Under the pieces are notes generated by a model that did no database searches, was not told where the DNA came from, and saw only the letters and a list, made by a program, of their open reading frames with translations. Positions 1 to 64,000 of a DNA stretch of 64,000 nt are shown here, piece after piece. Origin of the DNA: Bdellovibrio bacteriovorus str. Tiberius (GTDB lineage: Bacteria > Bdellovibrionota > Bdellovibrionia > Bdellovibrionales > Bdellovibrionaceae); the NCBI RefSeq assembly GCF_000317895.1, contig NC_019567.1:1116001-1180000 (forward strand), read 5' to 3'. Both the position numbers and the translations under genes were made by a program. Each line of letters opens with the position of its first letter. Within the stretch, counting starts at the first letter, position 1.

Positions 1-691
1 CGCTCGAGGCAGGGTTTAGACAAGTTTTAATTGCAGCTATCTTCGCACTTTCTTGGGCCGCTAGGGTGCCTCCTAGCGCAAGGGCGCCAGCACGAACAGA
101 GTTCTGGGCTAGGTGTTTGACCTTAATCCTTCCTGAGAAGGACTCTATATTCTCAAGTGACGCACGATATTTCTGTGTATGCAATTCGTAGGTTCTTTTC
201 TTTTCTGCAAGCTCCTGGGATAGCGAAGATTTTGTCCGACCTTGATCACTATAGCTTCTTAGGTGGGCACTTTCGTATTCTAAGTAGGCCTTTTCCTTAT
301 TCATAAAGGCGGCCTTTCGTTCTTTCTGTAGGTTTAGATACGTTTCGATATCTTTTGCCGAAATTCCAAGATTTTGCAGTTGAGCTATCAGCAGTCGGGG
401 GTTCTTCTGATTTTTTACCAAGCCAGTTAATTTTGTTGTATCACGCGGGGGCTTCAATCCAGAGGCCGCCAAGCTTCCAGTGAAGATTCCAGTACCTATT
501 ATGACCTGATCGGATAAACCACAGCGGATCCAAGACTGCGAACTTTGGCAGTCGGCACGAACACTTGCCTCCCAAAGCACATCAGCATTGGCGCAGCCTG
601 CGGGGGCAGGGGGCTCTGCGCCAATGCTATGTGGGGGAACAAATATAATGAATGTGAATGAAAAAGCTTTTGCTTGAACGAGCAGGTTCAT
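1..691 (-). CDS. Exported protein, partial (3' end beyond window)
   Basis: An open frame starts at ATG 691 on the minus strand and runs off the left edge without a stop. The first ~25 residues form a modest signal peptide ending near SIGAEPPAP, with little positive charge. A Cys-containing segment follows, then a charged, Lys/Glu-rich stretch (about residues 120-190) likely to be coiled coil, then an Ala-rich part. The start lies 17 nt after the stop of the pilin-like gene on the same strand, so the two are probably one operon. I do not recognise a domain. A structural or accessory role linked to the pilin-like protein is inference only. Confidence 0.7.
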   Translation of the reverse strand, partial: MNLLVQAKAFSFTFIIFVPPHSIGAEPPAPAGCANADVLWEASVRADCQSSQSWIRCGLSDQVIIGTGIFTGSLAASGLKPPRDTTKLTGLVKNQKNPRLLIAQLQNLGISAKDIETYLNLQKERKAAFMNKEKAYLEYESAHLRSYSDQGRTKSSLSQELAEKKRTYELHTQKYRASLENIESFSGRIKVKHLAQNSVRAGALALGGTLAAQESAKIAAIKTCLNPASS

Positions 692-707
692 AAATTTTAT
701 TTCTCTT

Positions 708-1793
708 TTAAGGATTGGGAGTCTTCAAGTCGCACAGGGCAAGGCGAATTCCCCCACCGTAGTTGGTTTTATATGCTGGGGGTTCTAACGCTACAGACTT
801 TTCTGCAGCGGCATATGATTGGTTTAAGGCAGATAGTTTGGCTGTAGTTAGATCTCCGTAAAAGAAGGAAAGATTAAGGCCAATGGCTTGTTGTGAAACA
901 CGAAGATGGATGTACCTCGAGCCCATCATTGTCGAGTCAGCAAGTCCACCTCCATAGGTCTGGGGGCCGAAGATACTGCCTCCTACATTCCAGACAGCTG
1001 CTAGACTGTTGCTGCTGTTAAATGTCCGGCTTAAAACACATGTGCAAGTGTTTATAGTCTTACTTCCACACCCGTCAAAACCATGTTGCGTGATGCTGAA
1101 ACCTATTAGCTTTAGATCGGGGGCTTTCAAGCCCAAGGCGATGACTTGCGGGTCTTCTTCGATATTTATCGTGCAAGTGTTTTCTGAATTGTTACCCGCA
1201 TGGCAAAAGATCGGGATATTGACGATACCTTCTTGCATGGTGCCTACCGCAGTCGGCATACAGTTCAATATTTTTGCAGCAGAGGGACTGCTTATATCGG
1301 CCAGGATTGTTGTGGAAATTGAAAGAGGCTTTAGAGGGCGTACGGTTTTGGTTTCGTCAAACTCGACAAGCCACTGTCCGCTCCAGTTTGAGTCGTGTCC
1401 TGAATCGATCTGAAGGCGGATGTTCTTCACGAATAAAGTGTTCGAATATCCAGAAGCTTGCTTGCCGACTTCAGCTGTCGTGGTTGTCCCAGCCGTGTTC
1501 GTGTAAAGCTTGGAAACAGTCATGTTCTGTGGATTGATTTTTGAGGCAATAGTGCTATTGAAGGTCTGAGGATTTGGGTTGTTCAAGACGTATTTGCAAA
1601 CCGATCCATCCGCCAAAGTAGATATTAGAAGCTTTTGAAGGTCCGCGGCGGCGAGCTGCTCGTTGAGGGCACGAGCCTCTTTGGATTGATGACTAAGAAC
1701 GCTAGCAACCGTTGCGGCCAGAAGGGCCGTTAGGCCTATCGAGACCAAGACTTGGATCAAAGAATTTCCGCGACTATTTAAGAAGTGTTTCAT
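708..1793 (-). CDS. Pilin-like (pseudopilin) protein with Gln at +5
   Basis: The N terminus MKHFLNSRGNSLIQVLVSIG is a short basic leader, a Gly, then a long hydrophobic helix to about residue 32, followed by a polar globular part rich in Cys and Thr. This is the layout of type IV pilins and type II secretion pseudopilins cleaved by prepilin peptidase. Classical pilins carry Glu at mature position 5; here the aligned residue is Gln. I prefer ATG 1793 to the upstream ATG 1808 because the gene then starts with the usual short basic leader and is preceded by gagagga. At ~361 residues it is long for a major pilin and fits a minor pilin. A second protein of this type is at 32370-33356. Confidence 0.75.
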   Translation of the reverse strand: MKHFLNSRGNSLIQVLVSIGLTALLAATVASVLSHQSKEARALNEQLAAADLQKLLISTLADGSVCKYVLNNPNPQTFNSTIASKINPQNMTVSKLYTNTAGTTTTAEVGKQASGYSNTLFVKNIRLQIDSGHDSNWSGQWLVEFDETKTVRPLKPLSISTTILADISSPSAAKILNCMPTAVGTMQEGIVNIPIFCHAGNNSENTCTINIEEDPQVIALGLKAPDLKLIGFSITQHGFDGCGSKTINTCTCVLSRTFNSSNSLAAVWNVGGSIFGPQTYGGGLADSTMMGSRYIHLRVSQQAIGLNLSFFYGDLTTAKLSALNQSYAAAEKSVALEPPAYKTNYGGGIRLALCDLKTPNP

Positions 1794-2023
1794 TTTGTAT
1801 CCTCTCATTTCGTGCGGTAACGATTGACGTCATTTAGATCGACATCAGGGGCAAAAGACTAAATGAGGATTCCTGTAATCTTCCATGAATGGAACGGGTT
1901 GAAAGTAGATATTGTTTTGGCGGGTAGGCAGTGCAGATCGAGAAACAGATTTTTGCTCCACTGGGGTTCACAAAACGTGTCTATGGGCCGTGAATCGTCA
2001 TACGATATTTGTATGAGGTAGAA

Positions 2024-2407
2024 ATGACTCAAAGCAAAGCAGTATTTGTGACACGTAAAGGAGATCAACTGCACTTCGATGCTGGTGGGGTTTCTATCAA
2101 CGGGGTTTGGTATTCTGGGGCGAGGATACAGATAGTTACTTTGAAAAGACGGTATACAAAAGGACTCGTTCCCATTTTGATTAAGATCTATGATACGAAT
2201 GGGCAGCTGATTTTTAGAAGAACTCCGTTTGGCTTCATAGGTGACGAATTTCAAAGTGCAATTGATGTAGCTCGTCTGTTGGGGTTGCCGATGCATGTGG
2301 AACTGTTTAAAGGTTATCGGTACGTCCCAGCCCTGCTGGGTGCTCTTCTCCTATGTGCATGTCTGGCATGTCTGACCTTTCTTTGTGCAAATTTTTTTCA
2401 TAGGTAA
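2024..2407 (+). CDS. Small protein with C-terminal membrane segment
   Basis: A 128-residue protein starts at ATG 2024 behind the ribosome site GAGGTAGAA; a TTG at 2009 is possible. The first ~100 residues are polar and look folded (many Val, Ile and charged residues). The last ~25, from YVPALLGALLLCACLACL, form a hydrophobic helix followed by HR, so the protein is probably tail-anchored with its N-terminal domain in the cytoplasm. I recognise no family. The DNA encoding the C-terminal Cys/Leu helix also carries the tandem GCATGTCTG motif seen upstream of other genes. Codon pattern and ribosome site support a real gene, but function is unknown. Confidence 0.55.
   Translation: MTQSKAVFVTRKGDQLHFDAGGVSINGVWYSGARIQIVTLKRRYTKGLVPILIKIYDTNGQLIFRRTPFGFIGDEFQSAIDVARLLGLPMHVELFKGYRYVPALLGALLLCACLACLTFLCANFFHR
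2357..2376 (+). promoter_or_regulatory. Tandem GCATGTCTG motif, putative enhancer site
   Basis: GCATGTCTGGCATGTCTGAC reads as two copies of GCATGTCTG in direct repeat with a 9-bp period. It ends about 54 bp before a sigma-54-type promoter and points toward it. Near-identical motifs occur at 31228, 37934 and 53108 in the same orientation relative to their promoter. Binding of an enhancer-binding activator is inference. The site overlaps the end of the preceding coding region. Confidence 0.6.
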
Positions 2408-2428
2408 AATATGAGAATACTTTTTTAA

Positions 2429-2444
2429 TGGCACACAAATAGCA
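2429..2444 (+). promoter_or_regulatory. Sigma-54-type promoter of the 2467 gene
   Basis: TGGCACACAAATAGCA has the invariant GG and GC separated by exactly 10 bp and a near-consensus -24 box (TGGCAC). It lies 23 bp before the start codon, so the 5' leader would be only about 10 nt. Confidence 0.6.
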
Positions 2445-2466
2445 TTGATGATGCTGTGAGGTGCTT

Positions 2467-4299
2467 ATGAAAAAGTCAGAAATACTGTTAGCTTTGGCAT
2501 TCGTCACTATGACCCCTTTCGCTATGGCGCAGGAGGAGTCGTCATATGAAGAGCGAATGGATAAAGAATATGATGAAAGGTATGCCCGCACCCAAGAGAC
2601 AAGGAATGTTGTTTCTGAAGAAAGAGTTCAAAATTTTGATGCCTACTTCTATTACAGCACAAAAGCAAATGGGCAGAATTTGGATATATCTGCTTATAGC
2701 ATTCCGGATAAATTTGGCAGCCAAAAAGAACAATATGCTCAAGCGCTAAATCTATTTCAGGCAGCTTTGGGTATGGATAGTGCGAGGTATTCTAAGGCGA
2801 CTTCTTATGCCGAAAGCTTACAGCTATTAAAGCGCGAATCATTGGTCCTGAGCCGTGACCAGAAGCTGTTGTTTTTGTCCCTTTCGGGGTCATATATGTC
2901 CCAATTCTATTCAGAATCAGTAAAGAATAGAGGTGGCCCGGAAGAGCTCTTTAGTAATGCTCTTGAAAGTGGTACCCAAGGCGGAATATGTGGCGATATC
3001 CACCAGTTCTTAGCCGGTCAAGCGCAAGCACTGGGCTTCAAGGACATTGGTATGCATACTGGATTGTGGCAGAAAGATAAAGCTGGCAAGGATTCCGGCG
3101 GCCATTTTGTCTATCATTTCAAAGACCCGGCAACGGGCCTTTATTACATCCAAAATTATTCTCAGATCATTGCGACAGGCCAGAAGACGCAGCAAGGAAT
3201 GCTGGAGGTAAGCAGTCGAATTCTCGGACCTTTGAGCGGAGTCGTTTATTCACAGGGAGTCAGTGGCAACTATCACTACTATTTACCGAAAACGGCGGCC
3301 TGGATCAAAAATGGACTGAGCGCCTTGGCATATAAGGATGTCAAGGGGTCAGTATTGAGGATGCAAGTGGGACCTCAAGAAAAGTCCGTACAAATTCAAA
3401 CGGTAGCAGAACTTCAAGGTTCATATGTCCGAGCTTTTGCTTTACATCAGCAATTTAATGCAAACGAAGGCAATTACAGATTCTCTGCTGTCGGCGTATC
3501 TGGCCAGGTCGGAGGGAACTTTGTTGTCAAATCCGTTGTTGATGAAGTCGGACTGTTCATCAATGGCTATGGTGGCATCGGTCAGGTGGGATCACCGGCT
3601 TTGGATTCTATCGCAAATTGGGATGAGAAAAGAAGAACGGTTCTATTTCATCAATTAAAGTTTAAAGGAACCGCGCGCATTAATAATACGACCGGACGAG
3701 TTGAGCTTGAGCGCACAAATCTTGATACCAGTCTGATCGGCATGAAAAGAGGAAGCCGTGCAGATATAGTTGCAAAGTTTGGGATCGAACAAGTTTTAAC
3801 TTCGGGGTTTACAGTTGACTATGAAAGAACTGTACGACGAGTCAAGGATGGTTACGGATCTACTCAGACCAAATGGGCTACAGAGGCAGATAAGGTCTCT
3901 GTCGTATTCGATAAACAGGCTGGAAAAGTATATCTAGTTGTTCGCGGCGAGCTTTTCCTATTCGAGGGCGTAGAAAACATGTCTGCGACGGCCGTCAAAA
4001 ATTCCATTGAAGCCAGCGTTCCAGTGGGTCATCTAGGTCAAGTATATGTGAAATACGATTTGGCCAAGATGGTTAAGAATCAGTCTAACGACCCATTTTA
4101 TGATCTTCCCGCGTCGCAGGAGTTTCGTTTAGGAATTAAGAGGGACTTCGCAAAACTGGTCCAATCTGGTGTCGAAGTCAGCTATGCGAAAGGATACAGA
4201 GCGTACCCTTTGCATGAAGATGCCTTTACTCCAGAATTGCAAAGTGAAAACGTCAAGGGCAGGTGGCAAGGAAATATTTGGGTCAGCCTGCGTTGGTAG
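2467..4299 (+). CDS. Exported transglutaminase-like protein with C-terminal beta-barrel-like region
   Basis: ATG 2467 follows GAGGTGCTT; the first ~22 residues are a signal peptide ending AMAQ. Around residue 175 the motif GGICGDIHQFLAGQAQALGF resembles the nucleophile block of transglutaminase/papain-like enzymes (Cys followed by a helix). About 38 residues later comes GGHFVYHFKDPATGLYYI, giving a His and then an Asp as in a Cys-His-Asp triad. The C-terminal half has alternating hydrophobic and polar strands and ends in an aromatic residue (WVSLRW), which fits an outer-membrane barrel. A protein-crosslinking or amidase/protease-like enzyme displayed at the outer membrane is therefore plausible; barrel and activity are inferred. 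A sigma-54-type promoter and tandem motif lie just upstream. Confidence 0.7.
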   Translation: MKKSEILLALAFVTMTPFAMAQEESSYEERMDKEYDERYARTQETRNVVSEERVQNFDAYFYYSTKANGQNLDISAYSIPDKFGSQKEQYAQALNLFQAALGMDSARYSKATSYAESLQLLKRESLVLSRDQKLLFLSLSGSYMSQFYSESVKNRGGPEELFSNALESGTQGGICGDIHQFLAGQAQALGFKDIGMHTGLWQKDKAGKDSGGHFVYHFKDPATGLYYIQNYSQIIATGQKTQQGMLEVSSRILGPLSGVVYSQGVSGNYHYYLPKTAAWIKNGLSALAYKDVKGSVLRMQVGPQEKSVQIQTVAELQGSYVRAFALHQQFNANEGNYRFSAVGVSGQVGGNFVVKSVVDEVGLFINGYGGIGQVGSPALDSIANWDEKRRTVLFHQLKFKGTARINNTTGRVELERTNLDTSLIGMKRGSRADIVAKFGIEQVLTSGFTVDYERTVRRVKDGYGSTQTKWATEADKVSVVFDKQAGKVYLVVRGELFLFEGVENMSATAVKNSIEASVPVGHLGQVYVKYDLAKMVKNQSNDPFYDLPASQEFRLGIKRDFAKLVQSGVEVSYAKGYRAYPLHEDAFTPELQSENVKGRWQGNIWVSLRW

Positions 4300-4386
4300 T
4301 AGAAGAGTTCGGGAGCGGTCGAGCACGCTCCCGGGCTTGAATTGGATTCCACGCCCTAGCCTTGGGCAAATTCTATAAGGATGTTC

Positions 4387-4400
4387 GTGTCTGGCATGAC
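4387..4400 (+). promoter_or_regulatory. Degenerate tandem-motif site
   Basis: GTGTCTGGCATGAC is a weaker copy of the GCATGTCTGGCATGTCTG motif. It lies between two genes, about 160 bp before a possible sigma-54-type promoter at 4562. It is imperfect, so confidence is moderate to low. Confidence 0.35.
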
Positions 4401-4561
4401 TTAGTAGTAGTAGACAAAAGCTTTCATTTTCATGTAACCCCCTGTTAAAACAAAACAAAACAAACAAAACAAAAAGTAAAAGTTTTGTCCCTTTTGTGTC
4501 ACTCCTGGCAAGTAAAGGCTTCGTGGTCCTACGATTAATTCATTTTAAGGTGGCGTTTTGC

Positions 4562-4577
4562 CGGCACACTTTGAGCT
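4562..4577 (+). promoter_or_regulatory. Possible sigma-54-type promoter of the 4637 gene
   Basis: CGGCACACTTTGAGCT has GG and GC spaced by 10 bp with a good -24 box (GGCACA) and a weak -12 box. The leader to the ATG would be about 50 nt. The preceding ~100 bp is rich in AAAAC repeats (4445-4475). Confidence 0.4.
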
Positions 4578-4636
4578 ATGTTAGTTCATAACAACAGCGG
4601 AATAACCGAGTTGAATAAAAACCAAGGAGAAATACA

Positions 4637-5221
4637 ATGAAAAAAATCATTCTAGTTGCGTCGGTCTTTTTGTCTCAGATGAGTATGGCATCATCACCAG
4701 CTAAGGTGAATGAGTGCTTTGGCAAGGTTAAGGATTTTAGCGATCGTTTGCTCGAGGTGGCTACGCCAGTAGCAAGCTCTGAAGGAGTTCTAGTAGGAAC
4801 AACATCTAATGGTGAAGCTTGCCAGGTGAGTGTCACACAGAGGACTTCAGGCACTTGGGGAGGCGTGGAAGCCCATGAAGAGATCTATGTTTCAGTCAAA
4901 AGCGCTTCAGGCATTGTATCGTTTAATATTGAGAATTATCACGACAGTACTATTTCTGGCGCAACCGGTACTAGGCTATCTCTTCCAGATAAAAAGGTGG
5001 ACTTTAATGTGGGGCAGTGCAGAGTCGATAGTGAAAACTTGTTGGCAAAAGTCTCTTTTTCTCAGCTCTACGTGATGAAGAAGCTTTCAGTCTCGAACTT
5101 GGGCAACGGTATTTTGCAATTTAAAGTTAAGGAAGATGGCGATGGTCTTTTGGGCTTGGGAGAGCTGTTGACGATCGGTCTTAAAAACGATTGTACAGTA
5201 GACCTCAATAGTCAACGATAA
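4637..5221 (+). CDS. Small exported protein, unknown
   Basis: A 194-residue protein with an excellent ribosome site (AAGGAGAAATACA) and a signal peptide MKKIILVASVFLSQMSMAS. The mature part has four Cys residues and predicted beta-rich sequence, consistent with a periplasmic or secreted disulfide-bonded domain. No known family recognised. It stands alone, with a possible sigma-54-type promoter ahead and a strong terminator behind, so it is probably a single-gene unit. Confidence 0.7.
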   Translation: MKKIILVASVFLSQMSMASSPAKVNECFGKVKDFSDRLLEVATPVASSEGVLVGTTSNGEACQVSVTQRTSGTWGGVEAHEEIYVSVKSASGIVSFNIENYHDSTISGATGTRLSLPDKKVDFNVGQCRVDSENLLAKVSFSQLYVMKKLSVSNLGNGILQFKVKEDGDGLLGLGELLTIGLKNDCTVDLNSQR

Positions 5222-5255
5222 CACCCATACATATATTTGGACTTTTTAGAATCAG

Positions 5256-5292
5256 GGTTTCTGAGTGGAATGTCTTGCAATACCCAGAAACT
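5256..5292. promoter_or_regulatory. Weak TGTTTC/GAAACA-type dyad after a gene
   Basis: GGTTTC and GAAACT are separated by 25 bp, and the outer arms extend to an imperfect CAGGGTTTCTG / CAGAAACTCTG pairing. Unlike the other copies it lies downstream of a gene and just before a terminator, so it may simply be an RNA hairpin. Confidence 0.25.
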
Positions 5293-5303
5293 CTGTTAAG
5301 TGT

Positions 5304-5343
5304 CCCCAAAGATCAGAGGTCTGTGCTTTGGGGCTGTCTTTTT
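5304..5343 (+). terminator. Rho-independent terminator of the 4637 gene
   Basis: CCCCAAAG and CTTTGGGG form a perfect 8-bp stem around a 14-nt loop, followed closely by a T-run (CTGTCTTTTTG). Confidence 0.7.
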
Positions 5344-5596
5344 GAAGCGAGCAGAGCTAATATGTAACCTTAACTTCTGCCTTTAGTTGCGAGATTTCAG
5401 ATTTGCATTCTTTGTATGAACTCCAGCTTAACATGGCAATTGTTCCAGAAACTTCGGGGCTCTTTATTGAAACCCAAAGTTGATCGTTTGGAAAGAACGG
5501 AACGTATATGCAAGAAAATCAAAAAAGGGAGTCGCAATGATTCCTTTTCTTTCGGGTATACGCTTAATCAGACAATTACAAATACTTCCAGTTTAA

Positions 5597-5874
5597 GATA
5601 CCTTGCCATCTAACCCAGGTGCCCTCGATGAATCGAACTCTTGTGAGAAACCCAAGAGGCAAGACTTACAGATTTATGGGAGAACCGCCGTGGGTGCGAC
5701 TGGTATATTTCGCGGAACCCAACTGATGATCAGTTTTTTGATAAAAAGATCTATTACCAAATGGTAGTCCGGATTGATGACGGCAAACTTTTATCGTTCG
5801 AAACTTCTAAGCGTAAAGGCGATTCCACCAAGGCCCATGCAGTTTGTATTTTGAATCCGACTAGGGTTTTCTAG
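5597..5874 (+). pseudogene. Decayed gene remnant with frameshift
   Basis: No intact gene covers 5222-5917. From 5597 one frame reads protein-like sequence (TAVGATGIFRGTQ near 5690-5725); it then hits a stop, while another frame continues with RIDDGKLLSF and ends GDSTKAHAVCILNPTRVF, stop at 5872-5874. A single-base frameshift near 5725-5750 would join them. No start codon or ribosome site is convincing. The last 18 codons are repeated at 7643-7699. The original function is not recognisable. The region 5344-5596 holds nothing I can support. Confidence 0.5.
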
Positions 5875-5915
5875 GGGACAAGAGCCTAGGTCCTGTTTTC
5901 CGTGGACCTAGGCGG
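5818..5915 (+). repeat. ~98-bp direct repeat, copy 1
   Basis: This stretch matches 7643-7741 in direct orientation with only a few differences. It contains the last codons of a decayed gene (ending NPTRVF) and then a perfect 10-bp hairpin. The two copies bracket a 1.7-kb segment with two exported-protein genes and a transposase-like fragment. Confidence 0.8.
5884..5913. terminator. Strong hairpin, likely bidirectional terminator
   Basis: GCCTAGGTCC and GGACCTAGGC pair perfectly over 10 bp around a 10-nt loop. It lies between the pseudogene end and the convergent gene end at 5918. There is no clear T-run on either side, so termination is inferred from position and stem strength. Confidence 0.45.
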
Positions 5916-5917
5916 AT

Positions 5918-6919
5918 TTACTGAATGCATTTAAGATTTAATAAACGCACTTGATCCGCTGCTGAGCAGTCAATGCAAGTACCCGCTTCCGTTCCTGATT
6001 GATGAAGAGCCTTCTCGGGATCAATTTCCAATAAGGAATAGCTATCAGCATCCTTATTAAATTTTAACGCGTAAATGTGCCCATCGGATCCGAAGTGAGG
6101 ATAATAGACCATGTCACTTCCGAACGAAATCTTATTTAAGGACTTAGTTTTTAAGTCCAAGATAAAAATAGATTGTTGAATAGATAGAACGTTTGCTCCT
6201 GTGCCTTTCTGTGTACTATTTGCGTGAAAGGCCGTATATTTTCCGTCATAACTAAAATCCATTTTTCCGGCCATCATATTAAGTTCATAATTTTTCGTGC
6301 ATGTTCCATCGTTAGCAAGGTTATAAATCACGCTGCTTTCAGACTTTACATTCCAACCTGCAATCTTAGTTCCATCTTTCGAAAGCATAGGAAGTTTTAG
6401 ATCGATATTTTCACAAAACTTTTTGACTGGCGAGGCTGGCTTCACGGCCTCGCCAGAGATTTCGTAATCTCTCATAAATCCGTAGTAGGTGATAACTCGC
6501 ACCTTTGATTTCTTGGCATCTTTCAGTTTTTCAATAAATCCCAAAGATTGATAATAGCCAGACATTTCAGAATCGATATAAGAAGGTTTGCTGTCATTTT
6601 GGTTTACATAGTCAGAGGACTTATAGAAACACATCGATCTGTCATTTCCACAGTGAGGAATCGTCACGAGATTTGCACCAACAATAGGGTAAGGTTCCCA
6701 AGTGCGGCCTTTCGTCAGACACTTGCCGGTTTCTAATGAAAGAGTGCAATCCCCGCTCATATAAATTTTCTTTTGTGTTGTATCTACTCGTATGAAATAG
6801 GTCGGCTTAACCTCAAGAGGAACTTCACGCACAAGTCCCTTAACCTGATTACGGCAAGAGTCTTCCGCAAATGCAGAAGCGGCCATGATTAAAAGCAGCG
6901 CAATAATTAATAGCCTCAT
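5918..6919 (-). CDS. Exported beta-propeller-like protein
   Basis: A 333-residue protein with a signal peptide (MRLLIIALLLIMAASAFAED). The second half has repeated segments such as DGTKIAGWNV, SYDGKYTAFHA and HFGSDGHIYALKF, resembling the WD40-like/TolB-type propeller blade (D-G-x-x-I/Y-A). Several Cys are spread over the chain. Its ATG overlaps the stop of the upstream thioredoxin-like gene by 4 nt, so the pair is translationally coupled and probably acts together in the periplasm. No precise function can be assigned. Confidence 0.7.
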   Translation of the reverse strand: MRLLIIALLLIMAASAFAEDSCRNQVKGLVREVPLEVKPTYFIRVDTTQKKIYMSGDCTLSLETGKCLTKGRTWEPYPIVGANLVTIPHCGNDRSMCFYKSSDYVNQNDSKPSYIDSEMSGYYQSLGFIEKLKDAKKSKVRVITYYGFMRDYEISGEAVKPASPVKKFCENIDLKLPMLSKDGTKIAGWNVKSESSVIYNLANDGTCTKNYELNMMAGKMDFSYDGKYTAFHANSTQKGTGANVLSIQQSIFILDLKTKSLNKISFGSDMVYYPHFGSDGHIYALKFNKDADSYSLLEIDPEKALHQSGTEAGTCIDCSAADQVRLLNLKCIQ

Positions 6920-7338
6920 TTGAAATATTCCTTTAAACGATGTTGGAACTTTTCTGGACTGTCATAGCCGGGGTTAAAGCTTCCTTGAAGTTGACCATTT
7001 TTAAAGAAAATATAAGATGGAAAATGCAGAAGCGCATTTTTTTTGATTAAGATCTCAGAGTTCAATATCTCGATTTTGTGAAGATCCACCTTCAACATAT
7101 TTTCTTTAGTATTCGTCACAGGATCTAAGAGAGGTAGAAAAGCGACTTTTGCTTTGGTGGCGGCTGATTTATATTCGGGCAGGGCTTTCAATGAAAGATA
7201 CATATGCGGTGATAAGACGAAAATCACGCCCTTGGAATGATGTTTCAGGTAGCTGCTTAGATCTTTATCGGTAAATGACGATTTTGCACTGGCTGAGTAA
7301 GTGGAGAATGCGCACATCAGAAAAAAAATTAATCTCAT
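6916..7338 (-). CDS. Exported thioredoxin-fold-like protein lacking CXXC
   Basis: A 140-residue protein with a signal peptide ending ASAK. The pattern GVIFVLSPHMYLS, then a central region and LLHFPSYIFFKNGQLQGSF follows the thioredoxin fold: a beta strand leading to the active-site loop, later a cis-Pro region and F-F-K-N-G. In place of the CXXC redox motif it has SPHM, so it is probably not a thiol-disulfide oxidoreductase. It is coupled to the propeller-like gene by an ATGA overlap. The fold is inferred from pattern only. No clear promoter was identified upstream. Confidence 0.6.
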   Translation of the reverse strand: MRLIFFLMCAFSTYSASAKSSFTDKDLSSYLKHHSKGVIFVLSPHMYLSLKALPEYKSAATKAKVAFLPLLDPVTNTKENMLKVDLHKIEILNSEILIKKNALLHFPSYIFFKNGQLQGSFNPGYDSPEKFQHRLKEYFK

Positions 7339-7347
7339 ATGATGAGA

Positions 7348-7593
7348 CTAAACACGGAAGCGACTCGAAGCAAGTTGATTACGGATGCAGGCTATGACCG
7401 GTTTAAGGGCTAGACCGTCCGCTGGCGCCGCGACCGAAGAGCATGTCGGCAGGACGCAAGTAGCTGATCCCGTATGCTGCCGGTGATAGTTGTACAGGTA
7501 AGAGTAGTTGTTTAAAATATTCCATGATTTTTGATAGGCGGACGGTGCATTGGGACGAATGAAGACTTGTTGAATTTCTAGCTCTTCCCTCAC
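7348..7593 (-). pseudogene. Transposase-like fragment (tentative)
   Basis: An 81-codon open frame contains NNYSYLYNYHRQH, close to the YNxxRxH signature near the C terminus of DDE transposases of IS3/IS481 type. It is preceded by VFIRPNAPSAYQKS, as in the loop before it. The catalytic DDE part is absent and the residues after RQH do not look like a transposase. This would be a relic of an insertion event. It is short, so the call is tentative. Confidence 0.35.
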
Positions 7594-7600
7594 AGTGTAG

Positions 7601-7699
7601 CGACCGCCTTTATCTGCTGAGCAATATCATCAAAAACGAAACGGTGATTCCACCAAAGCCCATGCAGTTTGTATTTTGAATCCGACTAGGGTTTTCTAG
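7601..7699 (+). pseudogene. Second copy of the decayed gene tail
   Basis: A frame open from 7601 reads AEQYHQKRNGDSTKAHAV and ends NPTRVF at the stop 7697-7699. It shares its last ~20 codons with the remnant ending at 5874 (QKRNGDST here, SKRKGDST there). No start codon is evident. Homology fades upstream, which suggests two related but diverged genes, or one gene partly duplicated. Confidence 0.45.
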
Positions 7700-7741
7700 G
7701 GGACAAGAGCCTAGGTCCTGTTTTTCCGGGGACCTAGGCCG
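7643..7741 (+). repeat. ~98-bp direct repeat, copy 2
   Basis: Matches 5818-5915, including the coding tail and the GCCTAGGTCC/GGACCTAGGC hairpin (7709-7718 with 7730-7739). The hairpin loop carries TGTTTTTCC, which also serves as the left arm of a TGTTTC/GAAACA-type dyad. Confidence 0.8.
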
Positions 7742-7754
7742 CCGTTCGGAAACA
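7719..7754. promoter_or_regulatory. TGTTTC-N24-GAAACA-type dyad (site M)
   Basis: TGTTTT and GAAACA arms flank 24 bp, with outer C and G extending the symmetry (CTGTTT ... AAACAG). It lies 105 bp before the lipoprotein start at 7859. The left arm is imperfect and sits in the repeat hairpin, so this is one of the weaker copies. Confidence 0.4.
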
Positions 7755-7858
7755 GATTTGTCATTAGGTTCCTTCTTAAAGGTCCGCCTGGCATATAAAG
7801 GCAGGCGGCGATAGTACATCCTTAAAGTATGTTTAGTGTCAAAATAGGGATGCATTGT

Positions 7859-9700
7859 ATGAAGCGTATTGCGATCTTGGTTCCCCTTTTCTTTTCAGCC
7901 TGCGGCTTTAAAATGGACCTTTTTCAGAGTGAGCAAGGATCCGCATCCGGGAGCGAATGTCAGGAAGATCTGTTGAACTCAGATCGATGTCGTGTGGGTG
8001 CAGAAAAATATGTGGCGTCGTCCTTGGGCAGCAATGTGTTGGGGCCGAATGGTCAGCTTAGTGTGCCTATTCCTCAGGGGTATTATGATGGAAGCTCTTC
8101 CGTCGCCATAAGCGATTCTAACCTGGATTCGCAAAATATTAAGAAAGACATTTCAATATTGGGGATAGTTGGCAGTCTTGAGGATCGCTATCCCTCGTGT
8201 TCCGATGACGCTTTGAATGCGGTGAAGTGTTCAACAGGGGGTGCGCGCTATGTCTATGACGGTGCCTTTGGCGGTCGGTCTGTGGCTTGCAGTAGTGGGG
8301 CAAATGCAGTGGCTTGTTGGGCCGGTGCCAATCAGTTCGTAACTTCTACAGCGGGAGCTGACGTCGTTGGCAGCAATGGGGCCTTGGTTGTTTCATTGCC
8401 TAATGGGTACTATGAGGCAAAAACTTGCAGTATCGCGGACTTGAATTTAACGGCAGGGAACGTACGGCAAGGGGTGCAGATATTCGGCGTGAATGGAAGC
8501 TATGTGGGGTCATTCGGTGCAGGTATAGCATCCCAGGCTCATCGCGACGTCAGCAGCAACCAAATTACAATGGAATCTGAAGTTAGCACCTATGCAGGAG
8601 CAGAGCTGCCAAGTGGGGGTGGTTTTGAGTACCGGGCTATCCCAGATGTTTTAAAGGATGATGACGGTTCTGACGGTTTAAGTTGTAACTATGCGCCACG
8701 GCCAAGCACGACTTGTGGCACTTCACAGGCGACCATCGCGTTGAGAATTGCGGATTGTGCTTCAAAAAATGCCGCTACAGCCAGTTGGGATGGTGCGACT
8801 CAGTGTAATGGTGGCCAAGGTTTATGGAGGCTCGTAACTCGGGCAGGGGCCAATAAAGAAGTGTGGCAAGATCAACGAACGGGTTTGGTCTGGAGTTCGA
8901 TAGTGTCTAGTACCGGTAGTACCTGGTGTATGTCATCTGGTAATACCCAGCATGCCCCAGTTTATTTTGCAGAATCCTATCACGGTGCTTCCGGGACACC
9001 GATGGAAGGAAATGGCGCGATAGGTTCATTCGGCGGGGGAAGTTCTTCGCAACAAGAGACGATTACAGTTACATTTACAAGTGCCACGACTTATACGGTG
9101 ACAGGGAGCAGTGGCGCCAGTGGCTGTCAGGCCGGATCGGCTGCCGGTGGGCTGACTGGGGTGGCAGGATCGACATCGACTTGGTCGCGTACGAACTATT
9201 GCAGTTTTACTCTGCGGCAAGGCAGTACTAATTTTACGGCTGGAGATACTTTTATAATTTCGAGTGCTTCGTCGACAGACACATGTTTTCCAGGAAGTGC
9301 GAACCAACCTGCAGCGAAATACAGTGTTTGTTATGAGGGCGCTGGGCTTAGCGCAGTTCCCGGAGAAAATTGGGGGACTGGAGTTTATCTGGACTCTAAA
9401 GGATATATGGGAAAGTCTACGGCTTTGAGTATTCACTGGCGTTTGCCAACATTGGCGGATTATCAGCTTGCTGAAGTGGATGGGGTCAGATTCGTAATGC
9501 CTGATATGGGACTCCCAGGTGGGGAGCGTCCGACTCGAGATGGATCGCCGGGGGGGAATAATACCCATCTGGAGTGGACAGCAACAGTCGACGCTGGCGG
9601 TTTAAATCGTCGTAGTTCTCTATTGTTTGATTCGGTGAGCGGCTTGGGCTATGGGAAGCGTAGGAGCCTTACTGGCGGAGTTCGATGCGTGGGTAGGTAG
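7859..9700 (+). CDS. Lcl/DUF1566-type repeat lipoprotein
   Basis: The start ATG 7859 gives a lipoprotein signal with lipobox FSAC (Cys about residue 16). Residues ~30-220 hold degenerate ~75-residue repeats with the pattern C-S-D-D...N...C, A-x-Y-V, P-x-G-Y-Y-D/E-G, D-x-N-L and I-F-G-V-x-G. The C-terminal ~350 residues contain VWQDQRTGLVWSS, WRLPTLADYQLAE and a final VRCVGR, the hallmarks of the Lcl C-terminal/DUF1566 domain found in surface-exposed lipoproteins. It is convergent with a paralogue at 9706-11583. Surface attachment or adhesion is a common guess for such proteins, not proven here. Confidence 0.8.
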   Translation: MKRIAILVPLFFSACGFKMDLFQSEQGSASGSECQEDLLNSDRCRVGAEKYVASSLGSNVLGPNGQLSVPIPQGYYDGSSSVAISDSNLDSQNIKKDISILGIVGSLEDRYPSCSDDALNAVKCSTGGARYVYDGAFGGRSVACSSGANAVACWAGANQFVTSTAGADVVGSNGALVVSLPNGYYEAKTCSIADLNLTAGNVRQGVQIFGVNGSYVGSFGAGIASQAHRDVSSNQITMESEVSTYAGAELPSGGGFEYRAIPDVLKDDDGSDGLSCNYAPRPSTTCGTSQATIALRIADCASKNAATASWDGATQCNGGQGLWRLVTRAGANKEVWQDQRTGLVWSSIVSSTGSTWCMSSGNTQHAPVYFAESYHGASGTPMEGNGAIGSFGGGSSSQQETITVTFTSATTYTVTGSSGASGCQAGSAAGGLTGVAGSTSTWSRTNYCSFTLRQGSTNFTAGDTFIISSASSTDTCFPGSANQPAAKYSVCYEGAGLSAVPGENWGTGVYLDSKGYMGKSTALSIHWRLPTLADYQLAEVDGVRFVMPDMGLPGGERPTRDGSPGGNNTHLEWTATVDAGGLNRRSSLLFDSVSGLGYGKRRSLTGGVRCVGR

Positions 9701-9705
9701 GCACT

Positions 9706-11583
9706 CTATCTGCCCACACATCGCGCGAAAATACTAAAATTGGTGTGATTCAGTTGGGGACTCGCAGTTGAGTTAGGAAGGGTGAATGTCCAGTATCCAC
9801 TTCGGTCGTATCGTTGGCTCGCGGCAGGGAATAAGATATTTGAGGTGACCGTTGAGGTCATCTCATAATATGAGATGGACGGTAACACGAAATTGGCGCC
9901 ATTGTTGGCTGCTAAACGATAGTCATTCAGCGTTGGCAGACGCCAAAATATAGACGGGACAGAGTTTTTGCCCATTCGGCCTTTTTCAGGCAAATAAGTG
10001 CCCATAGACCAATCCTCGCCAGCGACCCCAGACAGTCCTGTTGCTTCAGCACAAAGGCTTAATGGTGAGCTGGGTTGTAGGCCAGAGATTGAACCAGGCA
10101 GGCAGGATGCGGTTGTAGCCTCAGTACTTCTTAGCATCATCGTGTCACCTGAGGCAAATGGCGTAGAGCCTTGTGTGATGGTAAAGCTACAATAACCACT
10201 CCGTCCCCATGTCGTCGATGATCCGGGGACTGCGGTTAAGGTACCGCTGGTGATGGCTCCGGCTTGGCAGCCCGTCCCCCCAGCGTCGCTAGTGACTGAA
10301 AAATGGGTTGAGTCTGAAAAGGCCACTGTGACCCATTCATTCTGAGATGATTCACCACCGCTCATTGCGCTAATGGTGCCATTTCCGATAATCGGTACGG
10401 TCGATGTTCCATTATAACTAAGAGATCGATAGAATGGAGCCTCTTGACGGTTTCCAGAGGCCGTACACCAACTCGAAGGTGTCAGTGGGGATCCCCAGAT
10501 AAGTTGGGTTCTTTCGTCTTGCCATACTTCCTGGCTGGGGCCAGCCCTGGTAACGAGCTTCCAGGTTCCTTGTCCGCCATTGCACTGGACAGCGCCATCC
10601 CATAAAGACTCGGTGGGGTTTTTTGCTGCGCAGTCTGCAATTCTTAGTGCTATGGAGTTCTGGGATGTGCCGCAGTTTATGCTGGGCCGATTCGCCATTT
10701 TGCAATTTACACCATCTGCACCGTTGTCATCTAAGTGGACATTCGGAACTTCACGATAGGCTAATCCGGCAGACGACGGAAGGTCGGAATTCACATAAGT
10801 TGTCATTTCGCTTTTATGACTTATTTGTGCCGATGTGCCTGGCGATTCAAGATTGGGTTGAACCACCGTACCGGGACTTCTATGCGCGCCGGAAGCAATC
10901 GTTGCTTGAAAGTCTCCAGCATAGTTGCCCGTAGTTCCAAAAATACTGACGCCACTTCGAATATTGCTTGAGACGAGATCTGCGTCGCTCATGGTGCAGA
11001 CTTTTCCGTCATAGTAGCCATCGGGAATGGTGCTGGAAATTGCTCCAGCGACAGCATTGATGTTATTTCCACTTGTCGCTGTAACGTATTGATTCAGACT
11101 ATTAGTCCAGCAGGCCAAAGTGTTTTGCCCCGGCGTGCATGTCGAAGAGCGGCCACCAAATTCGGAGTTGTACACGTACCGATTTAAAGCAGTTGTACAG
11201 GCTGTCGCATTTAAAAGATTGTCTCCGCAAGCTGAAAATGCGGCATCAAAGGTGCCAGATACACCGAAGAGGGTTACACCGTTCTTAATGTTTGAAGACT
11301 GAAGATCAGGTGCTATACCAGTGAATTGGCTGTTTCCATCGTAAAATCCCATGGGCACAGGTACTGTCGCTGTAGTTCCAGTCAAATCTGTACCAAGTGT
11401 TTCGGTAACATAAGATGAACCTGTGGTAAGGCATTCTGTGTGGTTTAAATCGTTGTTTGTGCAAGACGGAAGATTTAGATTTGCCGAATCAGTCTTGCTG
11501 TCCTTACTAACGTTGGCCTTGGTACAGCCCGTAAGCACAGTCAGTAGTATTGTTAGAATGGTTGCAAGGCTATCGTGTTTCAC
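9706..11583 (-). CDS. Lcl/DUF1566-type repeat lipoprotein (paralogue)
   Basis: Same architecture as the 7859 gene: lipobox LTGC, degenerate CTNNDLN...C / P-x-G-F/Y-Y-D-G / I-F-G-x-x-G repeats, then VWQDERTQLIWGS, WRLPTLNDYRLAA and a terminal ARCVGR. The start is a GTG at 11583 with a weak ribosome site; no better start is visible. It faces its paralogue tail to tail with only 5 bp between stops. Because both genes end with codons for RCVGR, their 3' ends form an imperfect inverted repeat (about 9681-9725) that may terminate both transcripts. A TGTTTC/GAAACA dyad lies 64 bp upstream. Confidence 0.8.
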   Translation of the reverse strand: MKHDSLATILTILLTVLTGCTKANVSKDSKTDSANLNLPSCTNNDLNHTECLTTGSSYVTETLGTDLTGTTATVPVPMGFYDGNSQFTGIAPDLQSSNIKNGVTLFGVSGTFDAAFSACGDNLLNATACTTALNRYVYNSEFGGRSSTCTPGQNTLACWTNSLNQYVTATSGNNINAVAGAISSTIPDGYYDGKVCTMSDADLVSSNIRSGVSIFGTTGNYAGDFQATIASGAHRSPGTVVQPNLESPGTSAQISHKSEMTTYVNSDLPSSAGLAYREVPNVHLDDNGADGVNCKMANRPSINCGTSQNSIALRIADCAAKNPTESLWDGAVQCNGGQGTWKLVTRAGPSQEVWQDERTQLIWGSPLTPSSWCTASGNRQEAPFYRSLSYNGTSTVPIIGNGTISAMSGGESSQNEWVTVAFSDSTHFSVTSDAGGTGCQAGAITSGTLTAVPGSSTTWGRSGYCSFTITQGSTPFASGDTMMLRSTEATTASCLPGSISGLQPSSPLSLCAEATGLSGVAGEDWSMGTYLPEKGRMGKNSVPSIFWRLPTLNDYRLAANNGANFVLPSISYYEMTSTVTSNILFPAASQRYDRSGYWTFTLPNSTASPQLNHTNFSIFARCVGR

Positions 11584-11646
11584 AATGTTTCATTTCGGAC
11601 ATTTTAGGAAAAGTCCAAACGACCGAAAGATATTAAGACGGGAAAC

Positions 11647-11681
11647 TGTTTCTATCGTAGTCTCAGTATCTAAGGGAAACA
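11647..11681. promoter_or_regulatory. TGTTTC-N23-GAAACA dyad (site A)
   Basis: Perfect 6-bp arms with a 23-bp spacer, 64 bp upstream of the GTG start at 11583 and downstream of the stop at 11695. An extra GGAAAC sits just beside it. Confidence 0.65.
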
Positions 11682-11694
11682 CATCGATCCCGAC

Positions 11695-12276
11695 TTAAAG
11701 CTCAAGCCAGATCTTCATATGGTCGCCGTAATCTTCTGTTCTTACTTGATAGTAAAGAGGCGCGGCATCGACGGTCTCGTCGTATAATACGCTATAAATG
11801 GCGCCGAGCTTTTCCGCATAGGCTCCTTTTTTTGAAGGCCTGATTTGGCTATATTCCAGAGCCTCAATGAGGTGACGATAATGAACATTGAGTTCTTGGT
11901 AGCTTGGGTGTTCTGTCTTTTCGAAATTTTCTATGGCAGACCGAACGTCCTGTTCGCCCCAGTTAGAATATTTGCTGCGAGCGGCTTGTTCGAGATGTCT
12001 TGCAAGGTTATCCATGCGTAAGTAGTGTTCAGCTATAAGTCTTGTCATTGTACTTTTTTTGGATTCTTCAATCTCATCGGCACGATTGCTCTGTTGTGTT
12101 GGTTGTGATGCTGGAGTGACCGCAGCTACAACCGATTCGAATTTAAGGCGTGTAGTACGCGGAAGTGAAATAGGTTTCGCAGTTGGCATGTTGTCGGTGT
12201 GATCTGAATCTTTCAGAAAGTAGATCAACCCCATTGAGATAGCGAGGCCTGAAAAAAGAAGGATGAATTTCTTCAT
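11695..12276 (-). CDS. Membrane-anchored or exported helical protein
   Basis: A 193-residue protein with an N-terminal hydrophobic segment (ILLFSGLAISMGLIYFL) followed at once by charged residues, so it may stay anchored. The rest is mostly alpha-helical and charged, ending YQVRTEDYGDHMKIWLEL. Its ATG overlaps the stop of the caspase-fold-like gene by 4 nt (ATGA), so the two are translationally coupled. It could be a partner, chaperone or inhibitor of that protein; this is inference from coupling alone. No family recognised. Confidence 0.6.
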   Translation of the reverse strand: MKKFILLFSGLAISMGLIYFLKDSDHTDNMPTAKPISLPRTTRLKFESVVAAVTPASQPTQQSNRADEIEESKKSTMTRLIAEHYLRMDNLARHLEQAARSKYSNWGEQDVRSAIENFEKTEHPSYQELNVHYRHLIEALEYSQIRPSKKGAYAEKLGAIYSVLYDETVDAAPLYYQVRTEDYGDHMKIWLEL

Positions 12277-13580
12277 TTTGTGATCCTTGAGAGGATTGTG
12301 ATATATTTGTTGCCGCCGGTGCCGGAAACGACTGCGGCATTGATGCCATCGCGGGCATACGACGACAGTTGAAAGCCGCCCAATGTCAGCTTTTTAGTTT
12401 CACATTTATTCTGAAATAGGACTTTTGCGCAACCGCGCGCTGTCAATGCGGGTATTGACACTCGTGACCGCGCTACAAATGTTCCGGCTGGAGTGGGCTG
12501 ATAGTTGACTGTATGGTTTCCTAAAAGGACCGATTCAGAAAGAGTTTTCCCTCGATAGTAATTTTCGAAAATAGTTCCATCCCTGTGCATGGGGGACCAG
12601 TTTATTGATGTGCCTCCGTACGTGATCGCATTGGGAAAAGCCCGAACCAAGGCGGTTGACATTGAAATGCTCTTTTGGTTTGCGGGAATAAGGCCATAGC
12701 AGGCGGCATTGAAGATTGTTCTGACTTTGGACCTTTGTGCGGCCGTCATGGTTTTCGAAACTTCGTTTAAGAAGTGTTCGCCGCTAAGAACACTTGAAAG
12801 TGACCGATTGACGAATATTCCGCCTTTGTAGCCATGAACGACCATCAAGATATCAACTGCGGCATGAAGAGAGGATACTCGCTTTATCGAGCCGATGAAT
12901 TGATTGTTTAGGTCGTGGTCACCTTGCACTAGATAAATACGTCCGTACTTTTCACCGTGGTCTATAATGAGCCGTTTGATAAAAGCCGCTACCAGATTAT
13001 TTTGTAAACGTCTTGCATAGGGGTGCAACTCTCCTGGGAAGACTTGGCTCATCGCTCGTTGAATTTCGGCTGCGCCATCGATGTCTCCTGATTCAACTAA
13101 CAAGATCAGGGCGCTGTCGTTTTTAGGGCTTAACTTTCTTTCAATATATTTTGTGACTCTGGCCTTGTGTTGTGCGATCGACGATGCCTTTGCACTATCA
13201 CTTAGTAGGTTAAAGGGTGTGGGGGTAGCGCAGCCTCTGCATTTTGGCGTCTGGGCTATAACCGATTCAATAGATACATCGGTACATCCCCCACGATTGC
13301 ATTTTTGAACGACGGCGGAGTTGAGATCTGGATATTTGCCGATTGTACCTGTGGAGACAAACGCGTCGCTGACACAAATGGATTTCGGATCAGAAGTGGG
13401 GGGAAGAGACATGGTTTGCGGAACTCGTCCGGTGTAGTAAGTATATTTCGGAAGATCATTTTCCCGGCAGAAGTCTTGCAGCTCATTACGAGGTTCTTCG
13501 TAAGAAACTTTTACTTCAATGCATCCAACCAGTGACAGGCACAACGTAAATAAGAATAAAAGGGCTGACAATCTGTTCAT
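12273..13580 (-). CDS. Lipoprotein with caspase/legumain-like (clan CD) signature
   Basis: The lipobox is LVGC (Cys20). After a Cys-rich N-terminal part there is VDILMVVHGYKGG (His249-Gly250) on a hydrophobic strand, and about 45 residues later KVRTIFNAACYGL (Cys294). A strand ending in H-G and a second ending in A-C-x-G is the His/Cys dyad layout of clan CD peptidases (caspases, legumains, gingipains, CHAT). Upstream, GRIYLVQGDHDLNNQF could be another core strand. The downstream gene is coupled by ATGA. Peptidase activity, if real, would be at the envelope surface. The fold assignment is mine from motif spacing and needs a structure prediction. Confidence 0.55.
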   Translation of the reverse strand: MNRLSALLFLFTLCLSLVGCIEVKVSYEEPRNELQDFCRENDLPKYTYYTGRVPQTMSLPPTSDPKSICVSDAFVSTGTIGKYPDLNSAVVQKCNRGGCTDVSIESVIAQTPKCRGCATPTPFNLLSDSAKASSIAQHKARVTKYIERKLSPKNDSALILLVESGDIDGAAEIQRAMSQVFPGELHPYARRLQNNLVAAFIKRLIIDHGEKYGRIYLVQGDHDLNNQFIGSIKRVSSLHAAVDILMVVHGYKGGIFVNRSLSSVLSGEHFLNEVSKTMTAAQRSKVRTIFNAACYGLIPANQKSISMSTALVRAFPNAITYGGTSINWSPMHRDGTIFENYYRGKTLSESVLLGNHTVNYQPTPAGTFVARSRVSIPALTARGCAKVLFQNKCETKKLTLGGFQLSSYARDGINAAVVSGTGGNKYITILSRITK

Positions 13581-13596
13581 GTATGATTCCTTCCGA

Positions 13597-13809
13597 TTAG
13601 AATCCTAGAGTAAGCAGTGTCGATGCGAAAGAAGAATACCGAGAATCACGTTCGGATAGGTCTGTATAGTAGAGAGCAGCGGTCATTGGGGCTTGGAAAG
13701 AGAAGTCAGAAAGCTTTACCTTGGCCTTCACAGAGAAACCATGGGACACGGATGAAAATGTCAGCGCAAAAGAGTGAATCAATATCGCTGCAATTGTTCT
13801 CAATGGCAT
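13597..13809 (-). CDS. Small exported 70-residue protein
   Basis: ATG 13809 follows GGGGGAAAT and starts MPLRTIAAILIHSFALTFSS, a signal peptide ending near SHG. The mature part of about 45 residues alternates hydrophobic and polar residues and ends in Phe (LLTLGF). A longer open frame exists upstream, but its N-terminal part has no signal or ribosome site. It precedes the lipoprotein operon by 17 nt and may be its first gene. A good sigma-54-type promoter lies 27 bp before the start. No family recognised. Confidence 0.55.
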   Translation of the reverse strand: MPLRTIAAILIHSFALTFSSVSHGFSVKAKVKLSDFSFQAPMTAALYYTDLSERDSRYSSFASTLLTLGF

Positions 13810-13835
13810 ATTTCCCCCAGGTAATTTAGTTTTGT

Positions 13836-13851
13836 TGCAAGGCGCGGACCG
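13836..13851 (-). promoter_or_regulatory. Sigma-54-type promoter before the 13809 gene
   Basis: On the minus strand CGGTCCGCGCCTTGCA has GG and GC separated by 10 bp and a perfect TTGCA -12 box. The -24 box is weak. It could drive the small gene and the lipoprotein operon downstream. Confidence 0.45.
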
Positions 13852-14027
13852 GTCCTTGGAGTGACTACTTTTCTTTTGGCTATAAAAATTTTGACAGAAG
13901 TTTTCTGAAAAGTGACGTAACTTCTTGTGGCTCCAAAAGAAATATAAAAGTTGTCTAATCGCTATTCGTTGCAAAAACAATCTACGGACATAGAAGACAT
14001 AGAGTTGTGGGTTTGTTGTACCTTCTC

Positions 14028-14043
14028 GTCCAGCATGTCTGGC
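14028..14043. promoter_or_regulatory. Possible enhancer motif (single good half)
   Basis: GTCCAGCATGTCTGGC contains one full GCATGTCTG unit and a partial second. It is ~180 bp from the sigma-54-type promoter at 13836-13851 and in the opposite orientation to the other copies, so the link is weaker. Confidence 0.35.
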
Positions 14044-14441
14044 TATCTTTGAATATAGTGCGCTAGCAGGGTGTCGGTATCGACAAAGCTGGCGTCTTTG
14101 AAAAGACATCGATCAAGTTTGTAAGTCTTGGTGGCCGCTTGGAAATCAAGAAGTTCGGGTTTCCCACCCAACTTGCGGCAAAGCTTAAAAGAAGGCTTAC
14201 CGGTGTCAGATAAAAATTGTTCAAAGGCGAATTTATTCTTCGAATGGAACGCCATACATTTTTTATGCTTACAATTTTCAGATAAAAAGACGGTTTTTTC
14301 TTTATTGTAGCAGTATTTTGAAGACTCTTTTATCGTGTTTCCAAATTCATTTTTAGAAATGATTCCCGATTGGCATGTTAAATCCTTGGCTGAAGATACG
14401 CTCAGAAAAAGAAAGAAGAGGCTATTTAATATAGCTGACAT
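14043..14441 (-). CDS. Small Cys-rich exported protein coupled to the protease
   Basis: A 132-residue protein with a signal peptide (MSAILNSLFFLFLSVSSAKD) and seven Cys residues. The C-terminal half, GKPSFKLCRKLGGKPELLDF then LDRCLFKDASFVDT, resembles the DUF333-type pattern G-x-P-x-x-x-C-x-x-x-G-G ... C-x-F, known from small secreted or periplasmic proteins. Its start lies inside the last codons of the papain-like protease gene (20-nt overlap), implying coupled translation. A protease-inhibitor or propeptide-like partner role is possible but not shown. Confidence 0.6.
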   Translation of the reverse strand: MSAILNSLFFLFLSVSSAKDLTCQSGIISKNEFGNTIKESSKYCYNKEKTVFLSENCKHKKCMAFHSKNKFAFEQFLSDTGKPSFKLCRKLGGKPELLDFQAATKTYKLDRCLFKDASFVDTDTLLAHYIQR

Positions 14442-15723
14442 TTCTTAGTCCTTTCGAAACAATTGATTTCGGAATCCAGATGTTGCCTTCCTCACATTTG
14501 TATCTTGTATCGTAGCTGTTGCAGCCGCGCCCCCAAGAGTTTCTGATAAGGTATTCACATTCACCACTTTTTCTATTGTACTTGCGACCTACGATGCTGC
14601 TGGCATGGCCTCCGGTAACAGGGGCGTTTGCATTGTATAGAATGCTGGCGTAGTACGAGATAGCTACGATATTCTTTCTATTCAGCTGTTCATCTAAGGC
14701 GGCAAACATCTCTGATTTATCGTTCTTTAAGGCGTCGCCCAATAAATGACTGCCTTTACGTTCGACTTCAATGCCTTTTAAGCTGATTCTTGGTTCACAG
14801 GCTTTATTGCTTAAAGAAGCAATAAAGCTGGCTCGGCTGCTTTCTTTCGCGATATCCATAAGCTCTTTGGTGTTGATCGTTGGGAAGATCTTTTGGGCGG
14901 AAGGGCAACGGATGGGGGTTAATTCTGCTGTGTCCCTTTTTAGTTTATCAAGTTGGATTAGGTTTTCCATGAGCGATGCCGGGCCATTATCTTCGCTGCG
15001 AAGGTTTTCTTCAAGGCAGGCGCCGCCTTTTTGTGCGGTTTTTTCAATAGTTACTTCTTGGCTATTTCTAGATGCTGCGCCCTCAAATTCGTGTTCTGCC
15101 CAGCCGACTTGTTTTAGAAGATTGTTGTCCCATTTGTCGTTGTAATTAAGGGCCAAATCAACGGCGGAAACTTTTTTGCCAAGACGGTATGTCAGGAGGT
15201 CGGCGGCTGCAAAGGCGTAGCACCACCCAATGCCATCTTGGTCCCTTACTGGTCCTAAAGTATCATTGCGTAGGTCAACTGCCTGACAGGTGTTTTCTTC
15301 GCGGTCGCGGGACTGTCTTCCTTGTTGTCGGTATGTGTCGTAGTATGAATTTGTCTTACTGGGGTCTAGCCCTAGTATCGTCGCATACTTTTTGTATTCA
15401 TTGAGCTCAGCTTCTACATCTTTGTACATCGATTCGTGCTCGATTTTATTTTGAAGTGTCGTCAGTTGTCCGTTATAGCCGGTGGTTTTCCAATAATCAA
15501 AGATACCGCGGCCCCAGCCGAACTTCGCGATATTGACATTGCATGTTCGGACCGTTTCCTGAATGTACTCGACCTCACGGGCGACGTCCGTCGTCTTAAA
15601 GACGGTCTTAATGTGGTCTGCGGTTGTCGAGATGTCACGAACAGCGTTCTTGCAATCAGGTTGTGCCCACAAGGTTGCGCAAAATAAAAGTGTACCTAGC
15701 AGGAAGGAAATGAACTGTATCAT
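14422..15723 (-). CDS. Exported papain-like (C1) cysteine protease
   Basis: A 433-residue protein with a signal peptide (cleavage near WAQ). Residues ~22-145 form a helical propeptide-like region. The catalytic domain begins with GPVRDQDGIGWCYAFAAADL, matching the papain block with oxyanion Gln162 and nucleophile Cys168. His373 lies in GGHASSIVGR and Asn395 in IRNSWGRG, completing the C-H-N triad. Extra Cys residues near the C terminus suggest disulfides. The layout argues for a secreted zymogen. It may share the divergent region 15724-15889, with its TGTTTC/GAAACA dyad, with the lipoprotein at 15890. High confidence in family; the substrate is unknown, though prey protein digestion would fit a predator. 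Confidence 0.85.
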   Translation of the reverse strand: MIQFISFLLGTLLFCATLWAQPDCKNAVRDISTTADHIKTVFKTTDVAREVEYIQETVRTCNVNIAKFGWGRGIFDYWKTTGYNGQLTTLQNKIEHESMYKDVEAELNEYKKYATILGLDPSKTNSYYDTYRQQGRQSRDREENTCQAVDLRNDTLGPVRDQDGIGWCYAFAAADLLTYRLGKKVSAVDLALNYNDKWDNNLLKQVGWAEHEFEGAASRNSQEVTIEKTAQKGGACLEENLRSEDNGPASLMENLIQLDKLKRDTAELTPIRCPSAQKIFPTINTKELMDIAKESSRASFIASLSNKACEPRISLKGIEVERKGSHLLGDALKNDKSEMFAALDEQLNRKNIVAISYYASILYNANAPVTGGHASSIVGRKYNRKSGECEYLIRNSWGRGCNSYDTRYKCEEGNIWIPKSIVSKGLRNVSYIK

Positions 15724-15787
15724 AGGGCCCTCTATCGGGGTAACCCTCTGATTGCACGAGACCGGTTCTTAGAACGAAGGTTCGGGC

Positions 15788-15822
15788 TGTTTCTTGCAGA
15801 GAAGGAGTCTGCGGCGGAAACA
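15788..15822. promoter_or_regulatory. TGTTTC-N23-GAAACA dyad (site B)
   Basis: Perfect arms, 23-bp spacer, midway between the divergent protease (65 bp) and lipoprotein (68 bp) starts. The spacer holds an inner GCAGA/TCTGC pairing, so a nested hairpin is possible. Confidence 0.65.
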
Positions 15823-15889
15823 CAATGTTTTGGCAGGACTTTAAGGATAAAGTTGGCGGGCCCAAAATAAAAAGAATGTAGGGGGTTCA

Positions 15890-16333
15890 ATGAGGTTCGG
15901 AATTCTTTCGTTTTTATGTTTGTTGGTGATGTCGGGTTGTACACATGGCGACGGAAAACGGGCAGTCGCGGGTTCGCGTTACGACGATCCTTGGAATGAT
16001 AAACGACCACAGGTGACCATTCACTTTAAGATTCCTATTGTATTGTTGCATGAGAAGCATCGCCAATATCCTTTGACCTTTCCTAACTTAGATGAAGGTA
16101 GGAGCAGCGAAGGATCTTGTGGCATTTATGCTAAAGGTTCCGAGAATGTTGAAATTCCAGACGGAGTCCGTGTTCGAGCAAAGCCGATGTATCATACGTA
16201 TGAATTTGCGTTTGAATCAACAGATGAAAAAGTGCCATTTACGATACACTGTGGTGACTTTGGCCCTGGTTCTTTCGATAGAGTAAATGAGCGCTACGGC
16301 GAAGTATTTACAGTCAGTCCGGACGTTCAATAG
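15890..16333 (+). CDS. Small lipoprotein, unknown
   Basis: A 147-residue protein with lipobox MSGC (Cys16) and a mature part rich in aromatic and charged residues. Two Cys (in GSCGIY and IHCGDFG) may pair. The sequence looks beta-rich. No family recognised. It is divergent from the papain-like protease and ends in a strong terminator, so it is a single-gene unit. The ribosome site TAGGGGGTTCA is acceptable. Confidence 0.65.
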   Translation: MRFGILSFLCLLVMSGCTHGDGKRAVAGSRYDDPWNDKRPQVTIHFKIPIVLLHEKHRQYPLTFPNLDEGRSSEGSCGIYAKGSENVEIPDGVRVRAKPMYHTYEFAFESTDEKVPFTIHCGDFGPGSFDRVNERYGEVFTVSPDVQ

Positions 16334-16347
16334 CTGTTATATTTGAT

Positions 16348-16375
16348 GCGCGGAGGCTTTCCGCGCTTTGTTCTT
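16348..16375 (+). terminator. Rho-independent terminator of the 15890 gene
   Basis: GCGCGGA and TCCGCGC form a 7-bp stem with a 5-nt loop, followed by TTTGTTCTTCTTT. Confidence 0.65.
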
Positions 16376-16388
16376 CTTTGGCCCACAC

Positions 16389-16832
16389 CTATTGTTGGTC
16401 GCTTTGCTTTAGTCTTGTCACGGCCTTATTGGCAAGTTCAGGTAGCTCAGAAAAAAAGTCGTCTTTTCTGAAAGACAGATCGCCGGCGTCTTCCCCTTTG
16501 GAAATACGTTCCAGCCACATTTTCATTCTATGGATGGGCCCTGCTATTCTATGAGAAAATATATAAGAAAAGATCATAAGGACCACCGTTTCTATAATAT
16601 ACGCTGATAGAAAGACGTTGTTCATCAGCTCCTTTTGTTCTTTTACGAAAAGGAAGTAGGGATGATTGTTTTCTAAACCCACATTTGACCCCATCAGCTT
16701 AAAAGAATCAAAAAGATATAGATTAGACACGTAAAGAATTAGATTCAGTATCGACATCCCGATGAAGAACCAAATAAAGAATTTGATTTGAAACTTTTTG
16801 TTTATGAGTATGATCCGTCGGTTACTTTTCAT
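16389..16832 (-). CDS. Two-TM protein with HAMP-like segment, no output domain
   Basis: A 147-residue protein with two membrane helices (about residues 16-38 and 73-92) enclosing a short periplasmic loop. The cytoplasmic part reads HRIAGPIHRMKMWLERISKG, then DLSFRKDDFFSELPELA, the pattern of a HAMP linker. It stops there, with no kinase, cyclase or methyl-accepting output domain. Stand-alone HAMP proteins may relay or modulate signals by helix pairing with another protein; that is inference. It is the last gene of the minus-strand operon beginning at 18212. Confidence 0.65.
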   Translation of the reverse strand: MKSNRRIILINKKFQIKFFIWFFIGMSILNLILYVSNLYLFDSFKLMGSNVGLENNHPYFLFVKEQKELMNNVFLSAYIIETVVLMIFSYIFSHRIAGPIHRMKMWLERISKGEDAGDLSFRKDDFFSELPELANKAVTRLKQSDQQ

Positions 16833-16857
16833 GATTTTGTCCTCGAAGAAGATGTTT

Positions 16858-17241
16858 CTAGAAGTTGGGCTCGATTAAAAGAGCGGCGGTTTCGGAATCG
16901 TATTCCGGATACTCATAGGGTTTATCAAGCTCCAGATCCGAATAGATTCTTGCGGATTCTGTTGCCCAAACAGTATCTGGAATTTCCCCGAATTTGTAAT
17001 CCTGTTCTTTCGGGGTATTGGTGACCATTTGTAAAAGTGCCTCTTCCGTGGCATTTAGCTTTTTATCATTCGACCGATCAAATTTTTGCTCCTTCTGAGT
17101 ATATTCTGTGCGATCTATTTCCGTCTCGCCTGCATAGATGGATTCTGACGTTTTGACAGTGGCTGTGTCATTAGTCGCTCGGCCGATGAAGAAGGCTAGG
17201 AGCGATAGAAATATCGCTCCTAGGATTTGATTATTTCCCAT
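16858..17241 (-). CDS. Membrane-anchored acidic protein
   Basis: A 127-residue protein with one N-terminal membrane segment (ILGAIFLSLLAFFIG) and no clear signal-peptidase site, so it is probably an inner-membrane anchor with a ~105-residue acidic periplasmic domain. The C-terminal part is rich in Tyr, Glu and Pro. No family recognised. It lies 11 bp after the stop of the coiled-coil gene and 25 bp before the HAMP-like gene, so the three form an operon. Confidence 0.6.
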   Translation of the reverse strand: MGNNQILGAIFLSLLAFFIGRATNDTATVKTSESIYAGETEIDRTEYTQKEQKFDRSNDKKLNATEEALLQMVTNTPKEQDYKFGEIPDTVWATESARIYSDLELDKPYEYPEYDSETAALLIEPNF

Positions 17242-17252
17242 ATTAAACCTTG

Positions 17253-18212
17253 CTATTTACAAATAGTAGGTAAGGTTTTTGCTCCCGTTTTTTTGCAAAG
17301 ATCGACCCCGCCATTTAAGTCTGCTAGATTCTTTTGCAGACCTTTGATTTGTGCGGAAGTCGTTGCAACGTCGTCGTTGGCTTTCTTAATTTTTGCATTT
17401 TCGCCGGCAATAATGGTTCGAGCATTGTCCCTTTTCTTTTTGATCACTTCTTCGGCGGCAGCCTTGTTGGCCCCTGCAATTGGGATGAGTGAGGCAATTG
17501 CACTATCGACCTTTGCCTGTTCGCTGGCTAAAGATTTGAGCTTTGCTCCGCTGCTATCCAAGGTCGGTTTGAATTTTGTAATGCGAGGGTGTTTGTTGCA
17601 GGCAGAGCTGATCTCTGCTACATAAGCCTCTCTATTTTCGCCGTAGGTATAGCGAGGGTTGAAAGGGATATGGTGTTTAGTTCCCGCCCAAATTCCCGAA
17701 TTTATGCATGTAAGAAATTCTGAGTTCTTTTCTGACTCTGCTTTTTTGAAGATATCGTTTTGAATGCGGATATTGTTCTTGATACTTGCTCCATAAGACG
17801 TCAGGCTGTCTATCTTTTTCTTGGCAGTGTCGATATCTGTTTGAACCAGGGATTTGATTTGTGCATCCGTCATATCAGCTGTGGGTTGGTTGGCAACCAC
17901 GACTGACTTGCTCTTTACGATGGCATCTTGATGTTTTTTCAAGTCGCCTTGTGCGGATTTGATTTTATTGCCCACCGAACCACACTCTTCGGAAAAACGG
18001 CCCAAAGATTTGTTATGCGCAGGAATGGCAGAAGTCAGATAAATGCAATATTTGTCTTTATCTGTCTGGCTTTTACTTGCCAAGTTGATGTAGCTGTCAA
18101 TTGTACTTCCACTTTCTTTTATAGAAGATGAAAGGCCTTCTTCTTTAGAAGCGGCACTGACAAGCTGTGAACTGCAAAGCGTAGCTACAAGCAATAGATT
18201 TCTTGTGATCAT
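17253..18212 (-). CDS. Exported coiled-coil protein
   Basis: A 319-residue protein with signal peptide MITRNLLLVATLCSSQLVSA. Most of the mature chain is Lys/Ala/Asp-rich with heptad-like spacing (AQGDLKKHQDAIVKSKSVV, then VDSAIASLIP and IKKANDDVATTSAQIKGL), typical of long coiled coils. Cys residues at intervals could tie helices together. It heads an operon with a membrane-anchored acidic protein and a HAMP-like protein, suggesting an envelope structural or sensing assembly. No family recognised. Confidence 0.65.
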   Translation of the reverse strand: MITRNLLLVATLCSSQLVSAASKEEGLSSSIKESGSTIDSYINLASKSQTDKDKYCIYLTSAIPAHNKSLGRFSEECGSVGNKIKSAQGDLKKHQDAIVKSKSVVVANQPTADMTDAQIKSLVQTDIDTAKKKIDSLTSYGASIKNNIRIQNDIFKKAESEKNSEFLTCINSGIWAGTKHHIPFNPRYTYGENREAYVAEISSACNKHPRITKFKPTLDSSGAKLKSLASEQAKVDSAIASLIPIAGANKAAAEEVIKKKRDNARTIIAGENAKIKKANDDVATTSAQIKGLQKNLADLNGGVDLCKKTGAKTLPTICK

Positions 18213-18303
18213 TTTCGAATCCCCCTTAACGAGTCTTGAATTAGTCTATTCGGAGATTTTTAAAATAAAATGTAAAAATATAATTCGAATCATGATCGTA
18301 CGG

Positions 18304-18318
18304 GCATGCCGGACATGA
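18304..18318. promoter_or_regulatory. Tandem-motif site (GCATGCCGGACATGA)
   Basis: On the minus strand it reads TCATGTCCGGCATGC, one and a half units of the enhancer-like motif. I see no sigma-54-type GG-N10-GC promoter between it and either flanking start, so its partner promoter is unidentified. Confidence 0.4.
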
Positions 18319-18341
18319 TCTTAACGTGCCCTTGTTGCCGA

Positions 18342-18375
18342 TGTTTCCGCAGAGGCTAGAGGCGGCACGGAAACA
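18342..18375. promoter_or_regulatory. TGTTTC-N22-GAAACA dyad (site C)
   Basis: Perfect arms extended to TGTTTCCG and CGGAAACA, 22-bp spacer, 64 bp before the 18439 start. It is 24 bp from the tandem-motif site at 18304, so both signals meet in this divergent region. Confidence 0.65.
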
Positions 18376-18438
18376 CTAATGTGAGTTTACGTTTGTGTTC
18401 TGTTCCGAGGCGGCCGATCCTTTATCTAGGGGGAAGAG

Positions 18439-19746
18439 ATGAAATTTTTGATGCTACTAATGGCATGGATATTTTCCTCGGAGCTCCACGCGGCGGACTG
18501 CCAATCGCTTCGTTGTCCCTCTGGGACCAGTATTTATGCTTCGGATAAAAGTTCTGATTCTTCTTGTTACTGTAAGGCGGACCCTGGCGCGATTCCCGAT
18601 GGCGGGGGTAAGTGTGGTCAGTACGTTCAGCTTTATGAAGAGTGTGTTACTCAGATTGCAGATACAGCTTACACCTGCGATGAAAAGAACAATTCGGGTT
18701 TGAATGAGGTAGCAAATACGGCCACGGAGCTTACTTTGCTGTTCGGGCAGCAGTCTGCATCAAGTGTTCATGTGGCATGTAAAAAGATGGCGGGAATTTC
18801 TGCATCAGCGAATGCCGCAGTAGCCGCCTATCGCATGATGTGTCAAAGTGCCATTGGATCTTGCCATGCCTCGTGCGACGCACTTGTCGGTTGGGTTAAG
18901 GACAATCTTGACTGTGTTCAGCTAAGTCACAATGCAATTTCATTGTCTGTAGCTGAAACGCAAGCGGAGCGCTGCACGGCTTTTGGTGATAAGGCAGCGC
19001 AGGCGAATCAGGCCATCAATAACTTCTATGGGACAATGGTTTCCGCCTCCAAGTGTGCTGACTCAACTCGGGGTGATCCTGCGCCAGAGGTGTGTAAGAC
19101 AAATCCAAGCTTACCCGGATGTGATAAGAAAGAGCCCGTGGACTGCACCAAACCTGAACTGGCGGGTTCTAAAGTTTGTGTGTGTTCAAAGAGTCCTTCG
19201 GATCCGATTTGTTCGAATGAAAAGACGGCAAGTGGCGGGCCATTGGTTGGCGGTACTAATCCGAGTTCTCGTGCACCAGAGAAAGGCGCCGGTGGTCCTG
19301 GCGGTGATTTACCGGGATTGCCATCGATTCAGCAAGGAAAATTAGCCTCTGGCGGTGCCGGCGAAGCTATCGACGGCAAGCAAGGGGGGGGCGCGGGGCT
19401 TTCAGGCTTTGGCAGTGGTGGCGGAACCGCCGGTGCCGGGGCTGGCGAAGACGATGAAGGCAGTGGGCATGCTGTTACGGCCGGATTCTATGGTGGTGGC
19501 GGCTCTTCCACAGGGAGCACAGGGGGAGGCTCGGGTTCTGAGGGGTATTCAAGGCCCGCCGGTCAGCCTAATGCGAAGCCCGGATCGCAAGATTTACGTC
19601 AGTTCCTGCCTGGTGGGAAGTATGATCCGAAAGCTCGTGGTATCGCGGGGTCCGGTGGACCAGATGGCATTACGGGGCCACATTCAAATATTTGGAAGAA
19701 GATTCAAAACCGTTATCAGGTACTCACTCCAACTTTGATTCCATAG
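18439..19746 (+). CDS. Secreted Cys-rich, Gly-rich protein
   Basis: A 435-residue protein with a signal peptide ending LHAAD. Residues ~20-210 hold many Cys and an Ala-rich helical part; residues ~210-250 are a Cys/Pro spacer; residues ~255-400 are low-complexity Gly/Ser-rich (for example GAGGPGGDLPGLPSIQQG). A conserved-looking end, HSNIWKKIQNRY, closes the chain. The Gly-rich part suggests a flexible extracellular or fibre-forming linker. Start ATG 18439 follows AGGGGGAAGAG. It leads an operon with two more exported proteins up to a terminator at 20811. No family recognised. Confidence 0.65.
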   Translation: MKFLMLLMAWIFSSELHAADCQSLRCPSGTSIYASDKSSDSSCYCKADPGAIPDGGGKCGQYVQLYEECVTQIADTAYTCDEKNNSGLNEVANTATELTLLFGQQSASSVHVACKKMAGISASANAAVAAYRMMCQSAIGSCHASCDALVGWVKDNLDCVQLSHNAISLSVAETQAERCTAFGDKAAQANQAINNFYGTMVSASKCADSTRGDPAPEVCKTNPSLPGCDKKEPVDCTKPELAGSKVCVCSKSPSDPICSNEKTASGGPLVGGTNPSSRAPEKGAGGPGGDLPGLPSIQQGKLASGGAGEAIDGKQGGGAGLSGFGSGGGTAGAGAGEDDEGSGHAVTAGFYGGGGSSTGSTGGGSGSEGYSRPAGQPNAKPGSQDLRQFLPGGKYDPKARGIAGSGGPDGITGPHSNIWKKIQNRYQVLTPTLIP

Positions 19747-19799
19747 CCGAGGGGTGAAGGGGCAAATAGGGAAAATACTGGGGTCTTTTGGAGGACATC

Positions 19800-20387
19800 T
19801 TGAAACTTTTATTTATAGCAATTGTACTATCATCTTCGGTCGTTCATGCGACCAGTCCAAGCGTTGTCGATTTGTCAGTTTTTGAAAAGCCTCTTTCTGA
19901 AAAGAAAGTCGCATTGAAGAAGATGAGCGACAAAAATATGAAATTTTATCTTCTGTCAACCATTGTCAGAGACTATTCCTCTTTGGAGCTAACGGTGGCG
20001 GTGACGAAAGAGGCAAAGTCCTTTTCAAAATCTCTTCTTGAAATGGTTAAAGGCTATGAAAAAGATTGGAACTATGGAAATGCTATTCATCACGGCAATC
20101 TCGTTCTTGGTAGAGTTGCCTTGTATGAAGGGAATTTAAAGGCCGCCAAGGAGTATCTTATTCTAGCAACTAAAACATCAGGATCTCCTCAGCTTCATTC
20201 CTTCGGTCCTAACATGACCCTGGCTAAGGAGCTTCTGGAAAAGGGAGAAAAGTCTGCGGTATTGAGTTACCTTGATGCGTGCCTTCTTTTTTGGACAACT
20301 CGTCGCGCTAAGGGGATAGTTGATGCGTGGAAGTCTTCGATCGATAGGGGTGAAGTACCGGATTTCGGGGCCAATCTTGAATTCTAA
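19800..20387 (+). CDS. Exported helical (TPR-like) protein, TTG start
   Basis: The best start is TTG 19800, placed 6 nt after GGAGG and giving signal peptide LKLLFIAIVLSSSVVHATSP; the upstream TTG 19788 overlaps the ribosome site. The mature part is helical with segments such as AIHHGNLVLGRVALYEGNLK and AAKEYLILATK, reminiscent of a TPR-type helix pair. It lies between the Gly-rich gene and a small Cys-rich gene, in one operon. Function unknown. Confidence 0.6.
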   Translation: MKLLFIAIVLSSSVVHATSPSVVDLSVFEKPLSEKKVALKKMSDKNMKFYLLSTIVRDYSSLELTVAVTKEAKSFSKSLLEMVKGYEKDWNYGNAIHHGNLVLGRVALYEGNLKAAKEYLILATKTSGSPQLHSFGPNMTLAKELLEKGEKSAVLSYLDACLLFWTTRRAKGIVDAWKSSIDRGEVPDFGANLEF

Positions 20388-20405
20388 AATTGAATGGAGG
20401 TTCTT

Positions 20406-20732
20406 ATGAAGTATGTTTTCTTGATCTTAAGTCTGTTTGGTGCGCAGATTAGTTTTGGAAGTGAATTAAGTTGCAATCAGGATCTTACACGCGAACCCTA
20501 CTGTATTTCCATTGAAAATGCCGAGTCATATTGTAAAAGGTTGGGACGTGATTCGGCGATTTTGCTTGAAACGAAAAAGTGCTATTTAAAATTTTCTAAA
20601 GTGATGGCTGCAGACGCGGCGACGTCTGTTTGTCTTGCAGGGTTTGTTAAGTCCTCGAATACCGATAGAAGTCAGTCTAATTGTGGCAAAGCTGCCAACG
20701 CGAAAAAGACAACGGTAACCGGGAATCGCTAG
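20406..20732 (+). CDS. Small Cys-rich exported protein
   Basis: About 108 residues from ATG 20406 behind GGAGGTTCTT. Signal peptide MKYVFLILSLFGAQISFG. The mature part has seven Cys residues (in LSCNQDL, PYCISI, SYCKRL, KKCYLK, SVCLAG and SNCGKA, among others), consistent with disulfide bonding outside the cytoplasm. Last gene of the operon before the terminator at 20811. No family recognised. Confidence 0.65.
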   Translation: MKYVFLILSLFGAQISFGSELSCNQDLTREPYCISIENAESYCKRLGRDSAILLETKKCYLKFSKVMAADAATSVCLAGFVKSSNTDRSQSNCGKAANAKKTTVTGNR

Positions 20733-20810
20733 CATTGAATGTAAAAAATGGCCAGGATATCAAGAATTCTGGCAGTTCAATGAAGACGCCACTTGAAGTA
20801 ATTGAGTTTG

Positions 20811-20841
20811 AAAGGCGCTGTTTAAGAGACAGCGCCTTTTT
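20811..20841 (+). terminator. Strong rho-independent terminator
   Basis: AAAGGCGCTGT and ACAGCGCCTTT pair perfectly over 11 bp around a 7-nt loop, followed by TTTTCTTATT. It ends the three-gene operon from 18439. Confidence 0.85.
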
Positions 20842-20896
20842 CTTATTATCCTTCGAACCTTGTGATCTCAGGGCACAGGACTAAGGTTTGTTTAAG

Positions 20897-20944
20897 TGTT
20901 TCCGGGCGTATATAAATCAAAGATGGATTACTGCTATGGAAACA
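20897..20944. promoter_or_regulatory. TGTTTC/GAAACA dyad with 36-bp spacer (site D)
   Basis: GTGTTTCC and GGAAACAC arms are perfect over 8 bp, but the spacer is 36 bp, 12-14 longer than other copies and close to one extra helical turn. It lies 136 bp before the sCache gene. Confidence 0.5.
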
Positions 20945-21079
20945 CTTTGCGGGCTGGAATAGTCCGGTCCTTGTTTTCGATTTCGGCGTAGTAAGTGATC
21001 ATGGTCAAAGAAATGCTTATATCAGCGTTTACGCCGATAAAGCCCGAAGTAGTACGCAAAAATATAAGGAGTACTTGAA

Positions 21080-21529
21080 ATGGGAATGGATAAAAGTATC
21101 TTGATTGTTGTTTCAATGTTTGCCCTGTCTGCTCAGGCTGAAGAGGCATGTACTAAAGAACAAGCAAAAGCGGCGGTCGAAAAAGTTTGTAAAGAGATTG
21201 AAACCAAAGGCGACGGTGCTCTTGAGATGATTCAAGCGTATCGCTTTTGTGGCAGCAACTATGTTTGGGTACAAGACTCGGAAGTCAGTATGGTCATTCA
21301 TCCAATTAAACCAAAATTAAATAAAACGTCGTTGAAAGAGAATAAAGACGAAAATGGAAAGGCCCTTTTTGTTGAGTTCGACAAAACAGCAAAGGCTAGC
21401 AAAGACGGCGGATGGGTCGACTATGTATGGCCAAAGCCAGGTGCGGAAAAAGCAACGGATAAAATTTCATTTGTAAAGAAATGTGGCGGTGCTAAGAATT
21501 GGATCGCTGGCTCTGGAGTTTGGAAATAG
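21080..21529 (+). CDS. Periplasmic single-Cache (sCache-type) protein
   Basis: A 149-residue protein: signal peptide to about ALSAQAEE, then a single domain with ALEMIQAYRFCGSNYVWVQD, MVIHPIKPKLNKTSL, WVDYVWPKPGAEKATDKISF and a final WIAGSGVW. This order (Y-V-W, HP, DYxWPKPG, GSGV) is that of single Cache ligand-binding domains, here without a membrane or output domain. It lies 39 bp before a chemoreceptor gene in the same direction. A role as soluble binding protein handing a small ligand (often an organic acid) to the receptor is reasonable inference. ATG 21080 has the better spacing to AAGGAG than ATG 21086. Confidence 0.75.
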   Translation: MGMDKSILIVVSMFALSAQAEEACTKEQAKAAVEKVCKEIETKGDGALEMIQAYRFCGSNYVWVQDSEVSMVIHPIKPKLNKTSLKENKDENGKALFVEFDKTAKASKDGGWVDYVWPKPGAEKATDKISFVKKCGGAKNWIAGSGVWK

Positions 21530-21568
21530 TTGGTGCAAAGAACGGCTTGAGAATGGGAATTTACTAAG

Positions 21569-23473
21569 ATGGGATTTCGAAAGAAGCTGCTGGTTTTGAT
21601 TTTTTCGGCGATCGGTTTGGGTTCTACGGCTTTGATTGTTACGGGTTCCATGGCGACAAGAAGTGCTCTTGAAAAGCAGGTGCAAGAGCAGCTGCTTTCA
21701 CATGGTCTGGAGGCCAAAGCAAATGTTGTTGGCCATTCTCAGAGACTACTCAATTATGCTCTGCAAGTTCAAGACAGCCGGTTGATCGAAGGAATGTTTA
21801 TTGCCTACGAGGGAGCCTTTTATGGGGCTGCTTTAGTGCCCGGTAAAGATGTGCAGGCATATACTCCGGCCTTCGAGATTTTAAATAGGACGTTCTTCGA
21901 TAGAACAAAACGTATGGCACAGGACTTTAGCTTTGATGATATAGTTTTGGTGTCAACAAATGCGCAAATAGTTTTTTCTTTGGCAGATTCTAAAACCTCA
22001 TCTGTGTTTCTAGGGAAAAATTTGGTCAACGGCGCTTTTAAAGATCTAAAAATTGGGTCTTGCTACCGTGCCGCTCGTGATTCAAAAAAAAGTGATCTGA
22101 TTTTTTCCGGGTTTGGTGTAAACCCCGAGCTTAAGAAGGTCGTAGGATTTCTCTGCCAGGCAAAAAAAGCAGAGTTCGACCACTTGGCAGATGGGGTCAA
22201 GAAAGGTGATACGCTGGGGGTCGTTATATCCAAGATTAACATCGAGGCGTTAGAGGAAAGTGCCTCATGGAAATTTGGAGCGGGAAAGACCGGAGTTTCG
22301 TATCTTCTCGGATCTGACCAGATTCTTCGAACTAGCTATAGCCCATCCCAAGGTAGGAAGATTGATGCCGCTCTGGCCATCCAAGACGATTTGAAGTTTG
22401 ACAGCAAGGCGATTGAAATTGCTCGCAGTGGAAAAGAGGGTGTTTTGACTGCAGCTAATCCTCTCGGTTTAGAAGTGATTTCTTTCTCTTCGCCAGTAGA
22501 GGTTTTTAATGAAACCTGGGTCCTGGTTGCAGAAAAAGAAACTAGCGAAGTGTTTGCTCCGGTAAAGAATATGATCTGGCTGTTGGTGAGCCTTGGGGCC
22601 TTAATATGCGCAGGCATAGGCATTGTCAGCTTCTTTGTCTTAAGGTCTTGGATTGAGCAGCTTCGTGGCATCAGTGCAAAGATGCTTTCGACTTCGGAGG
22701 TTATTAGCGCGAACGGTGGGCAATTGAACAGCTCTTCAAGCCGAATGTCTGAGGGGGCTTCTCGTGGGGCTGCGGCGCTAGAGGAAACAGTGGCGTCTCT
22801 TTCTGAAATTTCTTCAATGGTCGACGCAAATTCGGTCAATGCGCAGAAGGCCTACCAACTGTCTTTGAGAAATTCAGAATCTGCTTCGCAAGGATCGGCG
22901 AAGATTTCCCAGCTCATTGATTCGATGAGAATCGTTGCGGAGAGAGCGGGAAAAGTTTCTGAAATTACGATGGTGATAGAAGATATTGCCTTTCAAACAA
23001 ACTTATTGGCGCTGAATGCTTCGGTCGAGGCTGCGCGTGCGGGCGATCAAGGAAAAGGATTTGCAGTCGTTGCAGATGCGGTCCGGGCCTTAGCACAAAA
23101 AAGCTCGTCGTCTGCTAAAGAGATTTCGGTATTGATTCAAGACACAGTAGTAGTAGCCAATAAGGGCCGCAAAGAGGCGGATGAGAGTGGTGATGTCTTG
23201 TCTGGTATCATATCCTCTATTCAGCAGACGACAGAAATCAACCAATCAATCTCAGATGCTTCACGGGAACAAACTACTGGAACGAGAGAGATATCTTCGG
23301 CAATGAATAGCATTGATCAGCTGACCCAGCAAAATGCGGCCTTGGCGATCAGTGTCCAAGAAAGTTCTGAAGAGCTGTCGCTACAAGCTAAAAATTTAAA
23401 AGTCGTTTTTGCGGACTTGAATTCGTTTTTGAATGGGGACAAGCGCGGGGGACAAGAGTGTCAAGGCAGATAG
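21569..23473 (+). CDS. Methyl-accepting chemotaxis protein
   Basis: A 634-residue receptor. TM1 is at about residues 7-29, a ~300-residue periplasmic sensor (dCache-sized) follows, and TM2 is at about 333-358. I see no strong HAMP motif after TM2. The cytoplasmic part has the signalling hairpin IAFQTNLLALNASVEAARAG and GKGFAVVADAVRALAQKSS, the CheA/CheW contact tip. It should report to the chemotaxis kinase. It follows a sCache-like gene and overlaps the next gene by 16 nt, so the three are probably co-expressed. Confidence 0.9.
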   Translation: MGFRKKLLVLIFSAIGLGSTALIVTGSMATRSALEKQVQEQLLSHGLEAKANVVGHSQRLLNYALQVQDSRLIEGMFIAYEGAFYGAALVPGKDVQAYTPAFEILNRTFFDRTKRMAQDFSFDDIVLVSTNAQIVFSLADSKTSSVFLGKNLVNGAFKDLKIGSCYRAARDSKKSDLIFSGFGVNPELKKVVGFLCQAKKAEFDHLADGVKKGDTLGVVISKINIEALEESASWKFGAGKTGVSYLLGSDQILRTSYSPSQGRKIDAALAIQDDLKFDSKAIEIARSGKEGVLTAANPLGLEVISFSSPVEVFNETWVLVAEKETSEVFAPVKNMIWLLVSLGALICAGIGIVSFFVLRSWIEQLRGISAKMLSTSEVISANGGQLNSSSSRMSEGASRGAAALEETVASLSEISSMVDANSVNAQKAYQLSLRNSESASQGSAKISQLIDSMRIVAERAGKVSEITMVIEDIAFQTNLLALNASVEAARAGDQGKGFAVVADAVRALAQKSSSSAKEISVLIQDTVVVANKGRKEADESGDVLSGIISSIQQTTEINQSISDASREQTTGTREISSAMNSIDQLTQQNAALAISVQESSEELSLQAKNLKVVFADLNSFLNGDKRGGQECQGR

Positions 23474-24372
23474 TATTTACGAGAGATCTTTCTGGTGGAC
23501 AAAGTGTTGTCAGAGAACTCGCGCGCTCTCTTCAGGTCGCCGGTAAGTTGCGCTCTAACAGAGACAAGGTTGCCGGGACATTGCGACGGTTATGCCTGCA
23601 GGATACAAGAATAAGGCAGGATAAGTTGTTGTCGCAGAATTTAAGGGAACAGATTGTCTCACCGTACTTATTGGACTATTTGAGTGGTCATTCAGAGCAA
23701 GCTGAGTTTTTTGGACAGGCGTTGAGTTTAGAAGAACCTTTTCGGTTCATTTATAATAGTTCCGACTTTAAAAATTCAATTGGTCAAACGCAGGACAGCC
23801 GACTGTTTTATGGAGGCGTAAAGCACGCTAGTACCTTTGCATGCATACTTGCCCTAGACAATAGGGAGGCATTGGAAAGTGAGTTCTGGGGCCTGCGATA
23901 TTTTCCAAATGAAGGCATTTTGACAACCATCGCAGGAGGAACTCATCGAACACTTGCTCATTTGATATTTGGCGACTATGTTTTTACCCCGAAACATCAC
24001 GTTATCTGCAAATCCCAAGATTTACCGATTGCTTCAAGTGAATTCAATGAAGTCCTTTCAAAGTTTCGTAATATCGTGGGTATCCATAGTGTGAAAATGG
24101 ACCTAAATCGAGGATCCCAAGAGATTGATCTTTTGGTCCGATTTGTTGAGGAGTCTGAATCTGAATTTAAGGAGTTTTGTTCTCAATATATTTCATTAGA
24201 GTCGAGTTCTAGAGAATATTCGCTACACCCCCTTAATTTAAGGGAGTTGTTGGAATTTCGGAATTCATACCTGAATTGGAAGCAAATGACCGTGATCCGT
24301 AGATTTCAAAGACGTATTATGCAGTCTGCCGACATGAGTCGATTTGAAGTGTTTTTGGCCAAAGTGGCATAG
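23458..24372 (+). CDS. Cytoplasmic protein coupled to the chemoreceptor, ParB/Srx-like motif
   Basis: The start is GTG 23458 behind GCGGGGGAC, inside the last codons of the chemoreceptor, so translation is coupled. There is no signal peptide, unusual in this window. Around residue 155-175, ILTTIAGGTHRTLAHLIFGD resembles the G-x-H-R-x-x-A core of ParB-N/sulfiredoxin-fold proteins, which bind nucleotides or act as nucleases or kinases in other contexts. The rest is helical and charged. The motif match is short, so the fold is a hypothesis. I know of no standard chemotaxis protein of this kind. Confidence 0.5.
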   Translation: MSRQIVFTRDLSGGQSVVRELARSLQVAGKLRSNRDKVAGTLRRLCLQDTRIRQDKLLSQNLREQIVSPYLLDYLSGHSEQAEFFGQALSLEEPFRFIYNSSDFKNSIGQTQDSRLFYGGVKHASTFACILALDNREALESEFWGLRYFPNEGILTTIAGGTHRTLAHLIFGDYVFTPKHHVICKSQDLPIASSEFNEVLSKFRNIVGIHSVKMDLNRGSQEIDLLVRFVEESESEFKEFCSQYISLESSSREYSLHPLNLRELLEFRNSYLNWKQMTVIRRFQRRIMQSADMSRFEVFLAKVA

Positions 24373-24426
24373 CTTCTAAAGCAAGGCGTCTTTGCATCGA
24401 GGAGCTGTCGCTCCATTCTTCATGAG

Positions 24427-26793
24427 CTATTGTGATGGGATCTCGAACTTTAGTATCCGATTGTTAAGATCGTCCGTTACCCAAAGATTATTCCCTGATG
24501 TCGAAAGATGGATGGGTTTTCCAATGCTTTCATTGTCTAGGCCATTTTTATTTGGGGTGTTCGAGGTAAAATCTGGCTGTCCGATGACCAGATCTGCTGC
24601 CTGAAGATTCTCAGTTGGAAGTTTATTGTAGACTAGGATTCGGGAATTGCCGCCATCAAGGACGATAAACTTCCCTGACGAAGTCATAGCAAGGCCCCGT
24701 GGAATGTTTAAGGATCTTGCGGAGACGACGCCACCTATGCCATTTGTGTCACTGTTTGCCGCGTTGTTATAGAAGTTAATTTGACCCAGCACGATGTCGG
24801 CGGGTTGCCCCGTGACCGAAGGGAATGTGTTCCATATCAGGACACGATGGTTAAAGGCGTCAGAAATCGCAAGTTTTTCGCCGTTGTTGATGCATAAGCT
24901 GGCATAGGGATTTTTCATTCTGGCAGGGGACATGCCACTGCTTATAGAAGCAGTATTGGGCTGCCCCAAGATTACATCGGCGGGGGCATTATTTGTGCTT
25001 GGGATTGAATTGTAAATCATGACGCGATGATTGTAGTAATCAGTTATGATGAGCTTTCCACCGCACAGTTCAACATGATACGGATTTCCAATGCTTGATG
25101 CGGAGGGTCCCCCGAAGTTCAAATTTCTTGTTGTCATCGTAGCTTGACCTAAAACAACACTTGCGGCGGCGCCGTCAACTGTTGGGATGGGATCGTAGAT
25201 TAGAACTCGCGAGTTATTGAAGTCTGCAATAACAAGAATATTGCCGTCCGAGGCTACGCTGTTCGGCTTATTTAAGCTGATTGCAGACGGCGGGTTAGCA
25301 GCACTTCTGGTGGCCATGGATGCCTGCCCCACTACAATATTGGGTTGTTCTTGGTTAAGGGGGACTGTGTTGTAGATGAGCACTCGGTTGTTTAAGTAGT
25401 CGGCAACAAATAGCTTGTTCCCGACAACTTTGCTGTCTCGTGGCCAGTAGAAGCTATTGCCATTCAGTATAGTGCCAGTATTGGCGCTTAAGTTTGACGT
25501 AAAGTCAGGCTGCCCAACCGTATGATTCGCAGCCACGTTGTGGGCTGTAATAGGCAAAGTATACATCATCGATCTAAAGTTGGAGTCATCCCCAATGAAG
25601 AGATGTGTTGATGTTGCAAAGAGTGACCTTGGAAGGTTCAATGTTCTGCTTGTGGGCGTGCTTCCTTGATTGGCGGCCGCAGAAGTCATAGCTGTTTGTC
25701 CTATGACGTAGTTTGCGGCGATATTGCTAGTGATGGGAAGGGGGCTCCAAATTAGCACTCGATTGTTACCTGGATCTGCTAGAAAAAGAGAGTTGTTTTG
25801 TATGAATGAATGTCTAGGGGAGCGGGCGGACGAGGACGATGGGGTAGAGCCTCCGCCAGCGTTGGGAGAAGTGCCATTGAAATTTGGTTGCCCCAGGACA
25901 TGGTTGGCGGCTTGAGCATTTGCTGTTATCGGGTTTAGCCAGATTAAAACGCGGTGATTTCCCGTATCAGAAACATAGATTATGTTGTCGCTAGCGGATA
26001 TTCCTTCTGGAGCATTAAGATTGGCGTCCGGGCTTCCGGCGGAATTGGCAATTTTAGTTGTAAAAGAAGTTTGGCCTAAGACAAAAGATGCGCTGGCTCC
26101 GTTTGTCGTCGGGATGGTATTAAAGACGAGGATTCTATGGTTCGAGGTGTCGCAGATGTATAGCTTTCCATCGTGTATAGCAACCGCTGACGGATGGTAC
26201 AGCGTACTTGCTGTTGGAGGCGAGGCTGAAGTATTTGTCGTAAAGTTTGTTTGGCCGATAACCACGTCGGCCTTTGCAAAGTTGTCAGTTGGTAAAGAAT
26301 TGTAAATAAGGACCCGGTGATTTTTGGTGTCGGCAACAACAAGTTTTGTTCCATCTGTAGCCAGGCCGCGGGGTTCATTGAGTGTGTAGGCGCTTGTCGA
26401 AGCAACAATTAGCGAAGAAGGTGCAACCTGTCCGATGACTCGATCTGCAGGTGCGCCATTGGATGAAGGAATTTGATTGTATATTAGAATGCGATGTCCT
26501 TGGGAGTCTGCAACTACAAGCTTATTTCCGATGACTACCTGACTTAAATAGGTTGGGTCTCCGATGCCGAACCCGTGAAGAGCCTGCAAATTGGTATTAA
26601 AGTCAGGTTGCCCCACGACTTGTGTTGCCTTGAGACGGGATGGTGTGGGGAGTGAGGGCTCCAGGGACGGGGCCGATTCCGAGCCTTCATCAAGTAGTTG
26701 GACTGTTATCATACAGCCGGCCAAGGTCCATGACATCAATAATGCCAAGATCAATTGCAGCCAGTTGTTCTTTTCGTCGACAAAGTTCCACAT
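24427..26793 (-). CDS. NHL-repeat beta-propeller lipoprotein
   Basis: A 788-residue protein with lipobox LAGC. It is built of about 13 units of ~56 residues with the pattern LVVADTKNHRVLIYNSLP, then A-x-x-V-I/L-G-Q-x-x-F/M. The D-x-x-N-H-R-V-L core is the NHL blade signature. That many blades imply two propellers or one unusually large one. NHL domains usually bind proteins, carbohydrates or RNA; a surface-exposed binding role is inferred. It stands alone, with a degenerate TGTTTC/GAAACA dyad 55 bp upstream. High confidence in the repeat family. Confidence 0.85.
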   Translation of the reverse strand: MWNFVDEKNNWLQLILALLMSWTLAGCMITVQLLDEGSESAPSLEPSLPTPSRLKATQVVGQPDFNTNLQALHGFGIGDPTYLSQVVIGNKLVVADSQGHRILIYNQIPSSNGAPADRVIGQVAPSSLIVASTSAYTLNEPRGLATDGTKLVVADTKNHRVLIYNSLPTDNFAKADVVIGQTNFTTNTSASPPTASTLYHPSAVAIHDGKLYICDTSNHRILVFNTIPTTNGASASFVLGQTSFTTKIANSAGSPDANLNAPEGISASDNIIYVSDTGNHRVLIWLNPITANAQAANHVLGQPNFNGTSPNAGGGSTPSSSSARSPRHSFIQNNSLFLADPGNNRVLIWSPLPITSNIAANYVIGQTAMTSAAANQGSTPTSRTLNLPRSLFATSTHLFIGDDSNFRSMMYTLPITAHNVAANHTVGQPDFTSNLSANTGTILNGNSFYWPRDSKVVGNKLFVADYLNNRVLIYNTVPLNQEQPNIVVGQASMATRSAANPPSAISLNKPNSVASDGNILVIADFNNSRVLIYDPIPTVDGAAASVVLGQATMTTRNLNFGGPSASSIGNPYHVELCGGKLIITDYYNHRVMIYNSIPSTNNAPADVILGQPNTASISSGMSPARMKNPYASLCINNGEKLAISDAFNHRVLIWNTFPSVTGQPADIVLGQINFYNNAANSDTNGIGGVVSARSLNIPRGLAMTSSGKFIVLDGGNSRILVYNKLPTENLQAADLVIGQPDFTSNTPNKNGLDNESIGKPIHLSTSGNNLWVTDDLNNRILKFEIPSQ

Positions 26794-26847
26794 GACGTAG
26801 CTATCGGTGCAAATACGAGGAGTCTTTACGAAATACCAATGAAAAAC

Positions 26848-26881
26848 AGTTTCTTATTTATTATCTTTGTATTGTGAAAAC
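26848..26881. promoter_or_regulatory. Degenerate TGTTTC-N22-GAAACA dyad (site L)
   Basis: AGTTTC and GAAAAC arms with a 22-bp AT-rich spacer, 55 bp before the NHL lipoprotein start. One mismatch in each arm, but position and spacing fit the series. Confidence 0.4.
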
Positions 26882-26901
26882 AAAGGCGGGGCTTTGCTCC
26901 A

Positions 26902-28524
26902 CTACCTTGCTCGTTCGAAACTTGTATCGCTAAAGCCATTTAACAAATGTCGAGCTTTCCTAGAAGCATTGTACACACGTCTTTTCAGTCGGCTGATCAC
27001 GCCCAATGGCTTATGATAGGAAATATTTCCGTTCCAAGGATTGAAGCTAAGGTCCTCACACACTTTCGAGTTCCCCACGATGTCCTGGTCATTAATTTTT
27101 AGGATTCGCAATGTTCCAGCTTTGACTGGAGGTGATACTCTTTTTTGATAGATTCTTTTCAAATACGAAGCCCGTTCTCCGGAATAGATCTTCCACAGTG
27201 GATTTCCAGGAGATGGAACGACGGAGCTGATCCATTCATCGCGCTCTCGTTCGCTTCTAAACCAAATATCTGTTGAATCTTCAATATTCGTACTTAGCTG
27301 ATCGCGATATGGCTGTAAATACAGACCATAGCAAAAGTCTTTTTGACTAAGACTTTGCTGAAGATTTTTACGTAGATAGTTGGCGGGATAGTCGTTGGAA
27401 AGGTGGTCGTCAAACGGAGGTGTTGTGTATTTTGTCCTAGGTGAAAAAATATCAGCATAGCTCCGAACTTGCGACCACTTTGGCCATTGTTGTGCTTGTT
27501 CTGCGTTGAAGTCTTGCTCTTGACCTGGGCAAGCTTCTGGGCGCCAGAAGTACTTTACGGCTCGGCGTGCGCCGGTGGGGCCCAGGCGAGATGGCACCAT
27601 CGAGAAGTACTCCTGATAGAGAGGCGACTGGATGATGCTGCCGTTGACCCATAGTGCTTGGCGGATTTCCATTGCTCCAATGCCCGTTGAAAGAATAGAC
27701 AGCCCTTCACGCAGCTTTCCCGTGATCGGATTGCCAAAGTCGACGGCGCTGTCGAGAAAAAATTCGTTAATTTCTGTATACTTCAGGGCTGTTCTTCGTT
27801 CGTTGACAAAGAAGGTAGGGAAGTTGATTGATAAAATATCTAAAGATGTGGATCTATTCAGGGAGCCGCTATCTTGTTCGTGGAGAGGCAAATTGTGTTG
27901 CATTGTGCCCGGCGCAAGAATTTTAACTGCAAAGCCACGTGCATCCGGTAACTTGTCGGGACGATTCATTGGGTGTCCGTTGGAGTACCTAACAATGACA
28001 TCATGATGGCTGCCTGGCTGAAAAATTCCCAAATCGTCCGAATTTGCCAATATAGAGGGCATTGGGCCTGGTTTGTTCAGTCCTTGGGTCTGCTCCGATG
28101 CGCGTTCTTGGCGAATCTTTTCAGTTGCAGTGTTGAAGTCCTGTTGCAAGGATTCATTGATAGATAGTTCGCCCTTGTAGCAACCGTGGGTTTTGCGGTG
28201 TACGTCCCGAGTTGCATACGGACCTTCTTGTGGAAGATCTTTATAGACTTTTGAGTATTCACCCGGGGTGCCGCGTGCCAGTTCTCTTTTATATTTAGCT
28301 AGATTTTCATTTGCAGTTCTTATTTTAAATTGTCTGTGTACAAACGTGCGGATGACGGCTGCGACCTGTTCGAAGCCGATTTCTTCATCAATTTGAGCTG
28401 TTTCTAAGGCGGTATCCAAACTATCAGGACCATTGTTATCAAGGCCGAGATACATTGTGGATGCAAAACCCAAGATCAGAAGAAGCAGGAGCGTATATAA
28501 GAAAGACTTCATAAGGTATTTCAT
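26902..28524 (-). CDS. Membrane-anchored catalase-like heme protein
   Basis: ATG 28524 follows AAGGAGTTTTTGCA; upstream in-frame starts lack a ribosome site. An N-terminal membrane helix (FLYTLLLLLILGFASTMYLG) anchors it. The domain has THGCYKGELSINESLQ (possible distal His region), VIVRYSNGHPMNRPDKLPDA with RGFAVKIL following, and LSINFPTFFVNER, matching in order the VHARG, DxRGFAVK and PVFF landmarks of the catalase fold, of the short divergent y4iL-like type. The proximal heme Tyr is not clear to me. Peroxide removal or lipid peroxidase/dioxygenase activity at the membrane are both possible. It has a sigma-54-type promoter. Confidence 0.65.
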   Translation of the reverse strand: MKYLMKSFLYTLLLLLILGFASTMYLGLDNNGPDSLDTALETAQIDEEIGFEQVAAVIRTFVHRQFKIRTANENLAKYKRELARGTPGEYSKVYKDLPQEGPYATRDVHRKTHGCYKGELSINESLQQDFNTATEKIRQERASEQTQGLNKPGPMPSILANSDDLGIFQPGSHHDVIVRYSNGHPMNRPDKLPDARGFAVKILAPGTMQHNLPLHEQDSGSLNRSTSLDILSINFPTFFVNERRTALKYTEINEFFLDSAVDFGNPITGKLREGLSILSTGIGAMEIRQALWVNGSIIQSPLYQEYFSMVPSRLGPTGARRAVKYFWRPEACPGQEQDFNAEQAQQWPKWSQVRSYADIFSPRTKYTTPPFDDHLSNDYPANYLRKNLQQSLSQKDFCYGLYLQPYRDQLSTNIEDSTDIWFRSERERDEWISSVVPSPGNPLWKIYSGERASYLKRIYQKRVSPPVKAGTLRILKINDQDIVGNSKVCEDLSFNPWNGNISYHKPLGVISRLKRRVYNASRKARHLLNGFSDTSFERAR

Positions 28525-28567
28525 TGCAAAAACTCCTTTATGAACCATGCAAGGTTATGAATGGAGA

Positions 28568-28583
28568 TGCAATGGGTGTACCG
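28568..28583 (-). promoter_or_regulatory. Sigma-54-type promoter of the catalase-like gene
   Basis: On the minus strand CGGTACACCCATTGCA has GG-N10-GC and a perfect TTGCA -12 box, 44 bp before the ATG at 28524. A motif with one good ATGTCTG unit lies 62 bp further upstream. Confidence 0.55.
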
Positions 28584-28614
28584 AGTTGCTTTCTTCTTGG
28601 AATAGTAGAAGGAA

Positions 28615-28647
28615 CTGAGGTGTCAAAATAATGGACGGACACCTCAG
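28615..28647 (-). terminator. Hairpin after the 28657 gene
   Basis: CTGAGGTGTC and GACACCTCAG pair perfectly over 10 bp around 13 nt. On the minus strand it follows the stop at 28657 by 10 bp and is followed by TTCCTTCTACT, a weak T-rich tail. Confidence 0.5.
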
Positions 28648-28658
28648 ACATGGACATT
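28645..28658 (-). promoter_or_regulatory. Partial enhancer-like motif
   Basis: On the minus strand TAATGTCCATGTCTGAG holds one ATGTCTG unit after a degenerate ATGTCC. It overlaps the hairpin arm, so the site could serve either function. Confidence 0.3.
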
Positions 28659-29349
28659 AGATTTCTAGTAAGGGGCAGTGCTTTTTTACAAAGATCTTGA
28701 GTTCCGAATCGCTGTATTTTAACGAAGGCTCCCCAGAACCGTATTTGAAGATATCTTTGTTTTTGATCCGGCAGGTTCTGTTACGTAGGTCCAGAAGTTG
28801 CGCTGTCCGATCCGGAAAACTTGAAGGGGACGAGCCTGTTTTGAATCCTAAATCTAGAAGTAAGCCATTAAAATTTTCGATTTCGACACCGCCGTTGTTA
28901 TTAGGCGAGATATTAGGGGAACGGCGCAATGTGGCTCCGGACATGGCCAGGACTTCTGCGTCTTCATAGTCAAAGTAAATCTCATGGTCAGAGGTTGTCG
29001 ATACTATTAATCGGCGATCTACATCGTTCCATCGGTATTTCGGTGCTTTTGCCTTGCGCGGAAAAAGATAGAATTCACGAGCGCCGGTCATTCGGCTTTC
29101 GGAGCCTGCGCCAAAAGAGTTGAATATCATAAACCTCCCGGAAGAAGTGAAAAGATAGCTTCGATATCGCGGATCAAAGTTTTTATGATTCCTAATAGAG
29201 ACGTAGCAGGTGTTGCCATCGGCAGAAGGAAATCTTTGAACTTGAATGCTACCTTTTTTTTCAGAAATTCTTACGCAATCGGTGGTGTCTGCAAAGGTTT
29301 GAATGCTAAATAGGCTGAATGCGAGAATCGACTTTACTAGAATGGGCAT
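28657..29349 (-). CDS. Exported protein with RBS-sequestering hairpin
   Basis: A 230-residue protein with signal peptide ending TFAD. The mature part is beta-rich and basic (SIRNHKNFDPRYRSYLFTSS, YLFPRKAKAPKYRW) with Cys residues at intervals (CVRIS, CYVSI, CRIKN and CPLLEI near the C terminus). No family recognised. The ribosome site GGAGG, 9 nt before ATG 29349, lies in one arm of a strong hairpin that could block translation. It follows the hydrolase gene on the same strand (97 bp gap), so it may be its operon partner with separately tuned translation. Confidence 0.65.
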   Translation of the reverse strand: MPILVKSILAFSLFSIQTFADTTDCVRISEKKGSIQVQRFPSADGNTCYVSIRNHKNFDPRYRSYLFTSSGRFMIFNSFGAGSESRMTGAREFYLFPRKAKAPKYRWNDVDRRLIVSTTSDHEIYFDYEDAEVLAMSGATLRRSPNISPNNNGGVEIENFNGLLLDLGFKTGSSPSSFPDRTAQLLDLRNRTCRIKNKDIFKYGSGEPSLKYSDSELKIFVKKHCPLLEI

Positions 29350-29357
29350 AGGATTAG

Positions 29358-29390
29358 ACCTCCAAAAATGGTTTTACCGTTTTTGGAGGT
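29358..29390 (-). promoter_or_regulatory. Hairpin that pairs with the ribosome binding site
   Basis: On the minus strand ACCTCCAAAAACGGT pairs with ACCATTTTTGGAGGT: 14 of 15 pairs with one mismatch and a 3-nt loop. The 3' arm contains GGAGG, the Shine-Dalgarno for ATG 29349. It has no T-run after it, which argues against a simple terminator. A protein-, RNA- or temperature-controlled translation switch is the likely reading. Confidence 0.6.
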
Positions 29391-29445
29391 TCTGTCATCT
29401 TAAATATCATCAATGGAAAAAAAAGCATCAGCAAGAGAACATTGA

Positions 29446-31131
29446 TTAAGCTGCGGGGGCGTTTTCAAAGCCCTCGTTCTTTTGTTCCTTTTGACGCTTT
29501 TCGCGTTCGATTTTTTCCAAAATATGGGCAGGAGGACCTTGTTTTTCCGGGACAGTGTAAACATCGGTCGGGACGGTGGTGCTGCGCTGGCGAGCCCTTT
29601 CGGTAATAGCCTCTAGCATTTCAAAGTAAGAACTTAGAAGCTTGTCTGATGGCCGACCTTTTTCGGGATTCAGAGCATCAATTTCTTCTTTGTGTTTACG
29701 ATAGAAGAACTCGTTCCAAGTTTGAGTGTGCTTTAAATTCCTTGCAAGAGCTTTGTCTCGTTGAGGAATAACGTATTTTGAATAATTTGTAAGAAGCTTT
29801 CTGGCCGTGATATTATCGCCTTCCGTCATAATCTTATAGATGGCTTCGGCAGCGGATTCCCTATTTGGATAGAGGGTATTAATCCAACTGTTGAAGGAAG
29901 CTTCTCTGGCATATTTGCGGGCAAGTTCTTTTGGTTCAGGTAGCACAAGGAAATTAGAAGTGGCTTTGAGTTGCTTTTCGTTAAAAAGAGATTCCCCAGC
30001 TACCTGAAGCATTGATCGAATAACGACGTCGTGGCCATTTTTATCTACATGCTCGAAGATATAGTGGCCTACGCCAGGTTCAATGACCACTTCTGCGCCT
30101 GCTAAAACGTTGTGTACGGCCCTTTCCATGTCATAAGTTCGAGGGTCTTTTGTTGGTAAACCACGGTGGTCCAGAGGACCGGGGACATATTCCTCACGTT
30201 CCCCGGTCACAACCAAGACTTTAACTCTCGGATTCACGACAGTGGGGTCTGGGCTTTGAGTGGTTGGTGGACGATGCCAAGTGTGTTGGGAAGAGATGGC
30301 GCCAGCCCAGGCGGAGCCATCTTCATTGACGATAACTTCTCCCCAGAGTGCGCTCATATGAGCAGTTTTTTCAATGAACCAATCCTTAAGCTCTTTTGTA
30401 AATCCTGCGGGAGAGATCATAGCGATACCACTTAATGATTCGTTGTGTGGGTACCTTTTAAAGTATTCTGCCATTACATCAGGTCCGAACGAGTGTCCGA
30501 CAAGGTAAACTGGCATGTCCTTTCTGGCCGTCTTGCGTATGAAGGTATCTAACATTGCATAGAATACCTTTGCGTCTCTCATTTTAGGATTGCGAGATCC
30601 TTCTGAGTGATACGGCAAGTCTATAGAGATCATCGAATATCCCATGGCGGCCATTTTGTTCATCTTGTAAGCGAAGTTGATGCCGCTGGCCTTATTTGTC
30701 CCGGAACCATGAAAATAAATAAAGAGACCACGGGATTCAGGGTCAACTAAAGGAAGCTCACCTTTTTGGTTTGGCAAACCGGTCGCTGTGAAGAAAATGC
30801 GGGTATCGAACTCCTTAGAAAAGATGGATCGAACAATGCCGGCCTTTTCTGATTTCTTTTTTTCCTTCAGATAGTGATAGTCATTCAAGTAGTTGAATTC
30901 TTCTTGGGTAAAAGAGCGTGGATCTTTTTTGAAATGCCATCTATAGACATTGTCGAAAAGACGGCGAAAGTATGGTTTAGGAGCTAGGGGGCTCGTCCCT
31001 TTGGAATCGAGTGCTTCGGAAAAAACCGCACTACACTTTTCAGTTCCTAACGAAGTCGCGGGGTAGGCACTGGTGAATAGAAGTGCTGATGTGACCAACA
31101 TGATATTTATGAAGAAAGATTTGTTTGGCAT
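29446..31131 (-). CDS. Exported alpha/beta hydrolase
   Basis: A 561-residue protein with a signal peptide (to about YPATS). The hydrolase core runs from RGLFIYFHGSGTNKASG (oxyanion HG) through ISIDLPYHSEGSR to VYLVGHSFGPDVMAEYF, with nucleophile Ser214 in G-H-S-F-G. A later strand VLVVTGEREEYVPG could carry the acid, and VGHYIFEHVDKNG the His. About 180 C-terminal residues, rich in Lys and Glu and ending EGFENAPAA, are extra and probably helical. Secreted or periplasmic esterase/lipase-type activity is the likely role. It has one of the best sigma-54-type promoters in the window. Confident in fold, not in substrate. Confidence 0.8.
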   Translation of the reverse strand: MPNKSFFINIMLVTSALLFTSAYPATSLGTEKCSAVFSEALDSKGTSPLAPKPYFRRLFDNVYRWHFKKDPRSFTQEEFNYLNDYHYLKEKKKSEKAGIVRSIFSKEFDTRIFFTATGLPNQKGELPLVDPESRGLFIYFHGSGTNKASGINFAYKMNKMAAMGYSMISIDLPYHSEGSRNPKMRDAKVFYAMLDTFIRKTARKDMPVYLVGHSFGPDVMAEYFKRYPHNESLSGIAMISPAGFTKELKDWFIEKTAHMSALWGEVIVNEDGSAWAGAISSQHTWHRPPTTQSPDPTVVNPRVKVLVVTGEREEYVPGPLDHRGLPTKDPRTYDMERAVHNVLAGAEVVIEPGVGHYIFEHVDKNGHDVVIRSMLQVAGESLFNEKQLKATSNFLVLPEPKELARKYAREASFNSWINTLYPNRESAAEAIYKIMTEGDNITARKLLTNYSKYVIPQRDKALARNLKHTQTWNEFFYRKHKEEIDALNPEKGRPSDKLLSSYFEMLEAITERARQRSTTVPTDVYTVPEKQGPPAHILEKIEREKRQKEQKNEGFENAPAA

Positions 31132-31166
31132 AAGATACTCCCAGCGAACTTGTTTAAGTTATGCAG

Positions 31167-31182
31167 TGCCAGTTACATGCCA
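31167..31182 (-). promoter_or_regulatory. Sigma-54-type promoter of the hydrolase gene
   Basis: Minus strand TGGCATGTAACTGGCA: GG-N10-GC with a near-perfect -24 box. It lies 36 bp before the ATG at 31131. Confidence 0.65.
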
Positions 31183-31227
31183 AGGCCGATTAATTTTTTC
31201 CTGTCGTAATTTGAAATTAATATGTGC

Positions 31228-31244
31228 AGACATGCCGGACATGG
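31228..31244 (-). promoter_or_regulatory. Tandem enhancer-like motif
   Basis: Minus strand CCATGTCCGGCATGTCT, the two-unit motif. Its near edge is 45 bp from the -24 box, the same spacing as at 37934/37887, with the same orientation. Confidence 0.65.
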
Positions 31245-31341
31245 ATGCTGGCCGGATTTTATTCTTTTCTTCACTTTGTATTTGCGCATGGTAGTGTTTA
31301 GTTAGATAAGCCAAATATGAATATTTTTCGAGGAGGATAAA

Positions 31342-31773
31342 GTGCTGAAGTGTCTTGTGACTATGCTATTGGTTTCCGGTTTTGCCATGAGTTCATTTGC
31401 TGCGGATAAGAAGGGGACGAAAAGAAAAGTCGCTTCTGATGAAGTTCAATGTTCTGCTAGTCCTGGTGATGGCGTTGATGTCGAGTATGTGGCACGCAAG
31501 ATCAAAGAATCGGAGTCGTGTTACGATGCGAGCTATATTGTTGAAGGTTGCGGCGTTGGGACATCTTTGGATAACGTGATGGTCGAAGTTGCTGTGTCCG
31601 TTTGTGATAAACTCACAGGAAAGCTAAGTAAATCTGATACAGAGTTAAAAAGATTGATGAATGCGAGATGTGCTAAAGTGTGCAATCCGGATCGTGATGG
31701 CACGATGTGTATTTCCCGAGTCGCATATTGTAGTCTTGCTGTTTCTAAGTTCTTGAACTCGGTTAGTCGATAG
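31342..31773 (+). CDS. Small Cys-rich exported protein, GTG start
   Basis: A GTG at 31342 follows CGAGGAGGATAAA with good spacing. The signal peptide MLKCLVTMLLVSGFAMSSFA is followed by a mature part with eight Cys (for example VQCSAS, SCYDASY, GCGVGT, RCAKVCNPD, MCISRVAYC), suggesting disulfides. No family recognised. It ends in a perfect 15-bp terminator hairpin shared with a convergent gene. Confidence 0.65.
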   Translation: MLKCLVTMLLVSGFAMSSFAADKKGTKRKVASDEVQCSASPGDGVDVEYVARKIKESESCYDASYIVEGCGVGTSLDNVMVEVAVSVCDKLTGKLSKSDTELKRLMNARCAKVCNPDRDGTMCISRVAYCSLAVSKFLNSVSR

Positions 31774-31778
31774 TTCTA

Positions 31779-31818
31779 ATATTTGACGAGGTCGGCTGCT
31801 GTAGACCTCGTCAAATAT
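31779..31818. terminator. Bidirectional terminator
   Basis: ATATTTGACGAGGTC and GACCTCGTCAAATAT form a perfect 15-bp stem with a 10-nt loop between convergent genes. CTCTTTTATT follows on the plus strand. Confidence 0.85.
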
Positions 31819-31823
31819 CTCTT

Positions 31824-32156
31824 TTATTCACATGTTGCTGAATATTCAGCTTGAATGCCGTCTTTGCCTTTTACAGTGATCAGATAGTTTCCGTTTTCAT
31901 CAGAATCTACCAATGAAATTCGTCCGTCTTTGCTGAGATTCAATGGTGTTTGAATAGATGATAGCAGCCTAGCGTAAGTAGGTTGCCCCTGAGTTGTTAC
32001 CAGCAAGGCCGTTGTACTCATTTCTTCTGTTGCATCCGCTAGGATCACAAAAGACATGGATAGATCTTCGACCCGGCAGTTCAAGATTGTTGTGATTTCA
32101 TAGGCATGCACAGGAGTTGTGAACATCCACAACACAATCGCAATTAAGAATTTCAT
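31824..32156 (-). CDS. Small exported protein
   Basis: About 110 residues from ATG 32156 behind TGGAGGAAATGCT; the longer frame upstream lacks a signal. Signal peptide MKFLIAIVLWMFTTPVHAYE. The mature part is beta-rich with two Cys, one near each end (ILNCRV and ATCE), probably one disulfide. It shares the divergent region up to 32370, with its TGTTTC/GAAACA dyad, with the pilin-like gene. No family recognised. Confidence 0.65.
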   Translation of the reverse strand: MKFLIAIVLWMFTTPVHAYEITTILNCRVEDLSMSFVILADATEEMSTTALLVTTQGQPTYARLLSSIQTPLNLSKDGRISLVDSDENGNYLITVKGKDGIQAEYSATCE

Positions 32157-32257
32157 AGCATTTCCTCCAGTTCGGCATATTTTTATATGCGATATTGATG
32201 CCAACGTTTAGTTTGCAAATTGGTAATACGTGGAAGCACCCAATATCTGGTCAATGG

Positions 32258-32293
32258 CGTTTCCCGCCTGGCTTCATAGGTAGACCAGAAACA
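32258..32293. promoter_or_regulatory. TGTTTC-N24-GAAACA dyad (site E)
   Basis: CGTTTC and GAAACA arms with a 24-bp spacer, 77 bp before the pilin-like start and 102 bp from the divergent start at 32156. One mismatch in the left arm. Confidence 0.5.
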
Positions 32294-32369
32294 CAACACA
32301 AGGCACACCGCTATTGAATCTGAGTACTTATACCGAAATATGTACCTACAGGAATTTGAGGGGGATGCT

Positions 32370-33356
32370 ATGAAACGTTCTTTGAACAATCGCGGTATTG
32401 CATTGGTTCAGGTGATGATTGCGATCGGATTGATAGGAGTTATTTCTCTCGGTGTAATGACCTTGGCCGACAATATGTTTAAGAATCACGAGAGGGCTTC
32501 TAGGCTTCAGGAAGAGCTGGAGTTTAGACAGACCTTGATTAAGCACTTTTCTGATCAGGCGAGCTGTACGAATAGTATTAAAAATATTGGACCGGCAGGA
32601 AGTGCATCTGGTGACATTGCGGCAGGGGCAACAGGCACACAATCAATTAAATGGGATGGGTATTTTTGGGGAACTTTACGTGGATCAGATGGCAAGTTGA
32701 TCAATTGTCCCTCTGCTCCTGCAACAACGAAGTTTTGTCCTTCCTATAACAATAACACAGAGCTTAGCTTCGGTAAAATTCGTACGAATCGAGTTTCTAC
32801 TTTGAAGTACGATGCTACTCCGGGATTTAAAATGGCCGAGCTGACTTACGGATACTTGTCTGCTTCTGGGGAAGATAAGACTGGAAAAATTAAGATTTGG
32901 ACAAAGGTGGATACGGCAGGACGCATTGAGTATTGTGCAGGGGCGGAGTCTGTTGACTATGACAAAGTGACAGCGACGATTTGCGAGCAATTCAATGTCG
33001 ATGGAAAAAAAGGCGTCTATAATCCGATTGCCAAATCTTGTACGCTAGAAGCGACACATACGACAATCGTTACGTCTCCGGCGCCAACCGGCACGCCGGT
33101 TCCGCCAACTGGAACCTATGCGGTTGAGGTAGTTGGCTTTAATGGTCCACAATTCGAAAAATCGTGTCCAAATGGGGTGTCGAGCTGGAATCTTTCTTAT
33201 TCGAAATGCTTCGGATTTTCAGGCACCTATCCAGGGATGGGGGACCAGGCTCAGTGTACGCTTTCTGGGAATGCGGTTCGATGTACTCAGCCCGCTTGTA
33301 ATCAGGGGGCTTACTTGACTACAGAAGGTATCGTTAACTGTAAAAATGGTTCTTAG
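32370..33356 (+). CDS. Pilin-like protein with Gln at +5
   Basis: ATG 32370 follows GAGGGGGATGCT. The N terminus MKRSLNNRGIALVQVMIAIG has the type IV pilin/pseudopilin leader (basic stretch, Gly, hydrophobic helix) with Gln where Glu5 is normal. The helix leads to about 260 residues with Cys and a Pro/Thr-rich hinge (SPAPTGTPVPPTGTYA) before a Cys-rich C-terminal domain. Predicted to be inserted in the inner membrane and cleaved by prepilin peptidase. It is 53 bp before the cytochrome gene, so may lead that operon. Compare the pilin-like gene at 708-1793, which shares the same substitution. Confidence 0.75.
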   Translation: MKRSLNNRGIALVQVMIAIGLIGVISLGVMTLADNMFKNHERASRLQEELEFRQTLIKHFSDQASCTNSIKNIGPAGSASGDIAAGATGTQSIKWDGYFWGTLRGSDGKLINCPSAPATTKFCPSYNNNTELSFGKIRTNRVSTLKYDATPGFKMAELTYGYLSASGEDKTGKIKIWTKVDTAGRIEYCAGAESVDYDKVTATICEQFNVDGKKGVYNPIAKSCTLEATHTTIVTSPAPTGTPVPPTGTYAVEVVGFNGPQFEKSCPNGVSSWNLSYSKCFGFSGTYPGMGDQAQCTLSGNAVRCTQPACNQGAYLTTEGIVNCKNGS

Positions 33357-33409
33357 TGAGGGTGAATATTCTCCGTAGCTAATAGGCTTAATAAGACGAG
33401 GGAGGGGAG

Positions 33410-34840
33410 ATGCGATCCTTACTACTTATCAATTTTGGTTTGGTCCTATTGTTCGCTCAGTCTTCATTTGGTGGCGATGCGCAGGGATTCGCGCGTTGCT
33501 ACGCTCAGATCGTAGCTCGCCCAGTTCCAGTTCGTCATGAACTTCTTTTAAAAGTGAAGTCGGGGCAGATTTCTCTTGCAGATGCATGTATGTCACTGCT
33601 GGATTGGGGTAACATGACAGCGGACGGCAAACTGCAGCGTACTGACAGTCTTGCAATTTCGGTGTTGAATAACTTTTATAGTTTTCACAGGACTTGGTTT
33701 CCGACTGCAATTAAAGATCAAGTTCTAGGGTATCAGCATGAATTTGACTTTCCAACGGACTCATTTGTTGAATTCAGTGCGCCTGCACTTTTGATGACCT
33801 CTTCATTGTTTAATAAAACACCGTACAAAGATGTTTTATCGGGAACTGCCGTGGTGGCGCCTCATCGAGCGGTTGCGCCGGTGAAGGTTGATTTTGTTGA
33901 AAGTCTCGCGGTCCGAGGTCTCGCCATAAGAGCGGGTACAGAAGCCCCTTTTTCCGGGACGGGACTTCTAACGGGATTGTATGAGTCCAAGGCCTCTGTT
34001 GTCGTCGGTGACTATTTCGTACCGAAGATGGGCGACTTCGGTAAAGTGGCGCAGGATGTTGGGGCTACGCCGTTAGTTGATATTCTAAAAGGTCTTGGTG
34101 GGGGAATTTTAGGGCAACCGGGATTCTTTCTTTTGAACAGTGGACATGCCAAAGGTGTACTATATGACGGAGCTAGTAAGCTGCCCCGAAAATGGGCAAA
34201 GGCAGCATTGGAAAGTATGCTGTGTCTGAATCTTCCTGCGTTGCGAGAACGCGATATTTCCGAATACTACGCACCAAATTCTACGACTCCATTTAGAGCT
34301 TCCTCAAGTTGCATCACCTGTCACGCGACCATGGATCAGATGGCTCTTTCAGCGCGGAATCTATTTGTCGCAGAGACTGCCGGCGGTAATAACCAGAAAG
34401 TGATCTTAGTGGGGCGCTTTCCTGCCACTAAAGAGGTTAGAGGGTATTCCTGGCCGTCAGAGCCCGTGGCGGACTTTTATAAAGAGTCCACTAAAGGACG
34501 TATTTTCTATCGTTCCTTCTCTACAGGTCAGCTTGTCAATGAAACAACGGAAAATCTTGAGGATCTTGGTGGGAAGCTCGCCAATAAGGACGAATTTTAC
34601 CAGTGCGCAGCGAAGAGATATTTCAAGTATTTTACCGGCTACGATGTTGCTCTGTACGACAGATCTGATCCTCAAAATGAATCTCTAAATCGTTCATTGG
34701 CCGCGAAAGATATCGAACTGAGAAAGTTTGTTGAAGGCCTTGGTCAAGGATTGAGAGAAACCCAGTCTCTGCGTGATCTTGTTAGACGAATAATCGATTC
34801 ACCATACTATCAATCTTATAATCGAGGTGCTTATGAATAA
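33410..34840 (+). CDS. Exported c-type cytochrome-like protein (planctomycete-type)
   Basis: A 476-residue protein with a signal peptide (MRSLLLINFGLVLLFAQSSF) and one heme motif, SSCITCHATMDQMALSA (CxxCH at about residue 300). The heme motif followed by M-D, and the C-terminal FYQCAAKRYFKYFTGYDV and LVRRIIDSPYYQ, match the DUF1588/DUF1585-type cytochromes known from planctomycetes and predators. It overlaps the next gene, a Tat-exported DUF1501-like protein, by 8 bp. In other bacteria such pairs are thought to work together in polymer breakdown or cell-envelope functions; the exact role is unknown. Confidence 0.7.
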   Translation: MRSLLLINFGLVLLFAQSSFGGDAQGFARCYAQIVARPVPVRHELLLKVKSGQISLADACMSLLDWGNMTADGKLQRTDSLAISVLNNFYSFHRTWFPTAIKDQVLGYQHEFDFPTDSFVEFSAPALLMTSSLFNKTPYKDVLSGTAVVAPHRAVAPVKVDFVESLAVRGLAIRAGTEAPFSGTGLLTGLYESKASVVVGDYFVPKMGDFGKVAQDVGATPLVDILKGLGGGILGQPGFFLLNSGHAKGVLYDGASKLPRKWAKAALESMLCLNLPALRERDISEYYAPNSTTPFRASSSCITCHATMDQMALSARNLFVAETAGGNNQKVILVGRFPATKEVRGYSWPSEPVADFYKESTKGRIFYRSFSTGQLVNETTENLEDLGGKLANKDEFYQCAAKRYFKYFTGYDVALYDRSDPQNESLNRSLAAKDIELRKFVEGLGQGLRETQSLRDLVRRIIDSPYYQSYNRGAYE

Positions 34841-36569
34841 CGGGCGAAGAGGATTTCTGAAGAAAACAGCCGTTGTTGGTGGCTCGATTCTGACGGCAGG
34901 TGTTGTTGAAACATTGCTATCTAAAATTGGAGCAGGTTTTATTCAACAAGCCAGAGCGGAGTCTTTGGGTATGCATAATGATACCCGGAGACATATTGCT
35001 GTGTGGCTGTATGGAGGCCCACCACGGTATGCCTTTGATCAATGGGTCAAGGCATATGATGGAGATAATATTGTCTCTAATCCTTATGTGGCCACCGCGT
35101 TTACCAAATCTGGAAGTAAATATTCGGGCATGGAGTATAAGACCTTTAAGTATAATGGGTTTAACGTGCCTCATTTGTTCAGTCTCAATTTGAAAGATGG
35201 TCAGGGTAACATGCGTCCGGCCGTTGATGTGCTGGACAATATGTTGATTGTGCGAGGATTTGGCACCGGATTTGACGGTCATGATACGAACAAACTATTG
35301 GTTCAGATTCCCGTAACTGGCTTACCTAGTATGAGTGGCCTTTTAGCAGATCAATCGGAACGCCTATTTGCATCGATTCAGTTTGGGCGGACCGGGGTTC
35401 CGTTTAGTTCTCAAAAGAACAAAGCTGTAACTATTGCTGGTTCAGGATATTTGAATGATTTGATGAGGGGATTTGCCCTGGGTTCGGACGTGCAAGGCAT
35501 TTCATTGGGGAAAGAGCAGTATTCAAGTGCATATGATAACACGATGGCATATTTAAAATCATACGCGCGTTCCAATAGACTTGGGGCTTCGATTTTAAAT
35601 AAAAATCTTGAAAATGCTGCAAAGAAGATGAAAGAAGGGATTTCAGATGCCGACGCTTTTTGGGCGCCGGCCGTAAGCCGGTATAGAAATGCAATCGAAG
35701 GGTCTGCTCAATTGTTGAATATTGCAGGCATCAATGATGGTCCCATATTGGCACAAAATCTTTCCATGCAGGATTTGCTAATCTTCGGGATGGTAGATTT
35801 GACCGTAGATGGAAAAAGGATTACCCAAGCCCAAAATGTTAAGTTAGCCAATGATTTTGATTTGGGTTTGCTTATCCGAAACTTGAAGTTTAATGATTTT
35901 GCAGAACAGATGGCACTTGCTGAGTATTGCATTGTTAAAGATCTGACCTCATCGGTTTTGGTTGGGGCGACCAACTTTAATAATATCAATGTTCGAACAC
36001 CGACTGGAACAAACGACGCCATTCACGATGCAATGAGTGAGGGTAAGAGGAATCTGCCGTACTGTCACACAGACATGGACAACCAGACTCACGCACCTGT
36101 GTCCGTCATGTTGTCACATGGTTTCTATTCTGGCATTCTTGGGGGAATTTTAGAGATGCGTGATGCTTTGAAGAAGCAAACGAGCAACGGAGTGAATCTT
36201 TGGGATGAGTCTGTTATTCAAGTCTCGAGTGAGTTTGCTAGAAATGTGGATACGAATGGCAAAACCACGCCGCATGGGTTTCAAAATATGGTTACCAGCG
36301 CATTTTCAGGAGCCATCAAGCGCGGCCCGTATTTGGTCGGAAATATTTTGCAACGGACCGGAACACATGGAACGAATGGGTATGGGGCGGCTATCGGCGA
36401 GGGTTATCCAGTAAAAGGAATTCCAGGGCCTGCTATGGTTAATGCCACATTGGCGCAAATTATGCGCGTCAAGGAAAACCCGTGGGAAAATACAGCGCCG
36501 TCCTTAATTGACTTCAATGAATCAACGGGCGTTGTCAGTTCAAGATTTGGAAAAGCTAAAGTTGCTTAG
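34833..36569 (+). CDS. Tat-exported DUF1501-like protein
   Basis: ATG 34833 follows CGAGGTGCTT. MNNGRRGFLKKTAVVGGSIL is a twin-arginine signal (RRGFLKK). The mature 535 residues contain IAVWLYGGPPRYAFDQW, an FGTGFDGHDTNK segment and, near the C terminus, VIQVSSEFARNVDTNGKTTP with HGFQN after it, as in the SEF-R...HG block of DUF1501/alkaline-phosphatase-like proteins. It probably binds metal in the periplasm and folds before export. It is coupled to the cytochrome-like gene by overlap and followed by a lipoprotein gene after 24 bp, a three-gene unit. Confidence 0.7.
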   Translation: MNNGRRGFLKKTAVVGGSILTAGVVETLLSKIGAGFIQQARAESLGMHNDTRRHIAVWLYGGPPRYAFDQWVKAYDGDNIVSNPYVATAFTKSGSKYSGMEYKTFKYNGFNVPHLFSLNLKDGQGNMRPAVDVLDNMLIVRGFGTGFDGHDTNKLLVQIPVTGLPSMSGLLADQSERLFASIQFGRTGVPFSSQKNKAVTIAGSGYLNDLMRGFALGSDVQGISLGKEQYSSAYDNTMAYLKSYARSNRLGASILNKNLENAAKKMKEGISDADAFWAPAVSRYRNAIEGSAQLLNIAGINDGPILAQNLSMQDLLIFGMVDLTVDGKRITQAQNVKLANDFDLGLLIRNLKFNDFAEQMALAEYCIVKDLTSSVLVGATNFNNINVRTPTGTNDAIHDAMSEGKRNLPYCHTDMDNQTHAPVSVMLSHGFYSGILGGILEMRDALKKQTSNGVNLWDESVIQVSSEFARNVDTNGKTTPHGFQNMVTSAFSGAIKRGPYLVGNILQRTGTHGTNGYGAAIGEGYPVKGIPGPAMVNATLAQIMRVKENPWENTAPSLIDFNESTGVVSSRFGKAKVA

Positions 36570-36593
36570 TGTCCGAGCCATAGGGGGATGCTT

Positions 36594-37292
36594 ATGAAAT
36601 CAAGTTATTTCAAGGTGGGTGCTGGGATATTGGTGTCATTTGCTTTATTGCAGGGATTCCAAAACTGTGCCCCCGCCTTGCAAATGTCAGGTCAAAGTGA
36701 CGATTTAAGGTCTGTAGAGACACCAGTAGCGCAACCTGTGGATCATCCTGGCGGAAGTAAGCCGGGACTGACATCTCAGCACCCATTAATGGCCAATAGG
36801 AAATACGTCGCGGCTTTAATCGAAGATGTATTTACATTTTCTGGCATGACTGATCCTCAATTCAATGCGCTTAGAGCAATGGTGAACGCCTGGGTTAACA
36901 GAGAGCCCGGCTTATTTGGCTATCCGTGTGACCCGAAATTCGAGGAAGTTCATTGTAATGGGACCATTTTAGCGCCCATGGATGCGGGCGCTAATTCTTT
37001 GCGGACTGCATATAAAATGCAGCTTTGTCGGGCCATTTTAGATAAGAACGAGTATGTCGAGGGACTGATGGTTAAGGTTGCAGGAAGCAAAACTGCCGCG
37101 CCGACAGAAACCGCAGTTACGAATCTATACGAGCTTTTCTATCGTGGAGATAGTGTGGCAGATGAATTGGTATCAGCATTCTTAGCATCAGATAAAGGAA
37201 TGTTGACCTTGAATCCGAAGATTTCCGTGATAGATAGATGGCGCTATTTGACATTAGCCATCTGCGACTCGTCTGGATGGGAATTGCTGTGA
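36594..37292 (+). CDS. Lipoprotein of the cytochrome/DUF1501 operon
   Basis: ATG 36594 follows AGGGGGATGCTT. The signal ends with lipobox FQNC (about residue 25), then PALQMSG, a common N-terminal look for Bdellovibrio lipoproteins. The mature part reads HPLMANRKYVAALIEDVF, LRTAYKMQLCRAILDKNEY and YRGDSVADELVSAFLASD, helical, with Cys residues. The HPLM-x-N-R-x-Y-V pattern recalls the N-terminal domain of the cytochromes that pair with DUF1501, so it may be a separated domain of that system. A terminator follows. Confidence 0.6.
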   Translation: MKSSYFKVGAGILVSFALLQGFQNCAPALQMSGQSDDLRSVETPVAQPVDHPGGSKPGLTSQHPLMANRKYVAALIEDVFTFSGMTDPQFNALRAMVNAWVNREPGLFGYPCDPKFEEVHCNGTILAPMDAGANSLRTAYKMQLCRAILDKNEYVEGLMVKVAGSKTAAPTETAVTNLYELFYRGDSVADELVSAFLASDKGMLTLNPKISVIDRWRYLTLAICDSSGWELL

Positions 37293-37309
37293 CTAGATCA
37301 TGTAAAATC

Positions 37310-37351
37310 CTGCCCAGGTTCTGTCTCTCTCAGTTCCCGGGCAGATTTTTT
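37310..37351 (+). terminator. Rho-independent terminator
   Basis: CTGCCCAGG and CCCGGGCAG pair with one mismatch, followed by ATTTTTTG. It ends the 32370/33410-37292 gene group. Confidence 0.75.
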
Positions 37352-37358
37352 GTGGAAA

Positions 37359-37838
37359 TTAGTTAGCAGATTCTAAAAGCCTCAGATTATCAATAAGCTG
37401 TTGTACGATCTCGTTGTCTCTTTGAATTAGGATAGCATTTGATTTCTTAAAGATGCCGCTTGCTTGAACCTGAATACCAATTACGGTAGTCTCCGCTGGA
37501 CCGGAATCGATAAGATCTTCTTCTACTAGATCACCAACGCATAACGTTTGAGCCTTTCCCTTAAGGCAGGTCCCAGAGCCAATCGCAAAAATTTCTGTTC
37601 CGTGTGTTGGTACGCCATTTACCGAGTATAGAAGGCGCGTGTTGCTACCATTCTGATATCTGATGTCAGTGATTACACCCCTTCTAGGCAGGCTGAAGTC
37701 TTTATTCACTAAAACTGGGTCATTCATATTAAGCTTAATTTGTCGACCATCTTGAGTGGTGACGGCGTGAGCCTGACTTGTGACCAAAAATAGTGATGCA
37801 AGCGCCATAAGAACTTTTTTTGCAGCTGTTTGATTCAT
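37359..37838 (-). CDS. Small exported protein
   Basis: A 159-residue protein with signal peptide ending QAHAV. The mature part is beta-rich (DPVLVNKDFSLPRRGVITDI, NTRLLYSVNGVPTHGTEIF) with a short Cys pair in SGTCLKGKAQTLCVGD. No family recognised. A sigma-54-type promoter and tandem motif lie immediately upstream in an arrangement almost identical to that of the 31131 hydrolase. Confidence 0.65.
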   Translation of the reverse strand: MNQTAAKKVLMALASLFLVTSQAHAVTTQDGRQIKLNMNDPVLVNKDFSLPRRGVITDIRYQNGSNTRLLYSVNGVPTHGTEIFAIGSGTCLKGKAQTLCVGDLVEEDLIDSGPAETTVIGIQVQASGIFKKSNAILIQRDNEIVQQLIDNLRLLESAN

Positions 37839-37871
37839 ATATATCCTCCAAATAGGTATATGTGAAACTTA

Positions 37872-37887
37872 TGCAGCAGCTATGCCA
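37872..37887 (-). promoter_or_regulatory. Sigma-54-type promoter of the 37838 gene
   Basis: Minus strand TGGCATAGCTGCTGCA: GG-N10-GC, good -24 (TGGCAT) and -12 (CTGCA) boxes, 33 bp before the start. Confidence 0.7.
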
Positions 37888-37933
37888 ATATCAGTACGTA
37901 TGTAATGTCGCCGCCGCCATATCCGGCGGCAGC

Positions 37934-37948
37934 GACATGCGGGACATG
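37934..37948 (-). promoter_or_regulatory. Tandem enhancer-like motif
   Basis: Minus strand CATGTCCCGCATGTC, two GCATGTC units with a 9-bp period, 46 bp upstream of the -24 box. Confidence 0.6.
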
Positions 37949-37958
37949 TGTATTCTTC

Positions 37959-38699
37959 TTAGAGAGATGTTATTTTTTTGGCGATGATATCGGCTGCTTT
38001 TTTTACACTAGCTTCGTCAGGGTGTAGACCATCGACAGTTTTGAAGTTGTTCTTCCATACATCTAAATAGATAACACCTGGAATTTGGGATACCTGTTGC
38101 TTGAATCTATTTACAAGATAGTTGTAGTCATTTTGATTGATCAAGTTAGGAAGCTGGAAAGCTGCACCGATAATAGTAAGATCTAGGTCTTTCCACGCAG
38201 GGTAGCCTGTGACAATAAGTCTAATTCCATTAGAGGAGGCAATTGAGGCCGTTTGTCGCAGGCTTTCAATAAGAACATTGTCGATATCTGCCGTAGAGCA
38301 AGGCACAGTGTGAAGGCAGTCATTCATAAGACTTGTTACAACGAATTTCGTTCTATTGTTGCCGTCGATCCAATGGGTGCGTGCAAGGAGCGCGTTCAAT
38401 TGTGATACATATCCTCGATATCCAGTTCCTGGAAGATCATAGCTACGTGCGCCACCCTGAGCCGTCGTTTGAACCCGTAGTTTTTTGGAAATAATTCTAT
38501 TGTTTTTGGTTAACGCGGTAGACAGCGTTTCGTGTGAACAACCAGAGAAACCCATCCCAGCAAGAGGTGATTGTTCTGGTGCGGCACATTCAGAGAAAGA
38601 GGCACCGATCATCCCAATGACAGAGTTTGTCGGCCATTGCTGAGCGAGGGAGACTGCTGGAACACACGCGAGCAGTACCGTAAAGATCATTGTTTTCAT
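37959..38699 (-). CDS. Exported SGNH-type hydrolase
   Basis: ATG 38699 follows AAAAAGGATTTTTA and gives signal peptide MKTMIFTVLLACVPAVSLAQ. SGNH/GDSL blocks are visible in order: GMIGASFSECAAP (Ser34 in G-A-S, for GDS), AQGGARSYD (Gly), VTSLMNDCLHT (Asn126) and VDGLHPDEAS (Asp223, His226 three residues apart). It is a secreted esterase/acyl-hydrolase candidate, acting perhaps on lipids, acetyl groups of polysaccharide or peptidoglycan. The neighbour upstream is a close paralogue in the same orientation. Four conserved Cys suggest disulfides. Confidence 0.8.
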   Translation of the reverse strand: MKTMIFTVLLACVPAVSLAQQWPTNSVIGMIGASFSECAAPEQSPLAGMGFSGCSHETLSTALTKNNRIISKKLRVQTTAQGGARSYDLPGTGYRGYVSQLNALLARTHWIDGNNRTKFVVTSLMNDCLHTVPCSTADIDNVLIESLRQTASIASSNGIRLIVTGYPAWKDLDLTIIGAAFQLPNLINQNDYNYLVNRFKQQVSQIPGVIYLDVWKNNFKTVDGLHPDEASVKKAADIIAKKITSL

Positions 38700-38819
38700 T
38701 AAAAATCCTTTTTGTTGTGTGTAGTCATCATGACTACGGTGCAATGATGTCCCTGAAGGTAATCAGTGGTCAAAGCTATATATACAAAAAGTACTTTAGT
38801 TTAGGGTTGGTGGAGGGAG

Positions 38820-38855
38820 TGTTTCCACACTCACGGCTAATGATGTGCGGAAACA
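38820..38855. promoter_or_regulatory. TGTTTC-N24-GAAACA dyad (site F)
   Basis: Perfect arms (TGTTTCC/GGAAACA), 24-bp spacer with weak inner ACAC/GTGC pairing, 121 bp before the SGNH start at 38699. Promoter-like TTTTTGTATATA lies between it and the gene, matching the paralogue. Confidence 0.65.
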
Positions 38856-38917
38856 GTACCTATGGATTGTTTCGATTCGAAACTCAAGAAGTCCAATTGA
38901 GTAGGCGCGTAGACTTT

Positions 38918-39658
38918 TTATAGAGATGTTATCGTTTTTGCGATGAGATCTGCCGCCTTTTCTACGCTGGCCTCATCCGGATGCAATCCATCGATAGTTT
39001 TGAAATTGTGCTTCCATACATCTAGATAGATAACGCCCGGTATTTGAGAAACCTGCTGTTCGAATCTAGTTTTAAGATAGTTATAATCTTGTTCACTGAT
39101 CAAGTTTGGAAGTTGGAAAATGCCACCAATAAGAGCAAGATTGAGGTCTTGCCAGTCAGGATAACCGGTAACAATTAGCTTGATGCCTTTGGAAGAAGCA
39201 ATTTGTGCCGTTTGGCGAACACCTTCTATAAGTACATTGTCGATGTCAGAGGTAGTGCATGGTACAGTGTGAAGGCAATCATTCATAAGACTTGCGACTA
39301 CAACTTTTGTTCTGTTAGTGCCATCAATCCATTGAGTGCGTGTAAGAAGTGCATTTATTTGTGATACGTATCCTCTATACCCCGTGCCAGGAATGTCATA
39401 GCTACGTGCGCCACCTTGCGCCAATGTTTGCACTCGCATTTTTTTTGAAGTGATTCTGGAGTTTTTTGTCAGCGCAGTAGAGAGCGTTTCGTAGGAGCAG
39501 CCGGCAAACCCCATACCCGCAAGTGGCGAGTTTTCCGGGGCTGCACACTCGGAGAAAGAGGCTCCGATCATTCCGATAACGGGGTTGGTAGGCCACTGCT
39601 GTGCAAGTGTTAGGGTTGGGATAGACGCCAATAGAATCGTTAAGATCATGGTTTTCAT
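38918..39658 (-). CDS. Exported SGNH-type hydrolase, tandem paralogue
   Basis: ATG 39658 gives signal peptide MKTMILTILLASIPTLTLAQ. The blocks GMIGASFSECAAP, AQGGARSYD, VASLMNDCLHT and IDGLHPDEAS keep the Ser, Gly, Asn and Asp-His residues of the other copy, with most residues identical by eye. It lies 218 bp upstream of its paralogue. Both have TGTTTC/GAAACA dyads and a shared CTAAAG...TTTTTGTATAT...TTTGACCA segment upstream, so they descend from a tandem duplication that included the promoter, and may be regulated together. Confidence 0.8.
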   Translation of the reverse strand: MKTMILTILLASIPTLTLAQQWPTNPVIGMIGASFSECAAPENSPLAGMGFAGCSYETLSTALTKNSRITSKKMRVQTLAQGGARSYDIPGTGYRGYVSQINALLTRTQWIDGTNRTKVVVASLMNDCLHTVPCTTSDIDNVLIEGVRQTAQIASSKGIKLIVTGYPDWQDLNLALIGGIFQLPNLISEQDYNYLKTRFEQQVSQIPGVIYLDVWKHNFKTIDGLHPDEASVEKAADLIAKTITSL

Positions 39659-39786
39659 AAAAAGCCTTTGGTTATTTGTGCCTATATTGAACAAATCGAA
39701 CGGTTTTCGCGGATGATGGTCCCGAAAAGAAGCCTGGTCAAAGGGATATACAAAAAATGCTTTAGGGCAGAATTGGTTTGAGGAGG

Positions 39787-39821
39787 TGTTTCCGGGTTCG
39801 AGAATCTTTTACACGGAAACG
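39787..39821. promoter_or_regulatory. TGTTTC-N23-GAAACA dyad (site G)
   Basis: TGTTTCCG and CGGAAACG arms, 23-bp spacer, between the divergent SGNH gene (129 bp) and LysM-like gene (88 bp). Confidence 0.6.
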
Positions 39822-39908
39822 GTAACTGCCATTTAGCTCGAATGGAGGCTCAGGATGTCTTGTTAAGAACCGATAAATTATTGAGGTTCCCTCGGGACAG
39901 GATTCATT

Positions 39909-41147
39909 ATGAGACCATATTGGGTAGCACATTGTAGGGTATTGTGGTTTGTGATGGCGAGTATCGTCCATATTGTACTTGTTTTTGCACCGGTTTCTTT
40001 TGCTGAGAGTCTGGAAAAAAAAGAAAGATACTTTTATGTAGTTGGCTCAGGAGAATCGTTGGGGATGATTCTGCGTACTTTAGGCATATCCCCGAAGTGG
40101 GGAGTTGGCGGAGCCGTAGATCGAGTGGTAATGGAAAATACACAGGTATTTTCAAGTGAAAAGTCTGCAAATTTAGTTTTTCCCGGAGAAAAGATATTTT
40201 TCGATGCCATAGATCAGAAACAGATAGATATTGGAATTGCGGCCGGATTTATTAGCCGAACCTCTCATGGGCACATTCAATTTCTATGTTCTAAAGAGGC
40301 TCTTTCCGCCTGGGAAGCCTTCCGGAGAGAGCTTGCAATCGATGTTGATCCTTATGATCCCCGTTACGCAACATTGGCACGAAAATGTCGCCATACGTTG
40401 GTCGGCCACCAAAGGATAATCGCATCAGATCTTGAAGAACCTATAAATATTGATAGCAATGGTGCAAAGCTCATAAAGTATGAGTCCGTGGACTTAAAGA
40501 CAAGGCGCTCGGGGTTGGGTCTGAATATTGGATTTGGATTCAGTAGGGAAGATTCGACTGACACGTCAAACGGTGCTTCAGCAACGTTACTAAGTGACCT
40601 TACTGTAGGATATAGCTTCGATTGGACTCAATATTGGTCAGAACGCTGGCAGACTGCATTCACTTTAAGTGCTGAACAAGCCAAATACAGACAGGTTGTC
40701 AGCGGGGCGGCTCAGAGCGATGAAATAGTGCTTGGGGGATTTGGCTTCTCAGTTGGCTATATTGGCAGTTGGGCGCTGTGGGATATTTCTATACGGCATC
40801 AACAGGAGCCTATAGTGCGTGCTGAGCAGATTGGGGATGCGACTATTGATGCTGTCGCGCAGACATTTGTCTCCGGAAGTGCTACTAAAGAAATAGTTTC
40901 TGCTGGTACTTTGTCCGCTGCTGGATTTGCGGGATTTGAATACGGCCTTGGAGCTTCGGTCGGGACTTTATATCGTGTGCAGTCTAGTTCTCGTTATTTT
41001 GGGGGAATTCTTTTAACTCAGGACTTGGTCGAAGGGCTACTGAGGTTACAAGTGAAGTTCTCTGAGCAGGAAACTCTTACCACCATTTCGGCCCAGCGTT
41101 CGAAGGATGTCCAAGCTCAGCTGGGATATGTATTCTTTTTGCCTTAG
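39909..41147 (+). CDS. Exported LysM-like protein with possible outer-membrane barrel
   Basis: A 412-residue protein. ATG 39909 is preceded by CGGGACAGGATTCATT; ATG 39954 is an alternative that gives a shorter signal peptide (to VSFA). The N-terminal module reads FYVVGSGESLGMILRTLGIS with NLVFPGEKIFF ~50 residues later, the LysM pattern (V-x-G-E-S-L ... F-P-G-x-x-I) that binds peptidoglycan. From about residue 200 to the end, strands alternate (LGLNIGFGFSRED, LSDLTVGYSFDWTQ, YGLGASVGTLYRV, VQAQLGYVFFLP), suggesting an 8-12 strand barrel. It could link the outer membrane to the cell wall, its own or that of the prey; inference. Confidence 0.65.
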   Translation: MRPYWVAHCRVLWFVMASIVHIVLVFAPVSFAESLEKKERYFYVVGSGESLGMILRTLGISPKWGVGGAVDRVVMENTQVFSSEKSANLVFPGEKIFFDAIDQKQIDIGIAAGFISRTSHGHIQFLCSKEALSAWEAFRRELAIDVDPYDPRYATLARKCRHTLVGHQRIIASDLEEPINIDSNGAKLIKYESVDLKTRRSGLGLNIGFGFSREDSTDTSNGASATLLSDLTVGYSFDWTQYWSERWQTAFTLSAEQAKYRQVVSGAAQSDEIVLGGFGFSVGYIGSWALWDISIRHQQEPIVRAEQIGDATIDAVAQTFVSGSATKEIVSAGTLSAAGFAGFEYGLGASVGTLYRVQSSSRYFGGILLTQDLVEGLLRLQVKFSEQETLTTISAQRSKDVQAQLGYVFFLP

Positions 41148-41158
41148 TGCTGTGGAAA

Positions 41159-41182
41159 GCCCCTGGTGAAGCAGGCAGGGGC
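41159..41182. terminator. Hairpin between convergent genes
   Basis: GCCCCTG and CAGGGGC pair perfectly over 7 bp around a 10-nt loop, between the stops at 41147 and 41192. No T-run, so termination is likely but not certain. Confidence 0.5.
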
Positions 41183-41191
41183 CAGAACAAG

Positions 41192-41713
41192 CTACTTAAT
41201 TAAGAAGAATTGCTGGTTGTTTCCAATAGTGAACATAAGCTGTCTATCTGCAGTGTGTGGAATTGTTGCACCAGTGGTTCTGTAAACTCCTTTGGACATT
41301 CTCTTAAAGCTGATCTGTGCTCCAGCATCGCCGCGCGCCTCGTTTAACTGGATTGTGACGTTCTCGGGATCAAGAGGATTTAGATATAGATCGGTGAACA
41401 ACAATTGGAAAAACAGAATGTCTGACTTTTCCCTAAAAGGGGCGATCTTCAGGCAAATGCCTTCATCTTCGAACCAAAGGTCACAGATCTGAGGTTTAAA
41501 TGTTTTGCCGGTTGACGGCGTTGGCTGCTCCAAATGAACGCAGTCATAGTTGGATTCTGTAAAAGGAGTTAGAGAATGGACTCTACCTTGCGATGGTAGC
41601 TTGGTGTATGGATCAATAGTCAGGAAATAATCATTTGTTCTGGCTCCATCTATCACCTCAGCAGAAAAGAACGATGTGTATGGAGTTTGAGTCATTTCCA
41701 TATATCTCGTCAC
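41192..41713 (-). pseudogene. Downstream part of a probable frameshifted exported-protein gene
   Basis: An open frame of 173 codons with no signal peptide and no ribosome site before MTRYMEMTQTPYTSFFSAEV. It overlaps the previous frame by 56 bp and continues the same beta-rich, polar sequence character (DGARTNDYFLTIDPY, GVYRTTGATIPH, LMFTIGNNQQFFLIK). A single-base shift near 41700 would fuse it to the 41658-42044 frame as one exported protein of ~280 residues. Alternatives are a real separate gene or programmed frameshifting. No domain recognised. Confidence 0.45.
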
Positions 41714-42044
41714 CTGACGTTTTTCCGTCTAGAGATTCGGCGCAACTTTTTTGAGTCGGATATTCAGGGCGATGATAATTGGTTACTCTTGATGTCAATA
41801 TTGCCGGATCCTTTGTGATGGCGGCTGATTGAAATATAAATTGTGCTTCGACGTCGAAGCAGTGTTTCCCTTTTGTGTTGTTGGCTTCAACCCTCTGAAC
41901 AACAACATAGCATTTACCTCCAGTGGGTTTTTCATTCACCAACTCTAGTCCTTGTAAAGTTAAGCCGGGATAGGCGTTAAGGGCACGGGCAAAGGCACTG
42001 TCTTGGCAGAATAGAAGTACCGTGAAAAGTATCAGATTGATCAC
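41658..42044 (-). CDS. Exported protein, upstream part of a probable frameshifted gene
   Basis: A 128-residue frame with signal peptide MINLILFTVLLFCQDSAFAR and a mature part with four Cys (GKCYVVV, KHCFDVE, QKSCAES, VLFC). Near the C terminus, SLDGKTSGDEIYGN ends in a different frame from the open frame that begins at 41713. Joining the two needs a +1 shift in the overlap. I favour one gene with a sequencing or natural frameshift, but a genuine separate short protein is possible. A TGTTTC/GAAACA dyad lies 91 bp upstream. Confidence 0.55.
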   Translation of the reverse strand: MINLILFTVLLFCQDSAFARALNAYPGLTLQGLELVNEKPTGGKCYVVVQRVEANNTKGKHCFDVEAQFIFQSAAITKDPAILTSRVTNYHRPEYPTQKSCAESLDGKTSGDEIYGNDSNSIHIVLFC

Positions 42045-42134
42045 TTTAGATTCCTTTTTAAAATTGTGGATGGTTGCTTTATCAATATCTAAGTTTGCCG
42101 GTAATGCAGCAAAGTGTTGCCTATTTTGCCCTGC

Positions 42135-42169
42135 TGTTTCCCGGGGGTCGCAAGTTGCCGAAGGAAACG
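42135..42169. promoter_or_regulatory. TGTTTC-N23-GAAACA dyad (site H)
   Basis: TGTTTC and GAAACG arms, 23-bp spacer containing a small GCAA-TTGC palindrome, between the divergent genes starting at 42044 and 42304. A further GGAAACA at 42197 could be a second half-site. Confidence 0.55.
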
Positions 42170-42303
42170 TTTAATGTCTAAAGCGAGCGGCTGTGAGGAA
42201 ACAACATATCTGTAATGTGGCCTTGAAGTCTTGTTGAACAGCAGCAATTCATCGAAAATTTAGGAGTGCGTAGTGCAAATGAGACGCTTTCGGGAGACTT
42301 CTG

Positions 42304-43473
42304 ATGAGAGAGATTTTAGTAGAAATTGATGGCCAATATCTGATGGAAACTCTGAAAAATGCCGGGATTGCAAATATCACTTTTGCTAGAAGTGTCGGCG
42401 TAAATGTTAAGACTGTCCAGCGATGGATTCACGGTCAGGTGAAAAGAGTGACTGTGTCGACAGCAGAAAAGATCCTTGCTGCGCTTCCTTGTGATCGACA
42501 GAAGTTGGTCCTTCCGGACAGTGAAACAAAAATTGTATCTCAGGACCCAACGTTGGCGACGCTTCTTGATTTTAGATTTATCAATTCTTTAGAGACTAGG
42601 TCCCAGTTGTTGGTTCTTTTTAAAAGCCTAAAAACATTCTCAATTAATGACCTGTCAACAAAGCAATTCGCATTGTTGTATTCGGTTTTGGGCTTCATAC
42701 ACCTTAAGATTGGTAGTATTCGAGCAGCAAAATTTCATCTTACCTCATCTGTTACTACCTTCAGGAAGGTAGATGATAAGGAAAATACAGGGTGGGCATT
42801 GTACTATCTGGCCGTCGTTCGTGAAAGAGTAGGAGAGTATCAGGAGGCCTTAAACCATTTAGAGAGTATACGAAATGTCTACGCCTACTCAGATGACCTT
42901 GCTGTAAGAATGCATCATCTTCAAGGGAAAGTATTTAGCTCGATGGGAAGCACAGATCAGGCAGAGGACTCCTTTAGGTCCGCAATCAAGGTCGCTAAAG
43001 AGCAATGTCTTTGGACCGATGAGCTGCAGTTATCTTATTATCGTCTGGGGTGGATCCAGATGCAAAAGGGCCTTTTTGACAAGGCAATATGGCTGTTTCT
43101 GAGATCTTTCGTTGTGAGTAGAAAGAATGAGGACGGATTTGCGCAATTGATAAGTTATAGATCATATAAAGTTGCATGTACTTTATTAGGCAGATGTCCC
43201 AAAATCGGCCGGATCAATAGACTGATAAATCGGGAGTCTAAACTTGTTAAGACGAGAAGTCAGCGAGAGATTGTCGCACAAATCGATTTCTATATGGCTC
43301 TTGCAGAAAGAAATTTTGAATTGGCTCAGTCAATTCTGAATGAAAGAGCTGCGAGAAGTATTTCGAAGCAATCCACCCGGACAGCGGTTAGCTCGGATAC
43401 GGAATTGATGAGAAGGATCGCCGGAGCATCAGGTCAAGCTGAGAGTTTTACGATCTATTTAAATGCAATTTAA
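42304..43473 (+). CDS. HTH-TPR regulator
   Basis: A 389-residue cytoplasmic protein without a signal peptide. Residues ~15-50 (YLMETLKNAGIANITFARSV with GVNVKTVQRWIHGQVKR after it) form a helix-turn-helix with the recognition helix VKTVQRWI, probably of the lambda-repressor/XRE class. The rest contains TPR-type helix pairs (HLKIGSIRAAKFHLTSSV, YYLAVVRERVGEYQEALNHL, SMGSTDQAEDSFRSAIKVA). It resembles regulators that sense peptides or partner proteins through TPRs. It is 24 bp before a PilZ gene in the same direction. A TGTTTC/GAAACA dyad lies upstream. Confidence 0.75.
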   Translation: MREILVEIDGQYLMETLKNAGIANITFARSVGVNVKTVQRWIHGQVKRVTVSTAEKILAALPCDRQKLVLPDSETKIVSQDPTLATLLDFRFINSLETRSQLLVLFKSLKTFSINDLSTKQFALLYSVLGFIHLKIGSIRAAKFHLTSSVTTFRKVDDKENTGWALYYLAVVRERVGEYQEALNHLESIRNVYAYSDDLAVRMHHLQGKVFSSMGSTDQAEDSFRSAIKVAKEQCLWTDELQLSYYRLGWIQMQKGLFDKAIWLFLRSFVVSRKNEDGFAQLISYRSYKVACTLLGRCPKIGRINRLINRESKLVKTRSQREIVAQIDFYMALAERNFELAQSILNERAARSISKQSTRTAVSSDTELMRRIAGASGQAESFTIYLNAI

Positions 43474-43497
43474 CCTTTCTAAGGTGGATGTTGATTT

Positions 43498-44163
43498 ATG
43501 AGTCAGATTTTTAAAAAAGTCGGAATTTCCACAGCAAAGGCTATTTTCTCAAATGCAAAGGGACTTGGTTTTTCTGTCAGAGTAAAAATGGCAACCGGAG
43601 GCCGGATAGATGCCCAAGTTCGCGGATTGCAGGGTGATAAGTTGGTATGTGTATTATCTGAAGAGATGGTGGTTCCGATTGGTCGTGAACGCGTGACAGT
43701 CTGCTTAATTGGAGCGGAAGATAAGTATTTCTGCCAGACTGATTGTTGGTTTTTCTCTAAAGAAGTTTATATTGAGCTAAAATGTGATTTGTACCATCTG
43801 CAGCGCAGGAAGTATCATAGAACAATAATCCCCAATGAAGTTTTATTGGAGTTTGAGTTCGGATCTGGAAAGTACAAGGGTATCCGGGGTAAAGTTAGAG
43901 ATATTAGTGTTGGGGGGGCTAGTCTTCTGTTTATTTCAGATGAGCCTGTTGCCGAAAACGAACAAATTTCTGGTCGTCTTTTTATGGACAAGAAGATTGA
44001 TTTAAGGATTCAGGCAGTCGTTATGAGAGCAGATCCACCAGTGTCTGATGGTAGGCAATCGGTTGGGATTGAGTTTTTCCGTGGCGTGAATCACGAAGGA
44101 GTGATGTACTCACTTATTAGTACCATAAAGGCGAAAATTGCGCCGTACGAGCAGGCTAGCTAA
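43498..44163 (+). CDS. PilZ-domain protein (c-di-GMP receptor)
   Basis: A 221-residue cytoplasmic protein. The N-terminal ~95 residues are a YcgR-like flanking domain (KMATGGRIDAQVRGLQGD). The PilZ domain begins with QRRKYHRTIIP, holding the RxxxR motif (about residues 103-108), and continues with RGKVRDISVGGASLLF, the D-x-S-x-x-G motif (about 138-143). These residues bind c-di-GMP. The N-terminal helix FKKVGISTAKAIFSNAKGLG is amphipathic. It is in an operon with the HTH-TPR regulator. The effector target (motility, surface switch) is unknown. High confidence in the domain. Confidence 0.85.
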   Translation: MSQIFKKVGISTAKAIFSNAKGLGFSVRVKMATGGRIDAQVRGLQGDKLVCVLSEEMVVPIGRERVTVCLIGAEDKYFCQTDCWFFSKEVYIELKCDLYHLQRRKYHRTIIPNEVLLEFEFGSGKYKGIRGKVRDISVGGASLLFISDEPVAENEQISGRLFMDKKIDLRIQAVVMRADPPVSDGRQSVGIEFFRGVNHEGVMYSLISTIKAKIAPYEQAS

Positions 44164-44904
44164 CTATGGATCTGATAGGGGTAGGCTCGTGAGGCTAATA
44201 TAGCTTACGACAGGCGAGTCTGCGTCTTGGTTGATCGTCCGAATTTTTTGGAACGCCTCCTTTAGAATAGCATTCACTTGCTCAATACTTTCTGAGGGAA
44301 GAATGAGGTATGATGAGTATGCCGCTGTTTTCTGGGACAAGGCTTTGGAGTGATCAATCATCTTTCGGAGCTTGCTCGGATAATATTCGTTGAGATTTAA
44401 TGGATCTTCAGAATGATCGAATTTTTCAAGATCCTTTTCGAGAGGTGTGATTTCTCGGGTATAACGATTGTATTTAATCGCACCTTTTCCTTTTAGGGCC
44501 ATAAGATGCTTTTTTAGGACTCGTACTGGTGTTTTGAATTTTTCGCTTAGTTCCTCTGCAAGAATAGGTTCTCCGCGAGCGTGAACATAGGTGTGGATTG
44601 CAGCAGCTAGCCAGCTGTCAGCGCTATTATGAGCTTCCTCGCTGCTTGCGGGTGCAATCGAGGGAGATTGTGCTCTTTGAGGGGCAAAGGCGAGTTCGAG
44701 TTCGGCCTTTTCTTGAGGTGACAAGTTGCTGTCCTCAAGAATTGTGTCAAGTAGTGTCTCGGACAATTTACATTTACCATTTAGAGCAAGGCTCACCCTT
44801 GTTGGGGAAATGCCTAGGTCTCTTGCGAAAGCTCTTAGGGAATAGCGTTGATTTTTTTGCTGGCGTCTACTGAAAATGCTTCTAATTACGTCAATAGCTG
44901 TCAT
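44164..44904 (-). CDS. TIGR02147-type transcriptional regulator
   Basis: A 246-residue protein without a signal. The N-terminal region RQQKNQRYSLRAFARDLGIS, then PTRVSLALNGKCKLSETLLD, is the TIGR02147-type helix-turn-helix (R-x-x-x-N-x-x-Y-S-L-R-A-F-A-R-D-L-G), a family concentrated in Bdellovibrio and Fibrobacter relatives. A middle winged-helix-like region (AAIHTYVHARGEPILAEELS, then FKTPVRVLKKHLMALKGKGA) and a helical tail follow. Its stop is adjacent to the convergent PilZ stop. A TGTTTC/GAAACA-type dyad with a short spacer lies 57 bp before its start, so autoregulation is possible. Confidence 0.8.
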   Translation of the reverse strand: MTAIDVIRSIFSRRQQKNQRYSLRAFARDLGISPTRVSLALNGKCKLSETLLDTILEDSNLSPQEKAELELAFAPQRAQSPSIAPASSEEAHNSADSWLAAAIHTYVHARGEPILAEELSEKFKTPVRVLKKHLMALKGKGAIKYNRYTREITPLEKDLEKFDHSEDPLNLNEYYPSKLRKMIDHSKALSQKTAAYSSYLILPSESIEQVNAILKEAFQKIRTINQDADSPVVSYISLTSLPLSDP

Positions 44905-44960
44905 ATGAATTAAGATTACAATATTGAAATGTTAATAAAAACGTCCAGCTCGCATTTTTG

Positions 44961-44992
44961 TGTTTCCCGAAGTGAGGACAAATTCAGAAACA
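44961..44992. promoter_or_regulatory. TGTTTC-N20-GAAACA dyad (site I)
   Basis: Perfect arms with a 20-bp spacer, slightly short of the usual 22-24, 57 bp upstream of the TIGR02147 gene. A further GAAAAC follows at 44993. The stretch 44993-45182 holds no gene I can support. Confidence 0.5.
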
Positions 44993-45182
44993 GAAAACTG
45001 TTCACGGGAAATTCGGCCATTACGTTTTGGCAATAATGCATACTTTTATCCTCATATCTATTAAGTGTGATTTGACAACGGCGCTTCAAATTGCCCTCTT
45101 GTGGATGGACGCAGTATTGAGCGCATTCATTTTTTTTAGGCAACAGTCCAGATTGTACGCAAATATCGAGTGATTTTTTGTA

Positions 45183-45620
45183 TTAATTCTCGCCTGCGTA
45201 CAAATCCAAGGCTCTATTTAATGATTGGTTGGACTCAGAGCTCGGGCCTTGCTGAAGAGAATCTTGCAAAATAAATGAGTCATCGATGAATGTGCAAACG
45301 TTGTAGGTATGAAGTTTGTTGTGAAGACTGCCATCACGGGCGCCTTTGGATGCGCAAGTAAAATTTGGATCGGGATTCGATGTATTCAAGTATGACTCTA
45401 TGGCCGTAGGAATCTCGAATTGAGACTTGTAAATAACGAGGGAACTTGCTGAAAGAATTGCATCGCCCAACTTACAGAGTGCGACTTCCTTCTTGCCGTC
45501 ATTGGCGAGCTCATAAATGCCACCGCTTGTCATGCATACCCTGATCCAGGGGTGAATAGGATGCCCCGCTAAAGACAGGCTTGGCTGAATTAGTAAGGCC
45601 CACAGAATGAAATGTCTCAT
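45183..45620 (-). CDS. Small exported protein with Cys residues
   Basis: ATG 45620 follows GGGAGGAAAT; the frame upstream lacks a signal. Signal peptide MRHFILWALLIQPSLSLAG. The mature part has Cys in VCMTSGG, ALCKLGD, FTCASKG and VCTFIDD, beta-rich between them. No family recognised. It lies 56 bp after the GYF gene on the same strand, so may be its operon partner. Confidence 0.6.
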   Translation of the reverse strand: MRHFILWALLIQPSLSLAGHPIHPWIRVCMTSGGIYELANDGKKEVALCKLGDAILSASSLVIYKSQFEIPTAIESYLNTSNPDPNFTCASKGARDGSLHNKLHTYNVCTFIDDSFILQDSLQQGPSSESNQSLNRALDLYAGEN

Positions 45621-45676
45621 ATTTCCTCCCAAATTACTGTGTTCCAAGAAATTACAGGAGCATTATTTTATTGTCC

Positions 45677-46099
45677 TTAACCTATGTTAAGTTCTGTGGA
45701 TATTCCGAATTCCGGCCGATCTGCAATTTTTGCCCATCCACTTAGTCCCTTTTTCCAAATATGGTCGCTCCTCTTTACTTTTTTTAGGGCCAAGTTTGTA
45801 CGTACTTCAGAGGTGCTGTAGGGGCCCGTTTGAATAAAGGCATTAAGTCGCCCATCGTAGGAAAGGATTGTCCAGAGTTCAGATATGGCTTCTAGAAGTT
45901 CAGTGTTGACCTCTTGAAGCGCAGGGAAATGTTTCGCCGGAAAGTACTGCCAGGTCGATGCTGGCTTCCAGTGTGCTTTGGTTCCAAGTGAAACAGGAGA
46001 TGATGGGGAAAGGTCTCCTCTTCGGGCGAGAGAAATTATCTGGTCCTTTGTGAATGGGCCGATGATTTGTCGATTTATTATGGCATACCAGATCCGCAT
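45677..46099 (-). CDS. Two-GYF-domain protein
   Basis: A 140-residue cytoplasmic protein of two tandem GYF_2-like modules: WYAIINRQIIGPFTKDQIIS, then LARRGDLSPSSPVSLGTKAH; and later AFIQTGPYSTSEVRTNLALK, then KKVKRSDHIWKKGLSGWAKI. The G-P-F/Y-T/S-x-x-x-x-x followed by D-x-V/I-W pattern is that of GYF_2 (DUF4339) domains, which bind proline-rich peptides or membrane partners. No signal peptide. Its partner is unknown. Confidence 0.7.
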   Translation of the reverse strand: MRIWYAIINRQIIGPFTKDQIISLARRGDLSPSSPVSLGTKAHWKPASTWQYFPAKHFPALQEVNTELLEAISELWTILSYDGRLNAFIQTGPYSTSEVRTNLALKKVKRSDHIWKKGLSGWAKIADRPEFGISTELNIG

Positions 46100-46240
46100 T
46101 GCATCTCCTGTGTACTATAAGGTAAGTGCTATGTTTATCTGAATGCGATCATTTTGAGAGTCTAGATCCGTGTTGTGTCTTCGAATGTGTTTATCACGGC
46201 TCTATCTTAATGGCGGGAAACGCAAATGTATTGGATGGGC

Positions 46241-46270
46241 ATCTGAGGGACGGTATGTGGTCCCTCAGAT
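46241..46270 (-). terminator. Strong hairpin after the response regulator
   Basis: ATCTGAGGGAC and GTCCCTCAGAT pair perfectly over 11 bp around 8 nt, 7 bp after the response-regulator stop on the minus strand. No T-run follows. The intergenic stretch 46100-46240 shows no other feature. Confidence 0.55.
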
Positions 46271-46276
46271 TGAAAA

Positions 46277-46660
46277 TTATGGCGAATGCTGTGGACTCTG
46301 GTCGAGACTTTCGAAACTTCGTACAATGTCGCAAAGCTCTTTGTTCTTAAGAGGCTTTTGATAGAACGCTTTGAAATTTGCGCTCTGATAGGCTTCCCTT
46401 TGGAGGCCCGCATATCCGGAGATAAAGACTACCGGAAGAGAATAAGGCAAAGTGTCGATCATTTTTAAAAGCTCTAGGCCATCGGCAATGGGCATTCTTA
46501 TGTCCGACAGGACAAGTTGCGGGGATTCTGTGCTGATTTTTTCGAACGCCTCAAGTCCATTTTCGGCGGTAACTACAGTGAATCCTGCACGAGTTAGAAA
46601 TAGTTTGTATAGCACTAGTATGTCTTTTTCGTCATCGACGACTAGAACTTTAAATCCCAC
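46277..46660 (-). CDS. Single-domain response regulator
   Basis: A CheY-like receiver alone (about 127 residues): VLVVDDEKDI carries the acidic pocket, VLSDIRMPIADG the phospho-Asp, and VFISGYA the Thr/Ser position (Ser); the conserved Lys is in YQKPLKNKEL. The best start is GTG 46660, 1 bp after the TAA stop of the histidine kinase and behind its GGAGG; an upstream ATG at 46672 lies inside the kinase end. No output domain, so it should signal by protein contact, probably as the kinase's partner. Confidence 0.85.
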   Translation of the reverse strand: MGFKVLVVDDEKDILVLYKLFLTRAGFTVVTAENGLEAFEKISTESPQLVLSDIRMPIADGLELLKMIDTLPYSLPVVFISGYAGLQREAYQSANFKAFYQKPLKNKELCDIVRSFESLDQSPQHSP

Positions 46661-46661
46661 A

Positions 46662-48053
46662 TTAACCTCCATAGTATATTGGAATTTCAAAAATAAACTT
46701 TGTATGCTTCGAATTTCTATCTAGATATAGCTGTCCGCCTGCGTTCTCCGCGATAGATCGTGCCGAGCTAAGTCCAAGTCCTGTTCCCTTACCAACATCC
46801 TTGGTGGTGAAGAACGGCTCCATGATCATGGATGCAATATCGTCTGGAATAAATCCTGGGTCTCCGACTGAAATTTCTAAGTAAGTGTTCCGACTTTCCA
46901 CATTAATACTTATTAGGCGCTCCTTGTGACCGTCTACGGCATCCAAGGCATTATCTACTATACTGTGAATCGCCTGATAGGCATCTTGCTCAGGGCATTG
47001 AATCGTACAAGAGGAAGGAGCTTGAAAATGAAACTCTACTTGTGCGTGAACTTTTTGTATTTTTGGGTTTAGATCCCTAAGAGTCATTTCAAGAACTGCT
47101 TTAATTTGAGTTCTTTGTCGTTCTGGTTGAAGCTGATCTCCCGCAATATGTCTTAGTTCGGTAGTTATCTTTTTCATTTGTAAAACGGCGGACTCGATAC
47201 GCGTGCAAGACTGATCGACGTCGTCGCCATTGAGCTCGTTGCTTCGACTTTGCTCTCTCATGATTTCGACGTGCCCAAGAACGACTGCAAGTGGGCTGTT
47301 TAGCTCATGTGCTACGCCGCCGGCAAGTCGTCCAATGGTGGCTAGCTTTTGTGATTCCCATAAGTCCTTTTGAACGGATGTGAGTTCTGCGGCTTTGTCG
47401 GCGATTTCTTTCTCTAGTGAACGGGTTCGGACTGATAGATCATGTTCTGTTGCTGTCATTGGCATTAATACGGCGAGCAGATGATAAAGTCCGAACGCAA
47501 AAATTGCCCCCGGCAAGAAAAGATCTACGTGTTCGCGCACGAAAGGCCAGTCGATAAAATGTAGGGTTAAAATAAGGCCGGTAGCTATAAACAGTTTTTG
47601 GGCGATAGATATTGGAGTAGCTCTGTTCTTTCTTGCTAGGTAGGCAGCATAAGGGAAAGATACTACGGAACTCGCAATGGCGGGCAGGGCGTATATGGTG
47701 AAAGAGCCTCCTAGGGCCCAAATAGAAATAGTTAGAAGAATCCCTACCCCGTAAATTAAAAGAAACCGGCGGAATGGTAAGCTTATTGAGTGAGTGTGGG
47801 ACAAGACTGAGCTTAGAATTAGCTGAGATATAAAGGTCCCTATGCTGCTGACAATTACCAACAGAATTGCGGGGAGGGTTGGGATGCTATTGGCTAATGA
47901 TGAAACAAATACACCAGCCCAATAGAAGAAAATAATTTTCTGCAGGCGCGATCGGGAACTTGCATACTGAGTAAGAGAAATTGCCCCATTTAGAATGGTC
48001 GTTCCTAGGTAAAAATACATTAAAAGTGTAGTTGCAGAGGTCGTTGTGTCCAC
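46662..48053 (-). CDS. Multi-TM sensor histidine kinase
   Basis: A 463-residue kinase. The N-terminal ~210 residues hold six to seven membrane helices, an integral membrane sensor without a large periplasmic domain. A coiled coil leads to the HisKA region with GRLAGGVAHELNSPLAVVLG (phosphorylated His). The ATPase domain shows the N box (IVDNALDAVDGH), GDPGFIPDD, FFTTKDVGKGTGLGLSSARS and FIFEIP. It is followed immediately by a receiver gene, a complete two-component pair. Its stop TAA nearly touches the receiver's GTG start. The ligand is unknown. Confidence 0.9.
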   Translation of the reverse strand: MDTTTSATTLLMYFYLGTTILNGAISLTQYASSRSRLQKIIFFYWAGVFVSSLANSIPTLPAILLVIVSSIGTFISQLILSSVLSHTHSISLPFRRFLLIYGVGILLTISIWALGGSFTIYALPAIASSVVSFPYAAYLARKNRATPISIAQKLFIATGLILTLHFIDWPFVREHVDLFLPGAIFAFGLYHLLAVLMPMTATEHDLSVRTRSLEKEIADKAAELTSVQKDLWESQKLATIGRLAGGVAHELNSPLAVVLGHVEIMREQSRSNELNGDDVDQSCTRIESAVLQMKKITTELRHIAGDQLQPERQRTQIKAVLEMTLRDLNPKIQKVHAQVEFHFQAPSSCTIQCPEQDAYQAIHSIVDNALDAVDGHKERLISINVESRNTYLEISVGDPGFIPDDIASMIMEPFFTTKDVGKGTGLGLSSARSIAENAGGQLYLDRNSKHTKFIFEIPIYYGG

Positions 48054-48265
48054 GCGTTCCCATTAATTCTTTACGTAAATTGTGGTCTAACAGTTTAAGC
48101 TTCGCAATATTTTTTTGCCTTTGTCTTATATAGGATAGTCACGGAATTGGCTACGAAGTGCTTTCTTACAAGTTTGTAGTGTTGACGGTGCGGACACGAA
48201 TGACAGTACTGTTTCTCAAGGATGAGAGAGTGAATACGAAAATCAGAATAAAGAGAGAGGAGCAA

Positions 48266-48355
48266 ATGTCAGTTTGTTTTGCCAAGTGGCAGTGTATCCT
48301 ATTATTGGCGCTATGGGGGGCGATGGATGAGCAATGTTGCCTTGGTAAAGAGTGA
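48266..48355 (+). CDS. Candidate 29-residue leader peptide
   Basis: ATG 48266 follows the strong site GAGAGAGGAGCAA and encodes MSVCFAKWQCILLLALWG plus a short tail with two adjacent Cys, stop at 48353-48355. It overlaps the STAS gene start (48327) by 29 bp in another frame, so ribosomes ending here would be close to the next start. It is hydrophobic with four Cys. It may be a coupling leader or a small membrane peptide; chance is not excluded. Confidence 0.35.
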   Translation: MSVCFAKWQCILLLALWGAMDEQCCLGKE

Positions 48356-48815
48356 AGGAAATAGATTTGTTATCGAGGTGGAAGGGCACTTGTCGGGAGG
48401 CAGCTCTAATTTGTACGCACTTGCGGTGCCGAATGACTGTGAAATTCATCTTGTCTTTAGGCGCTCTTTTTCTGTAAGTGCCGTTGGATTAAAAAAAATG
48501 GGAGAGTGGCTGCGGTCTATTTTGTCAAAAACAACGGTCATGCATCATTGCCCGTCTGGTATGGTTTGGCACCTTAGTTTCTTAAAGGGGGCTCTGCCTG
48601 AAAATGTCGAGTTTCAAAGTTTTTATGTGCCGTACTACTCTGCAAGCTCAGAGCTCGAATTGGACGTTTTGTTTGTCAAAGGCACGCACTTTAGCAAAGA
48701 AGGAAGTTCGGTGGTTCTTAAGGAACCCGAGGTCCTGGATGAGGATGGAAAAAGAATGAGTTTAGATATTTTGGACGGGAAATTTTTTGTTTTCTTGGAG
48801 GAGTATTCCAGATGA
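48327..48815 (+). CDS. STAS-like domain protein
   Basis: ATG 48327 lies 6 nt after GGGGGG. The 162-residue cytoplasmic protein begins NRFVIEVEGHLSGGSSNLYA with CEIHLVFRRSFSVSAVGLKK further on, then VMHHCPSGMVWHLSFLKG and SFYVPYYS. The order strand-helix-strand with S-V-S-A-V-G in the middle, where anti-anti-sigma factors carry the regulated Ser, plus the H-C-P segment, matches a STAS-like type I associate with delta-group predators. It overlaps the KH-domain gene by 4 nt (ATGA), so translation is coupled. Confidence 0.65.
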   Translation: MSNVALVKSEGNRFVIEVEGHLSGGSSNLYALAVPNDCEIHLVFRRSFSVSAVGLKKMGEWLRSILSKTTVMHHCPSGMVWHLSFLKGALPENVEFQSFYVPYYSASSELELDVLFVKGTHFSKEGSSVVLKEPEVLDEDGKRMSLDILDGKFFVFLEEYSR

Positions 48816-49177
48816 GTGATGGAGTGAAGGGGATCGTCGTGAAAAGAAAGATCTTCGGAAATGCAGCTGAAAAGATAGATACGTATGAAGAATCCATGGA
48901 GATTGAGGCGCCGGTATCCGTTGATGAGCAGAATGCGGCAAGGGAGCAAATTAAACGAATTTTAGAGAGTTTTATCCAGGCAATTGCCCCCGGCGTGGAG
49001 GCGAAGGTGTCATATGCATGTGGGCCTCGCACAACCGTTTACAAAATCGATATGCCCGAGAATTTGAGGGGGCGACTGATTGGCTCACAAGGGCGGAATA
49101 TATGTGCATTGAGGCAGGTTTTAGCTGCCATGTCTGGAGCGGCTAAGTTTAGGGCAATTATCGACTTAGTTGTTTGA
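48812..49177 (+). CDS. KH-domain RNA-binding protein
   Basis: A 121-residue protein. The second half, TVYKIDMPENLRGRLIGSQG followed by RNICALRQVLAAM, has the KH G-x-x-G loop (I-G-S-Q-G-R-N), like KhpA/KhpB and Jag-type domains. The N-terminal ~55 residues are charged and helical. Such proteins bind RNA in the cytoplasm and affect division or cell-envelope gene expression in other bacteria. The ATGA overlap with the STAS-like gene implies stoichiometric expression, an unusual pairing. Function here is inferred from domain only. Confidence 0.75.
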   Translation: MSDGVKGIVVKRKIFGNAAEKIDTYEESMEIEAPVSVDEQNAAREQIKRILESFIQAIAPGVEAKVSYACGPRTTVYKIDMPENLRGRLIGSQGRNICALRQVLAAMSGAAKFRAIIDLVV

Positions 49178-49266
49178 GGAAAATCCGGCTTCAATGTTTA
49201 AACGATACTCTGTGGAGATTCAGGGAGACTGCTCTGCTTGATCGCGAGCGAGTTATCACGAGAGGC

Positions 49267-49292
49267 GGGTACCTTGGGCGCTCAGGGTACCC
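49267..49292. terminator. Hairpin between convergent genes
   Basis: GGGTACC and GGTACCC pair over 7 bp with a 12-nt loop, directly beside the minus-strand stop at 49293. No T-run. Confidence 0.4.
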
Positions 49293-50066
49293 TTAAGTTC
49301 CAGCATCGGGGACTTTGGTTCGCAAGTTGTAAGAATTTATAATTGTCTCAAATCTGCCAGAGCGTTTGAACTTGTCGATGGCAGCATTTAGATTAGAAAT
49401 GGGAATTCCCGCATCCTTCGATATGACGCATTTTGCTCGCACCTCGCCGAGGTCGAAATTGAGTTTGGATATTTTGGGGTGTCTAATTTTGAAATAGTTA
49501 TATTCGATATCGGTCATAATAGCGTAGTCGATTCGTCTATTAAGAAGTTTGAGGAGATTGCTTTGGGTTGTGGGGGCATCTTCTCTTATGACGAAATGTC
49601 TCTCAAAGTAGCTTTCAAGCTTTGGGTAGCGATAATTGACTAGTGTACCAATAGTCTTTCCTTCTAGCTTATGTATTTCGGTCTTCTCTAACGTCACAAT
49701 AACGTCTCGGTTACGATAGAGATCTGTCGACCAAAGAACGTCGGTTTTCAGAGATTGCCAGCTTTCATTCATATGGCAGATCATTTGTACTTTCTTTGTT
49801 TTGAATGCTTGAGTTAGCCTTTTTTTAGGAATTGTCACGGTTGTCGTCGTAAATCCTATTTCTTTGAGAAGCTCTACCCCTATTTCAAGGAGAATGCCTT
49901 TTTCCACTGTAGGATTGGTATAGTTTTCGTAGCTTATATAGGCTAGCGGCGGAGTGTGGCTGGATGTGATGGCATATAAGATATTTCTCTTAGTGCGACC
50001 CTCTGCGGATACAGAAGTTAAAAGGAATGTGACGATCAAAGATAATAGGAACGGCATTTTTCTCAT
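49293..50066 (-). CDS. Periplasmic solute-binding-like protein (SBP_bac_3 type)
   Basis: A 257-residue protein with signal peptide ending SAEG. The order ILYAITSSHTPPLAYISYEN, EKGILLEIGVELLKEIGFTT, VQMICHMNESWQSLKTDVLW and LEGKTIGTLVNYRYPKLES follows family-3 extracellular solute-binding proteins (binding-site start, two-lobe hinge). No transporter genes are nearby, so it may act as a sensor or unconnected receptor. A ligand such as an amino acid is typical but unproven. Moderate confidence. Confidence 0.65.
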   Translation of the reverse strand: MRKMPFLLSLIVTFLLTSVSAEGRTKRNILYAITSSHTPPLAYISYENYTNPTVEKGILLEIGVELLKEIGFTTTTVTIPKKRLTQAFKTKKVQMICHMNESWQSLKTDVLWSTDLYRNRDVIVTLEKTEIHKLEGKTIGTLVNYRYPKLESYFERHFVIREDAPTTQSNLLKLLNRRIDYAIMTDIEYNYFKIRHPKISKLNFDLGEVRAKCVISKDAGIPISNLNAAIDKFKRSGRFETIINSYNLRTKVPDAGT

Positions 50067-50117
50067 GGCTGTTCTATTAAGGTATTCGATGCAATAAAGG
50101 GATTACATGAAGGTTAT

Positions 50118-50735
50118 TTAAGGAGAAACTGTTTCCCGGTGTATATCTTGAAGCTTTTTTTGGCGTCTTTGTGCGCGAAGCCGGCTTAGGGAGACGGCAT
50201 TCACTCCGAGATATGAGGCAATCAAGTACTGCGGAATGCGATTTATGATCTCAGAATAAGTGTGGTTGAAGTTTTCATATCGTTGCATTAGTGGCAAGCA
50301 GAGCATGTCGTATTCCCTCTGCTCCTTTTCGATAAGTGCTTGTTCGACTAAACACCGGCCAAGGATGTTCCAGCAGATATGGCGTTGGTAAAGTTCCGCA
50401 ATATCTTTGTATTGAATGAAAGTAATTGAAGTTTCTTCTAAGGCCTCTACGGAAAATGAACACAATGTTGAGCCTTTTGGGAGAGTCGTGTAAGGCGAAG
50501 TGATACGGTTTTCCCAGGAAAACTTTTTAACTTTAGGTTCATTGTTGTGATCGTTGTAGTAGGATACTAAGAGTCCTTTTTTTACGTATGCCACGATATC
50601 AGAGGGTTCGTCTTGTCTGAAAAGAAGCTCTTTCTTTTTTAAAACCTTATCCTTTGTCAGATGACAGAAGTAATCCCATTCCTCTGGAGGAATATCGGCT
50701 AGTTGCGAAAGTCTTTTAAAGAGAGGTATTGCCAT
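50118..50735 (-). CDS. Crp/Fnr-family regulator
   Basis: A 205-residue cytoplasmic protein. Residues ~5-115 form a cyclic-nucleotide-binding-like jelly roll (FRQDEPSDIVAYVKKGLLVS, SYTTLPKGSTLCSFSVEALE-like strands). Residues ~165-195, RIPQYLIASYLGVNAVSLSR with LRAQRR after it, are a helix-turn-helix of the Crp type. The phosphate-binding cassette is not typical, so the ligand may not be cAMP. A TGTTTC/GAAACA dyad lies 93 bp upstream and a TGTTTCC stretch is inside its last codons (50115-50135). It is a candidate controller of the dyad, but its own predicted half-site spacing differs. Confidence 0.75.
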   Translation of the reverse strand: MAIPLFKRLSQLADIPPEEWDYFCHLTKDKVLKKKELLFRQDEPSDIVAYVKKGLLVSYYNDHNNEPKVKKFSWENRITSPYTTLPKGSTLCSFSVEALEETSITFIQYKDIAELYQRHICWNILGRCLVEQALIEKEQREYDMLCLPLMQRYENFNHTYSEIINRIPQYLIASYLGVNAVSLSRLRAQRRQKKLQDIHRETVSP

Positions 50736-50827
50736 TGGTTTGCCTAAAAGTGAAGTCCTTTACATATTAGACAATAGCCTATAGTAGTAGCCGATAGCCG
50801 GGATATTAAGGTTAAATCATTTTTTAC

Positions 50828-50862
50828 TGTTTCCTTGCCCGCAGCATAGTGCTGCGGAAACA
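50828..50862. promoter_or_regulatory. TGTTTC-N23-GAAACA dyad (site J)
   Basis: Perfect arms, 23-bp spacer with an inner CGCAGCA/TGCTGCG pairing, giving a nested hairpin CTGTTTC...GAAACAG. It is 93 bp before the Crp/Fnr gene and 7 bp after the PLD stop, so it may also terminate that gene. Confidence 0.6.
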
Positions 50863-50868
50863 GATCAG

Positions 50869-53004
50869 TTAGAAGTACGACTCTCCCCAGCCAAGAAGAA
50901 TGCTATTTATCCATGAAACCCTCTGTTGTTCGGTCATTTTTTTACTTTTCTTCATAAGGTCTAGCGTGAGACTCCGAATTTCTGTGGCAGTTTTCTTGGA
51001 TAGAATCAAGGTGCCAGCTTCGGTGTCATGAATGAAGCTGCGATGGTTGAGGTTTATACTGCTGATGAAGCTGAGCTCGTTGTCGATAACTAGTATTTTG
51101 GCGTGCATTATGCTTTTGGGTATTTGCCACAGAAGGATATCCATTTCATTGAGGTGCCGATTTAACCCGTCTTTGCTGACGTCTTCTGCGATCTTGGGTG
51201 TCCCGTCTCCACCCAAATTAATACTTGTCAATAATTTGATTTTAACCCCGCGGGTATTCGCTTTGCTCAAGGCTTGGCTAATAGCGTTTGTTGGTCGGAA
51301 GTATGGAGTCGTGATTAGGATCTCCTTTGAAGAGCTATTGATTAGATCGACATAGATCTTTTCGAGTTGGAAGTTGTCGAAGTAGGGAACCGATAGGATG
51401 TGTCTGACAGCGAGGTCTGTTCTTTGGGTGGCATCTTCGGATCTTGTTGGAATGGCGGTGGAGTGGTAGCCATCCCCCTTAATGCTCCTGTGCCAAAAGG
51501 CTAAGGTCTGACTTAGAACGGATTCAACATATTCTGAGCCAGTGATTTTTATCTCGAAATCTTCGTAGAATACGTATGGGGCTTCGCCGCCTGCGTAATT
51601 TGTTAGTCTTAAAAAGCGAGCGTAATTTGGTCTTTCTCGAAATAGATATGAGTCGCGGATATTTCGCCCGCCGGTAAATACGAAGTTTGCAGATGGAGTA
51701 GTGGAAGAATGACCGATAAGAAGCTTGATGTGATTGACACGATGGAATTGATCAAGGAGGTCCCCGTCATCATTGTTGGAGGGCGTATAGGAATAGTATT
51801 GGATTTTTACATTGTGTGTATTCACTGCAAGCGATTCTAGTATGGCTCTATCTTTTTGTGCCAAGGCAAATCCGTAGTCTGGTACGATGACTCTTATTTG
51901 GGTTCCTTTGAGGGCATGATAGCGCAGCGCTCGTGCAAGAATGAGTCCGTGAAAATCGGCCGAGAAGTTGAGTGAAGATATCCAAATGATATCTAAATTT
52001 GGTGCTTTGGAAAAATCAAGATGGGCCTCCGGATTGTTTTTCAGAAAGTCTTCTTTGGACAAAGAGCTACCAGTGAGGGCCTTCACTTTTTCGTTTATGG
52101 AGTCGTAGGTTTCTTTTAAGGGCATTATCTGCGCTGCGGGTTGTGGGCATGTAACATAGCGGTAGTCAGCATCGTAGAAAACGCGTTCTGGCCCACTTAG
52201 GTCGTTATTGGATGGGAGCGAGCAAGTTTCTATCTGCGTAGCGATCTTATAATACTGAGGAGACAATAGTTTGATGCTAATAAGGTTTATTTCATGGCTC
52301 CAGGTATTGGTCTGTTCGGGGTCATAGAATAGAAATTTGCATTTTGTAACTTCCGGACTAAAGCTATAGCGATATAGATGGCCGCTGTCATTTTTGTTTG
52401 ACCAGTTAAATTCGACGCTGCGGCTAGTTGTGTCTGTCAGGAAAAGAAACCCGCTCCTATAGGATATGTCACCGTCGCATTCTAAGCGTGCTTTCAAAGG
52501 TTTTGAGACCTTGGGTTCGCCACTGAATCCTTTTTTTGATTGTGGCAATTTGTTTTCCAAGCGTAATGTATATGAACGAAAGAGATTGTGTTCAAGCGGA
52601 AATGGACTTCCTGCTTCTGCAGAGCCAATGCGATAGCTATTTTGCTCCGTTATCGATAGGACCTCTTCTTTATTGTGCAAATAAATTGGTGAAAGATGTG
52701 TTGTTCCGTAACTGCCGGTGAGATTGTTAGCTTTTTCAGCGTAATAGCTTCTTTGTTTCAAAAGATGCTCTCCAAAATTTAGGTCTTCAATGGCAGCATC
52801 CCTCTTAAAGTTAATTGAAAAGACATCGCGGTGTTGAATATGTAGCCAATTTCGGTTCCAGAGTTCAGCAAGAGCGCTGTCTATATCGAGAACCTTTAAA
52901 ATGGCGTCGTCGACGGATTGTGCTCCATTTGGAGTTCGTTTTATGCTTTGACATGAAAGCAACAGGCAGATTGAAAAAATCGTCGATAGTTGTCGGAACT
53001 TCAT
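50869..53004 (-). CDS. PLD-superfamily lipoprotein with diverged first HKD
   Basis: ATG 53004 follows AAAGGAGAGTC; the lipobox is LLSC. The 711-residue protein has two PLD-type halves. The second motif, MHAKILVIDNELSFISSINL, is a canonical HxKxxxxD. The first, NHIKLLIGHSSTTPSANFVF, keeps H and K but has His instead of the final Asp (H-I-K-L-L-I-G-H). The N-terminal ~300 residues are not PLD and may form a separate beta domain. Predicted to be an outer- or inner-membrane lipid-anchored phospholipase or cardiolipin-synthase-like enzyme; a nuclease is also possible. Confidence 0.75.
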   Translation of the reverse strand: MKFRQLSTIFSICLLLSCQSIKRTPNGAQSVDDAILKVLDIDSALAELWNRNWLHIQHRDVFSINFKRDAAIEDLNFGEHLLKQRSYYAEKANNLTGSYGTTHLSPIYLHNKEEVLSITEQNSYRIGSAEAGSPFPLEHNLFRSYTLRLENKLPQSKKGFSGEPKVSKPLKARLECDGDISYRSGFLFLTDTTSRSVEFNWSNKNDSGHLYRYSFSPEVTKCKFLFYDPEQTNTWSHEINLISIKLLSPQYYKIATQIETCSLPSNNDLSGPERVFYDADYRYVTCPQPAAQIMPLKETYDSINEKVKALTGSSLSKEDFLKNNPEAHLDFSKAPNLDIIWISSLNFSADFHGLILARALRYHALKGTQIRVIVPDYGFALAQKDRAILESLAVNTHNVKIQYYSYTPSNNDDGDLLDQFHRVNHIKLLIGHSSTTPSANFVFTGGRNIRDSYLFRERPNYARFLRLTNYAGGEAPYVFYEDFEIKITGSEYVESVLSQTLAFWHRSIKGDGYHSTAIPTRSEDATQRTDLAVRHILSVPYFDNFQLEKIYVDLINSSSKEILITTPYFRPTNAISQALSKANTRGVKIKLLTSINLGGDGTPKIAEDVSKDGLNRHLNEMDILLWQIPKSIMHAKILVIDNELSFISSINLNHRSFIHDTEAGTLILSKKTATEIRSLTLDLMKKSKKMTEQQRVSWINSILLGWGESYF

Positions 53005-53107
53005 GACTCTCCTTTGAATCTTGGTGAATGATATACACCTCTTCGGCATTCCCCTTTCAAAGTAAATACGAATAAGTGCAAGAACGTTGTTTTTGGATGG
53101 AGCGGGC

Positions 53108-53127
53108 GCATGTCTGGCATGTCTGGC
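53108..53127 (+). promoter_or_regulatory. Tandem enhancer-like motif (best copy)
   Basis: GCATGTCTGGCATGTCTGGC: two perfect GCATGTCTG units, oriented toward the sigma-54-type promoter 63 bp downstream. Confidence 0.65.
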
Positions 53128-53189
53128 TTTATGTCCTGCAGGCAGATTGGTGCGACCTTAATTTGTATTCGATTTGGTTAGATTTCGAA

Positions 53190-53205
53190 AGGTCGCAAAT
53201 TTGCA
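53190..53205 (+). promoter_or_regulatory. Sigma-54-type promoter of the 53231 operon
   Basis: AGGTCGCAAATTTGCA has GG-N10-GC and a perfect TTGCA -12 box; the -24 box is weaker. The leader to the ATG is about 13 nt, which includes AAGGAGAG. Confidence 0.5.
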
Positions 53206-53230
53206 TGGGATTGAGACATAAGGAGAGTTT

Positions 53231-53566
53231 ATGAAAATTTCAAAACTATTTTTGGTTCTGGTTCTAGCTGTGACGTCAGGGGTTTCGACAATTGCATTTG
53301 CCGAACAAAATGAGCCTTTGATGGGCAAATTACAAGTGAATTCAGGCAATGCGGAATGTCCCGCGACGATTATAGTTGCGGAAGGAAATGAAAAGTATTG
53401 CGCAAAATTTGAGTTTGTAGATTCTTGGTTACAGCAAAGCGTGGCCCGCATGTTGGTAAAGCATGAGTCTTTGATCTTTTTCGGGGAATTCGAAAAACGG
53501 CAAGTAGCGCGAGGCTCTTCAAAGTATATTTATCTCATTTCTTACGTTAGTGCCGCCTTGGAGTAG
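53231..53566 (+). CDS. Small exported protein preceding a hydrolase
   Basis: A 111-residue protein with signal peptide ending IAFAEQ and a ribosome site AAGGAGAGTTT. The mature part has two Cys (ECPATI, KYCAKF), likely a disulfide, and is otherwise beta-rich. Ten bp separate it from the exported alpha/beta hydrolase in the same operon. It may help fold, bind or inhibit that enzyme; inference from linkage only. No family recognised. Confidence 0.6.
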   Translation: MKISKLFLVLVLAVTSGVSTIAFAEQNEPLMGKLQVNSGNAECPATIIVAEGNEKYCAKFEFVDSWLQQSVARMLVKHESLIFFGEFEKRQVARGSSKYIYLISYVSAALE

Positions 53567-53576
53567 GGAGGTCGCT

Positions 53577-54530
53577 ATGCTTAGTCGGATTACAGGCTTC
53601 TTGTGTTTGATGTGTCTTGTGTCTCAGGCTCAAGCAAAAGCTAATCTCTGTGAAGTGTGGCAGCCGGCGTATTCTCAGAACGCCGAGCTACCAGCTCATC
53701 ACTTCGGTGTATTGAATACAGGCGGGGGAGAGGTTTACTATCGGTATTTCGATGATGGCTCAACAGGTCCACTCGTTGTGCTGTTCTCAGGGCTTCCTGG
53801 AGCGAATTACCTCTCCGATTTTGCTGCCCGTCTGTATTCGAAAGGCAAGAGTGTTTTGATTTTGGACTATCCAGGAAAAATGAATACTTCGCTTGCGGGC
53901 AAAGCATCGATCCAGTTTCTTATGGATCAGTTTTATCATGTCTTTCATGCTCTAGGCATTTCCAGGCATGAGTCCTGGTACTTTGTTGGTGTTTCTATGG
54001 GCGGCCCCATTGCCGCGGGAATGGCCACGAACGCAGATGGCCGCGTGAAAGGTGTTATTTTTATGAATCCGGTGGGCCTGGATGTGAAGTATTCACCAAC
54101 ACAAAAGATCGCACAGGTCCCTGGGTTGAATTTGATCGTCGCCCCATGGGTGATGAAATCAGAAGTTCGGAAGAATATTGAGCAGGGGCTGGGTTGTTCA
54201 GGAAGATATTTGAATTTGCTGCGGGAACAGAATCTCTATTTGAGGTCTTATCAAGATAGAGTCAATTATCTGAATCTGATTTCCAACTATGCGATGAAGA
54301 ATTCGACAGGAGTGTATCGCTCATTCGCCAAGGCTCATGTCGCGTCTCTTATTATTGGCGGCGACGATATGCAGGATTCTCGGGCGAATCGGGAGCAGAT
54401 TAATCAGTTACGGGTGATTTTGCCAAAAGCTCGATTTGTAGCCGTCAGGAATACCTCTCATTTTCCTTTTATAGAAAATCCGGCAGATACCCTTGATGAG
54501 GTAGTTCGATTTGTGGATTCACTGAATTGA
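53577..54530 (+). CDS. Exported alpha/beta hydrolase (GxSxG)
   Basis: ATG 53577 follows GGGAGGTCGCT; the upstream in-frame start lacks a signal. Signal peptide MLSRITGFLCLMCLVSQAQA. The fold markers are LVVLFSGLPGANYLSDFAAR (oxyanion G-L-P-G), VLILDYPGKMNTSLAG, YFVGVSMGGPIAAG (nucleophile Ser in G-V-S-M-G) and, late, VAVRNTSHFPFIENPADTL with the catalytic His. Typical of esterases, epoxide hydrolases and haloalkane dehalogenases. In this window it would act outside the cytoplasm, possibly on prey lipids. Driven by the sigma-54-type promoter of the operon. Confidence 0.85.
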   Translation: MLSRITGFLCLMCLVSQAQAKANLCEVWQPAYSQNAELPAHHFGVLNTGGGEVYYRYFDDGSTGPLVVLFSGLPGANYLSDFAARLYSKGKSVLILDYPGKMNTSLAGKASIQFLMDQFYHVFHALGISRHESWYFVGVSMGGPIAAGMATNADGRVKGVIFMNPVGLDVKYSPTQKIAQVPGLNLIVAPWVMKSEVRKNIEQGLGCSGRYLNLLREQNLYLRSYQDRVNYLNLISNYAMKNSTGVYRSFAKAHVASLIIGGDDMQDSRANREQINQLRVILPKARFVAVRNTSHFPFIENPADTLDEVVRFVDSLN

Positions 54531-54680
54531 TTTCCGGCGGGAGGTCTGATGTAAGTGTCCAGTGTGTCTGGATAAATTATTTGCACGTTTAATGTCCCGT
54601 TTTTACTTTGGCAACTGTTGTGATAATGATTCATTTTTTACGAAGGCCCTAAAATACATTTTTAAATAGGAGAAATTGAA

Positions 54681-55412
54681 ATGGATAGACGTACTTTTCT
54701 AAAAAATGCTGGCATCGCGGCAGCTGCTGGCACAGCAATGAGTGTGAATGGAAATGCATTTGCGATGGCTCGTAAGCCAACGCCCCCTACTGGGAACGAT
54801 TATCGTAAATACCTTCAAGCGAAAGATATCTCAAAGACAACATTGTCAGCGATGAAAAAGATTCAGCGAGAGGAAATCTTGGATCTTGCGCTGAAGAGAA
54901 TTCCCACTCCAGATCGTGTAGAGCAAATTTTTGAAACGGTAATGACTCACATTGTTGCTGAAGAGCAGAACGATGTTGAGATGACAATGAGTACTATGAT
55001 CGAGAACCCAGTATTCGAGGATGTTGCCGCCGGTGCGATTATCCAAGGGCACAAGAATATTGCGGCGGACTATGCGGGAAGATTCAACTCTTTCCCATCG
55101 ATGAAGAGAACAATTACAAACTTTATGGTTGATGCACAAGGGGTTTGGGTGGAGCTAATCTGGGAAGGCTATCAGAGAGATTCCGTAAAAGGGGTCAAGC
55201 CTCCCAAGAATGTTGAAAAATTTGTGCTGCCGGTTGCCGCGTACTTTGATGTTAATGAACAAGGTTTGATTTCTCGCGAGACGGCTTACTATGACCAGTA
55301 TTTGGGGTTAGTCAATTTGGATATTCTTCCAGATGTAATTAACAACAAGGCATTGTTGTTATTGGTGAATCCGGGGCTAGTTACTCGTCTTGATAGGAAG
55401 GGATATAGATAG
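54681..55412 (+). CDS. Tat-exported SnoaL/NTF2-like protein
   Basis: A 243-residue protein beginning MDRRTFLKNAGIAAAAGTAM, a Tat signal (RRTFLK). The mature part contains MTMSTMIENPVFEDVAAGAI, GRFNSFPSMKRTITNFMVDA and VWVELIWEGYQRDSVKG, the cone-fold pattern of SnoaL-like ester/polyketide cyclases and NTF2-like domains (helix, then curved sheet with H-x-V-x-W-x-x-x-G). Folded before export, it probably binds a cofactor or small ligand. It stands alone after a 150-bp gap in which I see no clear promoter. Confidence 0.65.
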   Translation: MDRRTFLKNAGIAAAAGTAMSVNGNAFAMARKPTPPTGNDYRKYLQAKDISKTTLSAMKKIQREEILDLALKRIPTPDRVEQIFETVMTHIVAEEQNDVEMTMSTMIENPVFEDVAAGAIIQGHKNIAADYAGRFNSFPSMKRTITNFMVDAQGVWVELIWEGYQRDSVKGVKPPKNVEKFVLPVAAYFDVNEQGLISRETAYYDQYLGLVNLDILPDVINNKALLLLVNPGLVTRLDRKGYR

Positions 55413-55434
55413 GATTGCCAGAGCATTCCTATCT
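55407..55434. terminator. Hairpin at convergent gene ends
   Basis: AGATAGGA and TCCTATCT pair over 8 bp, bridging the ends of the Tat protein (55412) and Lcl lipoprotein (55429) genes. Partly coding, no T-run. Confidence 0.35.
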
Positions 55435-57630
55435 GCCTACGCATCGGGCTGCCGTTGTCGAAGACGACCTCGTCGACCACAAAATCTGGCCCGATGCAGA
55501 ACTTGCGATCGTGTGGTTAAAAGTATAGGCGTCTATTCTAGAGGCGTTTGTTGAATTTAAAGTCGCGGTCCAGGCATTCTTGTTTGGATTGTCTGGAATT
55601 ACGTATCTCAGCCCATTTTTCTCGGCTTCCAAGTAGTCCCAACGTGTCGGTAGGCGCCAAGCCACTTTCGGACTAGAGTTGATTCCGAGGCCAGCTTTTG
55701 AAGCATTGTCGATCGAGGGATCAGTAGAAGTAAAGTGACTTCCATCGTCTTCGTAGCAGCCACTAATTGCTTGCCCGGTGGTTGCTTGGTAGCTGGCGTT
55801 GTCACAGTAGTCTGCAGGGTCGTCCTGTGCGAAAGGGTTCCCTGTGATGTTGTTGCTTCCAGAGGCTTTGCACCAGTTTGTGTCAGTGGAGATCAAGGAA
55901 CTCCAGATCAATCCAGTGGCCTGATCTTGCCAAACTTCACGGCCCTTTGTCGTCAAGCCGGCACCGCTTACAGCGCCGGTTCTTGTAACTAGTTTCCATG
56001 TGGATTGGCCAGCATGGCCATTGGTTTCTCCATTCCAAGTTGCATTGGTTCCGAACGTAGTTGCGCAGTCGGCAATACGGCCACTGATCGTACTCTGAGT
56101 CGTACCGCAAGTGGTAGCTCCCCAGCCAGTCCTGTTTACCACGGTAATACTATTTCCGTCTTTACCCTCATCGTCCTTTAGAATGTCGGGAATCGGTCGG
56201 TAGCCTGAGGGCAGCACATTGGTCCCTGCAAAAGTGGATGTTTCTGCTCCTTGGGATATTTGTACAGTTCCCTTGGTTCGTGCCATATTTGACCTTTGGG
56301 GGCTATAGGATCCTGTCACTCCGAGGATTGTTATTCCTAACTTAATATTGCTAGCCAAGAGATTTGGTTCTGAAACGGAACACGTATGGGTTCCATTTTG
56401 ATACCCTGTAGGAATGGAGGCTGAGGTGCTGCCGGCGATAGAAATGTTACCACCCGCAGTATCAGAGACATATCGGTTTGCTGCCGTAGAGCATTGCGCG
56501 GTATTGAATTGGTTATCCGAGCAGTTGTTGTGGGCTATTGTAGCTGTTCCCGATACGCCGAAAATAGTCTTTCCTGAAATAATATTTGAGGCCGTGAGGT
56601 TTACATCTGAGACACTGGCGGTGGATGATCCGGTGTAGTATCCCGTTGGAATTGAGACGGATAGCGTATTGGTACCTGTGATGTTGGTACCAAGTGTAGG
56701 CGTAACGTAGCGATTTGAGGCTGTCGAGCATTGGCCCGAGTTGAGTTGATCGTCGGAGCAGGGGGCGTAAGCGACGGTGGCGGTTCCTGCCACGCCAAAG
56801 ATGGTTTTCCCTGAAATAACATTTGATGCCGTGAGGTTTACATCTGAGACACTGGCGGTGGAAGATCCGGTATAGTATCCAGTCGGAATTGAGACGGATA
56901 GCGTATTGGTACCTGTGATGTTAGTGCCAAGAGTGGGCGTGACATAACGGTTTGCAGTTGTAGAGCATTGGCTCGCATTCAGTTGGTTGTCGCCGCATAG
57001 AGAGTATGCAGGAGTAAGGCTTCCGGCAACTCCGAAGACAGACACGCCGGACCTAATGTTTGCTGATGTTAGTGCTGCATCGGTGAATGAGCAGGATTTA
57101 CCACTATAGAATCCCGTAGGGATGCTGCTGGTTAGTGTAGTTGAGGCTAAAATATTCGTCCAAAGTGAAATATTACTACCGGCCGTGCCCGTGACATAGC
57201 GATTGGCTGCCGTGGAGCACTGGCCGGCATTGATTTGATCATCCGAACAGGCTGCATAAGCAGCGGAGGCGGATCCTGCAACACCAAAGATAGATTTACC
57301 GGAAACTATGTTGGCGGATAATAGGTTGGAATCTTGGGCGGTGGCCATTGAGCTTCCATCATAATAACCTCTTGGAATTGAGATGGATAGTTGTCCGCCG
57401 AGTGAAAAAATATTGTTGCCGAGGTTAGAGGTTACATAGCGCCCAGAGGTGTGACATGGTTGCGGATTGAATATGTCATCTGAGCATGTCGGAAGACTGC
57501 TGGGTGTCTCAGGAAGGCCTGCCGAATAGGTAGGGTCTATATTTCCCGAGTCGTCTGCAAAAGGATTTTCGCACCCTAATAGGTGAGGAATTGTAAAAAG
57601 TAAAGTTACTAACGTGCTGGTTTTGAACAT
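55429..57630 (-). CDS. Lcl/DUF1566-type repeat lipoprotein, third copy
   Basis: A 733-residue protein with lipobox LLGC. Six or so repeats of ~75-80 residues carry C-S-D-D-Q-x-N-x-x-Q-C, R-Y-V-T, S-I-P-T-G-Y-Y-T-G, D-V-N-L-T-A-S-N and T-I-F-G-V-A-G. Two adjacent repeats are almost identical even at DNA level (237-bp period, around 56560-56980). The C-terminal Lcl/DUF1566 domain shows VWQDQATGLIWSSL, WRLPTRWDYLEAE and a final ARCVGR. It has the most repeats of the three copies, so repeat number may vary by recombination. Surface-exposed adhesin-like role is plausible. Confidence 0.8.
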   Translation of the reverse strand: MFKTSTLVTLLFTIPHLLGCENPFADDSGNIDPTYSAGLPETPSSLPTCSDDIFNPQPCHTSGRYVTSNLGNNIFSLGGQLSISIPRGYYDGSSMATAQDSNLLSANIVSGKSIFGVAGSASAAYAACSDDQINAGQCSTAANRYVTGTAGSNISLWTNILASTTLTSSIPTGFYSGKSCSFTDAALTSANIRSGVSVFGVAGSLTPAYSLCGDNQLNASQCSTTANRYVTPTLGTNITGTNTLSVSIPTGYYTGSSTASVSDVNLTASNVISGKTIFGVAGTATVAYAPCSDDQLNSGQCSTASNRYVTPTLGTNITGTNTLSVSIPTGYYTGSSTASVSDVNLTASNIISGKTIFGVSGTATIAHNNCSDNQFNTAQCSTAANRYVSDTAGGNISIAGSTSASIPTGYQNGTHTCSVSEPNLLASNIKLGITILGVTGSYSPQRSNMARTKGTVQISQGAETSTFAGTNVLPSGYRPIPDILKDDEGKDGNSITVVNRTGWGATTCGTTQSTISGRIADCATTFGTNATWNGETNGHAGQSTWKLVTRTGAVSGAGLTTKGREVWQDQATGLIWSSLISTDTNWCKASGSNNITGNPFAQDDPADYCDNASYQATTGQAISGCYEDDGSHFTSTDPSIDNASKAGLGINSSPKVAWRLPTRWDYLEAEKNGLRYVIPDNPNKNAWTATLNSTNASRIDAYTFNHTIASSASGQILWSTRSSSTTAARCVGR
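56560..56980 (-). repeat. 237-bp tandem repeat within the lipoprotein gene
   Basis: Two copies with a period of 237 bp (79 codons) differ at few positions, for example GTGAGGTTTACATCTGAG at 56594 and 56831. Conservation at silent sites points to recent duplication or gene conversion. Confidence 0.75.
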
Positions 57631-57673
57631 TGTGTTCTCCGTCCAAACTCTTCATCCGTGAATTTGGGGCTAA

Positions 57674-57726
57674 TTAAGTGCATTGCACACTTAAGTTATC
57701 GGTTCTGATTTAACCTTTCTGAACCG
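57674..57726. promoter_or_regulatory. Pair of dyads upstream of the Lcl lipoprotein
   Basis: TTAAGTG...CACTTAA (57674-57694) and CGGTTC...GAACCG (57700-57726) sit 44-96 bp before the 57630 start. This gene lacks the TGTTTC/GAAACA dyad found before its paralogues. Operators or hairpins; function unknown. The rest of 57631-57819 shows nothing clear. Confidence 0.3.
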
Positions 57727-57819
57727 CTGCCACCAATAGTCCGATTATTACTGTTCCTCGCTCTTGTCTCTTTGTAAACATCAAACAATTTATTTAGTGT
57801 GGTGAATTTGCTTTTTTGA

Positions 57820-58266
57820 TTATGGTTCGGACTTAGATACAAAATAAGAGATTGTTATACGCTCTGAGCTTAGAACTCTCACAATTGCATTGAAGCATTT
57901 CAAGGCAAAAGGGGGAGAGAGCGACGGCATGGCCGGACCTCCAAAATATGCATAGAGTTGTACAACATTTTCTTTTTCGATCTTAGTGCGGAGCCCCCCT
58001 GTGCAGACTACGCCGGTCTGTAGGAATATCTCACGCAGTTCTTGGTCTGGCCAAGGTAAGACTGAGCCGATTGTGATTGTTCCGCCTGCAGCAATTGGAA
58101 TATCTATGGTGCTAGAGTTTTTTTGGGGGGTAATTCGCAAGTTTTCAAACCTGATATTGCTAAAAAACTCGGCGCCTGTAGATCGATGGTATTCTGCGGG
58201 CTTTGTGGGCGCAGTAATCGGGAAAGATAGGAAGGCTGCAAGGAAGAGAGAAGCTATTCTATTCAT
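57820..58266 (-). CDS. Small exported protein
   Basis: About 148 residues from ATG 58266 behind CCAGGAGTCACT; the upstream frame lacks a signal. Signal peptide MNRIASLFLAAFLSFPITAP. The mature part is beta-rich (FENLRITPQKNSSTIDIPIA, GGTITIGSVLPWPDQE) with Cys in VVCTGGL and ALKCFNAIV, likely one disulfide. No family recognised. It has the clearest -24/-12 promoter in the window and a TGTTTC/GAAACA dyad just upstream. Confidence 0.65.
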   Translation of the reverse strand: MNRIASLFLAAFLSFPITAPTKPAEYHRSTGAEFFSNIRFENLRITPQKNSSTIDIPIAAGGTITIGSVLPWPDQELREIFLQTGVVCTGGLRTKIEKENVVQLYAYFGGPAMPSLSPPFALKCFNAIVRVLSSERITISYFVSKSEP

Positions 58267-58288
58267 AGTGACTCCTGGATCAGGGTGG

Positions 58289-58304
58289 TGCAGATTTGGT
58301 GCCA
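58289..58304 (-). promoter_or_regulatory. Sigma-54-type promoter of the 58266 gene (best match)
   Basis: Minus strand TGGCACCAAATCTGCA: GG-N10-GC, near-consensus -24 (TGGCAC) and -12 (CTGCA), 22 bp before the start codon. Confidence 0.75.
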
Positions 58305-58312
58305 AAGCGGGA

Positions 58313-58346
58313 TGTTTCCAGATCGTTACTGCGACAGTGGGAAACA
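58313..58346. promoter_or_regulatory. TGTTTC-N22-GAAACA dyad (site K)
   Basis: Perfect arms, 22-bp spacer, 47 bp from the 58266 start and 54 bp from the divergent 58400 start. Its edge is 8 bp from the -24 box of the sigma-54-type promoter, the only place the two signals are this close. Confidence 0.65.
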
Positions 58347-58399
58347 GTAAATGATCAAATAGCTAATCGCATTGTCTTTTGTTTCCGATATGATTGCTT

Positions 58400-58714
58400 A
58401 TGGAACATTTAAGTAGAGGACGCTTCTTTTTCAGATACTTCATCGTTGTTCTTTTCCCCTTTTTTTGCGGTTGCAGTCTAGAAGCTGAAATTGCAGGAAT
58501 AAAAAGTGATCCACTTACCATTTCGCCATCGCCGTCGATGCCGGGAATCGGAAATACTGATAATATTACCGAAGAAAAGTTATTTGTAAGTGCGGAAGTA
58601 GTGGTGACCGAGGCGGGGGATCAAGGGTTTGAGGTCCAAGGGACACTTTCTGAATCCCCGGCGGCGGCAGTTCTATTTGGTGATTGGAAAGTCGAGGATG
58701 CTGTTTTTCAATAA
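58400..58714 (+). CDS. Small lipoprotein
   Basis: ATG 58400 starts MEHLSRGRFFFRYFIVVLFP, followed by a lipobox FCGC. The mature ~78 residues are acidic and Pro/Ser-rich near the anchor (TISPSPSMPGIGNTD), then beta-like. No ribosome site is strong. It lies divergent to the 58266 gene across the dyad at 58313 and is followed by another exported-protein gene 70 bp downstream. No family recognised. Confidence 0.55.
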   Translation: MEHLSRGRFFFRYFIVVLFPFFCGCSLEAEIAGIKSDPLTISPSPSMPGIGNTDNITEEKLFVSAEVVVTEAGDQGFEVQGTLSESPAAAVLFGDWKVEDAVFQ

Positions 58715-58783
58715 GTGGCGCCGCTTGACGAAAGCCTCTTTGTCATTGAGCCTAATGGTAAATATAAGACACGGAGGACTTGA

Positions 58784-59176
58784 ATGAAATTGGTCGCAAT
58801 CGTTTTGGCCTTTGCCGGTAGTTCCGCCTTTGCTTCTACCAACGGCTATTATTTGAAAATGGATTTGTCTCTGAACGGAAAACATATCTCATCGCCGAAG
58901 TTAGCGGTTAAGGTTGGAGAGCCAGCCACAATTAGTCAAAAAATAGATACAGAAGAGAGTTTTATTGAAGTCGTCGTTACCGAAGGTTCTATTCAAAACC
59001 GCAAAGGCATTTTGATGAGTTTTGTTGTGGGTGTGGTTGACCAAAGTGGCCAGCGAGTTATCAAGTCTAAACCCCAAGTATTGTCTAAAGAAAATGAGTC
59101 AGCTCAAATTACCGTTGGTGAAAGTAATGGTGATGAAGTTTCTTTGTCCGTCGTAGCCAATAGAAGATCTCTTTAA
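58784..59176 (+). CDS. Small exported protein
   Basis: A 130-residue protein with signal peptide ending SSAFAST and a ribosome site GGAGGACTTGA. The mature part is rich in beta-type strands (YYLKMDLSLNGKHISSPKLA, LMSFVVGVVDQSGQR, VSLSVVANRRSL) with no Cys. No family recognised; an immunoglobulin-like fold would fit. It is the last gene before the compositional change at about 59.2 kb and ends in a terminator. Confidence 0.6.
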   Translation: MKLVAIVLAFAGSSAFASTNGYYLKMDLSLNGKHISSPKLAVKVGEPATISQKIDTEESFIEVVVTEGSIQNRKGILMSFVVGVVDQSGQRVIKSKPQVLSKENESAQITVGESNGDEVSLSVVANRRSL

Positions 59177-59199
59177 GCCCACCACTGAGTGGGCTTTTT
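59175..59199 (+). terminator. Rho-independent terminator
   Basis: AAGCCCAC and GTGGGCTT pair over 8 bp with a 6-nt loop, followed by TTTA. Confidence 0.75.
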
Positions 59200-59265
59200 A
59201 GCTTTAATCTAATTTTTTGCTATGGCTAGTCTTGAGCCGTACTGGACTAGCAGTAATTTTTTCTT

Positions 59266-60066
59266 CTACGTTGGCAGCAATTCGCGGATTTCTTCGGCGA
59301 TCTTCATAAACGCCTGCGCTTCAGCGCCGTTGCTGTTGGCTTCAACGATTGGAATGCCGGCTTCACATGCAAGACCCACAGACGGGTTGAATGGAACTTC
59401 ACCCAGCTTGTTGATGCCTTTGCTTTGTGCGTAGGAATCGATTTCGCCTTTCGGGAACAAATGCATTTTTTCGCCGTTCGCCGGGTTGATCATGTAAGCC
59501 ATGTTTTCAACCATGCCCAGCAAGGGCACGTTCACACGTGCGAACATGTCGACGGCTTTTTTCACATCCACCAAAGCCACGTTTTGCGGAGTGGAAACCA
59601 TCACCGCACCAGACACTGGAACTTTCTGCGCCAGGGTCAGTTGGATGTCGCCCGTGCCTGGAGGCAGGTCCACAACCAGATAGTCCAACTCGCCCCAGTT
59701 TACGTCGCGCAGGAATTGATCCATCGCTTTGAACAACATAGGCCCACGCCAAACCACGGCCGCGCCTTCCTCGACCAGGAAGCCGATGCTCATCAGCTTG
59801 ATGCCGTAGCGAACAACCGGTTCCAGTTGATTGGTGTCCGGGTTGATCTGAGGTTTTTGCGCCAGGGTGCCCAACATACGGGGAATGCTTGGGCCATAGA
59901 TATCCGCATCCAGCAGGCCGACTTTGCCGCCTTTACGACCCAAAGCCATGGCAAGATTCGTTGCCACAGTGCTTTTACCCACGCCACCTTTGCCGGAACT
60001 TACGGCGATAATATGTTTCACTCCGGGAATCGCGGTCTGCTTTTCAAAAGGATTTGGGGCTGCCAT
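59266..60066 (-). CDS. mrp: Mrp/ApbC-type Fe-S carrier ATPase
   Basis: A 266-residue P-loop ATPase with HIIAVSSGKGGVGKSTVATN (deviant Walker A), GLLDADIYGPSIPRMLG, LDYLVVDLPPGTGDIQLTLA and MVSTPQNVALVDVKKAVDMF, the full MinD/Mrp signature set. Mrp loads Fe-S clusters onto apoproteins as a dimer in the cytoplasm. Two differences from E. coli-type Mrp: no N-terminal DUF59 domain, and no C-x-x-C after VENMAYM (it reads INPANGEKMHLFPKG). Some lineages lack these. Sequence here is visibly GC-rich compared with the preceding 59 kb, suggesting core genome. Confidence 0.9.
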   Translation of the reverse strand: MAAPNPFEKQTAIPGVKHIIAVSSGKGGVGKSTVATNLAMALGRKGGKVGLLDADIYGPSIPRMLGTLAQKPQINPDTNQLEPVVRYGIKLMSIGFLVEEGAAVVWRGPMLFKAMDQFLRDVNWGELDYLVVDLPPGTGDIQLTLAQKVPVSGAVMVSTPQNVALVDVKKAVDMFARVNVPLLGMVENMAYMINPANGEKMHLFPKGEIDSYAQSKGINKLGEVPFNPSVGLACEAGIPIVEANSNGAEAQAFMKIAEEIRELLPT

Positions 60067-60116
60067 GAATGGGACTCCTTGCTAATTTTGTCCACACAAC
60101 CAATAATAGAACTTGG

Positions 60117-60536
60117 ATGAATAGCCAAGACTTTTTGACATTGAACCTAGTGGGAGCGGGGGCTTTCATTGCCTGGTATCTTCTTTCTCGAGGAGGCAGC
60201 CGCCGGCCGACGCAGCTGAACTTGAATGCGAAGGACAGCGCTCCCCCTCTGATGGAGGCAGCTCCCCCTGAAAAGGCGGGTCTTGAGCCTTTGCGTCGTC
60301 ACTCCGGGCCCCCTCAAGTGCATCCTGATCTATCTGGCGTAAAAACCAAGTGTCTGAATGTGATGTTTAATTACAACGGCCACAGCTGGGATGCGTACGA
60401 AGTTTTAGGGGTTCCGGCCGGAGCGTCGCTGAAGCTGGTCACTGAAGCCTATCAGGCTGCAATTCGCCGCAGCGACAAAGAATCCATGGAATTCCTGGAA
60501 ACGGCTTACAAAGCCATCTTGAATAAATCCGCCTGA
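60117..60536 (+). CDS. Membrane-anchored J-domain-like protein lacking HPD
   Basis: ATG 60117 gives a 139-residue protein with one N-terminal membrane helix (LNLVGAGAFIAWYLL), a Pro/Glu-rich linker and a C-terminal helical segment SWDAYEVLGVPAGASLKLVT then EAYQAAIRRSDKESMEFLET. This matches the start of a J domain (Y-x-V-L-G-V-x-x-x-A-S), but the HPD tripeptide needed to stimulate DnaK is missing. It would therefore be a J-like scaffold rather than a co-chaperone. It is divergent from mrp and convergent with the RCC1-repeat gene. Confidence 0.65.
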   Translation: MNSQDFLTLNLVGAGAFIAWYLLSRGGSRRPTQLNLNAKDSAPPLMEAAPPEKAGLEPLRRHSGPPQVHPDLSGVKTKCLNVMFNYNGHSWDAYEVLGVPAGASLKLVTEAYQAAIRRSDKESMEFLETAYKAILNKSA

Positions 60537-60538
60537 CG

Positions 60539-63500
60539 CTATTGCCGACGGAACGGCATATAGCGTGGAGTGGAAACTTGGGTCCCGTCCCATCGAGACT
60601 TCGAACACCACAAGTATCCGGAATTATCCTTAGCGCAATACGTGTAACCTGCTCCATGACCTTTGATGCTGACAAAGGTTGTGGATGCCGCAATCGCCAT
60701 CGGCGCCTGGTCAAAGCGGCCGGTCGGCCAGTAGTGCAGCTTTCCATCTGCCGTCAAAGCCAGGGCCGAGTAGTTTCCGAGGCGGATCTCTTGATAGGAA
60801 ACCCCGCTGTTAATCACTGTCGGCGAGGTCACCGTGAGATTGCCGGTATAGTCGCCCCAATAGCCCCAGCATTTCAGCACCTGACCTGTGGTGATGGCGC
60901 AAACGGCGTTGTTACCCACGCTGAATTTCGAGAAGAATTCGGCAGAGTCCACAGTGTAAGGAACGCTGGTGTGGGTGGTGGTTCCGTTACCCACTTTTCC
61001 CTGAGAGTTACTGCCCCAGCACTTAAGTTTATCCGTCGAAGTCAGACCGCAGACAAAGTAAGTGGCCACCTGTACGGATTTGTAAAGAGTCCCACTGTCC
61101 AAGACCGTGGGAGTGCTGCGTGAGACACCGCCCAGATGCCCTTTGCCGTCATCATAGCCGTAACACTTCAACTGGTTTCCGGTGGTGATGGCACAAGCCA
61201 GGCTGTCAGCCACGGCCAAAGAGTCCGTAAGATAGTTCGTTGCCGAGTCGACTGTCGCAGGTGTGCGGCTGGTGCAGTTGGAGCCAGAACCCCAGGCATA
61301 CAGCTTTCCGGCTGTGGAAAGACCATAGCCGCAATAGAACGTCTCGCGCTCGGTCATGGCAAAGCTCACTGATGGTGCAACCACCGACATATATTGGACC
61401 GCAGAATCCGGCGAATCATTTCCGACAGCGCCAAATCCATTGGCCCCCGCACACATCATACGACCACTGCCATTGATCACGCAGCTGCCATTGTTGGAGG
61501 GGCTTGCTACGCCTCCGGTAAAATCGGATCCATTATCCACAACCGCAGGAGTGGAAACGGAATATCCGGCTCCGGCATAGGTTCCGACACACACGGCCTG
61601 TCCATTGCTTTTGATGGCGCAGGCGCCGGCTGAGCCCACACCATAATTTGCAACGGTGGTGTTGGGGTCCAACTGGGCCATGTCAAACAGTGCTTGAGGC
61701 TCAAACAAGTTGTTGAAATTGTCACCCATACACACGATTTGTCCGTCCAGGGAAACTCCGCAGGCCCCATAGGCTGAGGTGGAAATTTGCGAGTACTTAA
61801 TACCGTCATTGGTTAAAGTGGGAGTGTTCAGTACGGTGGTTTGCGCCGAGCTGACTATGCCGCGCACTTCCCCCCAGCATTTCAAATCATTGCTGGTGGT
61901 GATTGCGCAAAGATATCCACTGGCATCCGAAACGGAAAGATAGTCGGTGGTGGAATCGATGGTGGTGCGGGTGACAACGGGGTTGGTGCCGGTCATGGCG
62001 CCCACAACCGAGTTCGAGTTCCAGCCCCAGCATTTAAGTTTCTGTCCGGTCGTGATCCCGCAAAGTGTGCTGCCTCCAGCCACGGAAAGATAGCTGGTGC
62101 CCGCGTCGGTCACTGTCGGCAGCAGCACATTGGCCGTGCTGCCTGCAATAATCTGCTGCTGACTGTTGTCGCCCCAGCATTTCATCTCTTGTGCGGCAGT
62201 GATACCGCAGGTGGTTCCGGTTTTTTTATGAATGCTTGTATAGTCGACAGTTCCGTCAATCAGCTGAGGCGTGTAACGGTCCGTGGTGGTACCGTCACCC
62301 AGACCGGCCCAGGCGTTGCGCCCCCAGCATTTTACTTTGCCAAGCTCAGTCAGAGCGCAAGTTCCGTGAGCCCCTGTGGAAATCTGGGTGTAATTTTCAC
62401 TGGCATCAACATCCACCGGCAGGGTTTGCTCGGTGTTATTACCGATACCCAGTTGGCCATAATAATTGTATCCCCAGCATTTTATTTTCTTGGTGGTGGT
62501 GACTGCGCAGGCATATTGTTCGGTGATTGAAATGTCCTGGACGGTGAATCCGGCCAGCGGTTCAACCATAGTGGCGACGCGGTTTTTGTGGCCGATTCCA
62601 AGTTGCCCGTAATAATTATCGCCCCAGCAGAACAGGCGGTCATCAGAATAGATGGCGCAGTGATTGTACCGCATGGAAACGACTTTTTTCACAGTCTTAA
62701 AGACGGCATCATTATCCCGGATCAGGTGATAAACCAGACTGGTCGTGCCGATGCGCACTGCCGTCTGGTCGGTGTGACTTATGAACACTCTGAGGTTGCG
62801 ATCATTTTGAACCACACCGTTGTTGAAGGTGTCATAGTTTAACGAGGCGGTCAGGGATCCCGCCGGGATGGTCACAAAACCCGGTGCCAGATTGTGATCC
62901 ACCATATAGATCTGATCACCGAAGTAGTTATAGTAAACCTTCACGTCATAGGTTTTGACCCCAGAAAGACTGAAGGTGACGACGTTGTTGGTCGTGCCTT
63001 CTTCAAAGGAAATATTTGTGGATGTGATGGAAGCAACCACTTCTGAATCTTTAATCCACGTCGCGGTGCTGGCTGATGAAAAGTTTTGCCAAAGTCCATT
63101 CACGCTGCTTTTTCCGACGGCACAAAGAGTGACGTTGCCGTTGGTAAGGGCGGAGATATTCAGGTTTTGAGTGGTCGGTGCGGCAGTTTCCGCCGTATAG
63201 CCCGTCGACGAGGAACAGTCGATGGAATTTCCCACTTTATAGCGGACGGCGCTGACGTTGGTGCCGGCAAAAGACACGCTGACCGAGTTCAGGGTGCTGA
63301 TGCCCGAAGGTGCGCCAGAGATTGTGACAGTCGGTGCCACCGTGGATAGAGTGTAAGTCGCCGATTTTGATTCTTGAACAACCGCGTTTTGCATAAGCTG
63401 TGCGGTGAAGTTGATCGTGGCCCCATCCGCACCGGGTATATTCAGGGTCGTTGACCAGGAATTGCCAGAACAAGTGGTTGTGGTCGTCACCGGGCTGGTA

Positions 63501-64000
63501 ATGTTGATCGTGGCGCCATTGACATTGCAGTAGCCAATAAACTGCGCCGTGGGGCCAATGAAAGGACCTGTGGGCGTGTCGATGGTAAGGCTACGGGTGA
63601 TCGTGAATGTTTTGGTCTGACTTGCGACGGTCACGCCATTTTCTTTCATGCTGGCAGTGATCGTTACATTCGAGTTGTTGGCGGCGCCGGAGGTGTCAAA
63701 GATATGCTCCCATTCCTGATCAACTGAACATGTCGTGGTGGCGCTGAAGGTTCCGGTCAGTTGAACCTGGCTGTTGGGTACAGAGCAATAGCCACCCATG
63801 GTCAGGGTGTTGGTCAGCTGGTCTTCTTCGGCCGGATAGTCGATAGATACTTCCGGAACTTCCAGGGTGACTTCGGCGTAGGAACAGAAAGTTTCACTGC
63901 CAAAAGCGTCGCGGAATTTTACGAATAATTCCTTGGGTCCCGAGACCGCATTAGCGAATGTCCAAGAGGTGTTCGATGCAAAAGTGGACCACGTCCCACC
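60539..64000 (-). CDS. Large RCC1-repeat protein, partial (5' end beyond window)
   Basis: The open frame runs from the right edge to a TAG at 60539, at least 1153 residues. Residues nearest the edge form beta-rich Ig-like or bacterial surface domains (for example TFTITRSLTIDTPTGPF, SKSATYTLSTVAPTVTISG, a Calx-beta-like NVVTFSLSGVKTYDVKVYYN). The C-terminal ~750 residues hold about 13 RCC1 repeats (ACAVTTTKKIKCWGYNYYGQ, LGIGN), forming two seven-bladed propellers. Cys pairs in every repeat suggest disulfides outside the cell. A surface or secreted adhesion protein is likely. The signal peptide lies outside the window. GC-rich codon use matches mrp, not the island-like genes. Confidence 0.8.
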   Translation of the reverse strand, partial: GGTWSTFASNTSWTFANAVSGPKELFVKFRDAFGSETFCSYAEVTLEVPEVSIDYPAEEDQLTNTLTMGGYCSVPNSQVQLTGTFSATTTCSVDQEWEHIFDTSGAANNSNVTITASMKENGVTVASQTKTFTITRSLTIDTPTGPFIGPTAQFIGYCNVNGATINITSPVTTTTTCSGNSWSTTLNIPGADGATINFTAQLMQNAVVQESKSATYTLSTVAPTVTISGAPSGISTLNSVSVSFAGTNVSAVRYKVGNSIDCSSSTGYTAETAAPTTQNLNISALTNGNVTLCAVGKSSVNGLWQNFSSASTATWIKDSEVVASITSTNISFEEGTTNNVVTFSLSGVKTYDVKVYYNYFGDQIYMVDHNLAPGFVTIPAGSLTASLNYDTFNNGVVQNDRNLRVFISHTDQTAVRIGTTSLVYHLIRDNDAVFKTVKKVVSMRYNHCAIYSDDRLFCWGDNYYGQLGIGHKNRVATMVEPLAGFTVQDISITEQYACAVTTTKKIKCWGYNYYGQLGIGNNTEQTLPVDVDASENYTQISTGAHGTCALTELGKVKCWGRNAWAGLGDGTTTDRYTPQLIDGTVDYTSIHKKTGTTCGITAAQEMKCWGDNSQQQIIAGSTANVLLPTVTDAGTSYLSVAGGSTLCGITTGQKLKCWGWNSNSVVGAMTGTNPVVTRTTIDSTTDYLSVSDASGYLCAITTSNDLKCWGEVRGIVSSAQTTVLNTPTLTNDGIKYSQISTSAYGACGVSLDGQIVCMGDNFNNLFEPQALFDMAQLDPNTTVANYGVGSAGACAIKSNGQAVCVGTYAGAGYSVSTPAVVDNGSDFTGGVASPSNNGSCVINGSGRMMCAGANGFGAVGNDSPDSAVQYMSVVAPSVSFAMTERETFYCGYGLSTAGKLYAWGSGSNCTSRTPATVDSATNYLTDSLAVADSLACAITTGNQLKCYGYDDGKGHLGGVSRSTPTVLDSGTLYKSVQVATYFVCGLTSTDKLKCWGSNSQGKVGNGTTTHTSVPYTVDSAEFFSKFSVGNNAVCAITTGQVLKCWGYWGDYTGNLTVTSPTVINSGVSYQEIRLGNYSALALTADGKLHYWPTGRFDQAPMAIAASTTFVSIKGHGAGYTYCAKDNSGYLWCSKSRWDGTQVSTPRYMPFRRQ

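Follow-up and report, generated by a model that had tools for sequence, protein, structure and literature searches.

The LapG/BTLCP periplasmic proteases are an example of secreted cysteine enzymes of the transglutaminase-like kind in the envelope of Gram-negative bacteria, and LapG has LapD and LapA as partners. In type Va autotransporters and type Vd patatin-barrel proteins, a signal peptide, an N-terminal enzyme and a C-terminal barrel are joined in one chain. The protein family libraries we searched hold no family name for a fusion of a transglutaminase-like domain with a barrel, and no paper on such a fusion was found in the literature searched. Modules of both kinds are known, but their combination in a single chain, retained across a phylum, is undescribed in these sources. 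Here we analyse a gene of Bdellovibrio bacteriovorus str. Tiberius within a stretch of 64,000 nucleotides (contig NC_019567.1, positions 1,116,001 to 1,180,000), referred to below as the window. We consider it quite probable that a transglutaminase-like domain and a barrel are present together in its product.

Features of the gene and its product (positions in the window)
Feature	Coordinates	Strand	Detail	Basis
Whole gene	2467..4299	+	610 aa; secreted transglutaminase-like / putative outer-membrane barrel protein	ORF; relatives
Shine-Dalgarno-like GAGG	2458..2461	+	5 bases before ATG	sequence
Signal peptide, residues 1-22	2467..2532	+	predicted cleavage between AMA and QEE	read from sequence; hydrophobic N-terminus in most relatives
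Transglutaminase-like core, residues 110-262	2794..3252	+		profile-profile match; domain model pTM 0.71; fold matches
Cys175 codon (GGICGDIH), predicted nucleophile	2989..2991	+		34/34 conserved
His213 codon (GGH), predicted catalytic His	3103..3105	+		34/34 conserved
Asp220 codon, third residue of the preliminary description; probably not catalytic	3124..3126	+		spacing; strand end
Asn230 codon (QNY), predicted third catalytic residue	3154..3156	+		N 30/34, D 4/34; spacing
Predicted outer-membrane beta-barrel, residues 291-610, about 14-16 strands	3337..4296	+		alternation z 4.5; structure matches
C-terminal strand with beta-signal pattern, residues 602-610 GNIWVSLRW	4270..4296	+		conserved G and alternating hydrophobic/aromatic end in relatives

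The open reading frame begins with ATG, and its N-terminus, read by eye, resembles a signal peptide (MKKSEILLALAFVTMTPFAMA, followed by QEE), in agreement with the preliminary description of this DNA. The Pfam search with the window protein gave no hit at E 10, leaving the cut-offs of PF01841 and PF04473 unreached. Its single NCBIfam match was meaningless, and the PDB sequence search returned nothing meaningful. With nothing credible from Pfam and NCBIfam, the case was built via relatives.

A search of 60 related genomes gave, apart from the gene itself, ten matches: L003 is the closest at 53% identity, and the other nine are 33-39% identical. The alignment of the eleven sequences contains the near-invariant core motifs GGxCGDIH, LGF, GGH, HFxDP and YYxQNYxQ. 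Identity between members reaches 66% at residues 171-240, compared with 36-45% in the C-terminal half. When 291 genomes sampled from the phylum were scanned, a full-length profile hit 25 of them. A profile of the core domain hit 72, with most hits in open frames 600-740 codons long and several copies in some of the positive genomes. Distribution within the genus is patchy, with the family present in 9 of 24 genomes and absent from 15. Tiberius has one copy, and genome G020 has both a window-type copy and a paralogue. A single-protein pattern scan of the genome contigs and a profile scan of viral contigs yielded no relatives. One distant member (L029:412-2421) has a lipobox-like N-terminus (LLQGC) ahead of the same design.

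We assign the N-terminal domain to the transglutaminase-like proteins with high confidence. The preliminary description had read this domain from the window sequence; the support comes instead from the relatives. The distant relative L098, which BLAST connects to the window protein (E 6e-5), passes PF04473 with 30.0 bits against a cut-off of 20.5. It is the only one among the members checked to do so, and several distant members match PF04473 or PF01841 below threshold. Comparison against the transglutaminase-like families thus gives no hit for the window protein itself, but a hit over the cut-off for its relative. In profile-profile comparison, the extended family scores 93.6-95% against independent transglutaminase-like proteins, with E 2e-7 or better. 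As L098 belongs to the family, it was taken out of the comparison set and the test was repeated, giving 93.6% and E 2e-7, with 0.1% for the reversed-profile control. The close family alone reaches only 20%, being too narrow.

The structure model of the N-terminal domain (residues 56-292) was built from three sequences, which limits its quality. It has a pTM of 0.71, with the helix and strands in the order expected of a transglutaminase-like core. About 30 of the 50 structure matches listed belong to the transglutaminase/NAT/LapG superfamily, though only at Z 3.5-5.4. They comprise transglutaminases, arylamine N-acetyltransferases and their amide-synthase kin, LapG (Z 4.2) and CPR-C4 proteases. 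The match ranked first (Z 6.9) is to a chain from a flagellar central pair that could not be assigned. Foldseek alone returned nothing significant for this domain, with no E under 0.3.

The classical triad of the transglutaminase-like superfamily is Cys-His-Asn/Asp (PMC4866520), and the family has the Cys-His-Asp/Asn order and spacing of that superfamily. The preliminary description had proposed a triad of residues 175, 213 and 220. Cys175 and His213 stand, as both are invariant in the 34 family members. Our results indicate that the third catalytic residue is very probably Asn230 and not Asp220. Seven residues separate His213 from Asp220, and 17-18 separate it from the position of Asn230; among Transglut_core proteins from this phylum, 19 of 21 have a His-Asp gap of 15-17 residues. 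In the predicted structure Asp220 ends the strand that bears His213 (residues 212-219), while Asn230 is on the returning strand (226-230), so that Asn230, and not Asp220, should lie beside His213. Position 230 is Asn or Asp in 34 of 34 members, the exchange expected for a third-residue role. Spacing and the predicted strand speak against Asp220, although a forced global profile alignment sets the D220-P221 position, not N230, opposite the transglutaminase Asp-Pro.

The C-terminal half is likely an outer-membrane barrel. In residues 291-610 the fraction of polar/apolar alternation is 0.41, compared with 0.21 in shuffled columns, and the N-terminal half has no such alternation (z -0.8). In each of the 30 members whose C-terminus could be analysed, 341-411 residues follow the active site and alternation lies above shuffles (mean z 2.6). 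The strand-rich C-terminus ending WVSLRW, noticed in the preliminary description, is present, and its last strand fits a beta-signal that is kept in close relatives (QGMIYLHAKF in the paralogues). The best structure matches of the full-length model are CymA, BrkA, EspP, OmpG and NalP at Z 11-12 (CymA and BrkA 12.2), in a model whose confidence is low (mean pLDDT 45.8) and which is also limited by only three input sequences. The plain Foldseek list is rich in outer-membrane proteins, without significant E-values. The earlier proposal of a fusion to a barrel therefore finds support in the alternation, the beta-signal and the structure matches, but the pLDDT of the barrel model is low. Structure prediction, suggested there as a check, gave a domain model with superfamily matches at low Z, and barrel matches at high Z in a model of low pLDDT.

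The window copy sits among different genes from its paralogue, in a stretch of about 40-47% GC, and we found no functional neighbourhood for it; most of its neighbours have no assignment. In six Bdellovibrio genomes a gap of 30-37 bp separates the paralogue from a SpoIID-domain gene ahead of it, within a conserved block of SpoIID, SPFH, NfeD, MFS and XerC-like integrase genes. Tiberius keeps the whole SpoIID-SPFH-NfeD block (L060, G000:C1:2353000-2370000), but the slot of the paralogue is empty, and a search for a remnant there found none. The SpoIID operon was consequently set aside as evidence for the window copy and serves as a hint only. The neighbour of the window copy at 5918-6919 occurs in 2 of 24 genus genomes. 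Given this and its other company, the window copy behaves as an accessory gene.

Other genes of the window include a second cysteine-peptidase-like gene about 10 kb from the transglutaminase-like gene (14422-15723, minus strand). It encodes a secreted papain-family protein (Peptidase_C1 PF00112, 25.1 bits) with the motifs GWCYAFA and NSWG. The lipoprotein encoded at 12273-13580 (minus strand) contains VVHGYKGG and FNAACYG, which resemble the His-Gly and Cys of caspase-like (clan CD) peptidases; Pfam gives no support for such a peptidase. Two lipoprotein-like genes, 7829-9700 (plus strand) and 9706-11583 (minus strand), are convergent, tail-to-tail and 5 bp apart. Their products are 47% identical, and the pair looks like an inverted gene duplication. 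A 366-aa protein with a prepilin-like N-terminus (GNSLIQVLVSIGLTALLAA) and no credible Pfam match is encoded at 708-1808 (minus strand).

We favour, with somewhat better than even confidence, a secreted transglutaminase-like cysteine enzyme that its own C-terminal barrel anchors at the outer membrane. The protein would be exported by Sec and its barrel inserted through the C-terminal beta-signal. The predicted Cys175-His213-Asn230 triad would then attack an amide bond, as a peptidase, amidase or isopeptidase. The catalytic domain would most likely lie on the periplasmic face, since barrels that carry an N-terminal domain normally have it in the periplasm. The lipobox-like N-terminus of L029 hints at the same side. 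The Asn-type triad leans to hydrolysis over cross-linking. A hydrolase facing the periplasm is a tentative assignment, which we hold at slightly below even confidence. For the linking or cutting of self or prey proteins at the outer surface, suggested in the preliminary description, we found no evidence. A core role in predation appears weakened by the patchy presence in the genus.

The main rival is surface display in the manner of an autotransporter, in which the barrel helps to bring the N-terminal domain to the surface, where it would cut or modify prey or environmental proteins. The order of an N-terminal passenger and a C-terminal barrel fits this reading, as do the translocators BrkA, EspP and NalP among the best structure matches. 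A helix predicted at residues 276-288, immediately ahead of strand 1, could resemble the autotransporter linker. However, Pfam gives no autotransporter family hit, 14-strand porins score equally, more than 12 strands are predicted, and the LLQGC of the related L029 would fix its N-terminus at the periplasmic leaflet. We regard this arrangement as unlikely, though the least so of the alternatives. It is also doubtful, and considerably so, that the strand-rich region is soluble, a beta domain with no membrane barrel. The low pLDDT of this half would fit such a domain, as would the distant members L035 and L038, in which basic tails replace the aromatic last strand. Alternation far over shuffles, the terminal beta-signal and outer-membrane barrels as top structure matches argue against it.

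Rather unlikely, slightly more so than surface display, is a cell-wall enzyme whose domain would act near the outer membrane, cutting or modifying wall-linked proteins or the peptides of peptidoglycan. SpoIID proteins act on peptidoglycan, and in six genus relatives the paralogue directly follows such a gene, behind SPFH and NfeD. This argument is one of neighbourhood, and the window copy lies elsewhere in a genome whose SpoIID site is empty, beside different genes. Least probable of all is a true transglutaminase, a protein cross-linker that would stiffen the envelope or the prey-derived bdelloplast. The superfamily and catalytic order are shared, and TglA of S. pyogenes is among the structure matches, though weakly (Z 5.4), but the third position is Asn, not Asp, in most members, and 15 of the 24 genus genomes do without the family. 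With 72 of 291 phylum genomes positive, some in multiple copies, the family would constitute a recurrent envelope tool in a group that includes bacterial predators. The named residues allow a direct test of envelope or prey protein processing from an outer-membrane anchor.

The known systems each resemble a part of this design. The porin-type barrels CymA and OmpG are among the best structure matches for residues 291-610, but they have no enzyme domain and share no sequence similarity with the window protein (4-8% identity). The DUF553 'transglutaminase-like domain' (PF04473) and Transglut_core (PF01841) have the same Cys...His...Asp/Asn order and spacing, with the Cys at a helix start, and L098 links the former to the family. 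Unlike them, the window protein stays under all cut-offs, has Asn as its third residue, carries the family's own motifs GGxCGDIH and YYxQNYxQ, and continues into a barrel. LapG appears among the structure matches of the N-terminal domain, but it has no barrel, and the window protein has no Pfam hit to LapG or BTLCP. Type Va translocators match the predicted barrel at Z 11-12, a comparison made with the low-confidence model. The window protein differs from types Va and Vd in having no autotransporter or Omp85 family hit, in its more than 12 predicted strands and in a catalytic domain from a different superfamily. We see about an even chance that these proteins form a phylum-wide, undescribed class of barrels, each with its own transglutaminase-like cysteine enzyme. 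Such a class would serve Bdellovibrionota and their relatives as an envelope protease or cross-linker that supplies its own anchor, and it would be separate from both the autotransporters and the LapG system.
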